This document shows positions 1 through 64,000 of a stretch of DNA of 64,000 bases, piece after piece. The position numbers and the translations under genes are program-made. Under the pieces are notes generated by a model. It did no database searches. It saw only the letters and a list, made by a program, of their open reading frames with translations, and was not told where the DNA came from. The first letter of the stretch is position 1; each line of letters starts with the position of its first letter. The stretch comes from an uncultured PS1 clade bacterium (GTDB taxonomy: Bacteria > Pseudomonadota > Alphaproteobacteria > RS24), in contig CACNWB010000004.1 of assembly GCA_902624095.1 (NCBI GenBank), forward strand, positions 38,125 through 102,124, read 5' to 3'.

Positions 1-834
1 GACAGCGGCAACTTTCTCTTTCAGCTTGGGCCATGCGCCGCGATCCATCTGCGCATCAAACTCTGCGTCCTCAAGACCGGCCTTGTCGCGCAACAGGGCA
101 TAAAATTGCGGCTCGATGGAGCCCAGTGAGACAAATTTCCCGTCGGCAGTTTCGTAAACATCGTAAAAATGCGCTCCACCGTCCAACATGTTTACGCCGC
201 GTACTGTCGACCAAAAATTCGACGCCTTCATGCCATAGAACATGGTCATCAGCGAGGTAGCGCCATCGGTCATCGCGCAATCAATAACCTGACCCTCGCC
301 AGAGCGTTGCGCCTCAAACAATGCGGCACAAATGCCCATGGCCAGGTAAAGCGCCCCACCGCCAAAATCGCCTACCAGATTCAATGGCGGCACAGGCGCG
401 CTCTCGCGGCCAATGGCCGCCAGCGCGCCTGTCAGAGCAATATAATTGATGTCGTGGCCAGCGGCATGGGCCAGCGGTCCGGTCTGTCCCCAGCCCGTCA
501 TGCGCCCGTAAACGAGTTTCGGGTTGCGTGCCAAACACACATCGGGGCCGAGGCCCAAACGTTCCATCACGCCGGGACGAAAACCTTCTTGCAAAATATC
601 AGCGCTTTCAACCAGTTTGAGACAGGCCTCAATGCCTTCCGGCTTCTTCAAATCCAGCGCAACCGACTGACGCCCCCGGCTGGTAACATCATTGGGTGAA
701 CCGCCACTTGTGCCTTTGCGATCAATCCGCAAAACCTCGGCCCCCATATCAGACAGCAACATGGCGCAGAAAGGGCCCGGCCCAATTCCTGCGAATTCAA
801 TTATTTTGACACCCTTTAGCGGTCCGTTTCCCAT
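1..834 (-). CDS. CaiB/BaiF-family CoA-transferase (alpha-methylacyl-CoA racemase-like), 3' end truncated by window edge
   Basis: Manual minus-strand translation from ATG at 834: [41 protein letters not shown]...[55 protein letters not shown]; stays open to base 1. The frame is not in the ORF track because it has no stop in the window. Confidence 0.9.
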
Positions 835-933
835 GAGCTCTCTCCCTAATCCCAGACTCGTAGCTTATGTGTTTGCAGCGCGACGGACAAGGTAGCGCGC
901 GGCCTTTGGCACGGGTTTACGCATCGGTGCACG

Positions 934-2382
934 TCAACGAGAAGGCGCACGCAAAACATCAATGCCCAATTCGCGGATTTTTTTACGCAAGGTGTTCCGG
1001 TTAATGCCGAGCAAGTCCGCCGCGCGCACCTGGTTGCCGCGCGTTGCCTCCAGACTGAGCTCGATTAGCGGACGCTCAACTTCGCGCAAAACCCGATCGT
1101 ATAAACCATTAGGTGGCAATGCCTGTCCGTGACTGGAAAAATAATTATTGAGATGAAATGTCAGGCTTTCGCCCAGACTTTCGGATGACGGGCCGGAGGC
1201 CATTGGCGCGCTGCCAGGCGTCTCGCTCAATTCCACGCGGATAATTTCCGGCGTCACCACATCTTCGGAATATAAAGCAGCAATACGTCTGACCATATTT
1301 TCGAGTTCGCGGACATTTCCCGGCCAATCATGCTCGCGCATGAGAGATAGAGCATCGGTATCGAAACTTTTCAGTGCAAGCCCCTCGCGCTGGCCCAGCG
1401 CAACAAAATGGCGCACCAAATCGTCAATATCCTCCAACCTTTCGCGCAAGGGTGGCACTCGCAAAGGCACAACATTCAAACGGAAATAAAGATCTTCGCG
1501 GAAAAGACCCTGCTGGATCAATTGCTGCAAGTCCTGATGCGTCGCGGCAATAATGCGTACATCCGTCTTGATCGGCTGTCGCCCGCCGACCGTAGTAAAC
1601 TCACCTTCCTGCAAAACCCGCAAAAGCCGTGTTTGGGTTTCCATGGGCATATCGCCGATTTCATCCAGAAACAGTGTGCCGCCTTCGGCTTGGGCAAACC
1701 GCCCCGCCATGCGCTGGCTGGCACCAGTAAAAGCACCCTTTTCGTGCCCGAAAAGCTCACTCTCAACTAATTCGCGCGGTATCGCCGCCATGTTCAACGC
1801 CACGAACTGGCCGTGCCTGCGGCGACCATAATCATGCAGGGCGCGGGCAATTAGTTCTTTGCCAGTTCCGCTGTCACCAGTAACCAGCACGGACAAATCA
1901 TTTTGCGTCAGGCGCGCTACGGTGCGATAAATCTCTTGCATGGCCGGCGAACGTCCGACCAATGGCAGGTTCTGGTCTTCGTCGCCGACTGTTTCGCCAA
2001 TATCAGCCTGCGCTCGCGGCAACTCCATCGCCCGCGCAACCACGCCAGTCAGTTCTCCCAAATCAAACGGTTTGGGCAAATATTCAAAAGCACCGCGCTC
2101 CGCCGCCGTGATCGCGGTAGTCAGGGTGTTTTTGGCGCTGATAACGATAATCGGCAAATCTGGCCGCAACCGCTTGATGCGGGGAATAAGATCAAAGGCA
2201 TTTTGATCCGGCATCATGACATCCGTGACAATTACATCGCCCTGGCCATTGCTTACCCATTTCCACAATGATGAGGCCGTGCCCGTCGCCTTTACATCGA
2301 AACCGACGCGACCAAGTGCTTGCACCAAAACAGTGCGTATCGCCCTGTCATCATCGGCAATAAGAACTGTTCCTTTGCTCAT
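934..2382 (-). CDS. ntrC: Nitrogen regulation response regulator NtrC (sigma-54 dependent)
   Basis: Receiver domain, AAA+ sigma-54 motifs (GESGTGKE-like [23 protein letters not shown]) and a Fis-type HTH; start trimmed to [12 protein letters not shown]. Confidence 0.93.
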
Positions 2383-3485
2383 ATTTCGAGACCCTCCGTT
2401 TCGGCATCGCCAACCGCCATGGGCAGTCGCACGCGGAAAATTGTGCGCTCGCGCGTGCTGTCGCATTCAACCGTGCCTCCATGGTCGCCCACTATTTTTG
2501 CGACAAGGGCCAAACCTAGACCCGTGCCGTTAGATTTCGTTGTCACAAACGGGTCGAACAAATGCGATTTGATGTCGTCGGGAACCCCTATGCCGTTGTC
2601 GATGATACTGAACTCAAGCGGCAGTCGGATTGGACGCGCGCGACCGGGCAATGACAGTCGGATGCCGGGGCGAAACGCGGAACATAATCTTATCTCGCCC
2701 TTTCGCTTGTCGACAGCTTCAGCTGCGTTTTTTACAAGATTGAGAAAAACTTGTGTCAATAAATCCCTGTTGCCCCGAACATCTGGCAAAGACGGATCAT
2801 AATCTTCAATGAAAGATACATGCGCGCCAAATCCGTTCTTGGCAAGCATACGAACATTTTCCAATATCGCATGAACATTAATCGGGGTATCCAGGTCTAC
2901 TGGTGTTTCCGAAAACTGCTCAAACCTGTCGACAAGGCCGGCGATGCGATCAGTTTCACTACAAATAAGCTGGGTCAACTCAGCATTTTCAGCACTCATA
3001 TCGCTTTCCAGCAATTGGGCGGCGCCCTTGATGCCAGACAGTGGGTTCTTTATCTCATGCGCCAGCATTGCAGACATTGCACTGACAGAGCGCGCCGCAC
3101 CACGATGGGTCAACTGCTTGTCGATGCGGTGCGCCAGTGATCGCGGTTGGACGATCAACAACGCCAAGGCCTCGCCGCCGCTATTTTCAAATGGCGCAAC
3201 ATGCAGATCAACAATACTATCCGGCCCAGTGTGCGGTGCACTCAAATCAATGCCGTATTCATTAAAACTCAGCCGGTTCGCCAGACAATTTTCAACCAGA
3301 TTGACCACCGGGCTACCAAACGGCATGAGGGTCTCGAGCCTATGCTTGCGCAAGCTGGAAAGGCTTGCACTGAAAAATTCCTGCGCGGCGAAATTGGCAT
3401 AGGAAACTTGATGCTTGAGCCCGACCGCCAATACGGGCTGGGGCATGCTGTCCAGAATAAGACGTTCGCTAATTGCGGCACTCAT
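2379..3485 (-). CDS. ntrB: Nitrogen regulation sensor histidine kinase NtrB
   Basis: H-box [21 protein letters not shown] boxes ([18 protein letters not shown]), directly upstream of and overlapping ntrC. Confidence 0.93.
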
Positions 3486-4477
3486 GCGGCTATTCCGGCT
3501 TCATGGCCACGCAGAAACATTTCTTGCATAGCATCGATGACGGCCTGCGGTTCCTGCAGGCGGCAAATGTGCCCCCGAAATTGCGCGGCGGCTTCGGGGT
3601 CACAATAATCATCAATAAAGCCGGCAAGGTGCTTGCGCGCCACACGCACCCCGTGGCCGGCATCGTAAAGCGCGAGCGTATCCTCATACCAAGCGCGGAA
3701 AATATCGAAACGCGCAGCAGCATTCGGCGAGGCTGGCCAAATTTTACGCTCAAGGTAGCTTTGAATTTGCGCCAACAACCAAGGCCGACCGACAGCGGCA
3801 CGACCGACCATAATGCCCGCCGCACCCGAATGCTTGAGAGCCATGCGCGCGGTGCTCCCATCCACAATGTCGCCATTGGCAATTACCGACACGCGCACCG
3901 CCTCGACCACGGCACGAATGGCGCGCCAATCGGCGGAGCCTTTGTAGAACTGACACCGCGTGCGCCCGTGCACGGTAATCATCGCAACGCCCAAATCTTC
4001 CGCAATGCGGGCAAGGCGCGGCGCGTTCAAAGAATTGAGGTCCCAGCCCAAACGCATTTTCAGCGTCACGGGGCGCGGCGTTGCGGCGACTGTTGCGGCA
4101 ATAAGCGCGGCGGCATGGTCCTCATCGAGCATCAAAGCAGACCCCGACAAACCGCCCGTCACCTGCCGCGACGGACACCCCATATTTATGTCAATAATGT
4201 CGGCACCGGCTTCGGTTGCCAGTTCCGCGCCCCGGGCCATCCATTGAGCCTCGCGACCAGCCAATTGCATAGTAAAAGGTGACAACCCGCGACCTTCGGC
4301 ACGCAAAAGAACATCGCGGCGCCCCCGCACCAATTCCTCGCTTGCGACCATTTCAGAAACCACCATCGCCGCGCCGCAGGCGGCCACACTGCGTCTAAAC
4401 GCCAAATCAGTAACGCCGGACATGGGTGCAAGCACCACTTGTCCTCCGAGATCAATGTCGCCTACGGAAATGACCAT
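3482..4477 (-). CDS. dusB: tRNA-dihydrouridine synthase
   Basis: LAPMSGVTDLAFRR, DINMGCPSRQVTGG, TVHGRTRCQFYKGSADW. Confidence 0.93.
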   Translation of the reverse strand: MVISVGDIDLGGQVVLAPMSGVTDLAFRRSVAACGAAMVVSEMVASEELVRGRRDVLLRAEGRGLSPFTMQLAGREAQWMARGAELATEAGADIIDINMGCPSRQVTGGLSGSALMLDEDHAAALIAATVAATPRPVTLKMRLGWDLNSLNAPRLARIAEDLGVAMITVHGRTRCQFYKGSADWRAIRAVVEAVRVSVIANGDIVDGSTARMALKHSGAAGIMVGRAAVGRPWLLAQIQSYLERKIWPASPNAAARFDIFRAWYEDTLALYDAGHGVRVARKHLAGFIDDYCDPEAAAQFRGHICRLQEPQAVIDAMQEMFLRGHEAGIAA

Positions 4478-4597
4478 TTTTTAGGCAAGTCCTTGAATTT
4501 TAAAACTTGCCCAAAATGCAGGCAAATAGCGGGTAAGGCAAGCCGTGATAACAAAAAAACAATCGCGCCACAGCCCCGAACTCGCTACATTGCAGCC

Positions 4598-5794
4598 ATG
4601 AAAAACGCCAAACTCCCTCCAAATGCCGCCCTGATAGTCGCAGGCGGGCGTGGGTCCAGAGCCGGTGCGGGCCTGCCCAAGCAATATCGCACTCTGCCAG
4701 GACATTACGCACTCGGACAGCCGGGTCAAACAGTGCTAGGCGCAAGCCTTAGGGCGTTTATCGCGCATCAGCAAATCAGCGGCGTGCAGGTGGTTATCCA
4801 TGAAGATGATAAAGAGCTTTATCAAAACGTAATTAATAGTTTGGAAACACGAGATAAATTATACGAACCTGTGTGCGGCGGGGCGGAGCGCCAAGACAGC
4901 GTGCTGGCAGGCCTTGAAGCCCTGCAGGCCCATAAACCCAAACAGGTTCTGGTGCATGATGCAGCGCGGCCTTTTGTGAACGCGGGACTAATCGACCGGT
5001 GCCTGACAGCGATCGGCTCGGCACATGGGGCTGTTCCTGCTATTGCCGTGACCGAAACATTGAAACGCGCCGAAGCGGGCCTCATAACCGAAACTGTGTC
5101 GCGTGACGGCCTGTGGCGCGCACAAACACCTCAGGCCTTCAACTTTATGGCACTGTTGGCCGCTCATCGGGCGGCACCGCCGGGGCTAACAGATGACGCG
5201 GCGGTTGCGGAACTGGCTGGTATGCAGTTGGCACTGGTTGCTGGCGACCCCAATAATATAAAAATCACGCATGAAGCCGATTTTACCCCACGCATTGCGG
5301 TTCCGCGAACTGGACAGGGGTTTGATGTGCACCGCTTCGATGACGAAGGCACCGCCGAAACGGTCATGCTGGGCGGCATGCCAATACCCCACAACCGCCG
5401 CATCATCGGGCATTCGGATGCCGACCTTGTTTTGCACGCCATAACCGACGCGCTTTATGGCGCGATTGCGGAGGGTGATATCGGCGCGCATTTTCCGCCC
5501 TCGGATGCATCCAATAAAGACCGCGCCTCGGTAGACTTTCTGAGCCATGCCGCAGAGCGTGTCACCGCCGCCGGATGCCGAATCGTGCATATTGACATCA
5601 CCGTGATTGGCGAAGCGCCGAAAATCCAGCCGCATCGAACCGCCATGGCGCAAAATATTGCCGGGCTTTTGCACCTGGACGCGCAGGCCGTTTCGGTAAA
5701 AGCAACCACCACTGAAGGGCTGGGCTTTACAGGCCGTGGCGAAGGGCTAGCAGCCCAGGCATTGGCAACCGTTGTGCCGTTGGAAGCGTCTTGA
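4598..5794 (+). CDS. ispDF: Bifunctional IspD/IspF (MEP pathway)
   Basis: IspD signature (IVAGGRGSRAG, VHDAARPFV) fused to IspF (GQGFDVHRF, GHSDADLVLHAITDA); start trimmed to MKNAKLPPN. Confidence 0.93.
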   Translation: MKNAKLPPNAALIVAGGRGSRAGAGLPKQYRTLPGHYALGQPGQTVLGASLRAFIAHQQISGVQVVIHEDDKELYQNVINSLETRDKLYEPVCGGAERQDSVLAGLEALQAHKPKQVLVHDAARPFVNAGLIDRCLTAIGSAHGAVPAIAVTETLKRAEAGLITETVSRDGLWRAQTPQAFNFMALLAAHRAAPPGLTDDAAVAELAGMQLALVAGDPNNIKITHEADFTPRIAVPRTGQGFDVHRFDDEGTAETVMLGGMPIPHNRRIIGHSDADLVLHAITDALYGAIAEGDIGAHFPPSDASNKDRASVDFLSHAAERVTAAGCRIVHIDITVIGEAPKIQPHRTAMAQNIAGLLHLDAQAVSVKATTTEGLGFTGRGEGLAAQALATVVPLEAS

Positions 5795-6309
5795 AAGAAG
5801 GCTTATCGGAAATGAGATTTCATTCCCTGCCCGCCAATATCGGATTTTTCTCGCCTGTCGCCCTTATCGCAACATTTTTCGGTAGCGGGCTTATTCGACC
5901 AGCATCGGGCACTTGGGGGTCGCTGGCCGCCTTCGGTGTTGGATTGGTCGTGCTCGCCGCACCTGCGTCCGCTTGGGTGCTTGCTGTCATGAGCTTGGGC
6001 GCCTATTGCCTCGGCCATTGGGCCGCGCTTCGCTGGACGCAGGAAGATGACACGGATGCCGACCCAAGCGCGATTGTAATTGATGAGGTTGCCGCCATGT
6101 GGCTGGTGATGGCTTTCGTGCCACCCACCTTTGCTGCACTCACGGCTGCATTTCTTCTTTTCCGGCTGTTTGACGTTTTGAAACCGTGGCCGGCAAGATG
6201 GGCCGACAAAAGCCTGAAAGGTGTCAGCGGCATCATGCTGGATGATATTTTTGCCGGCATCTGGGCGGTTCTTGTAATTTTGGCGGCACAAACTTACGGT
6301 TTCATTTAA
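5791..6309 (+). CDS. pgpA: Phosphatidylglycerophosphatase A
   Basis: FGSGLIRPASGTWGSLAA; IDEVAAMWL; RLFDVLKPWPARWADK. Start is TTG 5791 or ATG 5812. Confidence 0.88.
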   Translation: MKEGLSEMRFHSLPANIGFFSPVALIATFFGSGLIRPASGTWGSLAAFGVGLVVLAAPASAWVLAVMSLGAYCLGHWAALRWTQEDDTDADPSAIVIDEVAAMWLVMAFVPPTFAALTAAFLLFRLFDVLKPWPARWADKSLKGVSGIMLDDIFAGIWAVLVILAAQTYGFI

Positions 6310-6331
6310 TTCATGCTAGTTAGGGATTGCG

Positions 6332-6823
6332 ATGTTTGACAAGGAATTATTGGTAAAGGCGGAGGAAATTCTGAGCATTGGTCGCGAACGGCACTTGCGC
6401 ATCGCCGCCGCCGAGTCCTGCACGGGTGGGTTAATCGCAGCTCTGCTCACGGAAATTCCTGGGTCGTCGAGCGTCATCGGACGCAGTTTTGTTACCTATT
6501 CAAACCGCGCCAAGCGCGAGGTTCTGGGCGTGAACGCGGATTTGCTGAAACAGAATGGCGCGGTCAGCGAGCCGGTGGTGTGCGCCATGGCGCAAAACAC
6601 CTTTGACATGACAACGGCGCACCTCACTGTTGCGGTTTCCGGCATTGCGGGGCCAGGCGGCGGCACAGAAGAAAAGCCCGTCGGCACCGTGCATATGGCG
6701 ACCGCGATGACAGACGATGTTATACACCAATGTTGCCAGTTTGGAGATATTGGCCGCGCGGCGGTGCGGCTTGCCACGGTTCACGCCGCCGCCGACATGT
6801 TGCTTGCACGCCTGAAAGACTAG
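6332..6823 (+). CDS. CinA C-terminal domain protein (nicotinamide-nucleotide amidase)
   Basis: AAESCTGGLIAALLTEIPGSS; VSGIAGPGGGTEEKPVGTV. Confidence 0.9.
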   Translation: MFDKELLVKAEEILSIGRERHLRIAAAESCTGGLIAALLTEIPGSSSVIGRSFVTYSNRAKREVLGVNADLLKQNGAVSEPVVCAMAQNTFDMTTAHLTVAVSGIAGPGGGTEEKPVGTVHMATAMTDDVIHQCCQFGDIGRAAVRLATVHAAADMLLARLKD

Positions 6824-7275
6824 TCTTTTTGCGCCCCGTAAACCTCATGCGCGCGGGCCTCGAAAGCATCTACAAATTTTGACACGGCACGGCTCATCAA
6901 AGGCGCAATTACTCGGCGCAAAAGCGGCACTGCAAAATTAAACTGCAACTCAAAGTCAACGACCGAACCTTCACTCGTGTCTTTGAACTCCCAGCAATTG
7001 TGCAAATGGCTGAACGGGCCTTTCGCCTGATTGACGGTGATTGTCAGCGGGTCATGGGTCAGCACAACCGCGCTGGAATATTTCTCGCGCAGAAACTTAT
7101 ACGCCACCAAAAGATCGGCCTGCATTTCATAACCCTGCTCGGTTTCGTGGGTGTGTAGCACGCGCGATGCTGTGCAATAGGGAATAAACTCGCTATAGCG
7201 GTCGACATCGGCCACCAAATCAAACATCTGGCGCGCACGATACGGACTGATGCGCTGAAGGCTTATATTTTGCAT
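6820..7275 (-). CDS. RatA/COQ10-like START-domain protein
   Basis: SPYRARQMFDLVADVDRYSEFIPYC; next to lipA as in many alphaproteobacteria. Confidence 0.85.
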   Translation of the reverse strand: MQNISLQRISPYRARQMFDLVADVDRYSEFIPYCTASRVLHTHETEQGYEMQADLLVAYKFLREKYSSAVVLTHDPLTITVNQAKGPFSHLHNCWEFKDTSEGSVVDFELQFNFAVPLLRRVIAPLMSRAVSKFVDAFEARAHEVYGAQKD

Positions 7276-7280
7276 GAAAT

Positions 7281-8231
7281 CTACCGAATGGCTGAAGCCC
7301 GCGCCGCCTTGAGCTTTTTAAAATCTTCATCGGCGTGGTGTGAAGATCGCGTGAGCGGTGTGGCCGAAACCATCAAAAACCCTTTGGCGCGAGCTGTCGT
7401 AGCATAGGCGTCAAATTCATCCGGTGAGACGAAACGGTCAATCGGCGCATGTTTGCGGGTCGGCTGCAAATACTGGCCGATTGTAATGAAGTCGATATTG
7501 GCGGCGCGCATATCATCCATCACCTGCATGATATCATTACGCGTCTCACCCAACCCGACCATAATGCCGGACTTGGTGAAAATGCGGGCATCAAGTTCCT
7601 TGACGCGCTGCAACAGCCGTAAGGAATGGAAATAGCGCGCCCCAGGGCGAATATTCAAATAGAGCGAGGGCACGGTTTCCAGATTGTGATTGAAGACATC
7701 CGGTTGCGCCGCAACCACGTTTTCGAGCGCACCCTCTTTGCGCAGAAAATCCGGTGTTAAAACCTCAATGCTGGTATCGGGCGCGACCTGTCTGATGGCG
7801 CGTATGGTACGGGCAAAATGTTCGGCGCCCCCGTCCTCCAAATCATCGCGATCCACGGATGTAATAACCACATGACGCAGACCCAGCCTGACAACGGCAT
7901 CAGCCACACGCGCCGGTTCGTCTGCATCGACGGGCAACGGCACTCCTGTGCTCACATTGCAAAACGCACACGCGCGGGTGCAAATCTCACCCAATATCAT
8001 GAAAGTGGCATGGCGCTGCGACCAACATTCGCCAATATTCGGGCACGCGGCCTCCTCGCAAACCGTAACCAAATTATGCGTTTTGACGATGTTGCGGGTT
8101 CGTGCATATTCGGGCGACCCCGGTGCCTTGACGCGGATCCAGTCGGGCTTGCGCAAAAGCGGGCTGTCCGCATTGCTCTGTTTTTCAGGGTGGCGCGGAC
8201 GCTCTTTCAAATTGTCTATGACAACGACCAT
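7281..8231 (-). CDS. lipA: Lipoyl synthase
   Basis: [13 protein letters not shown] and radical [13 protein letters not shown]. Confidence 0.95.
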
Positions 8232-8282
8232 GGCTTTCTATACGCCATTTTTCGCGATGAATATAGGGTCAAGTTGAGGTGT

Positions 8283-8645
8283 CTATTCGGGTTTTGATGC
8301 CGGTGCATCATTGAAAAAGATGCGCTCGTCCATCCGGTTCAGCCCCAATATAAGGCGCGCGCGTTCGTCCAGAAAATCAAGGTCGAGCGATCCGTGGCTC
8401 AGCCGTAGCACCCGCGTCATGGTTTCGGCGTTTTCTTTTTCAAGCCCGGCCAGCACAATGGCGCGTTCTTTGTTTTTGGCGCGTAATTCCTGCCAACCGC
8501 GCAAGCCCCGATCCCCCTGCAAGGCCTGAAACACCAATCCGCCCATCACAAGAACCAGCATGAAAGTCGGCAACAGCCGCCGCAAACGCAGTGGCGCCTG
8601 CCCGACCGTGCGGCTTGAAACCCGTGATGAGAAAAAACGAATCAT
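8283..8645 (-). CDS. FtsB/DivIC-family septum formation initiator
   Basis: Single N-terminal TM, GDRGLRGWQELRAKNKERAIVLAGLEKEN coiled coil; adjacent to eno. Confidence 0.8.
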   Translation of the reverse strand: MIRFFSSRVSSRTVGQAPLRLRRLLPTFMLVLVMGGLVFQALQGDRGLRGWQELRAKNKERAIVLAGLEKENAETMTRVLRLSHGSLDLDFLDERARLILGLNRMDERIFFNDAPASKPE

Positions 8646-8701
8646 GCACCTAACGAATCACACAGTGATTCGTGCGGTCAAGCGCAAAGTAATTCGATAC
8701 G

Positions 8702-10012
<1,311 letters not shown>

Positions 10013-10143
10013 TTACCTCGTTTCCGTAAGTGTTGCAAACGCCGCACCGCATGTGCGTCCCATATAAGGCTTACGCAAGCGTGGGCAGCAAATGCGGGCG
10101 AATCATACTTGACGGGGCAAAAGATATTGGGTCATGTCAGCAC

Positions 10144-10845
10144 ATGACACAGACCCAAAAAGCCATGGTGTTATTTTCCGGCGGACAAGACAGCACTACT
10201 TGCCTCGCGCACGCGCTGTCGCGCTACGAGCGGGTTGAAACGGTTGGCTTCGACTATGGGCAAAACCACCGCGTGGAGCTTGATTGCCGCGAAGTCATCT
10301 TGCATAAAATAGCAGGACTTGCACCCGATTGGGTGGCACGGCTGGGCCACGACCATATGCTTGACATTACGGCCCTGTCGGAAATTGGCGGCACGGCGCT
10401 GATTGGCGAAGGCGAGATTAAAATGCAGGCGAATAATTTGCCGTCTACCTTCGTGCCCGGCCGCAATCTGCTGTTTCTAACCTATGGCGCGGCACTGGCC
10501 TATCGGCGCGGGCTTGATGTGCTGGTCGGAGGCATGTGCGAAACAGATTACTCCGGCTATCCTGATTGTCGCCGCGCCACGCTGGATGCGCTTGAAACCG
10601 CACTCACGCTCGGCATGGATACGCAAATTTCTATCGAAACACCGCTAATGAATGTTGACAAGGCGGCAACATGGAAACTTGCAGATGAACTGGGCGGCGC
10701 GGTGTTTGTCGATCTCGTCATTGAACACACGCACACTTGCTATCGCGGCAATCGTAAATTACGCCACGAGTGGGGCTATGGGTGCGGTGATTGCCCAGCC
10801 TGCGATTTGCGCCGGCGCGGATTTAATGAATGGAAGGCCGCATGA
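10144..10845 (+). CDS. queC: 7-cyano-7-deazaguanine synthase
   Basis: [54 protein letters not shown]; start trimmed to MTQTQKAM. Confidence 0.93.
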
Positions 10846-11489
10846 GCTACGCCATAAAAGAAATTTTCTACACACTTCAGGGCGAAGGCGGTCAAGCCGG
10901 ACGGCCCGCTGTTTTCTGTCGTTTTGCCGGATGCAATCTTTGGTCGGGGCTGGACCGCGACCGCGCAAACGCCCAATGCCGCTTTTGCGATACGGATTTT
11001 GTTGGCACAGACGGTCAAAACGGCGGCAAATTCGCCGATGCTAAAGCTCTCGCACTGGCCATTGCCGCACAATGGCCAGAAGCCGAACCGGGTGCCGATG
11101 CGCTAGTTGTGTTTACCGGCGGCGAGCCTTGCTTACAACTGGATACCGCCCTGCTTGACGCAATCTCGGGACAAGGCTTTGAAACAGCCATCGAGACCAA
11201 TGGAACCCTGCCCGTGCCGACCCAAATCGACTGGATTTGTGTCAGCCCGAAAACCGAAAGTACGCTTGTGCAACAGGCCGGTCATGAACTGAAATTCGTT
11301 TACCCGCAGGAAACGCTGTCGCCCGAACAGTTTGAACACCTTGATTTCGAGCATTTTTTCTTGCAACCGATGGATGTCGATGACGAGGCAACGCGCTGGC
11401 ACAACATTCAGGCCGCCATTGCCTATTGCCTGCAGAACCCACAATGGCGGTTGAGCCTGCAGACCCATAAAATAATCGGTCTGGATTAA
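10842..11489 (+). CDS. queE: 7-carboxy-7-deazaguanine synthase
   Basis: [27 protein letters not shown]...[22 protein letters not shown] overlap with queC. Confidence 0.92.
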
Positions 11490-11546
11490 ACGGCAACAAA
11501 AACGAGTTAGATTGACCCGCCGCGGCTAATCAGGCATAAGCGCGTC

Positions 11547-11909
11547 ATGAAATTAGCACGCGAAATTCTGTTTGATGCCGCACACAGCCTCGCACAGTAC
11601 GGGGTAGGACACCCGAACACGCGAGTGCACGGGCATTCGTTTCGGGCGCGGATAACGCTGTCCGGTGCACCTGACGCAAACGGTCAGATTATGGATTTCG
11701 AAAGTTTCGGTGCCGTGTTGGAAACCCTCCGCAAACGCCTCGACCATAGTATGCTGAACGATATTGAGGGGCTTAGCACCCCGACGCTGGAAAATTTATG
11801 CCTGTGGATATGGGCTGAACTACAGGACGAACTGCCCCATATTCGTGCCGTCGAAGTGTTCCGGGACAGCCTCGGCCAATCCTGCCTTTATGAGGGAGAA
11901 GCATCATGA
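11547..11909 (+). CDS. queD: QueD-like 6-carboxytetrahydropterin synthase family protein (T-fold)
   Basis: [11 protein letters not shown]...[26 protein letters not shown]; located between queE and queF. Confidence 0.8.
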
Positions 11910-12370
11910 CCGAGCCCAGCGACACGACTGGCGCAAACATGCTTGGGCAACAGACCAAGCTGCCCACCTCTCCAGACGCGGCGGCTTTGGAACGCGTTCC
12001 CAACCCGCACCCCGACACACGCTATGTTGCTCGCTTTACCGTGCCGGAATTTACGTCAATCTGTCCTGTCACGGGCCAGCCGGATTTTGCGCGACTGGTG
12101 ATCGACTATGTGCCGGACGCCTATCTGGTTGAAAGCAAAAGCTTCAAACTCTATATCGGTAGCTTCCGCAATCACGGCGCATTTCACGAAGATTGCACAA
12201 TCGCGATTGCCAAGCGTCTGGTCGACACATTGGCCCCGCACTGGCTCCGCATTGGCGGGTACTGGTATCCGCGCGGCGGTATTCCGATAGACGTGTTCTG
12301 GCAGTCGGGTGCAGTGCCAAATGGTCTTTATGTGCCCGACCCCGGCGTTGCTCCTTATCAGGGGCGCTAA
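11906..12370 (+). CDS. queF: preQ1 synthase (nitrile reductase)
   Basis: [45 protein letters not shown]. Confidence 0.93.
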
Positions 12371-12652
12371 CCCGTAATTTACCATTTCATCGGAAAACTG
12401 GTTGAGCTTTACTACAGGTTCGGCGGCACGGCGCGTCTGCTCCATTTTAAGAAAACAGAATGCCGCCAGCCGGACCCAACACATTTCCTTGGCTTACTAG
12501 ATTAAAGGGAAATCTTTTTTATCTGCCACCGCGCCGACACAGCTCTATCCGGCCATATCACAGCTTGTACACCCCGTCAGCAAACCGGGGACCCGAACAG
12601 CAAGGTTGGCGGTAGTCCGTGTTTAGACTTCAGGCAAACTGAACAGGGTCGA

Positions 12653-14092
12653 TCAAACCGGCAAAATCCGGGGTACGAGATAAAGCGCCATCAGTGTTAA
12701 CACACCGACGCCGAGCAGATTTATCCAAAATCCGGCGCGCACCATATTGGCGATGTTTACCTGCCCCGACCCGAAGACGATGGCATTGGGTGGGGTAGCC
12801 ACCGGAAACATAAACGCGCAGCTGGCCGCAAGAGTTGCGGGAATAATTAACATCAAGGGCGGCTGACCTATCTCCAGCGCAAGTGCGGCAATAACTGGCA
12901 GAAATGTGGTGGTGGTTGCCGTATTGCTGGTTATTTCGGTCAGAAAAACGATCAAGGCCACAAGGCAAAGCAGAATGACTACAAGCGGCGCAGCGGCCAC
13001 CACTGATAATTGCGCGCCGATCCAATTGCTCAATCCGCTGTCTGAAATTCCTGCCGCCAGCGCGAACCCACCGCCAAAAAGCAACAACACGCCCCACGGC
13101 ATGCGGGTCAAATCGCTCCAATCCAGCAAAGCGCCATCGCGATCGCCCGCGGGCACGGTGAACAAAAGAAAAACCGCACCAATGGCAACCGTGGTGTCAG
13201 TAATACCGGAAATGCCCAGTACACCGATAATATATTTGCGCGATATCCATGCTAGCACCGTGACCACAAACACGCCCAAAACGCGCTTTTCATAGGTGCT
13301 CAAAGCACCCAGCTCATGATAATGGCGGCGCATTTCCTGTTGCGTGTCGGGCGTGATGGCAAACGAAACCGGGTTGGTGATGCGCGTGAGCACTAACCAG
13401 ACAAGCGGTAGCATCACAAACATCAGTGGAACAGCGAACATCATCCAGTCAAAAAAGCCGATTTCGATATTATATTTTGTCTGAATAAAGCCGACGGCGA
13501 AGGCATTGGGCGCCGTGCCGATCATCGTCGCCATGCCGCCCAGCGTAGCCCCAAACGCCAGTCCCAAAAAAACCGACATGTCAAAATCATCTAATTGTTT
13601 CGCAGTCAAACCCGTCAGATGCTGGCGCATCATGCGGGTGACGGAAATGGCAACCGGAAGCAGCATTAGTGTGGTGGCAGTGTTGGAAATCCACATGCTC
13701 GTGACCGCGGCAACGCCCATCAATACAGCTACAAGATAGCGAGCTTGCGCTCGAATAAGGCTCAAGAACCCATAGGCCGCCCGAATGTGCAATCCGCACT
13801 GCTCAATGGCCAGCGCAAGCACAAAGCCGCCAAACAGCAAAAAAGTGACCGGATGTGTATAGCTGCCCGTTGTTTGCGCCATCGGCATAATGTCTAGCGC
13901 AGGCAGCAGAATAATCGGTGTTAAAGACGTTACCGCCAGAGGCAGGGCTTCGGTCGCCCACCACACAGCCATAACAATGGCAACCGCCAACATGTTTTGG
14001 CCCTCATTTGAAAGACTCGGAATGTCAAATTGCAGAATCAACAAGGCCAATGCCGGGCCGACCAGAAATTTTAAAAATGAAGTTAGAGACAC
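12653..14092 (-). CDS. SLC13/DASS-family sodium-coupled anion (dicarboxylate) transporter
   Basis: WWATEALPLAVTSLTPIILLP; SNTATTLMLLPVA; EITSNTATTTTFLPV; FMFPVATPPNAIVFGSG. Confidence 0.88.
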   Translation of the reverse strand: MSLTSFLKFLVGPALALLILQFDIPSLSNEGQNMLAVAIVMAVWWATEALPLAVTSLTPIILLPALDIMPMAQTTGSYTHPVTFLLFGGFVLALAIEQCGLHIRAAYGFLSLIRAQARYLVAVLMGVAAVTSMWISNTATTLMLLPVAISVTRMMRQHLTGLTAKQLDDFDMSVFLGLAFGATLGGMATMIGTAPNAFAVGFIQTKYNIEIGFFDWMMFAVPLMFVMLPLVWLVLTRITNPVSFAITPDTQQEMRRHYHELGALSTYEKRVLGVFVVTVLAWISRKYIIGVLGISGITDTTVAIGAVFLLFTVPAGDRDGALLDWSDLTRMPWGVLLLFGGGFALAAGISDSGLSNWIGAQLSVVAAAPLVVILLCLVALIVFLTEITSNTATTTTFLPVIAALALEIGQPPLMLIIPATLAASCAFMFPVATPPNAIVFGSGQVNIANMVRAGFWINLLGVGVLTLMALYLVPRILPV

Positions 14093-14194
14093 AATTAAAC
14101 CTGATTTATTATTTGGGTTGTAGGTGCATGTTGTCGCGATTTTCCGCGCTGCACAAGCATTGCCTTCTCCCAGCGGCTTGAAGGATGCGCGAAA

Positions 14195-15043
14195 TCAGCC
14201 TTGCACAATTGCGTGCAAATCCTTAAGCGTGCTCAGCAGGGGGCGCGCCGCATCAAGCGGCAGACAGCTTGGAGCGTCGCACAAGGCCTCATCGGGGCGC
14301 GGATGAAACTCCAGAAAAACTCCGTCGGCACCGGCCGCTACTGCCGCCTTTGCCAGCGCTGGCACGCCGTTGCGGCGCCCGCCCGTGCTGGCCCCTGCTG
14401 TGCGCGGGTCAGCTCCAGGCAGTTGCACTGCATGTGTCGCATCAATCGTGACGGGCACGCCGAGCTTGTGCATTTCGGGAATGGCCAGCATGTCGACCAT
14501 CAGATTGTTGTAGCCAAAGCTGGAGCCGCGCTCGCACAAAATAACTGGCAGGTCGGAGGCCGCCTCACGAACCTTTGAAATAATATTCGCGCAGTCCCAC
14601 GGCGCGAGAAACTGCGCCTTTTTTGCATGCAACCAACCGCCATTGCGAGCCACAGCTTTGGCCGCCGCGACCACCAAATCGGTTTGGCGCACAAGAAAGG
14701 CAGGCAGTTGCACAATCTCGGCAATTTCGGCGACCGCGTCGGCCTGTTCGGGCTTGTGGATGTCAGTGACAATGGGCAGCCCGTGCGCCGCCTTAACAGA
14801 CGCCAGCATAGCCAGTCCGTCAGCCTGTCCAGGCCCGCGATAGCTGGTAATGGATGATCGATTTGCCTTATCAAAACTTGCCTTAAAAACATAAGGCAAG
14901 GATAGTTCGCTACATATTTGCTTTAATTCAGCCGCAACTTCCAAAGCCAACCCTTCATCCTCAAGTACATTCAAGCCGGCCATGACCAGAAGCGGTTGCC
15001 CTGCGCCGATACTAATGCCGTCATAGCCCTTGAGCTGATACAT
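14195..15043 (-). CDS. kdsA: 3-deoxy-8-phosphooctulonate synthase
   Basis: FKASFDKANRSSITSYRGPG; SSFGYNNLMVDM; DATHAVQLPGA. Confidence 0.94.
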   Translation of the reverse strand: MYQLKGYDGISIGAGQPLLVMAGLNVLEDEGLALEVAAELKQICSELSLPYVFKASFDKANRSSITSYRGPGQADGLAMLASVKAAHGLPIVTDIHKPEQADAVAEIAEIVQLPAFLVRQTDLVVAAAKAVARNGGWLHAKKAQFLAPWDCANIISKVREAASDLPVILCERGSSFGYNNLMVDMLAIPEMHKLGVPVTIDATHAVQLPGADPRTAGASTGGRRNGVPALAKAAVAAGADGVFLEFHPRPDEALCDAPSCLPLDAARPLLSTLKDLHAIVQG

Positions 15044-15054
15044 TTCGATGTCTC

Positions 15055-16743
<1,689 letters not shown>

Positions 16744-16759
16744 TCAAATGGGCAAATAA

Positions 16760-17110
16760 TTATTTCGGTGTGGGTAACGCCGGGGCCGGAGCCACTGGAA
16801 CCGGTAATGCGGGGGCCTGCGCTTCGAGCGGATTGGCGTCGGTCGGATCAACATCGTCAAGCACCGAAGAACGGTTTTCCATGGTGCCCAATACAGTCAG
16901 ACCGATGCTGGTCAGAAAAAACAAACCAGCAAGAATACCAGTGGTGCGCGTCAGAGCATTGCCAAGTCCACGTCCCGACATTAGGCCGTCACCACTGCCG
17001 CCACCGCCAATGCCCAGCGCCCCGCCCTCAGAGCGTTGCAGTAGAACAAGCACGATCATTGCCAGTGCAATCATCAAGTGGACAACCAGTAAAATGGTGG
17101 ACATAAACAA
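16760..17110 (-). CDS. secG: Preprotein translocase subunit SecG
   Basis: ALAMIVLVLLQRSEGGALGIGGG; ALTRTTGILAGLFFLTSIGL. Confidence 0.9.
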   Translation of the reverse strand: MFMSTILLVVHLMIALAMIVLVLLQRSEGGALGIGGGGSGDGLMSGRGLGNALTRTTGILAGLFFLTSIGLTVLGTMENRSSVLDDVDPTDANPLEAQAPALPVPVAPAPALPTPK

Positions 17111-17165
17111 TCTCCTTTTCGCGAGGTTCTAGCGCATTCGAACGAGGCTGACCAGCCCAAAGCAG

Positions 17166-17948
17166 CTAGCGCCGATAGGCACCGATAATTCTGGAAAAAT
17201 CGGCAGCCTTCAGGCTCGCACCGCCCACCAGTGCACCATTTACATTGGCAATCGCCATCAGTTCCGCCGCATTGGAAGGATTGACCGAACCGCCGTATAA
17301 AACCCGAAAGGCCGCACCTGCATCTCCAAAGCGTCGCGTCAGTGCCTTTCTGATATGGGCATGAACGGCACCGATTTGCTCAACGCTTGGCGTCAAGCCG
17401 GAACCGATGGCCCAGACAGGCTCATAAGCAATGACAATGTCTGGCGCATTGCATGTATCGGGCAGTGATTGACGCAACTGCGCGCCGACGACCTTGAGCG
17501 TATCGCCGGACTTTCGCTCGGTCAGCATTTCACCAACGCAGACAATGCTCCGCAAACCCGCCATCTGCGCGGCAAGCACTTTCTCGCGCACCAATTTGCT
17601 GGTTTCGCCATGCCCGCCCCGCTTAACCTCGGTGCGCCGCTCGGAATGGCCGACAATCACCCATTTGGCTCCGGCGTCCTTTAACATTTGGGCGCTTACA
17701 TCTCCAGTATGTGCACCTTTTTGGGCGCCGTGGCAATCTTGACCGCCAGTCATGATTTTTGCTCCAAACTTCATTGTCGACAGACGGTGAACAAGGGTCG
17801 CGGGCACACAAACGGCCACATCGCACCCGAACTTGTGCTTTGACAGGCCTGTGTTCAGACGGCGTAGCTCGCGCAAATGCGCACCCATACCGTTCATTTT
17901 CCAATTACCGACGACCAAAGGTCTAATTTTCTTGGCAGGCGCAGTCAT
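17166..17948 (-). CDS. tpiA: Triosephosphate isomerase
   Basis: VGNWKMNG; WVIVGHSERR; IAYEPVWAIGSG; LYGGSV; start trimmed to MTAPAKK. Confidence 0.95.
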   Translation of the reverse strand: MTAPAKKIRPLVVGNWKMNGMGAHLRELRRLNTGLSKHKFGCDVAVCVPATLVHRLSTMKFGAKIMTGGQDCHGAQKGAHTGDVSAQMLKDAGAKWVIVGHSERRTEVKRGGHGETSKLVREKVLAAQMAGLRSIVCVGEMLTERKSGDTLKVVGAQLRQSLPDTCNAPDIVIAYEPVWAIGSGLTPSVEQIGAVHAHIRKALTRRFGDAGAAFRVLYGGSVNPSNAAELMAIANVNGALVGGASLKAADFSRIIGAYRR

Positions 17949-18133
17949 GAAGCACTCCCTCTTGGCGTTTAACCACCTGTTTGACAATGCCTGTTTACCG
18001 CCATTTCAGGGAATGTCAAAAGCATAAGCGCAGTGGCTTGCCGTACCTCGCGTGCCGCATTATGATGCGCTTCACTCTGGCGCCGATGGAGGTTCCTTGT
18101 TGCCCAATCTGATCAACAGAAAGACTTATAAAA

Positions 18134-20038
18134 ATGCTTGATATTTTGCGCAGATCTGCCGGTGGTATCGTTGGCATTTTTCTGATCGGTCTGCTCGTGA
18201 TCGCCTTTGCCCTTTGGGGCATTGCGGACACGTTTACCGGCTTTTCGAATGCAACACTAGCAAGCGTTGGCGATGAACAGATTGAGCGCGATGAATATCG
18301 CCTGCGCCTGCAGCAGCAAATCCAGCAAGTCTCGCAGCAAATCGGTGAACCGCTCTCGGTCAGTCAGGCGCGCAGCCTGGGCATCGACCAGCGCGTGCTG
18401 ATTGACATGCTAGGCATGGCGGCGCTGTCGGGCATGGCGAAAAATATGGGACTGGCCCATAGCGACGAACAGGTTGCGCGCCAGATTATTAATGATCCGG
18501 CCTTTTACGGGCCGACGGGCAAGTTTGATGCGCCTACCTTCCGCGCGATTTTAAGACAAAACGGCTTGACCGAAAAAATGTTCGTCACAGACCAACGCGA
18601 ATTCCACCTGCGCCAGCAACTCATGGAAAGCAGTGTGCGCCAAAGTCTCGTCCCGGATGCTCTTTTGTCACAAATGTACAGGCACGTGCTGGAAAAACGC
18701 GTGGCGCGCTATTTGATTGTTTCACTAGATGCGACAGATGAGGTCGGTGAGCCGACGGAAGGAGAACTGGAGAGTTTTTTCAGCGAAACAAAGCTGCGTT
18801 TTACCGAGCCCGAACGCCGTGACGGGTCTGTCCTGCTTATTACGCCGGAACGTTTTGCCGAAACCATTAAAATCAGTGATGACGAAATTCTCGCTGAATA
18901 TGATTTGTCGATTGATGAATTTTCAAGCCCTGAACGCCGGGGTATCGACCAACTTGTGCTGAACAGCGACGAAGAGATGGAGAAAATCAACACTCTGCTG
19001 GACGAAAACCGGCCGTTTGCCGAAATCGTCGACGCCGCCAGCCAGACACTTGACGACACCGATCTCGGTCTAATTACCCGCGACGGTTTGATTTCAAGCA
19101 CTCTGGCCGATCGCGCATTCTCCATGCAGGCAGGCGAGATTAGTGACATTATTGAAGGCCCGCTGGGTGCGGTTATCTTGCGCGTCCGCAAAATCGAAGA
19201 AGGCACCGTGCGCCCCTATGATGAGGTGCGCGAAATCTTGCGCGACAGGCTGGCTTACGAGCGCGCCGTAAACGAGATGATTGAGTTTTCCGAAACCGTG
19301 GAAGACGAGCGCGCAGCCGGCATCGAATTGGAAGAGATCGGCCAGCGCTTTGACCTTGAAGTTGTCAAAATTTCCAATATTGACCGCGACGGCAATGCCG
19401 GCACAAAAGTCGATGCCCAAATCAGCGAGCTCATCAGCACCTATCCGGTATTGGTACAGAACATTTTTGGGGGCCCTGTTGGTGAGGACTTGCCAATGCT
19501 CGAAATGCCGGATGGCACATTTGCCTGGGTGCGCCTCGACCAAATTACCCCAAGTCGCGTGAAACCGCTGAATGAAGTGCGCGCCGATGCTATCGCCCAG
19601 TGGCAATTGGCCGAACGCAGCAAGCTGTTAGAAGCCATGGCCGAGCACTTTGTGAAAAAGGGAAATGAGAGCGGTAGCTTCAAAACAATTGCTAAAGAGT
19701 TCGGGCGGAACCCGCTGACATCGGAACCCATGACCCGTCAAATCTCCAACGAGACCTTTTCAGAGCAGGCCGTCGAAAAACTTTTCTCACTGCAATCAGG
19801 TCGTTTTGCGTGGGCACGGGTCGGTTTCGGCACGGATTTGATTGTAATGCAAGCCTCACAGGTGATACCGCCAAAGATGGATGATGATGAAACGACGGAA
19901 ACGATTTATAGCGGCGAGCGCACAAAGTTCCAGTCAGACTTGACGGCACAATTTGTGCGTGCGCTGCAAAACAGCTACGGCGTAAGCATTAACCAGCAAA
20001 ATATCGAAACGACGCTGGGCGAACTGGTCGCGCAATGA
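18134..20038 (+). CDS. ppiD: PpiD/SurA-type peptidylprolyl isomerase, membrane anchored
   Basis: LDILRRSAGGIVGIFLIGLLVIAFALWGI N-terminal anchor; SurA_N-like and rotamase-like segments; overlaps trpE by 4 nt. Confidence 0.85.
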   Translation: MLDILRRSAGGIVGIFLIGLLVIAFALWGIADTFTGFSNATLASVGDEQIERDEYRLRLQQQIQQVSQQIGEPLSVSQARSLGIDQRVLIDMLGMAALSGMAKNMGLAHSDEQVARQIINDPAFYGPTGKFDAPTFRAILRQNGLTEKMFVTDQREFHLRQQLMESSVRQSLVPDALLSQMYRHVLEKRVARYLIVSLDATDEVGEPTEGELESFFSETKLRFTEPERRDGSVLLITPERFAETIKISDDEILAEYDLSIDEFSSPERRGIDQLVLNSDEEMEKINTLLDENRPFAEIVDAASQTLDDTDLGLITRDGLISSTLADRAFSMQAGEISDIIEGPLGAVILRVRKIEEGTVRPYDEVREILRDRLAYERAVNEMIEFSETVEDERAAGIELEEIGQRFDLEVVKISNIDRDGNAGTKVDAQISELISTYPVLVQNIFGGPVGEDLPMLEMPDGTFAWVRLDQITPSRVKPLNEVRADAIAQWQLAERSKLLEAMAEHFVKKGNESGSFKTIAKEFGRNPLTSEPMTRQISNETFSEQAVEKLFSLQSGRFAWARVGFGTDLIVMQASQVIPPKMDDDETTETIYSGERTKFQSDLTAQFVRALQNSYGVSINQQNIETTLGELVAQ

Positions 20039-21549
20039 CGAACTGCCAGCCCGACGTAGGCACGTTCAAACAAATATATGATGCCGGCACGCCGCAACTT
20101 CTGTGGACAGAGATGGTGGCCGATCTGGAAACGCCAGTGGCAACCTATCTGAAGCTCGCAAACTCCCAACCCAATTCTTTTCTGCTAGAATCTGTCACCG
20201 ATGGAGATGTACGGGGCCGCTACTCGATGGTCGGTCTCGACCCAGATTTAATATTTCGGTTCAAAGACGGCGTGTGCGAACTGAACGCGCAATTTGACAC
20301 CGCACCGGAGGCCTTTGAGAATCTCGATGACGCCCCGCTCGACGGGTTACGAAAGGTTTTGGATAACTCCGAGCTTGATATTCCGGACAATCTGCCACCC
20401 ATGGCCGCCGGTATTTTCGGATATCTTTCCTATGACATGGTGCGCTTCATGGAAGAGCTGCCGGACACCAATCCAAATGTATTGCAACTGCCCGAATGCC
20501 TGTTCATCCGGCCACAGCTGATGGCCGTTTTTGACGGCGTAACGGACGTACTCAAGCTGGTAACGCCCGTGCGCCCGAATGCAAATATTTCGGCACAGGC
20601 GGCCTATGAAGCGGCCTGCGCGCGACTAGCAGCGGCGCGCGAGAAAATGTATCATAAATTGCCTGAAGCACGCCTCACGTCCGTGAGCGAAATGCAGACG
20701 CCACAATCAAATGTGGCGCAAGAAACCTATTTCAAGATGGTTGAAAAATCGAAAGCCTTTATTGAGGCAGGTGATGTTTTTCAAGTCGTCATCAGCCAGC
20801 GTTTCAAAACGCCGTTTACCCTGCCACCATTTGATTTGTACCGGACATTGCGCCGCGTTAACCCCTCACCCTATTTGTTCTATCTGCAATTTGAAGATTT
20901 CAGCGTTGTCGGTTCCAGCCCGGAAGTTCTGGTTGGTGTCAAGGACCGCGAGGTGAATATTCGCCCCATAGCCGGTACGCGCAAACGCGGCGCAAACGAG
21001 GGCGAAGACGCAGATATTAGCTCCGATTTGCTGGCTGATGAAAAGGAGCGCGCCGAACATTTAATGTTGCTCGACCTTGGCCGCAATGATGTCGGACGCG
21101 TGGCACAAATCGGGTCGGTTCAGGTTAACACCGCGTTCGGTCTGCAAAAGACATCGCATCTTATACACATTGTTTCCGATGTGACTGGCAAATTGCTGCC
21201 CGAATACGATGTGATCGACGCGCTGGTCGCAGGCTTTCCCGCCGGTACGGTTTCTGGCGCGCCAAAAATTCGCGCCATGGAGATTATCGACGAGTTGGAA
21301 ACCGAACGCCGTGGTATTTATTCGGGATGCGTCGGTTATTTCTCCGCCGGCGGCGACATGGATACATGCATTGCGTTGCGAACGGCCGTGGTCAAAGACG
21401 ACACGCTCTATGTGCAGGCTGGTGGCGGCGTGGTCTATGACAGCACCCCGCAGTATGAATATGACGAAACGGTCAACAAAGCGGCGGCTTTGTTTCGAGC
21501 CGCCGAGATTGCCGTGGAAGATGCAAAAATGAGAAAGAACCGCGGATAG
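20035..21549 (+). CDS. trpE: Anthranilate synthase component I
   Basis: GDVFQVVISQRF; IRPIAGTRKRG; ERAEHLMLLDLGRNDVGRV; FPAGTVSGAPKIRAM. Confidence 0.95.
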   Translation: MTNCQPDVGTFKQIYDAGTPQLLWTEMVADLETPVATYLKLANSQPNSFLLESVTDGDVRGRYSMVGLDPDLIFRFKDGVCELNAQFDTAPEAFENLDDAPLDGLRKVLDNSELDIPDNLPPMAAGIFGYLSYDMVRFMEELPDTNPNVLQLPECLFIRPQLMAVFDGVTDVLKLVTPVRPNANISAQAAYEAACARLAAAREKMYHKLPEARLTSVSEMQTPQSNVAQETYFKMVEKSKAFIEAGDVFQVVISQRFKTPFTLPPFDLYRTLRRVNPSPYLFYLQFEDFSVVGSSPEVLVGVKDREVNIRPIAGTRKRGANEGEDADISSDLLADEKERAEHLMLLDLGRNDVGRVAQIGSVQVNTAFGLQKTSHLIHIVSDVTGKLLPEYDVIDALVAGFPAGTVSGAPKIRAMEIIDELETERRGIYSGCVGYFSAGGDMDTCIALRTAVVKDDTLYVQAGGGVVYDSTPQYEYDETVNKAAALFRAAEIAVEDAKMRKNRG

Positions 21550-21550
21550 T

Positions 21551-22174
21551 ATGCTGACGCTGATCGACAATTATGACAGTTTCACATTCAACCTGCTACA
21601 ATTCATCGGGGATTTGGGGGTCGGCTGCAACGTTGTGCGCAATGACAAGACCACACCGGCGGAGGTTTTCGCGCGAAACCCCGAAGCAGTCATTATCTCG
21701 CCAGGCCCTTGCGACCCCGACCGCGCGGGCATCTGCCTTGATCTTATCCACGAAGCACCCGCAAGCCTCCCGATTTTCGGCGTCTGCCTTGGCCACCAAT
21801 GTATCGGGCAAGCCTTTGGCGGCGAGATTGTGCGGGCGCCCAATATCATGCATGGCAAGCTGAGCGATATCAGCCATGACAGCGCCTATATTTTTGAAGA
21901 CCTGCCTGCGCCACTCACTGTAACGCGCTATCATTCGCTGACGGTTGCGCCCGCGTCCGTGCCGGACTGCCTTGAAGTTACCGCGCAGACATCCGACGGC
22001 GTGATTATGGGGCTGCGCCACATGCAGCGGCCCGTTTTCGGCGTGCAGTTTCATCCCGAGAGCATTGCGTCGCGAGCTGGTCATAAGATTCTTGCCAATT
22101 TTTTGAAAATAGCGGGTATAAATCCAAAAGCGGCGCCGCCCGCATCAACCTTAAACCTGAGTTCACAGCAATGA
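21551..22174 (+). CDS. trpG: Anthranilate synthase component II (glutamine amidotransferase)
   Basis: LIDNYDSFTFNL; FGVCLGHQCIGQAFGG; GVQFHPESIAS. Confidence 0.95.
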   Translation: MLTLIDNYDSFTFNLLQFIGDLGVGCNVVRNDKTTPAEVFARNPEAVIISPGPCDPDRAGICLDLIHEAPASLPIFGVCLGHQCIGQAFGGEIVRAPNIMHGKLSDISHDSAYIFEDLPAPLTVTRYHSLTVAPASVPDCLEVTAQTSDGVIMGLRHMQRPVFGVQFHPESIASRAGHKILANFLKIAGINPKAAPPASTLNLSSQQ

Positions 22175-22181
22175 GTGTTTT

Positions 22182-23204
22182 ATGAACGCTTTAAAACCAT
22201 TTCTTACAACAATTTCCAGCGGCATGACGCTTTCGGGCGCCGAAGCAACGGAAGCCTTTGAAACCATTCTGGCAGGCGAAGCGACACCGGCGCAAATCGG
22301 CGCATTTTTAATGGCACTGCGCGTGCGCGGCGAAACAGTTGAAGAGATCACTGCCGGCGCACAGGTCATGCGCCGCCATGCCCTTGCCGTCAAAGCGCCC
22401 GACCACGCGCTTGATACCTGCGGCACAGGCGGCGACGGCACCGGCACCTACAATATTTCCACCGCCACGGCGCTGGTCGTCGCGGCATGTGGCGTGCATG
22501 TAGCCAAACACGGCAACCGTGCCTTGTCGTCGAACTCGGGCTCCTCTCAAGTGCTGGAGCAATTAGGCGTACGTCTCGATATCGGTCCCGCCACAATTGA
22601 AAACTGCATTCGCGAAGCAGGCATCGGTTTTATGTTCGCACCCAATCATCACGCTGCAATGCGCCATGTCGGACCAGCGCGCCAGGAACTTGGCATCAGA
22701 ACCGTGTTTAATTTGCTGGGGCCATTGTCGAACCCCGCCGGAGCCAACCGGCAATTGCTCGGTGTCTTCTCCGACCGTTGGGTTGAGCCGATGGCGTATG
22801 TGTTGAAGCATCTGGGCTCGGAACGCGCCTGGGTCGTACACGGGCATGATGGAATGGACGAGCTGACCACCACCGGGCCCAGCAAAGTGGCAGAGCTCAG
22901 AAAAAACGAAATAGAAGTCTTTGAGGTTAATCCGGAAGACGCCGGCCTCGAACGCAGTGAGCCGTCAGACCTTGTCGGCGGATCGCCCGAAGAAAACGCC
23001 GCCGCCGTGAATGAATTGCTCGATGGTGCGCACAATGCCTATCGCGATATCGTTCTGCTCAATTCTGCGGCAGCCCTATATATATGCAATAAAGCCAGCA
23101 GTTTAAAAGAAGGTGTTGAAGTATCAGCTTTGGCAATTGATGATGGTGGCGCGCGCAAGGCTCTAGCAAATCTCGTCGATGTTTCCAATCGGGACTCTGA
23201 GTAA
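22182..23204 (+). CDS. trpD: Anthranilate phosphoribosyltransferase
   Basis: DTCGTGGDGTGTYNISTATALV; KHGNRALSSNSGSSQVLEQLG. Confidence 0.95.
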   Translation: MNALKPFLTTISSGMTLSGAEATEAFETILAGEATPAQIGAFLMALRVRGETVEEITAGAQVMRRHALAVKAPDHALDTCGTGGDGTGTYNISTATALVVAACGVHVAKHGNRALSSNSGSSQVLEQLGVRLDIGPATIENCIREAGIGFMFAPNHHAAMRHVGPARQELGIRTVFNLLGPLSNPAGANRQLLGVFSDRWVEPMAYVLKHLGSERAWVVHGHDGMDELTTTGPSKVAELRKNEIEVFEVNPEDAGLERSEPSDLVGGSPEENAAAVNELLDGAHNAYRDIVLLNSAAALYICNKASSLKEGVEVSALAIDDGGARKALANLVDVSNRDSE

Positions 23205-24008
23205 ATGGCCCCAACCAAGGATGACATTCTCGCGCAGATAACAGCCTATAAGCTGGAAGAAATCGCCGCCGCAAAACAAAACACACCCGTTGCCGCACTT
23301 CACGATGAGGCGCAAAATGCGCCTGCCGTGCGTGGCTTTGCACATGCACTGACCGCCACAGCCGCGCAAAACAAACCCGCGCTGATTGCGGAAATTAAAA
23401 AGGCAAGCCCTTCCAAGGGGCTCATTCGTGCCGACTTCAACCCACCTGTTTTGGCACGCGCTTATGAGCAAGGAGGGGCGACGTGTCTTTCCGTACTGAC
23501 GGATGCACCTTCGTTTCAGGGCACAGCGGAATTTTTGTTGGCGGCACGCGCGGCGACCGCCCTGCCGGTTCTCCGAAAGGATTTCATGTATGACCCCTAT
23601 CAGGTTGTAGAGGCGCGGGCCTGGGGTGCCGACGCTATTTTGATCATTATGGCCGCTGTTGCCGACACGCAAGCCGCCGAACTGGCGGATGCGGCTGCCG
23701 AATGGAACATGGATGTTCTGTACGAAGTGCACAATGAAGAAGAGATGGCCCGGCTGCACGCTTTGTCGCCACGCCTCGTCGGTATCAATAATCGCGATTT
23801 GCGCAGCTTTGAAACCAGACTCGACACCACACGCGACCTTCTCGCCAGCGCGCCAGCAGACGCTTTTGTCATCAGCGAAAGCGGCATTGGCGAGCACGCC
23901 GATATCGCTGGCCTGATCGCAGACGGCGTCCGCGGCTTTCTGGTAGGCGAAAGCCTTATGCGGCAAAACGATGTTACGGCTGCTACACGGACGCTTCTCG
24001 GCATCTAA
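23205..24008 (+). CDS. trpC: Indole-3-glycerol phosphate synthase
   Basis: [51 protein letters not shown]. Confidence 0.95.
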
Positions 24009-24076
24009 ACGAATCAAAACAGACTTTTCATTAAATGAGTCTTGCCTGAGAAAGCGAATAAAAGTAGAACACAAAT

Positions 24077-24091
24077 GTTGGTGATTCGTTC
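24077..24091 (+). promoter_or_regulatory. Putative LexA autoregulatory box (GTTG-N7-GTTC, one mismatch to GTTC-N7-GTTC)
   Basis: GTTGGTGATTCGTTC about 20 nt upstream of the lexA ATG. Confidence 0.65.
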
Positions 24092-24111
24092 TCTTTTGCG
24101 CTGAGGTTTTC

Positions 24112-24774
24112 ATGCTTACCAAAAAACAATTTGAGCTATTGCTTTTCATAAATGAACGGCTTAAAGAAACTGGTGTGTCGCCCAGCTTCGACGAAATGAA
24201 AGAAGCACTGAACCTCAAGTCAAAATCAGGTATCCATCGGCTGATAACAGCACTTGAAGAGCGCGGGTTTATCAAGCGCCTCGCCCATCGCGCTCGCGCG
24301 CTCGACGTCATCAAACTGCCTGACAGCATGTCGACCAGTCTTACCGCACCGTCACGCACCACTACCCCGCCGCCTGCGGCCAATGATGACCGCAGTGTCA
24401 GCGTGTCCGTCATGGGGCGCATTGCGGCTGGCACACCCATTGAGGCTTTGCAGGAAGAAATCAACCAGATCAGCGTGCCCATGGAAATGTTGCGCTCGGG
24501 CGAGCATTACGCGCTGGAAGTGCATGGCGATTCGATGATCGATGCCGGAATTTTTGACGGCGATACGGCGATTATCCAAAGCGGCAATACGGCCGAAAAT
24601 GGCGAGATTATAGTGGCGCTAGTTGAAGGCCACGAAGCAACGCTGAAGCGGCTGCGCCGCAAGGGTGAAATGATTGCACTGGAAGCCGCAAATGCCAGCT
24701 ACGAGACCCGCATTTTTCGGTCCGACCAGATCAGGGTTCAGGGTCGCCTCGTCGGGCTTATCCGCAAATATTGA
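24112..24774 (+). CDS. lexA: SOS-response repressor LexA
   Basis: [25 protein letters not shown] w[16 protein letters not shown] cleavage region; [14 protein letters not shown]. Confidence 0.95.
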
Positions 24775-24906
24775 TTAAAAAGACTTGCCGCACTTGCGCG
24801 TCGTTTTTTTGCCAAATGCGCATTGCGTTTGAATCGGGTATGCGCGTTACAAATTTAAGCCTGCCTTGTGTTTGTTCGATACAAAAAAGCTTGGTCGCAA
24901 ACGGTT

Positions 24907-25104
24907 TCAGAACACGCCGATTAACAAAATTGGCAGCACCGCGAGATAGTAAAGGCCCAGCTCGTTCGACCAGACAAAATAGGTCCCAATATCCAGCGCG
25001 ATCGAAACCGGCGAAAACGGGAAAAATTGTTTCGCATTATTCTCTGAAAACCGCCTTATCTGTGATGCCGCACTGCACTGTTGAAATAAACCGATTTGTG
25101 CTAC
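24907..25104 (-). pseudogene. Putative comEC N-terminal remnant (open frame without start codon)
   Basis: Minus-strand reading: VAQIGLFQQCSAASQIRRFSENNAKQFFPFSPVSIALDIGTYFVWSNELGLYYLAVLPILLIGVF*; lies in the lexA-gltX gap, opposite orientation to both, where comEC commonly sits in alphaproteobacteria. Confidence 0.4.
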
Positions 25105-25187
25105 CTACGCTCAGGTATTGGCGACCTTGCATACGACGGACCAAGTATCACAGGTTGCAAATGAAATAGCTCTTAAAGGAGAAAAAT

Positions 25188-26576
25188 ATGGTTTCCGGCC
25201 CTGTTGTTACGCGCTTTGCGCCGTCCCCAACGGGATTTCTTCATATTGGTGGTGCGCGCACGGCGCTGTTCAACTGGGCTTTTGCGCGCCATCATGGCGG
25301 CAAGTTTTTGCTGCGCATTGAAGATACCGATCGCGCGCGCTCGACCGACGCAGCCATTGACGCCATACTAGACGGCATGGCTTGGCTTGGGCTGGATACC
25401 GATGATACGCCGGTTTACCAGCACAAAAATGCCGACAGGCATATCGAAATTGCCCAAAAATTGCTGGCATCCGGTCATGCCTATAAATGCTATTGCACAC
25501 CGGAAGAGATTGAATCCATGCGCGAGACCGCGCGCGCCGCCGGAAAACCACTGCGCTATAACGGAACATGGCGCGACCGCGATCCAACCGAAGCACCCGA
25601 CGGGCGGGCTTATGTCGTTAGATTCCGTGCGCCAAAGCACGGAGAAATCGAGATCGACGATTGCGTTCAGGGCGCGGTCACAATTGCCAATGACCAGCTG
25701 GACGATCTGATTATTTTGCGTTCCGATGGCACACCGACCTATATGCTGTCCGTGGTGGTCGACGACCATGATATGGGCGTCACCCATATTATTCGCGGCG
25801 ACGACCATCTAACCAATGCCGCGCGCCAAATACAAATTTACAATGCGCTTGGCTGGCAGGTGCCGGAATTTGCCCATTTGCCGCTTATTCTTGGTAGCGA
25901 TGGAGTAAAACTGTCCAAACGGCATGGCTCGTTGGGAGTTGATGCCTATCGTGATATGGGGCTTTTGCCAGAGGCCATGCGCAATTATCTGGCGCGTTTG
26001 GGTTGGAGCCATGGCGATGATGAAATTTTCACGACCGAGCAACTCATCACATGGTTCGGGCTTGAGGCGATCGGCAAGTCGCCGGCGCGCTTTGACATGA
26101 CCAAGCTAGAAAATGTGAATGGGCACCATATACGCCGCCATGACGATAGTGCTCTCGCCACTTTGGTTTGTGCAAATGCGCCCGAATTGGCACCGGTGCA
26201 GGATGCGCTCGAAGACGCCATGCCGGCGCTGAAGGAACGCGCCAAAAACCTGCACGAAATAGCCGATATGGGTGGGTTTTTGATAAGTACGCGGCCGATT
26301 GATATTACGGAAAAAGCCGCCAAATCGCTGACACCTGATACGCGCGGGAGGCTGGCCGCACTACACCCGCGTCTGGAAACTCTCAATAACTGGGAGAAAG
26401 CAGCAATCGAGACAGAAATCCGGGCGTTTTTGAACGACTATGACCTCAAGCTGGGCGATATTGCACCGGCTTTGCGCGCCGCACTAACGGGACTATCTGT
26501 CTCGCCGAGCATTTTTGATGTTGTTGCGCTTCTTGATAAGGCAGAAGTTTTGGGACGTCTAAAAGACCAGATTTAA
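25188..26576 (+). CDS. gltX: Glutamate-tRNA ligase
   Basis: [30 protein letters not shown]; upstream AAAGGAG SD. Confidence 0.95.
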
Positions 26577-26699
26577 CGAAAATTTAGCTGTGATTATTGG
26601 TCAAATTCCATGAATAAAACGCGCCAAGAGTAGCGATTTTCAGGGTGATGTGGTATGACACCGTCAAACTAAAACATTATAAGGAACAGGAGAGAATCA

Positions 26700-27998
26700 A
26701 TGAGCGTGAATGATGCTAAATTGGCAGGTCTGAACAGTCTCGGCAAGACATATGATTTTGGCATCAATGAAGGGACTGTCGGGCCGAGCGTCATTGATGT
26801 TTCCTCGCTTTACGCCCAAACGGGGCAGTTCACCTATGACCCCGGCTTTACTTCAACAGCAAGCTGCCAGTCTTCCATAACATATATTGACGGCGAAGAA
26901 GGCACGCTTTTGCATCGGGGCTACCCTATTGAGCAATTGGCTGAAAAGGGCAATTTTGTTGAAACCTGCTATCTACTGCTCAATGGCCAGTTGCCGAGCC
27001 GCAAAGAGCTGGAAGAGTTCGAAACCGCCATCACGCGTCACACCATGTTGCACGAACAAATGAACAGGTTTTTCCACGGGTTTCGCCGCGACGCGCATCC
27101 AATGGCAATTATGGTTGGCGTGGTTGGCGCGCTGTCAGCTTTTTATCATGATAGCACGGACATTAACGACCCCGAACAGCGCAAAATCGCTAGCCGACGT
27201 TTGGTTGCGAAAATCCCGACCATTGCTGCCATGGCATATAAATATTCACTTGGTCAGCCCTTTGTTTATCCACGCAATGATTTGGATTACGCGTCAAACT
27301 TCCTGCATATGTGCTTTTCCGTGCCATGTGAGGAAATAGTTGTCAGCCCAACGCTGGCGCGCGCCATGGATCGCATTTTCATCCTTCATGCCGACCATGA
27401 GCAAAATGCTTCTACCTCAACCGTCCGGCTTGCCGGTTCTTCGGGCGCCAATCCCTTTGCCTGTATTGCCGCCGGCATTGCGTGTCTGTGGGGGCCATCG
27501 CATGGCGGCGCGAATGAAGCAGCGCTGGACATGCTTTCCGAAATCGGTTCAGTCGACAATATTCCTGAATTTGTTAAACGCGCCAAAGACAAAGATGATC
27601 CGTTCCGCCTGATGGGTTTTGGGCACCGCGTGTACAAAAACTACGACCCGCGCGCGCGTGTAATGCAGCAGACCTGCCATGAAGTGCTGGGCGAACTGGG
27701 CATTAAAGACGACCCGCTGCTCGATGTGGCAATGGAGCTAGAAAAAATCGCCCTCAATGATGAATATTTTATTGAGAAGAAACTCTATCCGAATATTGAT
27801 TTTTATTCTGGCATTACCCTAAAAGCCATGGGTTTTCCAACAACCATGTTCACGGTTTTGTTTGCGCTTGCTCGAACTGTCGGTTGGGTGGCGCAGTGGA
27901 ATGAAATGGTCGAAGATCCGAGCCAACGTATCGGGCGTCCGCGCCAACTTTATATCGGCTCGCCCAAGCGCGACTATATCGATATCGCCAAGCGCTAG
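26700..27998 (+). CDS. gltA: Citrate synthase (type II)
   Basis: [59 protein letters not shown]. Confidence 0.96.
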
Positions 27999-28003
27999 GC
28001 TTG

Positions 28004-29155
28004 TTAAATTAATGAACGGATAATCTCCGCAGCGCGCGAGGCCGGAGTTTGATTGGCCCCACCCAGCACGTCGGCCAGCGGGGAAAGCTGGGCGCGTTTT
28101 TCACTGTTCAAAGCATTATCCTGCAACAATGCGTTTACCGCCGGCGTTATCAACTCCGCCGTACAACGATCTTCAAGAAATTCCTGCATCACAGGCGCAT
28201 CAAGCACCAGATTGACAATAACCGCCGAGGGCACGCGCAACACGCGCATCAGCAGTGCACCCATAATCCCGCCCATTTTATAGGCGACCACGCTCGGCAG
28301 GCCCGCCATACCCAACTCAAGCGTTGCCGTACCGGACGCAGCAAGCGCGGCATTCGCGGCAGAAAAGGCGGCTATTTTATCCCTCTCATCCTCCACTAAA
28401 ATCGGCTGAACCGGCCAGTCGGCGACGCGTGCGCGCACCGCTTCACGCGTATGCGGCACCACCGGAACAACCACGTATAAATTTTTAGTTTCACTTGCGA
28501 TGCGCGCAATAGTTTCCTGGAACACTGGCGCCAATTTCCTTATCTCGCTCATGCGACTGCCAGGCAAAACGCACAACAGTCTCCCTTCGCCAGGAATATT
28601 AAATTTCGCCCGAAAATCGGCTCCGGGCGCATAACTCTGAAATCGGTCAACAATTGGATGGCCGACAAAATGGCAGGGCGGCCCGGAAAGTGCCTTAAAA
28701 ATATGACTTTCAAACGGAAACAGGGACATTACAGCATCGAAATGCTGCGCCATTTTGCGCGCCCGCCCACGCCGCCAGGCCCAAACCGAGGGGGCTACAT
28801 AGCAGATAACGCACATGTCTGGATATCTCTTTTTTATACGCGCGGCCACGCGATGGTTAAACTCCGGACAGTCAATCAGCACAACAATATCGGGGCATGT
28901 GTCACACGCATGGGCCGCGGTTAGGCCGACCAGACCGAAGAGCCGGCGCAAATTTGCCAAAATGGGACCAAGCCCCATGACGGCGATTTCCGACATATCG
29001 AAAAGAGATGGGAGCCCGGCGCGCATCATGGCCGGCCCACCCACGCCGCTAAAAGTGGCACCGGGATATAATGCACGAACGGCTTCAATTAGGTCTGCGC
29101 CTAAAAGGTCGCCTGATGTTTCGCCGGCAACGATCATGATATGCGGCGCGCTCAC
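28004..29155 (-). CDS. lpxB: Lipid-A-disaccharide synthase
   Basis: IVAGETSGDLLGADLI; PDMCVICYVAPSVWAWRRGRA; LPGSRMSEI. Confidence 0.94.
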   Translation of the reverse strand: MSAPHIMIVAGETSGDLLGADLIEAVRALYPGATFSGVGGPAMMRAGLPSLFDMSEIAVMGLGPILANLRRLFGLVGLTAAHACDTCPDIVVLIDCPEFNHRVAARIKKRYPDMCVICYVAPSVWAWRRGRARKMAQHFDAVMSLFPFESHIFKALSGPPCHFVGHPIVDRFQSYAPGADFRAKFNIPGEGRLLCVLPGSRMSEIRKLAPVFQETIARIASETKNLYVVVPVVPHTREAVRARVADWPVQPILVEDERDKIAAFSAANAALAASGTATLELGMAGLPSVVAYKMGGIMGALLMRVLRVPSAVIVNLVLDAPVMQEFLEDRCTAELITPAVNALLQDNALNSEKRAQLSPLADVLGGANQTPASRAAEIIRSLI

Positions 29156-29997
29156 AATTCCTCCGGCGTCAGCCCATATAAAAACAGGCCGGCACGATTA
29201 GCTTGCTTTATGCACACGTCCGACGCCTCAAAAAGCACACCATCAGCCTCGAAAACAATACCCGCCAGCCCTGCCCGAGCAGCACCCGCAACCGTTTGTG
29301 GCCCCAGTGCAGGCAAGTCAATGCGTCGATCTTGTTGGGGTTTTGGAATTTTCGCCAGCACACCGGCGCGCGCAACGGGCGTGCCCCTCACTTCTTCCGA
29401 TAATTTGCCCACTCGGGCAAGCATGGCATCCGTGCCCTCGACGCTTTCAACGCCCAGAACAATGCCACGTGCCACAATCGCGGCTTGACCGATATCAAGC
29501 GCGCCGATATGGCTGGCAATTTCAACCGCGCGCGCCATATCTTGCCAGTGCGGGTCCATTTTCGCCTCGGTCAAAAGCCCGCGCAAGGGCGCAACCTGCG
29601 ACAACAGATCGACGGCAGACACAATGGCAAACCCCTGCGCCTCAAAATAGTCCAGCACATGGGTCAGCAGCGCATTATCGCCGCGCTGGGTTTGTGACAG
29701 CGCGCGCTCGACTACCCACTGGCCGCCGTCATCGAGTTCAAGCGTTGTCAAATTCGGTCGTTGCACGCCACCAACAATTACGACATCGCGCACACCCGCC
29801 TCCTGCATCAAATCACGCGCGAGCTGAAGCTGGCCGATACCAACCCACGCATCCATATTGCCAGAAACTTCGTCGGCGACCTCACCCAAAATGCCTAACG
29901 CGAAAACCGCGCGATCCGATTTGTTCAGATTTTCAATAATCCGGTAGGGCAACATGCCATTGCCAGCTATCAACCCCAAAGGCGTCGGCGCAACCAA
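29152..29997 (-). CDS. lpxI: UDP-2,3-diacylglucosamine pyrophosphatase LpxI
   Basis: LGLIAGNGMLPYRI; GVESVEGTDAML; GPQTVAGAARAGLAGIVFEA. Confidence 0.92.
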   Translation of the reverse strand: MVAPTPLGLIAGNGMLPYRIIENLNKSDRAVFALGILGEVADEVSGNMDAWVGIGQLQLARDLMQEAGVRDVVIVGGVQRPNLTTLELDDGGQWVVERALSQTQRGDNALLTHVLDYFEAQGFAIVSAVDLLSQVAPLRGLLTEAKMDPHWQDMARAVEIASHIGALDIGQAAIVARGIVLGVESVEGTDAMLARVGKLSEEVRGTPVARAGVLAKIPKPQQDRRIDLPALGPQTVAGAARAGLAGIVFEADGVLFEASDVCIKQANRAGLFLYGLTPEEL

Positions 29998-30804
29998 TCA
30001 AGCCCCCGACGGTGATGTGGATGGCAAACAATAGCCACGACTTTTTTCAACCAGAATAAAATCAATCATCTGATTGACCAGATCGCTTTCGGCATAAGTC
30101 TCGCGGGCGCGCAAAACGCGAGTTTGAAACGTCGTGTCTTGGGTCATGAAAATATCCTTAAAGGCCGCCCGCAGGGCGTTAATCTCGTCGCGCTCAAAAT
30201 CGCGCCGCTTCAGACCTACAAGGTTAAGCCCGCCCAACACAGCGCGATTACCGCTGACCATGCCGAACGGAATGACATCTTCGGTAACCAGACTACCCGC
30301 GCCCACAAAACTGTGCGCACCGATGCGCGCAAACTGGTGGACGCCAACAAGGCCGCCCAGAATGGCGTGATCAGCCACCGTCACATGCCCGCCCAGCGTA
30401 GCGTTATTTGCCATAATGACATTGTTGCCAACAATGCAGTCATGCGCCACATGCACGCCGACCATAAATAAATTGTTGTCGCCGACGCGCGTAACGCCAC
30501 CGCCCTGGCTGGTCCCGGGGTTCATAGTTACGTGTTCACGAATCGTGTTTCGCGCGCCAATCTCCAGGGACACGACCTCACCGTCATATTTCAAATCCTG
30601 TGAGATATGTCCAATGGATGCAAAAGGAAAAATTCTGGTGCCGGCTCCGATAGTGGTGTTGCCGGTTACGACCACATGCGTGTCGAGCTGGCAATTGTCG
30701 CCCAGCACAACATTGCCGTCCAAACAGCAATAGGGGCCGATGCAGACATCCCGCCCCAGTTCTACCGTATCAGCGATCACCGCTGTGCTATGAATAATCT
30801 TCAT
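29998..30804 (-). CDS. lpxA: UDP-N-acetylglucosamine acyltransferase
   Basis: Left-handed beta-helix hexapeptides; IGPYCCLDGNVVLGDNCQL; HVAHDCIVGNNVIMANNATLGGHV; start trimmed to MKIIHSTAVI. Confidence 0.94.
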   Translation of the reverse strand: MKIIHSTAVIADTVELGRDVCIGPYCCLDGNVVLGDNCQLDTHVVVTGNTTIGAGTRIFPFASIGHISQDLKYDGEVVSLEIGARNTIREHVTMNPGTSQGGGVTRVGDNNLFMVGVHVAHDCIVGNNVIMANNATLGGHVTVADHAILGGLVGVHQFARIGAHSFVGAGSLVTEDVIPFGMVSGNRAVLGGLNLVGLKRRDFERDEINALRAAFKDIFMTQDTTFQTRVLRARETYAESDLVNQMIDFILVEKSRGYCLPSTSPSGA

Positions 30805-30825
30805 GAACCAATCCCAGTATTTTGT

Positions 30826-30849
30826 GTAAATTTGCCCGCGCGAATTTAC
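30826..30849. repeat. 24-nt inverted repeat (7-bp perfect arms) in lpxD-lpxA intergenic spacer
   Basis: GTAAATT-TGCCCGCGCG-AATTTAC. Confidence 0.7.
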
Positions 30850-30877
30850 AAATAAAGGATTGTGTCGGTTTATTACG

Positions 30878-31927
30878 TTATTCGCTGAAAGTCGGCTTGC
30901 CACTGGATTTGCCAAGACGCTTTAAGCTTGCCGTTTCGCGAAGAAACTCGCGCGCGGGGCGCGCCGGAATGCCCATAAGTTGGGTATTGTCAGGGAAAGA
31001 GCGCGTAACGCTAGATTTGGCGCCGACCACAACATGCGCCCCCAATGTTAAATGCCCGTAAATTCCGGCCTGCCCGCCAACCTGACAGTAATCACCAATA
31101 TGCGTGCCACCGGCAATGCCTGACTGCCCGGCCATAAACACGTGACGGCCCAGCACCACATTATGCGCAAGATGCACCAAGTTATCGAGCTTGCTACCCT
31201 CTCCGACAATCGTGTCGCCCAGCGTGCCTCGATCAATGGCGCAATTGGCGCCCACTTCCACATCGGCCTGGATAATAACGCGGCCAAGCTGAGGCACTTT
31301 GACATGGGCCTTGCCGGGCGCAAAGCCAAAGCCGCATTGTCCGATGCGGCTTCCCGAATGAATGGTAACCCGATCTCCAATTAAGCTGTAACCGACCACC
31401 ACGCCGGCACCCAGAGTGCAGTTACGCCCCAGCGCCACGCCCTCGCCTATAACGACATTGGCAGCAAGATACGTATTGTCTCCAATCTCGGCATTGGCAC
31501 AGATCGTCACACTGTCGGCAATTTCGCAGTTATGTCCAATCCGCGCTGTCGGATGAACGGCTGGCGCGCCCGCCTGCATTTGACCGGGCATGGGTCGGGC
31601 AAGTGCGGCCTCCGGATAAAAGGCTTGCGCGGCCCGTGCCATCGCCATGTAAGGGTCATCACAGGCAAGAGTAATCACGTGCGGCGGGCATGCACCGACT
31701 TGCGCCTTGCCAACCAACACTGCCGCGGCCCTGGTTTCGATCAATTGCGGCAGATATTTTTTATTCGTCACAAAACAGAGGTTGCCCTCCGACGCGGTGG
31801 CGATATCTTCGATATCGTTGATTAGGCGGTCTGCATCCGCGCCGCTCGGCAAATGCGCACCAATTTGCAAAGCAATATCACTGATTTTAAATGGCCCGGC
31901 GCGGGTGAAGAAACGCGGGTCTGCCAT
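30878..31927 (-). CDS. lpxD: UDP-3-O-acylglucosamine N-acyltransferase
   Basis: Hexapeptide repeats; HPTARIGHNCEIADSVTICANAEIGDNTYLAANVVIGEGV; NCAIDRGTLGDTIVGEGSKLDNLVHLAHNVVLG. Confidence 0.94.
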   Translation of the reverse strand: MADPRFFTRAGPFKISDIALQIGAHLPSGADADRLINDIEDIATASEGNLCFVTNKKYLPQLIETRAAAVLVGKAQVGACPPHVITLACDDPYMAMARAAQAFYPEAALARPMPGQMQAGAPAVHPTARIGHNCEIADSVTICANAEIGDNTYLAANVVIGEGVALGRNCTLGAGVVVGYSLIGDRVTIHSGSRIGQCGFGFAPGKAHVKVPQLGRVIIQADVEVGANCAIDRGTLGDTIVGEGSKLDNLVHLAHNVVLGRHVFMAGQSGIAGGTHIGDYCQVGGQAGIYGHLTLGAHVVVGAKSSVTRSFPDNTQLMGIPARPAREFLRETASLKRLGKSSGKPTFSE

Positions 31928-31936
31928 AGCGGAGAA

Positions 31937-32494
31937 TTATTCCTTCACCTCAATTGGCTTAACTTTAACGCTCGAAAGCTTTTTATCCATCGCACTCACC
32001 ACCTCTTTCGTAACGTCGAGGCCTGGACTGTTTAATATTATAGCCTCTTTACTAATAACTAATGCAGCGTTCCGCTCTTTGGCAACTGCGGCTAACTCTT
32101 CACGCGCCACTTTTAATATTTCTTGAGTAGCTTTCTGACCTCCGGCCTGAATAGCGCGCTGGCGCTTACTAAGGTCCTGTTGTGTCTTAAGCTGCTCAAG
32201 ACGCAATTCTTCCGCCTTGCTTTGTAGGGCGTCTGGAGCCATTAAAGACCGCTGTTCCTGAAGTTTTTCTAATTCTCCAGCAAAACGTTCATCAAATTTT
32301 TGGGCTTCATCAGTTACCACTTTCATTTGGCTTTCGATTTGACTACCCATACTTTTTCCAGCTTTTGACTGAGCAATGGCAGCTCTAAAATCAAATATTA
32401 CAAAACTTTGTTCGGCAGCAACTGGGGATACAATTGCGGAAAACGCCACTGATATAGCAAAGACAAGGAAAAATTTTCTATAAAACGCAGACAT
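31937..32494 (-). CDS. skp: OmpH/Skp-family periplasmic chaperone
   Basis: Signal peptide; coiled-coil SQIESQMKVVTDEAQKFDERFAGELEKLQEQRSLM; sits between bamA and lpxD. Confidence 0.85.
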   Translation of the reverse strand: MSAFYRKFFLVFAISVAFSAIVSPVAAEQSFVIFDFRAAIAQSKAGKSMGSQIESQMKVVTDEAQKFDERFAGELEKLQEQRSLMAPDALQSKAEELRLEQLKTQQDLSKRQRAIQAGGQKATQEILKVAREELAAVAKERNAALVISKEAIILNSPGLDVTKEVVSAMDKKLSSVKVKPIEVKE

Positions 32495-32505
32495 CTAACA
32501 ACCTC

Positions 32506-34797
32506 CTAAAAACGTGTACCGACTGAAAATCGAAAAGACTTTGCCTTATCATAATCTTCCTTTTTCAAAGCCGTCGCAAAATCAAATCTCACGGGCCCGA
32601 ACGGTGATTTCCAAGAAATACTTAGCCCAGAAGTTGCTCGAAATGCAAACTCATCTTCAATGTCGTTTTGCGTTTCGTCAGTATCGCCGACAGCACCAAA
32701 GTCGACAAACAAATTGGCCTTCATGCCCACATCCTTTGGAATTCCAAGCGGCACTGAAACTTCTGTGGTTCCAATTAGGTACCGGTTAGCGCCGACTGCA
32801 TAACCTGTGCTAATTTGTCGGGGGCCAACGCCGGACCTATCAAAGCCTCGAAAACTAGAACCTCCTCTGAAAAAACGGTCGCCGTAATAAACGATATCAT
32901 TTTCGTAATCATCTATAAAACCAGCTGAGGCTCGGCCGTGAAACACCCAACCCTCAGTAATTTCATAGTAATAATTCGCGACAGCTGAGGTCCTGATAAA
33001 TGTAACGTCGCCAGAAGGCCCCGCCAAATCCTGTCCAAAACCAAGATTCCATCCCTCTGTTGGATCGATCGGATCATCACGTTTGTCAATGGAATAATAA
33101 TAGCCGATTTCATACTTTGAATACTCATAACTTCGGTTAATATCCATGGCAAAGAAGTTGTTCTCTAGTTCATCCTCAGACAAGTTTACCGAGAGAGATA
33201 ACCTTCCATCCTCCGAAAGCGGAAAAGCTAATTGACCGCCTATTCCAATGGAAGAAAAAACATAAGCATCGTTGTCATAGTCGCTTTCAGTATTAAAAAC
33301 ACTAAATCCAGCTGCTACTCGTCTGTCCAGAAAAAAAGGCTCAGTGAAACTTATCTGGTAACGTTGTACTTCATCACTCACGCCAACACGCAAATTCAAC
33401 TTCTGTCCACGGCCAAGAAGATTGCGTTCAGAGATGGCGAATTCAGTAGTCAAGCTTTCGGCCGAAGAATAACCAACACCAAAGGTCAACTCACCTGTAG
33501 ACTGTTCGACAACATTCACATCAATAATGGTTTTGTCTGGCTCACTGCCCGGGCTTTCTTCAATATCAACCGAGCTGAAAAATCCCAATGCCCTCAAGTT
33601 CCGGCGCGAACGCTCTAACAGCACACGATTAAATGCATCGCCTTCGCTAATTCGCATTTCCCTGCGCAACACCTCGTCATGGGTGCGGTCATTACCGTTA
33701 ATGTTAATCCGTTCGACATAAACGCGAGGTCCCTCCTCGATGACATACTCAACCCTGATCAAATTGTTTTCGCGATCACGGCGTGTTCGGGCGCGAATCT
33801 CGGCGAATGCAAAGCCCTTCTCGCCCAGCAGCTTAGTCAGCGCATCTTCGGTATCCTCGATTTTCCGGAGATCGTAACGGTCACCTTCAACATGATCTAT
33901 AGCTGCCTGCAATTTCTCAATAGCAACTGTTTCAACGGTTGACCTGATGCTGGATTCTGCAAAAGTAAATAATTCACCTTCTTCAATGTTGAACGTCACA
34001 AAAAATTCTTCACCATCGCGGGTCAACTCAGCGCTGGAACTGACAACGCGAAAATCGGCATAGCCCTTAGTGAGATAAAACCGACGCAATTGCTGACGAT
34101 CATAATTCAGCCGGTCGGGGTCATAATTGTCCGACGAGGCGAAAAACCTCCACCAGCGTGTCTCCGACGTAATAATCTCTTCGCGCAGACGGTTATCATC
34201 AAATGCTTTATTGCCGACAAAATTAATTGACCGGATGCCAGTAACCGGGCCTTCATTGATTTCAAAAATGACATCGATGCGGTTTTGCGGAAGTTGAATG
34301 ACTTTTGGCTCGATACGCGCGGCGAAATAACCGCTCTGCCGGTAGATTTCTATAAAACGCTCAACGTCGTCCTGCACGCGGGCGCGTGTATATACTTGGC
34401 GCGAGCGCAATTCGGCTTCTTTCGTCAGCGTGTCATCATTGATGGCGCCATTGCCTTCAAATGAGACGCGATTGACAATCGGGTTCTCTACCACAGACAC
34501 AACCAGTCCACCCCCACCGCGCCGAATGGTGACGTCGGAAAACAGGCCAGAGGCAAATAATGTTTTCACCGATTGGTCTACCATATCAACATCATCAACC
34601 ATGCCTTCGCGCACAACCATGTAGGCGCGCACCGTTTCCTCTTCAACGCGCTGAGTGCCTTCGACGCGGATGAATTGAATAATCTCGGCTTCTGAAGTTG
34701 CGCTGTCTTCCGCCTCTTGCGCCCGAACATCGACGTTCAGCGAACACGCAAAAACACAGATGAGAGCAAGCCAAAAACCCTGAAAGCGCATAATCAT
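32506..34797 (-). CDS. bamA: Outer membrane protein assembly factor BamA
   Basis: POTRA repeats (IRVEGTQRVEEETVRAYMVVREGM...) and Omp85 barrel; FRGFDRSGVGP, C-terminal KSFRFSVGTRF. Confidence 0.95.
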   Translation of the reverse strand: MIMRFQGFWLALICVFACSLNVDVRAQEAEDSATSEAEIIQFIRVEGTQRVEEETVRAYMVVREGMVDDVDMVDQSVKTLFASGLFSDVTIRRGGGGLVVSVVENPIVNRVSFEGNGAINDDTLTKEAELRSRQVYTRARVQDDVERFIEIYRQSGYFAARIEPKVIQLPQNRIDVIFEINEGPVTGIRSINFVGNKAFDDNRLREEIITSETRWWRFFASSDNYDPDRLNYDRQQLRRFYLTKGYADFRVVSSSAELTRDGEEFFVTFNIEEGELFTFAESSIRSTVETVAIEKLQAAIDHVEGDRYDLRKIEDTEDALTKLLGEKGFAFAEIRARTRRDRENNLIRVEYVIEEGPRVYVERININGNDRTHDEVLRREMRISEGDAFNRVLLERSRRNLRALGFFSSVDIEESPGSEPDKTIIDVNVVEQSTGELTFGVGYSSAESLTTEFAISERNLLGRGQKLNLRVGVSDEVQRYQISFTEPFFLDRRVAAGFSVFNTESDYDNDAYVFSSIGIGGQLAFPLSEDGRLSLSVNLSEDELENNFFAMDINRSYEYSKYEIGYYYSIDKRDDPIDPTEGWNLGFGQDLAGPSGDVTFIRTSAVANYYYEITEGWVFHGRASAGFIDDYENDIVYYGDRFFRGGSSFRGFDRSGVGPRQISTGYAVGANRYLIGTTEVSVPLGIPKDVGMKANLFVDFGAVGDTDETQNDIEDEFAFRATSGLSISWKSPFGPVRFDFATALKKEDYDKAKSFRFSVGTRF

Positions 34798-34860
34798 ACC
34801 TTTAAAATCTAAATTCGAATTAAGGTGCTGGTCTTACGGTAACGTGATTTATGGAAGCAT

Positions 34861-36006
34861 TCATCTGGTAATGTCATTCCAAGTCACAAAAACAAACAAT
34901 GCAAGAACAAGAGAAAGGCCGATGCGCATCCCAACCTCCTGCACTTTTTCCGGCATGGGCTTTCCGGCAATAGCCTCATAGGCGTAAAACATAAGATGGC
35001 CTCCGTCCAGCATCGGAATCGGAAACAAGTTGATTAGCCCAATACTGACTGAAAGGACAGCCGTCAAATTGATGAGTGCTACCAGCCCCAGCGAGGCAGC
35101 TTGCCCGGAGAGCTGGGCAATGCGAATTGGCCCTCCCAGACTTTCAGCACTTTCGCGCCCGGTGATAATGCGTCCCAAAACGGTAAAGGTTTGCTCGACA
35201 ATAAAGTAGCTTTCCTTTACTCCCATCCAAACGGCGGTGACGGGATTATAGCGCACATGGCGCGCATTAGCCTGATCAAGACCCACCGAAACGCCCAGCC
35301 GTCCAATCCGGAACTCATTGCCGAATCTGTCAGTTTCCAAATACCAGTCGGGCGTTGCCGGCAAAACCAATAACTCACCGTCGCGCCTGATCTCAAACAT
35401 CAACTCGGTGTCAGCATTCACCGTAACGATACGGCGCACCTCGGCAAAGGTTTCAACTCTGGTGTCATCAATTGCGGCAATGAGATCCCCGGGCTGAAAA
35501 CCAGCGCGCTCCGCCGCACTGTCGGCAACCACCACACCAACCACTGGGTCAGTGACGCGTTGGCCCAATATGGCGTAAAGCCCCGCAAAAATAATGATTG
35601 CCAATATGAAATTGGCCACTGGCCCGGCGGCAACAACGGCGACGCGTTGACCCAGAGGCCTTTCTAACAATGTGGTTTTGCGCGTTTGCGGGTCCATTTT
35701 TTGAATCGCTTCGGTATCCGGCGCGCTGGCGGCATTTTCATCGCCAAGAAATTTCACATAACCACCCAGTGGCATCCATCCGATTTTCCACTGCGTGCCA
35801 TGCTTGTCATGCCAGCTTGCCAGCGACCGACCGAAACCGACGGAAAAAACCTCAACATTCACACCACACCGACGAGCGACATAAAAATGGCCAAGTTCGT
35901 GAAAGAACACGACAATCGTCAGTACAAATATAAACGGCAAAATAATGCCGAAGCCGACAGAAAATATCTGTGAGACAAGCGCCTCCATGGGACCTCCCAA
36001 ATTCAA
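34861..36006 (-). CDS. rseP: RIP metalloprotease RseP
   Basis: FFHELGHFYVARRCGV; PDZ domain; LFPIPMLDGGHL. Confidence 0.94.
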   Translation of the reverse strand: MNLGGPMEALVSQIFSVGFGIILPFIFVLTIVVFFHELGHFYVARRCGVNVEVFSVGFGRSLASWHDKHGTQWKIGWMPLGGYVKFLGDENAASAPDTEAIQKMDPQTRKTTLLERPLGQRVAVVAAGPVANFILAIIIFAGLYAILGQRVTDPVVGVVVADSAAERAGFQPGDLIAAIDDTRVETFAEVRRIVTVNADTELMFEIRRDGELLVLPATPDWYLETDRFGNEFRIGRLGVSVGLDQANARHVRYNPVTAVWMGVKESYFIVEQTFTVLGRIITGRESAESLGGPIRIAQLSGQAASLGLVALINLTAVLSVSIGLINLFPIPMLDGGHLMFYAYEAIAGKPMPEKVQEVGMRIGLSLVLALFVFVTWNDITR

Positions 36007-36078
36007 ACTGGACCGCGTTTCCGAAAAACACCGACGACCGGAGCCACAGGTCTGACCGCAAACGGAACTACTTCAGTT

Positions 36079-37245
36079 TCACGACATGTCTTTTATCAAT
36101 TCTGAGCAGAAATGTCTGGTTTTTTTGTCGCAGGTTTCAAGCCCAGCAAGCGTTGTCGGGTCAAAGGGCGCGATAAGCTCGGCCTCCGCGTCCAGTGCGC
36201 GGGTAACCGTCTCAGCAATATCGGTAAATTTGAGTTTACCGGATAGAAATCCCGAAACCGCAACCTCATTGGCCGCGTTAAGCACAGTCGGGTAAATGCC
36301 GCCCTTATGCATGGCGCGTTCGGCATGAACCAAACAGGGAAAACGCGATCGCTCAATTGGCTCAAAATTCAACGCGCCAAGCGAAGCGAGATCAAGCGCG
36401 GTGCCGCCGTGATCTATGCGTTCGGGAAACCCAAGGCAATAGGCCAGCGGCACGCGCATGTCCGGCGTCGCCATATGCGCCAAAACGCTGCCATCGCGAA
36501 AATGCACCAAGGCATGCACTATGGATTGCGGATGCACGACCACATCAAGCATTTCCGGAACAACATTAAAAAGAACACGCGCCTCGATAAGCTCCAGCCC
36601 CTTATTCATCATCGTCGCACTGTCAACGGAAATTTTGGCGCCCATTATCCAATTAGGGTGGGCAATGGCCATTTCCGGCGTTACTCGTGCCATGTCGTCC
36701 AAGCTCATGTCACGAAACGGACCGCCGGATGCTGTGAGAACAATTTTAGAGGGTATGTCACCGTCGCGTCCGTCCAGCAGTTGAAAAACGCCATTATGCT
36801 CGCTGTCAACTGGCAAGAGCCGCGTTGCATAGCGCGCCGCTGTCTCCATCAGCATCGCGCCGGACACAACAAGACACTCTTTGTTAGCCAACGCAACGGC
36901 ATCGGCATAGCGCACGGCGGCAAGGCTGGGTCCCAGAGCGGCAAAACCGACAATGCCCATGACCACCAGATCGACCGGCGCGCAGGCCGCATCTACCATG
37001 GCTTGTGCGCCTGCCTCCACTTTTATCGGCAGATCTGAAAGTGCTGAAGCCAATCTTTGTCGGCATTCAGGGTCTGACACAACCACAAGCGACGGTTTAT
37101 GAATGCGCGCCAATGCCGCCAACTTTTCAATATTTTCGTGCGCCGTCAGCACCTCGATCTCAAATTTGTCGGGGTGCCTGCCGACCAGATCAAGAGTGTT
37201 GTCTCCAATCGTGCCCGTGGCGCCAAAAACCGAAAGTTTACGCAT
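36079..37245 (-). CDS. dxr: 1-deoxy-D-xylulose 5-phosphate reductoisomerase
   Basis: FGATGTIGDNTLDLV; NKECLVVSG; LPVDSEHNGVFQ; ISVDSATMMNKGLE. Confidence 0.95.
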   Translation of the reverse strand: MRKLSVFGATGTIGDNTLDLVGRHPDKFEIEVLTAHENIEKLAALARIHKPSLVVVSDPECRQRLASALSDLPIKVEAGAQAMVDAACAPVDLVVMGIVGFAALGPSLAAVRYADAVALANKECLVVSGAMLMETAARYATRLLPVDSEHNGVFQLLDGRDGDIPSKIVLTASGGPFRDMSLDDMARVTPEMAIAHPNWIMGAKISVDSATMMNKGLELIEARVLFNVVPEMLDVVVHPQSIVHALVHFRDGSVLAHMATPDMRVPLAYCLGFPERIDHGGTALDLASLGALNFEPIERSRFPCLVHAERAMHKGGIYPTVLNAANEVAVSGFLSGKLKFTDIAETVTRALDAEAELIAPFDPTTLAGLETCDKKTRHFCSELIKDMS

Positions 37246-37248
37246 GCA

Positions 37249-38100
37249 TCACCACACCAAAATGGATTGTAGCGGCGGCTGGCCGCGCAAAAGCACAATC
37301 AGATGCAAAAAAATCAAGGCGCCGATCAACCCGTCAACGCGGTCAAGCACCCCGCCATGCCCAGGCAAAATCGACCCGGTATCCTTCAGGTCATATTTGC
37401 GTTTGAGAGCAGATTCAAACAGATCTCCCATTTGCGAGACAACGGCCAGCAGGCCGCTCAGCAGCAAAATCACAGGCAACGTCGGCCTCAGCGAAACTAG
37501 CGCATTAGAAAAATAATAAGTTATGACCGCAACCATGGTAGCGCCGACCACGGCGCCCATAAGGCCCGCCCAAGTTTTATTCGGTGAAATACGTGGCGCC
37601 ATGCGCGGCCCGCCAAATAATTTGCCTGAAAACATGGCGAATATATCAACTGCCCAGACGGTCAGAAAAACATACAAAAGCACGAACCCGCCTAAAGCGC
37701 TGTCACGAAAATACGCAATCGCCAGAAGCGGCCATCCAAGATAAACCATACCGCCGACCACCGGTGTAACACGCCAGTGGAACAACCAAAACAAGCCGCC
37801 CAGAATGAACAATAAAACCAACAGCAGGCGCAATCCGTCACCGGGCGAAGCCAGATAAGCGACCAGTAACAGGGTGAACAGCGCGCCGGACAATAAAAAA
37901 CCGTCTCTACGCGGTTGGGTACTGGCAAGCAATTTCACCCATTCGTAACTCATTATAATGCCCGCAAGTGCCAATAATGCCAGCAGTGCCACACCACCGG
38001 CCCAGAGCGCCAGAAGCACTAACGGCAAAATGGCAAGTGCTGACCAGACGCGCCTCATTAGGCCGTCGCCCAATCTGCTTACTCGTTCGGAAAATGCCAT
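37249..38100 (-). CDS. cdsA: Phosphatidate cytidylyltransferase
   Basis: FGGPRMAPRISPNKTWAGLMGA; SQMGDLFESALKRKYDLKDTGSILPGHGGVLDRVDGL. Confidence 0.94.
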   Translation of the reverse strand: MAFSERVSRLGDGLMRRVWSALAILPLVLLALWAGGVALLALLALAGIIMSYEWVKLLASTQPRRDGFLLSGALFTLLLVAYLASPGDGLRLLLVLLFILGGLFWLFHWRVTPVVGGMVYLGWPLLAIAYFRDSALGGFVLLYVFLTVWAVDIFAMFSGKLFGGPRMAPRISPNKTWAGLMGAVVGATMVAVITYYFSNALVSLRPTLPVILLLSGLLAVVSQMGDLFESALKRKYDLKDTGSILPGHGGVLDRVDGLIGALIFLHLIVLLRGQPPLQSILVW

Positions 38101-38108
38101 GACCCGCT

Positions 38109-38852
38109 TCAGTCCGTTTTGCTCAACGCGGGCTCAACCTGGCCAAACCGCCGTTCGCGCCGTTGATAGGCTTGTAGCGCGGCATTTAGGTTTACGGCAT
38201 CGAAATCCGGCCACAACACATCTGTAAAATAAAACTCCGAATACGCACATTGCCATAGCAGGAAATTGCTCAGGCGATTTTCGCCGCTGGTGCGAATGAC
38301 CAAATCGGGGTCCGGTAGCCCGTGCGTCGACAATTCGGCATCAACCAGATCCGGCGTGATATTGGCGGCATCAAGCTCGCCTTTTGCCACCCGCACTGCC
38401 AAGCGCGCCGCCGCTTCCGCGATTTCCTCGCGGGCACCGTAATTAAATGCAATCTGCAAACGCATGCGTGTGTTTGCAGCGGTTACCTGCTCGGCATGCT
38501 CGATCAGTTTGACCAGCTGCGCGTCCAAGCCCTGCCTTCTGCCAATAATTTTCACGCGCACGTCATTTTTGTGTAATTCAGCCAAATCGGCTTCAATATA
38601 ATGTTTAAGAAGACGCATCAGAAATTTCACTTCACCTGATGGCCGCTGCCAGTTCTCGGTCGAAAATGAAAATAGCGTGAGACAATCAATACCGGCATCG
38701 GCAATAAACCGAACCGCGCGGCGTACGGTTTCAACCCCGGCCGCATGCCCCTCCTGACGGGGCAGATTGCGTTGCCGTGCCCAGCGCCCATTTCCGTCCA
38801 TCACAATGGCGAGGTGCGATACGGGCGCTATTGGGTCGACATCAGTTTCCAT
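38109..38852 (-). CDS. uppS: Isoprenyl transferase (undecaprenyl diphosphate synthase)
   Basis: LAIVMDGNGRWARQRNLPRQEGHAAG; LTLFSFSTENWQRP; DLVIRTSGENRLSNFLLWQCAYSEFYF. Confidence 0.95.
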   Translation of the reverse strand: METDVDPIAPVSHLAIVMDGNGRWARQRNLPRQEGHAAGVETVRRAVRFIADAGIDCLTLFSFSTENWQRPSGEVKFLMRLLKHYIEADLAELHKNDVRVKIIGRRQGLDAQLVKLIEHAEQVTAANTRMRLQIAFNYGAREEIAEAAARLAVRVAKGELDAANITPDLVDAELSTHGLPDPDLVIRTSGENRLSNFLLWQCAYSEFYFTDVLWPDFDAVNLNAALQAYQRRERRFGQVEPALSKTD

Positions 38853-38867
38853 ATCTTTTTCGATGTG

Positions 38868-39422
38868 TCAGACCTGACGGATCTCACCTTCTTTGGTTTC
38901 AAGTGTTTCATCGATCAGTTTGACGTAACGGTCGGTGGTTTCCTGCACTTCATCGGCGAACAGCTTGGCATCGTCTTGCGACATATCACCGTCCTTTTCA
39001 CCCTTTTTAATTTGATCCATACCGTCGCGGCGCACATTGCGCACAGCGACACGCGCCTGCTCGGCATAGCGACTGGCAACCTTGACCAGTTCCTCGCGTC
39101 GTTCCTCGTTAAGCTCGGGCAATGGTATGCGGACAAGTTGCCCGTCTGCCATCGGGTTCAGCCCCAATCCGGACTCGCGAATGGCTTTTTCAACCTGAGC
39201 AACCTGCCCCTTATCCCAAACCTGCACCGACAACATCCGCGGCTCCGGCACCGAGATTGTGCCTACCTGCGCAATCGGCATTTGCTGGCCATAGGCCTCG
39301 ACCATAATTGGCTCCAGCAGATTGGCGCTGGCGCGGCCGGTGCGTAAGCCTCCAAGGTCGGTTTTCAGCGTGGCGACGGCACCTTCCATGCGGCGCTCAA
39401 TGTCATCTAAATCAATACTCAT
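38868..39422 (-). CDS. frr: Ribosome recycling factor
   Basis: [39 protein letters not shown]; start trimmed to MSIDLDD. Confidence 0.95.
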
Positions 39423-39446
39423 TTTTCTTCCCCCTAGCCCGCCCAT

Positions 39447-40166
39447 CTAATCACGAACAACGGTGCTTTTGCCAGTGCCCCGCAGGACATTCATAAAGCC
39501 GCCCGATGTCCGGATTGAAAAAACAACAATCGGTATGCCGTTCTCGCGCGATAGCGACACCGCCGACGCATCCATCACCTTAAGATCTTTCGTCAGAACA
39601 TCAATATAACTCAGCTGGTCAAAACGCTCCGCCGACAGGTCGGTTTTCGGGTCCGCCGAATAAACGCCATCCACATTTGTGCCCTTCATCAAGGCATCAC
39701 AACCCATTTCTGCTGCCCGCAACGCAGCGGCTGTATCTGTTGTGAAAAACGGGTTGCCGGTTCCGGCCGCAAAAATAACCACGCGGGCTTTTTCCATATG
39801 ACGGATGGCACGACGACGAATATAAGGCTCACACACGCTGGTCATTGGAATGGCTGACAGCACCCGCGTCTGCACTCCCGAGCGTTCAAGCCCGTTTTGC
39901 ATCGCCAAGGCGTTCATGATTGTCGCCAGCATGCCCATATAGTCGGCACTGGCGCGGTCCATGCCATCGGCGGCACCGGAAAGACCGCGAAAAATATTGC
40001 CGCCACCGATCACCATGCAGACCTCGACACCCAGTGACAGTGCGTCTTTCACTTCGGAGGCGATACGGTCTACGGTTGCTACGTCAATTCCGTATTGGCC
40101 GTCGCCCATCAGCGCCTCGCCCGAAACCTTCAGCAGGACACGTTTATATTTTGTTTTCTCGCTCAT
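39447..40166 (-). CDS. pyrH: UMP kinase
   Basis: [49 protein letters not shown]. Confidence 0.95.
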
Positions 40167-40238
40167 GCGCTGCTCCTCTGGCGTATCAACGCTCCGAAGT
40201 CTGGCGCGATTCCCCGTTCGTCAGAGACATAAAAATTG

Positions 40239-41171
40239 CTAGGCGTTGCTGACCGCCGCCGCAACCTCAGCCGCAAAATCAGCCTCCTCGCCCTTATCGA
40301 CACCTTCGCCCAGCTCAAATCTGACAAAGCTGGTCAACTCCACCGGTGCACCAACATCTCCGGCGGCATTTTCTAGCACTTTAGAAATACGGGTTTCCCC
40401 ATCAATAACAAAAACTTGCGAGGTAAGTACAACTTCTTCATAGAATTTGCCCAGACGGCCTTCAACCATTTTCTCAATAATTTCTTCAGGCTTGCCGCTT
40501 TCTTTGGCTTCGGCAATCAGAACAGAGCGTTCGCGTTCAATGTCATCAGGATTCAAACTGTCGACATTTACCGCTAACGGGTTGGTGGCCGCCACGTGCA
40601 TGGCAAGTTGACGCCCCAGCGCGTCAAGCTTTTCCTTGTCGCCTGTTGATTGCAAAGCCACAAGAACACCGATTTTGCCCAGTCCGTCGGCCACCTGACT
40701 GTGCATATAGCTGGCGACGACACCATCACTGACACTCAGCGTTTTTGAGCGCCGAACAGACATATTCTCACCAATGGTACCAACCATTTCCTGAAGATGG
40801 GCTTCGACCGACTTATCGGCACCGGGATAGTCAGCCGCAAGTAAAGCATCATGTTCGCCGCCCTTATTGAGCGCGATAGAGGCAATATCTGTGACCATGT
40901 CTTGAAAGGTTTCATTGCGGGCCACGAAATCTGTTTCGGAATTGACCTCAACAATAGCACCCGTGGTGCCGCCCGAAATCACACCAACCAGCCCATCGGC
41001 CGCAACGCGACCAGCTTTTTTTGCAGCCTTGGCTAGCCCTTTAGTGCGCAACCAATCAATGGCGGCTTCCATATTGCCATTATTTTCGTTCAGCGCTGTT
41101 TTGCAGTCCATCATGCCGGCACCGGAAGCTTCGCGTAATTCCTTCACCATGCTCGCTGTGATTTCGGCCAT
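40239..41171 (-). CDS. tsf: Elongation factor Ts
   Basis: [54 protein letters not shown]. Confidence 0.96.
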
Positions 41172-41200
41172 GTTACATCTCCATACCTTAAGGGTTGAAA

Positions 41201-42115
41201 TTATTCTGCTTGGGCAGACGTCTCTTCTTCGGGCGTTGCGGGTTCTTCCACCAGGGCTTCCTCTGTAACAGGCGGTTCGGCTACTTCCTCAACGGGTGTC
41301 CCAGCAGCGGGAGGCTCGGAAACAGCCTCAACAGCTGCTTCTGCAGGTGCTTCGTTGGCCTCCTCAAGCACAGCCTCGACGCCTGGCTCTTCGGACGCGC
41401 CCAGATCGACGCCAGCGGAAATATTGCCTTCTTCGATACCAGCAATCGCCGCTTTCGAAATCAGATCGCAATAAAGCTCAATGGCTCGGGCCGCATCATC
41501 ATTGCCGGGTATCGGATAATCAATACCATCCGGGTCGCAATTGCTGTCCAAAATGGCAACTACCGGTATACCTAGTGTCTTGGCCTCGGCGATTGCAATC
41601 GACTCCTTATTGGTATCAACGACAAACATCATCTCAGGCACACCGCCCATTTCCTTGATGCCGCCCAGCGCACGCTCGAGCTTTTCGCGTTCGCGCGTCA
41701 AGTTCAAAATTTCTTTTTTGGTCAGGCCACCAGCACCGTCACCGTCCAGCATAGTTTCCAATTCGCGCAAACGCTTAATCGAATTCGAAATCGTTTGCCA
41801 ATTGGTCAGCGTGCCGCCCAGCCAGCGCGAGTTCATGAAAAATTGCGCGCATTGTGCAGCATGGCGCGACACCGGCTCAGCCGCCTGCCGCTTGGTGCCG
41901 ACAAACAGAATGCGCCCGCCACCGGCGACCACATCGCGCACAGCGACTAGCGCCTGATGCAGCAGCGGAACCGTCTGGGACAGATCAATTACGTGAATAC
42001 CATTGCGCTCGCCGAAAATGAACGGAGCCATTTTAGGATTCCAGCGATGTGTTTGGTGACCAAAGTGTACGCCTGCTTCAAGCAATTGACGCATATTATA
42101 ATCGGGCAGTGCCAT
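41201..42115 (-). CDS. rpsB: 30S ribosomal protein S2 with long acidic C-terminal extension
   Basis: [40 protein letters not shown]; start trimmed to MALPDYN. Confidence 0.96.
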
Positions 42116-42324
42116 TGCGTTGCCTTCCTTTCTCTCGTTAGACCGCCACAGGGTGTCATCAGATCTCGTATCCGACACAAGAGGCGCCCGGCAAAAGGGC
42201 TGTCCCTGCGTGAGTAATGAGTTTGCTATAAGCAAAAATGCGCCCCAGTGCAATACCTAGTTGAGTGCAGGTTTTACATGGTAAAACTTAAGTGTCTGTA
42301 ACGCGCTTTCAGAACGCCCGCGGG

Positions 42325-45300
42325 CTACAATTCTTCGACATGCAAGACGCCGGGCAATGCCTTGATGGCGCCGGTAACACGCGGTGTGATGACAAAATTA
42401 TCGGCAAGACGCAGTTCCACCTCACGCGCCTGTGACATCATCACAAGCGAAACGGTGCCGCCTGTTTTATGGCCTGCTTGGCGCGCCTCCGACAGGCGCT
42501 TTTTAAGCCCCGCACACGCTGCCGGTTTTTCAACAAATATCCGCAAGCCCTCAGACGCATTGCCAACTACCTGATCAAGCGGTCGTAACCTATTGGCAAT
42601 CATGCGTATTTGCCCGTCTTCGCGCTCAACCTTGACAGTAGCAACAATCAAGACACCGACATTCAAAAACTCACGGGCCTCGGAAAGCGCTTCCGAAAAA
42701 ACCGTAATTTCGGACTGCCCGGTCACATCCGACAGCGAAACAAAGGCGAGCGGGCCGCGTTGCGACCTGCGCTCATCAATGCGTGTGACAACACCGGCAA
42801 TCATCAACTCCTTTTCAACCCGCTTTTCCAAATTCGCAAAGGCCACAATGCGCGCGCGCTTCATGGCTTTTTGATAATCATCAAGCGGGTGCCCAGAAAG
42901 ATAAAAGCCGATGGCATCAAATTCATGCGCCAACCTGTCCATGGCCGACCACGGGTCAGCGCTTGGCAAGACCGCGCTTTCCGCTATTTCCGCTTCGCCG
43001 AAAAGGTTTTCCTGCTGGGTTTTTCTCTCATTTTGGGCGATATTCGCCTCGCCCAGCAGTATGTCGACACCGGCACTCAACCGCGCCCTGTCGGGCTCAA
43101 GACAATCCAGCGCACCGGCGGCAATGAGGTTTTCCAGCAACTTGCGGTTCAGCCCGAGCCCCCCCCGTACGCCGCGCAAAATCAAACACATCCTTAAATG
43201 CGCCGGCCTCTTCGCGGTTGGTCACAATTTCGTGCATGGCTTGTGTTCCAACATTACGAATAGCCGACAGCGCATAAAAAATCGAGTTGCCCTCTATCGC
43301 AAACTGTACGTCAGATCTATTAATATCCGGTCTCAGAACATCAATGTCGCGGTCGTTGGCGTCTTGTTTGAAAACCGCCAGCTTGTCGACGCGTTCGAAA
43401 TCAAGTGACATGGAAGCTGCAAAAAAGGCAACCGGATAATTGGCTTTCAGATAGGCTGTTTGATAAGCGATGAGCGCATAACCAGCCGCATGGCTTTTGT
43501 TAAACCCGTAACCAGCAAATAATTCTACTAAATTATAAATTTGCTTCGCCTTCTTTTTGTCTACGCCATTGCTGACTGCGCCTTCAATAAAACGCGCCTC
43601 CTGAGCTGCCATTTCTTCTTTCTTTTTCTTGCCCATTGCCCGCCGCAGAAGATCGGCCTCGCCCAGCGAAAAGCCCGAAAGTGTCTGCGCAATTTGCATA
43701 ACCTGTTCCTGATAAATCATCACGCCATAAGTTTCAGCCAATAGCGGCTCTAGTGACGGGTGCATATAGTCTGGATCTTCTTCTCCATTTTTGCGTGCGA
43801 TATATTTTGGGATATTGTCCATCGGCCCAGGCCGATAAAGCGCGACAAGCGCAATTATGTCTTCAAAAGCATCTGGTTTCATTTTGCGCAGCACATCGCG
43901 CATACCAACACTTTCCAGCTGAAACACGCCGACAGTGTCGCCACGCCCCAAAAGCTCAAAAGTCGCCGCATCGTCCAACGGCAAATTGTTGATATCAATG
44001 TCTACACCAGTGCCTCTGAGCAGTTCCACCGCTTTTTCAAGCACGGTCAGCGTTTTCAGCCCTAGAAAGTCGAACTTTACGAGCCCCGCCCGCTCTACCC
44101 ATTTCATATTGAACTGCGTTACCGGCATGTCCGATTTCGGGTCACGATAAAGTGCCACTAGCTCCTTCAGCGGCCTGTCGCCAATCACCACACCGGCGGC
44201 ATGCGTCGAGGCGTGTCGGTAAAGCCCTTCCAGCTTCAACGAAATGGAAATCAGCTCGGCCACCTGCGGGTCGCTGTCGCGGGCTTCACGCAAGCGTTCC
44301 TCTTGAGCAATTGCTTCTGCCAACGTTACCGGATTGGCCGGATTGTTTGGCACCAACTTGGCGAGACGGTCGACTTGACCATGCGGCATTTGCAAAACGC
44401 GCCCAACATCGCGCAGCACAAGGCGCGCCTGTAATTTGCCGAAAGTGATAATTTGCGCCACCTGATCGCGGCCGTATTTCGACTGTACATAGGAAATCAC
44501 CTCATCCCGGCGCGACTGGCAAAAGTCAATATCGAAATCCGGCATCGAAATTCGTTCGGGGTTTAAGAATCGCTCGAAAAGCAAATTGAAGCGCAACGGG
44601 TCAAGATCGGTAATCGTGAGCGCCCAGGCCACCACCGAACCGGCACCGGAGCCGCGACCGGGGCCAACTGCTATATCCTGGGCTTTGGCCCATTTGATGA
44701 AGTCAGCAACGATAAGGAAATAGCCAGGAAATCCCATTTTTCCGATAACGTCCAGCTCGAAATCAAGCCGCTGAAAATAATCGGCTTCGGGTGCCGAGGC
44801 GGATACTTGTTGCAATCGCGCCCGCAGCCCCTCGTCGGCCTGGCGGCGCAATTCGGCCAGCTCATCACCTTCCGCAAAGGCAGGCAAAATAGGTTGGTGT
44901 TCGGTCGGCCTGAAAGCGCATCGCTGGGCAATCTCGACCGTATTATCAAGCGCCTCCGGCAAATCGGCAAACAGTGCCACCATTTCTTCGGCGCTTTTTA
45001 ACCTATGGTCGGGCGTTAGCCGCCGTCGGTCTTCTTCATTCAGATAGCGGCCCTCGGCAATGCAAACGAGCGCGTCATGTGCGCGGTAATCATCTTCGGA
45101 GGCAAAATAGGTCTGATTGGTTGCCACCAGCGGCACCTCGCGAGCATAAGCCAATTGCACCAGAGCGTCTTCAACATCCGCCGGCGCACCGTCGGCATAG
45201 CGTTGCAGTTCAATGTAAAGACTGTCTGAAAATATGCCCTGCAATCTTGCCAGCACATCTTCGGCAAGCCCAGCACGTCCGGCGCTTAAATGCAGGTTCA

Positions 45301-45766
45301 CCGGCCCTTCCGGGCCTCCTGTCAGACAGATAAGACCAGCACCATGCGTGCCAAGTAGGTCGGCATCAATCCCTACCGCGCCATGCGCACGGTCTTCCAG
45401 ATGGGCGGCACTTACCAGCGCCATGAGGTTTCGGTAGCCAGTTTCATTTTTAACTAATAATGCAAGGCTACATGGCGGTTCGTCATCTGCACCGAAATAA
45501 ACCGACAAAGTGGCGCCAATAATGGGCTGGATGCCGAGCGCGGCCATGGTTTCAGAAAATTCAAGCACTCCAAACAAATTATTGCGGTCGGTCACTGCCA
45601 GCGCCGGCATACGCATGGATTGGGCGGCGCGCGACAAAAGATGAATCGGCAACGCCCCTTCGAGCAGTGAAAATGCACTGTGCACACGCAAATGTATGAA
45701 TTTTGGCACCAGGAGCTGACGATCTGACTGTATTATTTCCGCTTCCAAAATAATTCCCTGAAGCAA
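42325..45766 (-). CDS. dnaE: DNA polymerase III subunit alpha, reading frame interrupted at a G8 tract (43159-43166)
   Basis: ORFs 43097..45766 ([19 protein letters not shown]...) and 42325..43191 (...[16 protein letters not shown]...) are consecutive parts of one DnaE; reading 7 instead of 8 G restores [28 protein letters not shown]. Confidence 0.92.
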
Positions 45767-45865
45767 CGACTCACATTAAATCACTATTTTAAAGATTGTG
45801 GCATTCCTGTCATGGTGAGGGAGCACCATTTGGGGGGATAAGTGGGTTTACAGGCGGATAAAGTT

Positions 45866-45967
45866 TTAAGCGGCCAGCGCCGCGCCAATGGTACCCCACA
45901 ATAAAATCGCATAGCCCATGGCAAACAGAGCGGTTAGCGCCAAAATGTCTTCAACAAGATCTGTCAT
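45866..45967 (-). CDS. Small predicted membrane protein, 33 aa, SOS-box controlled
   Basis: Translation MTDLVEDILALTALFAMGYAILLWGTIGAALAA*; GGAAGG SD (45975-45980) 7 nt before ATG; hydrophobic span of about 22 residues; promoter with TTGACA and perfect GTTC-N7-GTTC box upstream. Missed by the track, probably on length. Confidence 0.7.
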   Translation of the reverse strand: MTDLVEDILALTALFAMGYAILLWGTIGAALAA

Positions 45968-45992
45968 CGGTTTTCCTTCCGTAGTGAATACA

Positions 45993-46021
45993 AATATGTT
46001 CCTGTTTTGTTCACTTGTCAA
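45993..46021 (-). promoter_or_regulatory. Putative sigma70-type promoter of the 33-aa gene: -35 TTGACA (46016-46021), 17-nt spacer, -10 CATATT (45993-45998)
   Basis: Direct reading of the minus strand: TTGACA-AGTGAACAAAACAGGAA-CATATT. Confidence 0.6.
45998..46012. promoter_or_regulatory. LexA (SOS) box, alphaproteobacterial consensus GTTC-N7-GTTC
   Basis: Plus-strand GTTCCTGTTTTGTTC, exact match, located between the -35 and -10 of the 33-aa gene. Confidence 0.75.
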
Positions 46022-46064
46022 CAAATAAAATATCCTCGAGCAAAAAGGCTGTTTTTATTCGGGA

Positions 46065-46736
46065 TCATTGAAGAATGCCGCGTTCCAAACGTACTATCCG
46101 ATCGGCTCGCTCGGCCAGCGTCGTGTCGTGGGTTGCTAGCAATACGGCGGCCTGCACCTCGCGCGCCAAATTAAGCAACAATTCGGCAATGACGGCACCA
46201 TTGGCTCCGTCCAAACTGCCCGTCGGCTCATCGGCCAGAATTACATCCGGTCGCGCTACAAGCGCGCGCGCAATCGCCACACGCTGTTGTTCGCCACCCG
46301 ACAATTGCGCAGGCAAATGCTCCAACCTGTCGGTTAGACCGAGTTTTGCCAGAATATCCAAGGCCGCTGCACGCGCTGCGTTACCGGCCTGCCCGCGCAA
46401 GCGCAACGGCAACATAACATTTTCAAGCGCGCTGAATTCTGGAAGCAGATTATGAAACTGGTAGACAAATCCAATATGCTGTAATCGCCCGCGCGTGCGC
46501 AAGCCATCATCTTCGGTTGGCAGCACGCGGCCATTTACCAGAATTTCTCCTGAAGCGGGCTTTTCCAAAAGCCCCGCAATATGCAGCAAACAAGATTTGC
46601 CGGAGCCCGACGGGCCCAAAAGGGCAACCGTTTCACCTGCTGCAATGGTAAGGTCGACACCGTTTAGTACTTCAAGACGCCGACCGGCCTGATCAAAGCT
46701 CTGATAAATGCCGCGCAGTGAAAATCGATCACTCAT
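46065..46736 (-). CDS. lolD: Lipoprotein-releasing ABC transporter ATP-binding protein
   Basis: Walker A LLGPSGSGKSCLLHIAGLLE; LSGGEQQRVAIARAL; ILADEPTGSLD; start trimmed to MSDRFSL. Confidence 0.92.
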   Translation of the reverse strand: MSDRFSLRGIYQSFDQAGRRLEVLNGVDLTIAAGETVALLGPSGSGKSCLLHIAGLLEKPASGEILVNGRVLPTEDDGLRTRGRLQHIGFVYQFHNLLPEFSALENVMLPLRLRGQAGNAARAAALDILAKLGLTDRLEHLPAQLSGGEQQRVAIARALVARPDVILADEPTGSLDGANGAVIAELLLNLAREVQAAVLLATHDTTLAERADRIVRLERGILQ

Positions 46737-47985
46737 AGCGCAAGGCTTCCACTGGGTCGAGCGAGGCGGCACGCCACGCCGGATAAAGTGTTGAAAGAAA
46801 CGACAGGGTAAGCGCCATGGAAAGCACCTGCACAATGTCTGACATCACAAGACGCGCCGGCATGCGTTCGAGAAAATAAACTTCCGCTGGAAAAAGTTGC
46901 GCGCCGGTAATCATCACCAGAAGCTGGCGGATCTCTTCAATATAGGCACAGAAAACAACGCCGAGACCGAAACCAGCCAGCGACCCGATTACGCCAATGC
47001 TGGCGCCAGTGATGAAAAAAACTCGCAAGACCATACCCCGACTGGCCCCCATGGAGCGCAACACAGCAATATCGCGATGCTTGTCGCGCACTAGCATGAC
47101 CAACCCCGACACGATATTGAGCGCCGCCACCAGCAAAATCAGGGTCAGAATGAGGAACATGACATTGCGTTCGACCTCAAGCGCTCCGGCCAGCGTACGA
47201 TTGGACTGTTTCCAGTCAACCAGCGAAACATCAAGTCCAGCGGTGTTCTGCAAATCCTCGCGATAGTCTTCCACCTTGTCGGGGTCGTCTAGTATAAGTT
47301 CAATGGCGCCCGATTGGACGCTTTCACTGAATAATCCCTGCGCCGTCTCAAGGCCGGAAAACATGATGTTCAAGTCATATTCAGACAAGCCAATGCTGAA
47401 AATGGCCGCAACGCGTAACTGCTTAATGCGCGGAGTAGTGCCAAATGGCGTAACCGTTCCGCGCGGCGCAATAAGCGTCACCGGATCGCCGATACCAATG
47501 CCGTAACGCTCGGCAAGACGCAAACCAATGGCCACTCGCCCGCTTTGTGACAGATCGTCAAGAGCACCAGCGCGCACATTGCCAGCCAGCGCTGGCAGGC
47601 GCTTCAGTGCGTCGGTTGACATGCCGCGCAGGACAACGCCGCGCACCGCCTGTCCGGAAGACATCATTGCCTGGCCGTCCACCAGCGGTGTCGCCAGCAC
47701 GACCGGCGGCAGTTTCTGCAAACGCGCCACGGTTGCGGCGCGGTCTTCAAATTGCCCGTTCCAGGGCCGCGCAACGACATGGCCACTAACGCCCAAAATG
47801 CGATCCAGAAGGTCGGCGCGAAATCCGTTCATCACGGCCATAACAACAATCAGTGTAGCCACCCCCAGCATGATGCCGAGAAAAGAAATAATGGCGATGA
47901 TGGAAATAAAACTCTCGCGGCGGCGCGCCCGCAAATAGCGCCCGGCCAACTGCCATTCCAACCTGTTGAACGCCCGCGTCACCAA
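46729..47985 (-). CDS. lolC: Lipoprotein-releasing ABC transporter permease (LolC/E type)
   Basis: ARYLRARRRESFISIIAIISFLGIMLGVATLIVVMAVMNGFR; C-terminal YPAWRAASLDPVEALRYE. Confidence 0.92.
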   Translation of the reverse strand: MVTRAFNRLEWQLAGRYLRARRRESFISIIAIISFLGIMLGVATLIVVMAVMNGFRADLLDRILGVSGHVVARPWNGQFEDRAATVARLQKLPPVVLATPLVDGQAMMSSGQAVRGVVLRGMSTDALKRLPALAGNVRAGALDDLSQSGRVAIGLRLAERYGIGIGDPVTLIAPRGTVTPFGTTPRIKQLRVAAIFSIGLSEYDLNIMFSGLETAQGLFSESVQSGAIELILDDPDKVEDYREDLQNTAGLDVSLVDWKQSNRTLAGALEVERNVMFLILTLILLVAALNIVSGLVMLVRDKHRDIAVLRSMGASRGMVLRVFFITGASIGVIGSLAGFGLGVVFCAYIEEIRQLLVMITGAQLFPAEVYFLERMPARLVMSDIVQVLSMALTLSFLSTLYPAWRAASLDPVEALRYE

Positions 47986-47991
47986 TACGTC

Positions 47992-49317
47992 CTAGTCGCT
48001 AGGCGGTTCGGCCAGCAAAGCGCAGGCGGCCCCAAAATCGAGTGTTTGTTTGTCGCCATTTTTCCGGTTTTTGACTTCTATCTCGCCTGCAACCGCTCCT
48101 CGCGGCCCAATGACCGCCTGCCACGGCAAGCCAATCAGATCCATATCCGAAAACTTGCCACCGGCACGTTCATCACGATTATCATACAGCACATCGAGGC
48201 CTTTGTGTGTCAGCGTTTTGTAAAGGCGCTCGGATAATTTATCCGTCTTTGCGTCACCCGGTTTCAAATTGATAAGACCGATCTGGAACGGCGCAACCGC
48301 CCATGGCCACACAATACCGTTCTCATCATGGCAGGCTTCGATAATGCCGCCGACGAGCCGCGAAACCCCGATTCCGTAAGAGCCGCCATAGACGGCGACC
48401 TCCTTGCCATCGGCACCGGTAACGCGGCACTGCATGGGCTCCGAATATTTCTGCCCGAAGTAGAAGATGTGGCCAACCTCAATGCCTCGCGCCATCACCT
48501 GCTTGTCGGCAGACACCTCGGCTTCGAAAATTTGCGGCTCATGCTTTTCATCAGTGCGCGCGTATAGCGATGTAAATGGCGCAATAACAGCGTCCAAATC
48601 GGCTGAATAATCAGGTTCCGGCGCGGGTCTATCCAGAAGATCGGCATGGCAGAACACTTCAGACTCACCCGTATCGGCGAGAATAATAAACTCATGGCTC
48701 AAATCGCCACCAATCGGACCGGTATCAGCAGCCATAGGAAGCGCGCGGAGCCCAAGCCGCGCGAAAGTGCGCAAGTAAGCCACAAACATTTTTTGATACG
48801 CCAACCTCGCCGACGCCTCATCAATGTCGAAGCTATAGGCATCTTTCATCAAAAACTCGCGGCCCCGCATCACGCCAAAGCGTGGACGAATCTCATCACG
48901 AAATTTCCACTGAATATGGTAGAGATTGCACGGCAATTGCTTGTAGCTACGCACATTGTCGCGGAATATTTGGGTGATTAGTTCCTCATTGGTCGGCCCA
49001 TAAAGCAGGTCACGGTCGGCGCGATCGGTAATACGCAACATTTCTTTGCCGTAATCTTCATAGCGACCCGATTCGCGCCAGATATCTGCCGGCTGCAAAG
49101 TCGGCATCAACACTTCAATAGCACCGGCCAGATTTTGTTCTTCGCGCACAATCGCCTCAATTTTGCGCAAAACCCGCAACCCCAATGGCAGCCAACTGTA
49201 AATACCAGCCGCGCTTTGGCGCACCATGCCCGCGCGCAACATCAGGCGGTGCGAAACAATCTGGGCTTCAGCAGGATCTTCTTTAAGGGTCGGCAAAAAA
49301 TAATCGGTAAGGCGCAT
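47992..49317 (-). CDS. proS: Proline-tRNA ligase
   Basis: [56 protein letters not shown]. Confidence 0.95.
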
Positions 49318-49398
49318 ATATTCAGTCCGCGTGCAGAACCATCGAAATTACGCTTGTCCCATGCGATTGGAGAAGGGTCAAGAAAATGTAAAATCTTA

Positions 49399-49427
49399 AT
49401 GACAGGGCTTTAGTTTTTTCCTAGTAT
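49399..49427 (+). promoter_or_regulatory. Putative plus-strand promoter of sRNA candidate: ATGACA (49399-49404), 17 nt, TAGTAT (49422-49427)
   Basis: Direct reading; weak-to-moderate consensus match. Confidence 0.4.
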
Positions 49428-49433
49428 TTTGCC

Positions 49434-49528
49434 GTGGATAGAGAACTCCGAGTTCTCGGGTTTTGGGAGGAGCCCTCCGTTTTTAACGGGAGACACAAAG
49501 CGGAACCTTTTAGGTTCCGCTTTTTTTT
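49434..49528 (+). ncRNA. Putative structured small RNA (novel candidate)
   Basis: Perfect hairpin GAGAACT-CCG-AGTTCTC (49441-49457), alternative hairpins GGAGG-AGC-CCTCC / CCGTT-TTT-AACGG, and a strong intrinsic terminator, all on plus strand between two minus-strand genes. Confidence 0.5.
49497..49528 (+). terminator. Rho-independent terminator
   Basis: AAAGCGGAACCT-TTT-AGGTTCCGCTTT followed by further T's; 12-bp perfect stem. Confidence 0.85.
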
Positions 49529-49540
49529 GGTCATTCACAA

Positions 49541-49828
49541 TCAGCGACTGTCCAGCCCAAGGTCGGGAAGAAACGGCAAATCAAGCTGTTCCAACACGCC
49601 AGATGTAAAAAGCAGATAGACGAGGGCATAAAACACCGCCGCTAAAAGCGTTGTAATCGCCAGCTTCCGATAAATCATAGGCCGCGCCGGAGCGCCGACC
49701 TCCGAGCCCGGCACAACGCGCCCTTCTTCGTGTTGCGACACCACGCCAAAGGGCAGCACCATAAATAAGGTCAAAAACCAGATAATGCCATATATGGCGC
49801 AGCCAAATAAAAAACCGATTTCAATCAC
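49541..49828 (-). CDS. DUF1467-family membrane protein
   Basis: GCAIYGIIWFLTLFMVLPFGVVSQHEEGRVVPGSEVGAPARPMIYRK, two TM segments. Confidence 0.85.
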   Translation of the reverse strand: MIEIGFLFGCAIYGIIWFLTLFMVLPFGVVSQHEEGRVVPGSEVGAPARPMIYRKLAITTLLAAVFYALVYLLFTSGVLEQLDLPFLPDLGLDSR

Positions 49829-49855
49829 TGGATATGCCCGATCGCTAAATTCCGA

Positions 49856-51514
49856 TTATACATGCACAAAGCTTACCACAACCATTGGCTTTTTGCCCCA
49901 GCGCTGACCCAACTCGCGGCGAATGAACTGGCCAACCTCTTCCTCGGCGCGTGCCGGCGTCACCTTGCCACTGGACGGCAATGCGCGCTCGGCCGCATCT
50001 AACGCCCAGTTCACCAAATCAGTATTGCCATCATATTGGGGAATGCCACGCATTTGAATCTCAACGCGCCCGCACAAGCGATTTGCGCCATCAAGCGGTA
50101 TGCTCACAAACACCACACCATTATGCGACAGTTTGCGCCGCTCGCGCACAGCCAGCGCATCGCTTTGGGTAAAAATCTCGCCATCCAGATAAAGCCGACC
50201 GCTAGGCACAGTTTCTAGCACTTGCGCCGGACCCGGATAAAGCTGCACCATATCGCCATTGTGAACGTACAGCGGCTCAGGCACACCCAGCTCAGCCGCA
50301 AGCGCTGCATGGGCGATCAGATGGCGATGCTCGCCATGCACCGGTACTGCTGCACGCGGGCGCACCCAGCCATACATATCGACAAGCTCATCACGGTTAG
50401 GATGACCTGATACATGAAGATCATTTTTATAGGGTGTTATAATATCAACATTTATTGCGGCCAATTTATTTTGCAGTGCGAAAATTTCAGTCTCATTGCC
50501 TGGGATCATTTTGGATGAGAACACGACGCGGTCCCCAGCCTCCAGAACGAGATGAGGATGGTGGCCCTGCGCCATGCGTCCCAGCGCGGCGCGATACTCA
50601 CCCTGACTGCCCGTGCACAAAATAACGAGCTTGTCGGGCGGCAAATAGGCGGCGTCTTCTTCTTCCACTGGCGCAGGAAAATCTGCCAGATATCCGGTTG
50701 CCCGCGCTGCATTGTAAATCCGGTGCATGCCCCGACCTGCCAAGCAAATGTGTCGCCCATTGTCGGCCGCCGCCTTTGCAATGCTCGACAAGCGGGCAAT
50801 GTTGGAGGCAAATGTCGTCACCACAACCCGCCCCGTGCTTCCGGCAACCACTTTATTCAGGGCGGTGGCGACATCGGCTTCAGAGCCCGAACGACCTTCT
50901 GACAATACATTGGTGCTGTCACATACAATCGCATCGACCCCCTCATCACCAAAGGCTTTCAGTCGCTCATGCTCAGTGACTTTGCCGATAACCGGATCGG
51001 GGTCGATTTTCCAATCGCCCGTGTGCAAGACGCGCGCGCCGCCGCATCGCACAGCCAGTGCACTGGGCTCGGCAATTGAATGTGTCAACCCGATGTAATC
51101 AATTTGGAACGGGCCCAGTTCTAGAGATTGCTGAGGGTCAACAATATGCAGTGGCACGGCTTCCAGAAGTCCCGCCTCTGCCAGCTTGCCACGTACAAGT
51201 TCCGCCGTGAACGCCGTGGCATAGACCGGACATTTTAGGCGCGGCCACAAACGCGCGACTGCGCCAATATGGTCTTCATGGCCATGCGTCAGCAAAAGTG
51301 CATGCAAGCGACCCTTCTCGGCCTCGATAAAGCCAGTATCCGCCGTAATCAGTTCAATTCCCGGTTCGGTGTGGCGGCCGAATGTTACCCCCAGATCGAC
51401 CATAATCCAGTCGCGCCGATTGCCCTCTCCATAGCCATACAAGTTACAGTTCATGCCAATCTCGCCGGTGCCTCCCAGCGGAACAAAAACCAAATTATTT
51501 TCGTTTTCTGTCAT
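49856..51514 (-). CDS. rnj: Ribonuclease J family protein
   Basis: LVFVPLGGTGEIGMNCNLYGYG; LLTHGHEDHIGAV; HVSGHPNRDELVDMY. Confidence 0.93.
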   Translation of the reverse strand: MTENENNLVFVPLGGTGEIGMNCNLYGYGEGNRRDWIMVDLGVTFGRHTEPGIELITADTGFIEAEKGRLHALLLTHGHEDHIGAVARLWPRLKCPVYATAFTAELVRGKLAEAGLLEAVPLHIVDPQQSLELGPFQIDYIGLTHSIAEPSALAVRCGGARVLHTGDWKIDPDPVIGKVTEHERLKAFGDEGVDAIVCDSTNVLSEGRSGSEADVATALNKVVAGSTGRVVVTTFASNIARLSSIAKAAADNGRHICLAGRGMHRIYNAARATGYLADFPAPVEEEDAAYLPPDKLVILCTGSQGEYRAALGRMAQGHHPHLVLEAGDRVVFSSKMIPGNETEIFALQNKLAAINVDIITPYKNDLHVSGHPNRDELVDMYGWVRPRAAVPVHGEHRHLIAHAALAAELGVPEPLYVHNGDMVQLYPGPAQVLETVPSGRLYLDGEIFTQSDALAVRERRKLSHNGVVFVSIPLDGANRLCGRVEIQMRGIPQYDGNTDLVNWALDAAERALPSSGKVTPARAEEEVGQFIRRELGQRWGKKPMVVVSFVHV

Positions 51515-51525
51515 AGCTCAACCGA

Positions 51526-52272
51526 TTAGCGGAAAAATACATCACCGGCACTAACAAGATGGCGTTCACCGTCCTCGGAGCAAAGAATTAGCGCGCCCGC
51601 ATCGTCAATATCTTCAAAAATGCCGCTTAACTCACTCTTTTCCAAACGCACAATAATTTCACGACCCAGATTATGTGCCTGTTGACGCCACTTTCTTACT
51701 ATTACAGAGAAGCCAAACTGTTGCCATTGGCGGTAATAGAGATCGAAGGCCGAAGCCAAGACCTCGAGCACAGCCAAATTATCAGGTCGATGGCCAGTAT
51801 GAGCAGCAATGCTGGTCGCCAAATAAGGTGTATCATCTGGAAAATAGGCAAGGTTCAGCCCCATGCCGACACACACCCAATCCAGATGTGCGTCAGATAC
51901 AGTACCCGATTCGAGCAATATGCCGGAAATTTTCGCCCCGCCTACCAGCACGTCATTTGGCCATTTTATAGAAACCGCACCATCAGGCCCAATAAGGGAG
52001 GAAACCGTATCGGCCAATGCAAGCCCGGCCACAAAACTTAATTGTCCCGCCTTTTTCGTCTCAATGCGCCCGGGCTGATAAACGGTCGCCATCAGATTTC
52101 CCTTCGGCGACTGCCACACCCGCCCGCGACGCCCGCGACCGGCGCTTTGGGCATCGGCCAAAATCCAATGCGGTTGAACCACCCCTTGTGCCGCCAGCCG
52201 TTTGGCTTGCTCATTTGTGCTGTCCACCGTTTCAAAGTGGAGCAGCTGATAGGTATCGGGAAGTGTTATCAC
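51526..52272 (-). CDS. birA: Biotin-[acetyl-CoA-carboxylase] ligase
   Basis: [44 protein letters not shown]. Confidence 0.92.
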
Positions 52273-53765
52273 CTGAAGTCGGTGGGCCCGAAAAGCCCTG
52301 TCAGCAATGCTTCAGGTGCCGGCATGGCAATCAGTGCTTGGCTTGCGCCGGCGGCCAGATCAATCAACGGCGCGGGATAGACGAAAAATAACAGACAAAT
52401 CCCGGCCAAGATTCCGGCAATAATAGACAATTCGCGCGGCATGGGGTCGTTTGCTTCATCCGTCGGCGGGTCGAGATACATGATTTTGACTATCCGCAAA
52501 TAATAATAGGCCCCGACGACACTCGACAAAACGCCCAGCACACACAAAACATAAAGTCCGGCTTCAATCGCGGCGTGAAACACGAAAAGTTTGCCGAAAA
52601 ATCCGGCCAGCGGTGGAATGCCGGCTAGCGAGAACATCAATATGGCAAGGCACAATGCCATAAAAGGCCGCACCTGGCTCAAACCGGCCAGATTCTTGAT
52701 TTGCTCAACCATGCCACTGTCGCGGCGCATCGACAAAATACATGCAAAAGCGCCCAAGGTCATAATGCCGTAAAGCGTAATATACAAAATAACGGCAGCG
52801 ACCCCGTCTTGGCTGCCTGCGGCAAGGCCCACAAGCGCAAAACCCATATGCCCGATGGAAGAATAGGCCATCAGGCGTTTGATATTGGTTTGGCCGATAG
52901 CCGCAAATGACCCCAGAACCATGCTGGCGACAGAAATGAAAATAATGATTTGCTGCCAAGCGGCCAGCGCATCCGGAAACGCCGAGATGACCACACGCAA
53001 AAAAACCGCCATACCCGCCAGTTTCGGTGCGGCGGCGAAAAAAGCGGTCATTGGCGTTGGCGCACCTTCATAGACATCCGGCGTCCACATATGGAAAGGA
53101 ACGGCTGAAATTTTGAATGCAAGACCGGCCAACAAAAACACCATGCCGACCACTTGCGCCAGGGGCAATATGCCATCTTCTGCTGTGAAGGATTCGGCAA
53201 TGCCGGCGAAATTCGTACTTCCCGAAAAGCCGTAAATAAGCGAAGCACCATAAAGCAACATACCGGAAGACAGCGCGCCCAGAACGAAATATTTCAATCC
53301 CGCTTCTGTCGCGCGCAAGCTGTCGCGCTTAATGGCCGCCAGCACATAAAGCGCGAGGCTTTGCAACTCGATGCCCATATAAAGCGCGATAAGGTCATTG
53401 GCAGAAATCATCATGCCCATGCCCACCGCAGCCAGTATCATCAAAACCGGCACTTCAAAACGCGCCAAATTTTCATTTTGCATGAAGCCGCGCGCCATGA
53501 CGATGACAACCGCCGTTGCGAGATAGGTCAGAGTTTTCATGAAAGCCGAAAACGCATCAACGATAAATGCCCCGCCAAAGGCAAGCTGGGGATATGCATC
53601 GCCCTTCAGCCATGAGGCAATCGCGGCAATGATTAAGAGCGAAATGGCACCATATTCTATGACGCGCGTTGCATCGGTGGTGGCAAAAGCGCCAACCATA
53701 AGTAAGCCCATGGCTCCGATAAACAAGACCAGTTCGGGCAATAAGAGTGTGACATTAGCCAACAT
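52269..53765 (-). CDS. nuoN: NADH-quinone oxidoreductase subunit N
   Basis: Multi-[47 protein letters not shown]. Confidence 0.94.
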
Positions 53766-53774
53766 GCGAAACTC

Positions 53775-55304
53775 CTAACGTAGGCTCTCGGGAACGCTCG
53801 AAAGCAGTGCATTGGCGGCATGGGTTGACAAGGAATCTTGATAATTCGACACAAGATTTTCGACCGAAGCAGCCGTTATATCGAGTATTGGCATCGGCCA
53901 GATACCGAAAATCAGCGTCGCAATGACCAGTGGCACAAACAGGAAAATTTCGCGTCGGTCGGTATCGGCAATCTGCTGCAGACCTTCATGCTCAATGCGC
54001 CCGAAACTGACGCGGCGGTAAAGCGTCAGAGCATAACAGGCGGAGAAAATGACCCCGCTGGTCGCGAACATGGCCGTCCACGTGCTGACCTGGAACGTGC
54101 CGATAATGGTCAGAAATTCACCGACAAAACCCGACGTACCCGGCAGCCCGACGTTTGCCATAGTAAACAACATGAAGATTGCCGCATAGACCGGCATGCG
54201 GTTTGCAAGACCGCCATAGGCAGCGATCTCACGCGTGTGCATCCGGTCATAAATCACCCCCACGCACAAAAACAGCGCGCTTGAAATCCATCCATGCGAC
54301 AGCATCTGGAAAACCCCGCCGTGCACGCCCTGAACAGTGGCCGAAAACAGCCCCATGGTTACAAAGCCCATATGCGCCACGGATGAATATGCGATCAGCT
54401 TCTTCATATCTTCCTGCGCGAAAGCCACGAGAGATGTATAGACAATCGCAATGGCACTCAGCGCAAACACCATGGGCGCAAACAAATCGGAAGCAATGGG
54501 AAACATCGGCAATGAAAAACGCAAGAACCCGTAACCGCCCATTTTCAGTAGCACACCAGCCAAAATAACTGAACCCGCGGTAGGTGCCTCAACATGGGCG
54601 TCAGGCAACCAGGTATGCACGGGCCACATTGGCATTTTGACGGCAAACGACGCAAAAAACGCGAGCCACAGCCAATTTTGCCAATCCGGCGCAAACGCCG
54701 TTTTCATTAGTTCGGGAATAAATGTCGTGCCGGTCTGCCAATATATAACAAGCACCGCCAACAGCATCAGAACCGAGCCCAGCAACGTATACAGGAAGAA
54801 CTTGAAACTGGCATAGACACGCCGTTCGCCGCCCCAAATCCCAATAATCAGGAACATCGGAATCAAGCCACCCTCGAAAAACAGATAGAAGAGAATGAGA
54901 TCCATGGCGCAGAAAACGCCGATCATCAGTGTTTCAAGCAGCAAAAAGGCCAGCATATATTCACGAACGCGATGGGTGATAGAATACCAGCTTGCCAGAA
55001 TACAAATCGGCATGAGCGCGGCCGTCAACAGGACAAACAAAACGGAGATGCCGTCCACACCCATGGCATAGTCAACCCCGTCGCCCAGCCAATTGATACG
55101 CTCGACAAACTGAAACGCTGCCGAACTTCCGTCAAACTGGCTGACCATAAACCCCGTCAGGAAAAGGGTTACAACCGACGTCCACAAAGCAACAGCCTTG
55201 GCATTGTTAGCGACAGTGGCTTCGTCACCGCGGATCAGAAGAATAAAGAAGGCACCCAGCAGGGGCAGGAACGTAATTGTGGAGAGGATCGGCCAGTCAG
55301 TCAT
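53775..55304 (-). CDS. nuoM: NADH-quinone oxidoreductase subunit M
   Basis: [39 protein letters not shown]. Confidence 0.95.
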
Positions 55305-57235
55305 TATTGCCCCCCTGTGAGCATGAACCAGCTCACCAGCCCCGCGATGCCGAGCAACATGGCAAAAGCGTAGTGATAGACAAATCCGGTCTGCAGACTG
55401 ACCGCGCGTCGGGTGAAATACAACACACTTGCGGCAATACCGTCGGGGCCGAAGCCGTCAATCACCGCACCGTCACCACCTTTCCAGAACAAGCGCGCCA
55501 GCCATTTCACTGGACGCACAAAAATGAAATTGTAAATTTCATCAATGTACCATTTGTTGAGCAGGAACATATAAATCATATCGTGTTCGGTTGCTAACCG
55601 GGTCGGCAATGTTGGACGTCGAATATACATCACCCAAGCAAGCGAGAATCCAGCCAGCATCATTACCAGCGGCGAAAGCTTCACCCATCTGGGAACTTCG
55701 TGCAGATCACGCAATACATTATTTTCCGCGGCGGTGAAAATACTGCCACCCCAGAAGACCGCCTGCCCGTCGCCAATGAAGTAATCATAAAACGTAAAGC
55801 CGGCACACAAGGCACCAAACGCCAGAATAATGAGCGGCACAAGCATTACCGGCGGGCTTTCATGCACATGGGCAAGCGTTTCGTTCGAGCATCGGGGCAG
55901 GCCATAAAATGTCAGAAAAATCAGACGCCAGCTGTAAAACGAGGTAAACAGAGCCGCAACCACCAACAAACTAAAGGCAAACATATGCGGCCCGATTTGA
56001 GCGGCATAAGCGGCCTCAACAATCGCGTCTTTGGAGAAGAAACCGGCGGTGAGGGGAAAGCCGGTCAAGGCCAATGTGCCAATAATCATTACAAACCAGC
56101 TAGCAGGCACCAGCGTGCGCAGGCCGCCCATTTTTCGCATGTCCTGTTCGTCCTGCATGGCGTGAATGACAGACCCTGCACCCAAAAACAGTAATGCCTT
56201 GAAAAAAGCGTGTGTGAACAAATGAAACATTGCCGCCTGATATGCGCCAACGCCGAGGGCTACGAACATGTATCCCAATTGCGAACAAGTCGAATAGGCA
56301 ATGACACGCTTTATGTCGTTTTGCACCAAACCAACGGTCGCCGCAAAAAACGCTGTTACCGCGCCAACCACCGTGACAACAGCCAGCGCCGTCGATGACA
56401 ACTCGAACAGCGGCGAACAACGCGCCACCAGAAAAATGCCGGCCGTTACCATGGTAGCTGCATGAATGAGCGCAGATACGGGTGTCGGGCCCTCCATTGC
56501 ATCAGGCAACCATGTGTGCAGCAAAAATTGCGCTGACTTGCCCATGGCACCCATGAACAGCAATAGGCAAATCGTGGTGAGCGCTGGCAGGGTAAGACCG
56601 AGGAATTCCAACTGTCCTTCGGCCAGAGCGTTGGCTGCCGCAAACACACTGTCAAACTCCAGCGACCCGACCGTAAAATAGATTGCCGCCATGCCCATAA
56701 TAAGGCCGAAATCGCCTACACGGTTAACCACAAAAGCCTTGATTGCCGCCGCATTTGCCGACGGTTTTTTGAACCAGAAACCGATCAGCAGATAAGAGGC
56801 CAGACCCACGCCTTCCCAGCCGAAAAACAGCTGAACGAAATTATCCGCCGTTACCAGCACCAGCATCATGAAGGTGAACAATGACAAATAGGAAAAAAAC
56901 CGCGCGCGTGACGTATCATGGCTCATGTAGCCGATAGAATAGACATGCACCATTGAGGACACGCATGTCACCACCACCAGCATTACAGCGGTGAGCGTGT
57001 CGATCCGTAGAACCCAATCAATATTCAGCGTGCCAGAATGGATCCATTGCAACACCTGAACAGTTTTGGTTTCGCCATCGAGCCCGACATCAACAAAAGC
57101 GACGCATGACATCAACGCCGACAGAACAAGCAATGCTGTGGTTATGATTTCAGACTGGCGGTCGCCAACCACACGCCCGAAAAGGCCGGCAATAATAGCG
57201 CCTAACAAAGGAAAAAATACTATCGCCTGGTACAT
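55304..57235 (-). CDS. nuoL: NADH-quinone oxidoreductase subunit L
   Basis: [50 protein letters not shown]. Confidence 0.95.
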
Positions 57236-57237
57236 CG

Positions 57238-57549
57238 TTAGCCTTTCATCTGGCTGACATCTTCGACCGCAATGCCACCTCTGTTGCGGAAATACACGAC
57301 TAGGATCGCCAGACCGATGGCCGCCTCCCCGGCCGCAACCGTTAAAACCAGCAGCGCGAACACTTGCCCGACGAGATCACCCAGAAAGGCCGAAAACGCG
57401 ACCAGATTGATATTCACCGCCAAGAGCATCAGTTCGATGGACATTAAAATGACGATCACATTCTTGCGATTCAAAAAGATGCCGAACACGCCGACTGTAA
57501 ACAAAATGGCGGCCAACGTGAGATAATGGTTCAACCCGATTTCCATCAT
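57238..57549 (-). CDS. nuoK: NADH-quinone oxidoreductase subunit K
   Basis: [48 protein letters not shown]. Confidence 0.95.
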
Positions 57550-57555
57550 GCCCCC

Positions 57556-58161
57556 CTAAAGTCCTTGCCCGGGCTCGATGTCGACAAGCTCAACCCCGTC
57601 TTCGCGCCTGCGCGCGTTTTGCGCCGCAATGCTTTGTCGGCGGGGATTTTCGGATTTAACGAGTGTTAGAACAATGGCACCAATCATGGCGACCAGCAGC
57701 ACGGCTCCAGCTGCCTGGAAATAATAAATATAATCAGTATACAGAACCCGCCCGATAGCCTCGGCATTTGTCATGCCTTCGGGCGTTGCTTGCGGCAGTG
57801 CGCTCTGGCTGACCAACTGGGTTGAGGCGCCAAAAATCAGCAACAGCTCAAGAAGCAAAATCAGCCCGATGGTCGCACCGATCGGCATGTATTGGAGAAA
57901 CCCCTCATTCAGCTCAGCAAAATCAATGTCCAGCATCATGACGACAAACAAAAACAGCACTGCGACGGCGCCGACATAAACCACCACCAGTATCATGGCG
58001 AGAAACTCCGCCCCCATCAGCACGAACAGGCCGGCGGAATTGAAAAAGGTCAAAATGAGAAACAAGACCGAGTAAACAGGATTACGCGCCGAAATCACCA
58101 TAAAAGCGCTGGCAACGGAAACTGTTGCGAACAGATAAAATGCAAGGGTAGTCAGGGTCAT
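57556..58161 (-). CDS. nuoJ: NADH-quinone oxidoreductase subunit J
   Basis: SARNPVYSVLFLILTFFNSAGLFVLMGAEFLAMILVVVYVGAVAVLFLFVVMML. Confidence 0.95.
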   Translation of the reverse strand: MTLTTLAFYLFATVSVASAFMVISARNPVYSVLFLILTFFNSAGLFVLMGAEFLAMILVVVYVGAVAVLFLFVVMMLDIDFAELNEGFLQYMPIGATIGLILLLELLLIFGASTQLVSQSALPQATPEGMTNAEAIGRVLYTDYIYYFQAAGAVLLVAMIGAIVLTLVKSENPRRQSIAAQNARRREDGVELVDIEPGQGL

Positions 58162-58173
58162 TGGATGTTCTGT

Positions 58174-58665
58174 TTATCTGTAGGGCGCGTCGAGATTAAT
58201 GTTTTTAGCAATTTCAATTTCCCACCGGTCGCCGTTCTCCAGAAGTTTATGCTTGTCATAAATCAGTTCCTCGCGGGTCTCGGTCGCAAATTCGAAATTA
58301 GGGCCTTCCACAATCGCATCAACCGGACACGCTTCCTGACAAAAGCCGCAATAAATACACTTCACCATGTCAATGTCATAGCGCACGGTGCGCCGTGTGC
58401 CGTCATTATTGCGCGGGCCAGCCTCAATGGTAATGGCCTGGGCGGGACACACGGCTTCGCATAATTTGCACGCTATACAACGCTCCTGCCCGTTCGGGTA
58501 GCGGCGCAACGCATGTTCGCCACGAAAGCGCGGGGAAAGCGGGCCTTTTTCATACGGATAATTGACCGTGAGTTTCTGCTTGAAGAAATAGCGCATTGCC
58601 AGCCCGAAAGCCGAGATAAATTCGGCGAGAAAGAGTGCACGCGCTGTTCGATCCAACCAAGCCAT
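58174..58665 (-). CDS. nuoI: NADH-quinone oxidoreductase subunit I
   Basis: Two 4Fe-4S motifs [12 protein letters not shown] and [12 protein letters not shown]; start trimmed to MAWLDRT. Confidence 0.95.
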
Positions 58666-58679
58666 CGTCTGTATCCCTC

Positions 58680-59690
58680 TTAGCCTGCCAGCCCGAAATA
58701 CTGGATTACACCGGCCGTCAGCACCACCCAGAAAAGTGAGATTGGCAGAAAAACCTTCCACCCAAGGCGCATGAGCTGGTCATAGCGATAACGCGGCACA
58801 ATGGCCTTCACCATCGAAAACATGAAGCACATAAAGGTCATTTTGAGCAGGAACCAAACCACTCCCGGCACCCAGTTAAGCGGCGCAACATCGAATGGCG
58901 GTAGCCAGCCGCCCAGAAACAATATTGTAGTCATGGCGCACATCAGCACGATATTGGCAAGTTCGCCGATCATGAAGACGACATAAGGCGTTGAAGAATA
59001 TTCAGTCATGAATCCCGCCACCAGTTCACTTTCGGCTTCGGGCAAATCAAAAGGCGGGCGATTGGTTTCGGCCAGGGCGGAAATGAAAAAAATCACAAAC
59101 ATGGGAAACAGAGGAATAGCAAACCACACAGTTTGCTGTGCCATGACAATATCTGTCAGGTTCAAAGAGCCGACGCAAAGCAGCACGGTGATTATAACCA
59201 ACCCGATGGAAACCTCGTAAGACACCATTTGCGCCGCCGAGCGTAGCGCACCCAGAAACGGATATTTCGAGTTGGACGCCCAGCCGCCCATAATCACTCC
59301 GTAAACACCCAATGATGAAATCGCAAATATATACAATATTCCGACATTGATGTCTGACACGGCCCAACCTTCGGCAACCGGAATAACAGCCCATGCGCTC
59401 AGCGCCAAGAACAGCGTCACAATCGGCGCTAACAAAAACACCGCTTTGTTGGATGATGTCGGGAAAATAACTTCCTTGAAAAGATATTTCAGAATATCCG
59501 AAAAACTCTGTAGGAGACCAAAGGGTCCAACCACATTGGGCCCACGACGCAAATGCACCGCCCCCCAGATTTTGCGCTCGGCATACATGAAAAAAGCCAG
59601 CCACAATAAAAGAGCCACCAGAATGAGCAGGCTGTGTCCGGCAACGAAGAAAGCCGGCCAAACATAAGTTTCGAGCAACAGATTATCCAT
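58680..59690 (-). CDS. nuoH: NADH-quinone oxidoreductase subunit H
   Basis: [49 protein letters not shown]; start trimmed to MDNLLLE. Confidence 0.95.
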
Positions 59691-61761
59691 CGGTACCCGT
59701 CCCGCCAATGGCTTTGGCGCGCTCGCGCTTGGCTTCGGCGCAAGCCGCCATGGTTGCTGAGGCGCGCGCAATCGGATTGGTGAAATAATAATCCGTGAGC
59801 GCTGGCGCAAAAGCCGCAGCATCCAACTCGGTTACATTTGCAACCGGCTTTTCGGGTTCGCCTGCGGACACCAGCTCGTCAAGGCGCGCCAAATGCGGGG
59901 TGAGCTCAAACATGACCGCGCGCAACGCGTCCACCGTGTCAAACTCAAGTGTCGCACCCAGGTGATCCGACAGCGCACGGAAAATTTTCCAGTCTTCGCG
60001 CGCATCACCCGGCGGAAACGCGGCCCGCTCGCTCATTTGCGCGCGGCCTTCAGTATTCACGAAAATAGCTTGTTTTTCGGTATAGGCTGCCGCCGGTAAA
60101 ATCACATCAGCACCATGCGCCCCGCGGTCGCCATGGCTGCCGACATAAATCACAAAAGCACCCCCCAGCTCGGCGCGGTCTATTTCATCCGCGCCGTAAA
60201 GAATGACCGTGGAAATGTCGCCAGACTTGCAACCCTCGATTATGCCGTTGCGGTCACGCCCACCCTCACCCGGCAGAAACCCGACATCCATACCGCCGAC
60301 GCGTCCGGCGGCGGTATGCAAAACATTAAACCCGTTCCAACCCTCTAAAATCATGTTGGTTTTATCCGCCAGTGCGAGGGCTTGCGCAAATATACCTGCA
60401 CCATCGGAGCGCGCCAGCGCGCCCTGGCCCAAAATCAACATGGGACGCTCGGCTTTCGACAGCACATCGGCAAACCCGTGCCTGCCCTCGACAAGCTCTG
60501 CCAGCGTTTGCGGCCCGGCACCGATGAACTCGGCGTCATAGGTCAAATCGGTCGGCTGACCGATTGCGGCAATGGGGAAGTCACCGGCCATCCAGCGCTT
60601 GCGGATACGCGCGTTCAGCACCGCAGCTTCAAGGCGCGGGTTTGTGCCAATCAGCAATAGCGCATCGGCGTCCTCAATACCGGCAATTCCGGTGTTGAAA
60701 AGATAATTCGCGCGCGGGCCCGACAGTTTTGCGCCATCTTGACGACAATCAAGATGCGGGCTGCCAAGTTTTTCCATCAGCGATTTCAAGGCAAATTGCC
60801 CTTCGGTGCATACAAGGTCGCCCGCCAGCGCCGCAACCTGTCCGGAACCAGCCTCAATCCGCGCGACAATCGCGTCAAACGCGTTCGGCCAGTCTGTCGC
60901 CTGCAATTTATCGTCTACGCGCAAATAGGGCCGGTCAAGCCGCTGGGTGTTCAACCCGTCCCAGACAAAGCGCGATTTGTCGGACAGCCATTCCTCGTTT
61001 ATAGCCTCATTGTCTCGCGGCAAAATCCGCATCACTTCGCGCCCGCGCACATCCACACGAATATTGCTGCCCACGGCATCCATCGCGTCAATGGTCTCGG
61101 TTTTGCGCAACTCCCAGGGGCGAGCCGTAAAGGCATAAGGCTTGGAGGTCAGCGCGCCAACCGGGCACAGGTCAATGACGTTGCCCGACATCTCGCTTTC
61201 CAGCGACGCCTCAAGATAGGTGGTGATTTCCATATCCTCGCCGCGTCCGATTGCTCCAATCTCCGGCACACCAGCAACTTCTGTCGCAAAACGTACACAA
61301 CGCGTGCAGTGGATACACCGCGTCATAACGGTTTTGACCAGAGGGCCCATTTCTTTTTCCTCGACAGCGCGCTTATTGTCTTTAAAGCGGCTTGAGTCGA
61401 CGCCATAGCCCAGCGCCTGATCCTGTAAATCACATTCGCCGCCCTGGTCGCAAATCGGGCAATCAAGCGGATGATTAATCAGCAAAAATTCCATCACGCC
61501 TTCGCGCGCCGACTTCACGCTGTCGCTTTGGGTGTTGACCACCATGTCCGGAGCAACCGGCATGGCACAACTGGCGACGGGCTTGGGCGCTTTCTCAACC
61601 TCGACAAGACACATACGGCAATTGCCGGCTACAGACAAACGCTCATGATAGCAAAAGCGTGGAATTTCAACGCCCGCCTCTTCGCATGCCTGCAAAATGG
61701 TCGTACCCGGCTCGACCTCAACGGCAATGCCATCAACAGTTACGTTCACGCGATCACTCAT
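59683..61761 (-). CDS. nuoG: NADH-quinone oxidoreductase subunit G
   Basis: [41 protein letters not shown]. Confidence 0.95.
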
Positions 61762-63044
61762 TCGGCAGCCTCCGCGGTCTGGCGTTGCTCAAGGCGCGCC
61801 TCGATCACTGGACGAAAATGCCGGATCAGCCCCTGCACCGGCCACGCCGCGGCATCGCCCAGCGCGCAAATAGTGTGGCCCTCAATCTGCTTGGTAACCT
61901 TCAACAGCATGTCAATCTCACGTGGCTGAGCACGGCCTGCGGCCAAGCGCTCCATGACGCGCCACATCCAGCCTGTGCCTTCACGACACGGCGTACACTG
62001 CCCACAGCTTTCATGCTTGTAGAAATGGGAGATGCGGGCAATCGCTTTGATGATATCTGTTGATTTGTCCATGACAATTACTCCCGCCGTGCCCAACCCA
62101 GACTGCGCGTCTTTCAGACTGTCAAAATCCATCAGCACTGTGTCGCAAATTTCTTTCGGCAGTAAAGGCACGGACGAACCACCCGGAATAACGGCCAGCA
62201 GATTGTCCCATCCGCCGCGCACACCGCCGGCATGCCTTTCAAGCAAAACCTTGAGCGGAACGCCCATTTCCTCTTCCACGTTACACGGGCGGTTTACATG
62301 GCCCGAAATGCAGAAGAGTTTGGTGCCGGTATTGCCTTCACGTCCCAATCCGGCAAACCAGCTTGCGCCCCGCCGGCAAATTGTCGGCGCCACGGCAATG
62401 CTTTCAACATTATTGACTGTAGTCGGGCACCCGTAGAGCCCGACATTTGCTGGAAATGGTGGTTTCAGCCGCGGCATGCCCTTTTTACCTTCCAGACTTT
62501 CAATAAGCGCGGTTTCCTCACCGCAAATATACGCGCCCGCCCCGTGATGCACGTAAATATCATACGCCCAGCCAGAACCTGCCGCGTCTTTGCCCAGCAG
62601 CCCGTCGTCATAAGCCTCATCGACCGCGCGTTGCAAGACTTCGCGCTCGCGCACAAACTCGCCGCGCACGTAAATATAGCAAGCGTGCGCGCCCATCGCG
62701 AAACCGGCCAGTAGGCAACCTTCCAGCAATTTATGCGGCTCGTGGCGCATAATATCCCGGTCTTTGCACGTGCCCGGCTCGGACTCGTCGGCATTGACGA
62801 CCAGATAATGCGGGCGGCCATCATTGTCTTTCGGCATGAAAGACCATTTCAGACCAGTCGGGAAACCGGCACCACCTCGACCGCGCAGGCCGGAATTTTT
62901 CACTTCGTCTATTACCCAGTCACGGCCTTTTTTGATAAGTTCAGCTGTATCGTCCCAGTCGCCCCGTGACTTTGCTGCTACCAGGTCGGCACCGTGAAAC
63001 CCGTAAATATTAGTAAAGATACGATCTTCGTCGCGTAGCATCAC
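61758..63044 (-). CDS. nuoF: NADH-quinone oxidoreductase subunit F
   Basis: [56 protein letters not shown]. Confidence 0.96.
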
Positions 63045-63640
63045 ATATCACCTTTCAACACAGTCGGACCGCCTTCGGGTGCCGATGCTTGCCGACCGTT
63101 TTGCGGCCCCGTCATCACGTTGCGCCCGTGACGCAAATCTTCTAAGAGCCGTTCAAACGTATCGGCGGTCAGGTCTTCGTAAAAATCATCATTGACCTGC
63201 ACCATCGGCGCATTGACGCAGGCGCCGAGGCACTCAACCTCAATCCAGCTTAGCTTGCCATCTTCTGAAATGTCGCCAGGTTCGCCAATTTGTCTCCGGC
63301 ATACGGCTTTCAAATCATCCGCCCCACGTAACCAGCACGGCGTGGTGCCGCACAGTTGAACAAAATATTCCCCCACCGGCGACAGGTTGAACATGGAATA
63401 AAAAGTTGCGACCTCAAGCGCGCGCATATAGGGCATGTCGAGCATGTCGGCGACGAAACGTATGGCCGGTTCCGACAGCCAGCCCCCTCCCTGCCGTTGA
63501 GCTTGCCACAAAAGCGGCAAGACGGCACTGGCCTGACGGCCTGCGGGATATTTGGCGATTTGGATTGCCGACCAATCCATATTCTCCGGAGTAAAGGCGA
63601 AACTGTCAGGTTGTTTGTCGTAAAGGCGGCGCACACTCAT
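63041..63640 (-). CDS. nuoE: NADH-quinone oxidoreductase subunit E
   Basis: [55 protein letters not shown]. Confidence 0.94.
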
Positions 63641-64000
63641 CGGTCAACCTCCCCGAACACGATATCCATTGATCCCAAAATGGCCGAAACATCCGGCAGC
63701 ATATGGTCGCGGCACAAATGGTCCAGCGCCTGCAAATGCGCATACCCCGGCGCGCGGATTTTGCAACGATAGGGCTTGTTGGAACCGTCAGCCACCAGAT
63801 ACACGCCAAATTCGCCTTTCGGTGCTTCCACCGCGGCGTAAACCTCACCGGCGGGTACGTGGTAGCCTTCCGTGTAAAGTTTGAAATGATGGATCAGAGC
63901 TTCCATTGATTGCTTCATCTCGGCACGTTTGGGAGGCACAACCTTGCCGTCAGCCGAAGAAACCGGGCCGTCGGGCATTTTCTCAATGCACTGCTTCATG
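63637..64000 (-). CDS. nuoD: NADH-quinone oxidoreductase subunit D, C-terminal part (5' end beyond window)
   Basis: [62 protein letters not shown]...[14 protein letters not shown]. Confidence 0.95.

Follow-up and report, generated by a model that had tools for sequence, protein, structure and literature searches.

Two tiny SOS-controlled membrane peptides provide the background to the locus described here: TisB of Escherichia coli, whose helix is charged and amphipathic and bears Lys and Asp residues, and SidA of Caulobacter crescentus. SidA is a 29-aa inner-membrane inhibitor of division, controlled by LexA, with FtsW and FtsN as interaction partners (PMC4211646). Its gene is CCNA_02004 (PMC10769358), with a re-annotated start codon (PMC4117421), and in the older numbering dnaE is CC1926 and lexA is CC1902 (PMC1839093). 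No CCNA number for dnaE was found in the literature searched. In the older numbering, we take sidA to be CC1927.

In Caulobacter vibrioides DSM 9893 (L205), the ORF immediately before dnaE is preceded by a LexA box and encodes a 29-aa membrane peptide. The same 29-aa ORF, likewise behind a LexA box, stands directly upstream of dnaE in a genome whose PopZ is identical to what we take to be the C. crescentus PopZ sequence. An in-frame upstream ATG in C. vibrioides gives a frame of 40 aa as against 29 aa, which would explain a mis-annotated start and fits the published re-annotation of sidA. From length, control, position, gene numbers, and start re-annotation, we conclude that the C. vibrioides ORF can be taken as SidA. 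Most Caulobacter and Phenylobacterium loci show a homologue of it, some of them without an exact box.

The window analyzed here is a stretch of 64,000 nucleotides from an uncultured PS1 clade alphaproteobacterium, in which a minus-strand ORF between lolD and dnaE encodes the 33-aa product MTDLVEDILALTALFAMGYAILLWGTIGAALAA (Table 1). The elements that an earlier note had read from the minus strand (TTGACA, a 17-nt spacer, CATATT, GGAAGG, and the 33-aa ORF) are all present as described, and an independent promoter search recovers the same promoter, with 10 of 12 consensus matches. The exact alphaproteobacterial LexA box that the note placed in the promoter spacer is there as well: the putative operator GAACAAAACAGGAAC has the form GAAC-N7-GAAC and lies between the −35 and −10 hexamers. 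The same window does encode lexA, as had been claimed. A bare match of this kind is not rare (two occurrences of GTTC-N7-GTTC in the window, against 1.7 expected), so its significance rests on position and conservation.

Table 1. Features of the peptide locus and related genes in the window
Feature	Position in window	Strand	Basis
Peptide gene (33-aa single-TM product, probable sidA ortholog)	45866..45967 (ATG at 45967, stop ends at 45866)	-	ORF; present in 25 of 28 genomes searched in the family; pN/pS well below 1
Shine-Dalgarno GGAAGG	45975..45980	-	Sequence; purine-rich block kept in genus alignment
-10 hexamer CATATT	45993..45998	-	Sequence and independent promoter search; conserved in genus
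-35 hexamer TTGACA	46016..46021	-	Sequence and independent promoter search; conserved
Putative LexA operator (plus strand GTTC-N7-GTTC)	45998..46012	-	Exact GAAC-N7-GAAC; exact box in 25 of 25 relatives
lexA, presumed repressor	24112..24774	+	TIGR00498, 171.6 bits, above cut-off
dnaE (DNA polymerase III alpha), synteny anchor	42325..45766	-	NCBIfam PRK05673, 1274 bits; two overlapping frames
LolD-type ABC ATPase, second synteny anchor, opposite dnaE	46065..46835	-	Best NCBIfam match TIGR02211 LolD, 5e-70, below curated cut-off
Probable separate dnaE promoter, ATGACA-N16-TAAAAT	45786..45813	-	Promoter search; conserved in 4 genus members

The best 19-residue segment of the peptide (residues 8–26 of 33) has a hydropathy of 1.87, and the product is predicted to be a single-helix membrane peptide; when five peptides were scanned against Pfam and NCBIfam, no match exceeded the threshold. 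The window peptide contains no Lys or Arg, its acidic residues stand only at positions 3, 6, and 7, and residues 8–33 are uncharged. The SOS-type promoter and the tiny hydrophobic product would also suit a TisB-like toxin, which would depolarize the inner membrane and induce dormancy, probably with an antisense RNA as antitoxin. We consider such a toxin improbable here: the helix is uncharged, the leader of only ∼20 nt has no room for a regulated leader of the TisB/IstR type, and both the locus and the profile link reported below point to SidA. The earlier note had identified no antisense or antitoxin RNA, and our Rfam search, which sees described RNA families, likewise gave none above gathering score. 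Of the SidA- or TisB-like logic proposed in that note, the SidA part is supported (same dnaE locus, control, and profile similarity), and the TisB part is disfavored by the missing Lys and Arg, the short leader, and the lack of an antisense RNA match.

Twenty-five of the 28 genomes searched from the window's family contain the peptide, with identities of 94%–100% within the genus and mostly 50%–66% in other genera; one genus of the family has a shorter and more diverged form. One relative of the window peptide reads MKNILEDIAAICTLLGMGTAIIMWGSIGQALAG. A lolD-like or dnaE neighbor, usually both, is recovered around the gene. In all 25 peptide-bearing genomes an exact LexA box lies just upstream of the peptide, usually at the same promoter position, and its letters are mostly TTGACAnnnGAACAAAAnnnGAACATATT or close to this. 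Codon comparison with the nearest relative gives eight synonymous and no nonsynonymous differences, and over all pairs compared, pN is 0–0.06 versus a pS of 0.04–0.67. The conservation check suggested in the earlier note therefore gives a clear outcome, the box being kept throughout and pN/pS lying far below 1 rather than near it; to judge from these comparisons, the ORF encodes a protein and is under strong purifying selection. We also considered a chance ORF beside a chance LexA-box match, a reading to which the expected frequency of the bare pattern lends some ground. Since peptide, box, and promoter are conserved across the family and the class, this reading is refuted, and its probability is negligible.

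A second conserved promoter-like site precedes dnaE, which makes independent transcription of the peptide gene likely. The search detected no terminator separating the two genes; this, together with their adjoining position on the same strand, would fit an upstream ORF or leader of dnaE, in which the LexA promoter raises the replicative polymerase during the SOS response and the peptide is incidental. We hold this to be very improbable, given the strong purifying selection on the amino acids, the promoter-like site that dnaE has of its own, the gap between the two genes, which varies between genomes, and the finding that SidA of Caulobacter, when overproduced, works as a protein in its own right (PMC4211646).

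The dnaE gene reads as two frames, of 889 and 288 aa, that overlap at window positions 43097–43191. Of the 1146 positions of the DnaE profile, the first frame covers those up to 862, and family members such as G009 have dnaE as one frame of 1159 aa; the split is probably a sequencing or assembly frameshift. At the start of dnaE (window positions 45740–45766), ATT followed by an in-frame TTG is found, versus ATG in relatives; either a base error or the use of a rare start codon would explain this. A TTATCCCC block (45830–45860) in the gap that separates dnaE from the peptide gene is conserved in the genus; the corresponding stretch in L094 holds TTATCCACA, which is DnaA-box-like.

Two surveys proposed in the earlier note, of small ORFs upstream of dnaE and of the GTTC-N7-GTTC pattern, were carried out on 110 dnaE-upstream regions from alphaproteobacterial genomes, anchored on the DnaE N-terminus. 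Of the 105 regions that come from other families than that of the window, 20 have an exact box within 450 nt; over 105 regions, other spacings gave zero to four, the reversed pattern two, and shuffles a mean of 1.07. In most box-bearing regions the box is followed by a hydrophobic ORF of 29–45 aa, and LexA-boxed predicted membrane peptides occupy this same place in at least 12 alphaproteobacterial families (survey families f1, f5, f10, f41, f57, f63, f70, f80, f116, f118, f121, and f160). None of the Cypionkella, Pseudorhodobacter, and Dongia loci examined showed the peptide gene, so its wide distribution in alphaproteobacteria falls short of being universal. SOS control of the predicted membrane peptide, as the note had proposed, is strongly supported by the comparative evidence. 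Some Caulobacteraceae (L113, L193, and L204) have two tandem LexA boxes, 18 nt apart, before the peptide gene, which suggests tighter repression.

Profile–profile comparison connects the window peptide with the Caulobacter peptide by way of intermediates, which were picked by box, position, and hydropathy and not by sequence motif, their start codons being chosen by eye. The window family matches the intermediates at 95.5% (E = 1.5e-8) and the Caulobacteraceae match them at 96.1% (E = 3.3e-9), with none of 200 column shuffles as good in either case. The direct comparison of the window family with the Caulobacteraceae is weak (13.6% probability; three of 200 shuffles as good). The alignment is almost ungapped from a common start, with an acidic residue, an AL-x-S/T-V/L core, and the helix in register. 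When trained on nothing but the intermediates, an HMM picks out, among 1399 candidate sORFs, the window peptide at 4e-5 and one Caulobacteraceae peptide at 9e-5. On the basis of locus, control, and the transitive profile link, we regard the window peptide gene as probably a sidA ortholog.

The N-termini of the two peptides differ: that of the window is acidic and free of Lys and Arg, and the C. vibrioides peptide has two Arg. Given this charge, their topology could differ. Together with the strong divergence in sequence and a firm SidA link that runs only through the profile chain, the charge difference would fit an SOS-induced membrane peptide that shares descent with SidA and in this lineage has another partner or acts on a step other than septation. 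We think this unlikely, although less so than the toxin or leader readings, as the lineage has retained the locus, the promoter, the length, and the central AL-x-S/T-hydrophobic motif, and the genome encodes FtsW. Published SidA suppressors are reportedly ftsW F145L and A246T; F145 and A246 are both conserved in the FtsW of this genome, a weak sign, as such residues may be conserved anyway.

The window's genome, which is incomplete (73% complete), has 28 exact boxes, most of them inside large ORFs. Exact boxes with AT-rich spacers just upstream of a recognizable gene are found only at recA (L023), imuA (L011; ImuA profile match 1e-12, below its cut-off), and the peptide gene. The box of lexA itself has one mismatch (GAATAAAAGTAGAAC, window positions 24056–24070), so that autoregulation may be weak in this lineage.

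Sequence comparison supports the gene, its promoter and box, their conservation, the purifying selection, the locus, and the profile link to the Caulobacter peptide, and from these we infer how the gene would act. It is likely, in our judgment, that the gene is an ortholog of Caulobacter sidA, is repressed by LexA, and has as its product a tiny inner-membrane peptide by which division is delayed after DNA damage via FtsW/FtsI/FtsN. LexA bound to GAAC-N7-GAAC between the −35 and −10 hexamers would block RNA polymerase, and RecA-stimulated self-cleavage of LexA would free the promoter, giving SOS induction. The peptide would span the inner membrane with a single helix and keep the FtsW/FtsI/FtsN septal synthesis complex inactive, blocking division until repair is done.

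What is new here is a divergent SidA-type member, implying that SidA, known from Caulobacter, is widespread beyond it; the brake described in Caulobacter appears to be both old and widespread in alphaproteobacteria. A Caulobacter peptide thereby becomes a gene family that can be traced by locus and LexA box across at least 12 families, and its natural variants, which number in the dozens, offer a way to map how the septal machinery is stopped by a helix of 30 aa. This suggests that, even where genomes are small, alphaproteobacteria couple DNA damage to division as a core element of their SOS response. On balance we lean toward a wider interpretation, in which the SOS checkpoint gene sidA is ancient in alphaproteobacteria and bound to its place before dnaE. 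If so, it would have been overlooked since neither annotation nor similarity searches pick up peptides of 30 aa; a division brake would belong to the minimal SOS core in streamlined genomes like this one, with about three exact-LexA-box genes (recA, imuA, and sidA); and co-evolution with the septal FtsW complex would account for the strong divergence of SidA.

Like sidA of C. crescentus, the window gene has a LexA-box promoter, encodes a predicted single-helix membrane peptide of ∼30 aa directly upstream of dnaE, and shows profile-level similarity through the intermediates. It differs from SidA in its length of 33 aa, its acidic, Lys- and Arg-free N-terminus, its extended WGTIGAALAA tail, and the little direct identity that remains; at the locus, lolD adjoins the window gene, whereas in C. 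vibrioides (L196) the upstream neighbor of sidA is a nucleoside-hydrolase-like gene on the opposite strand. With TisB it shares the logic of an SOS-controlled tiny membrane peptide, but not the charged amphipathic helix, the long leader, a found antisense RNA, or the locus. YneA and SosA of Firmicutes resemble it, by description, in the logic of an SOS-induced membrane inhibitor of division; they are larger proteins, in other phyla. DidA of Caulobacter is likewise a DNA-damage-induced small transmembrane division inhibitor, but its induction depends on DriD instead of LexA (PMC4211646); the LexA box at the window gene makes the SOS route the relevant one.
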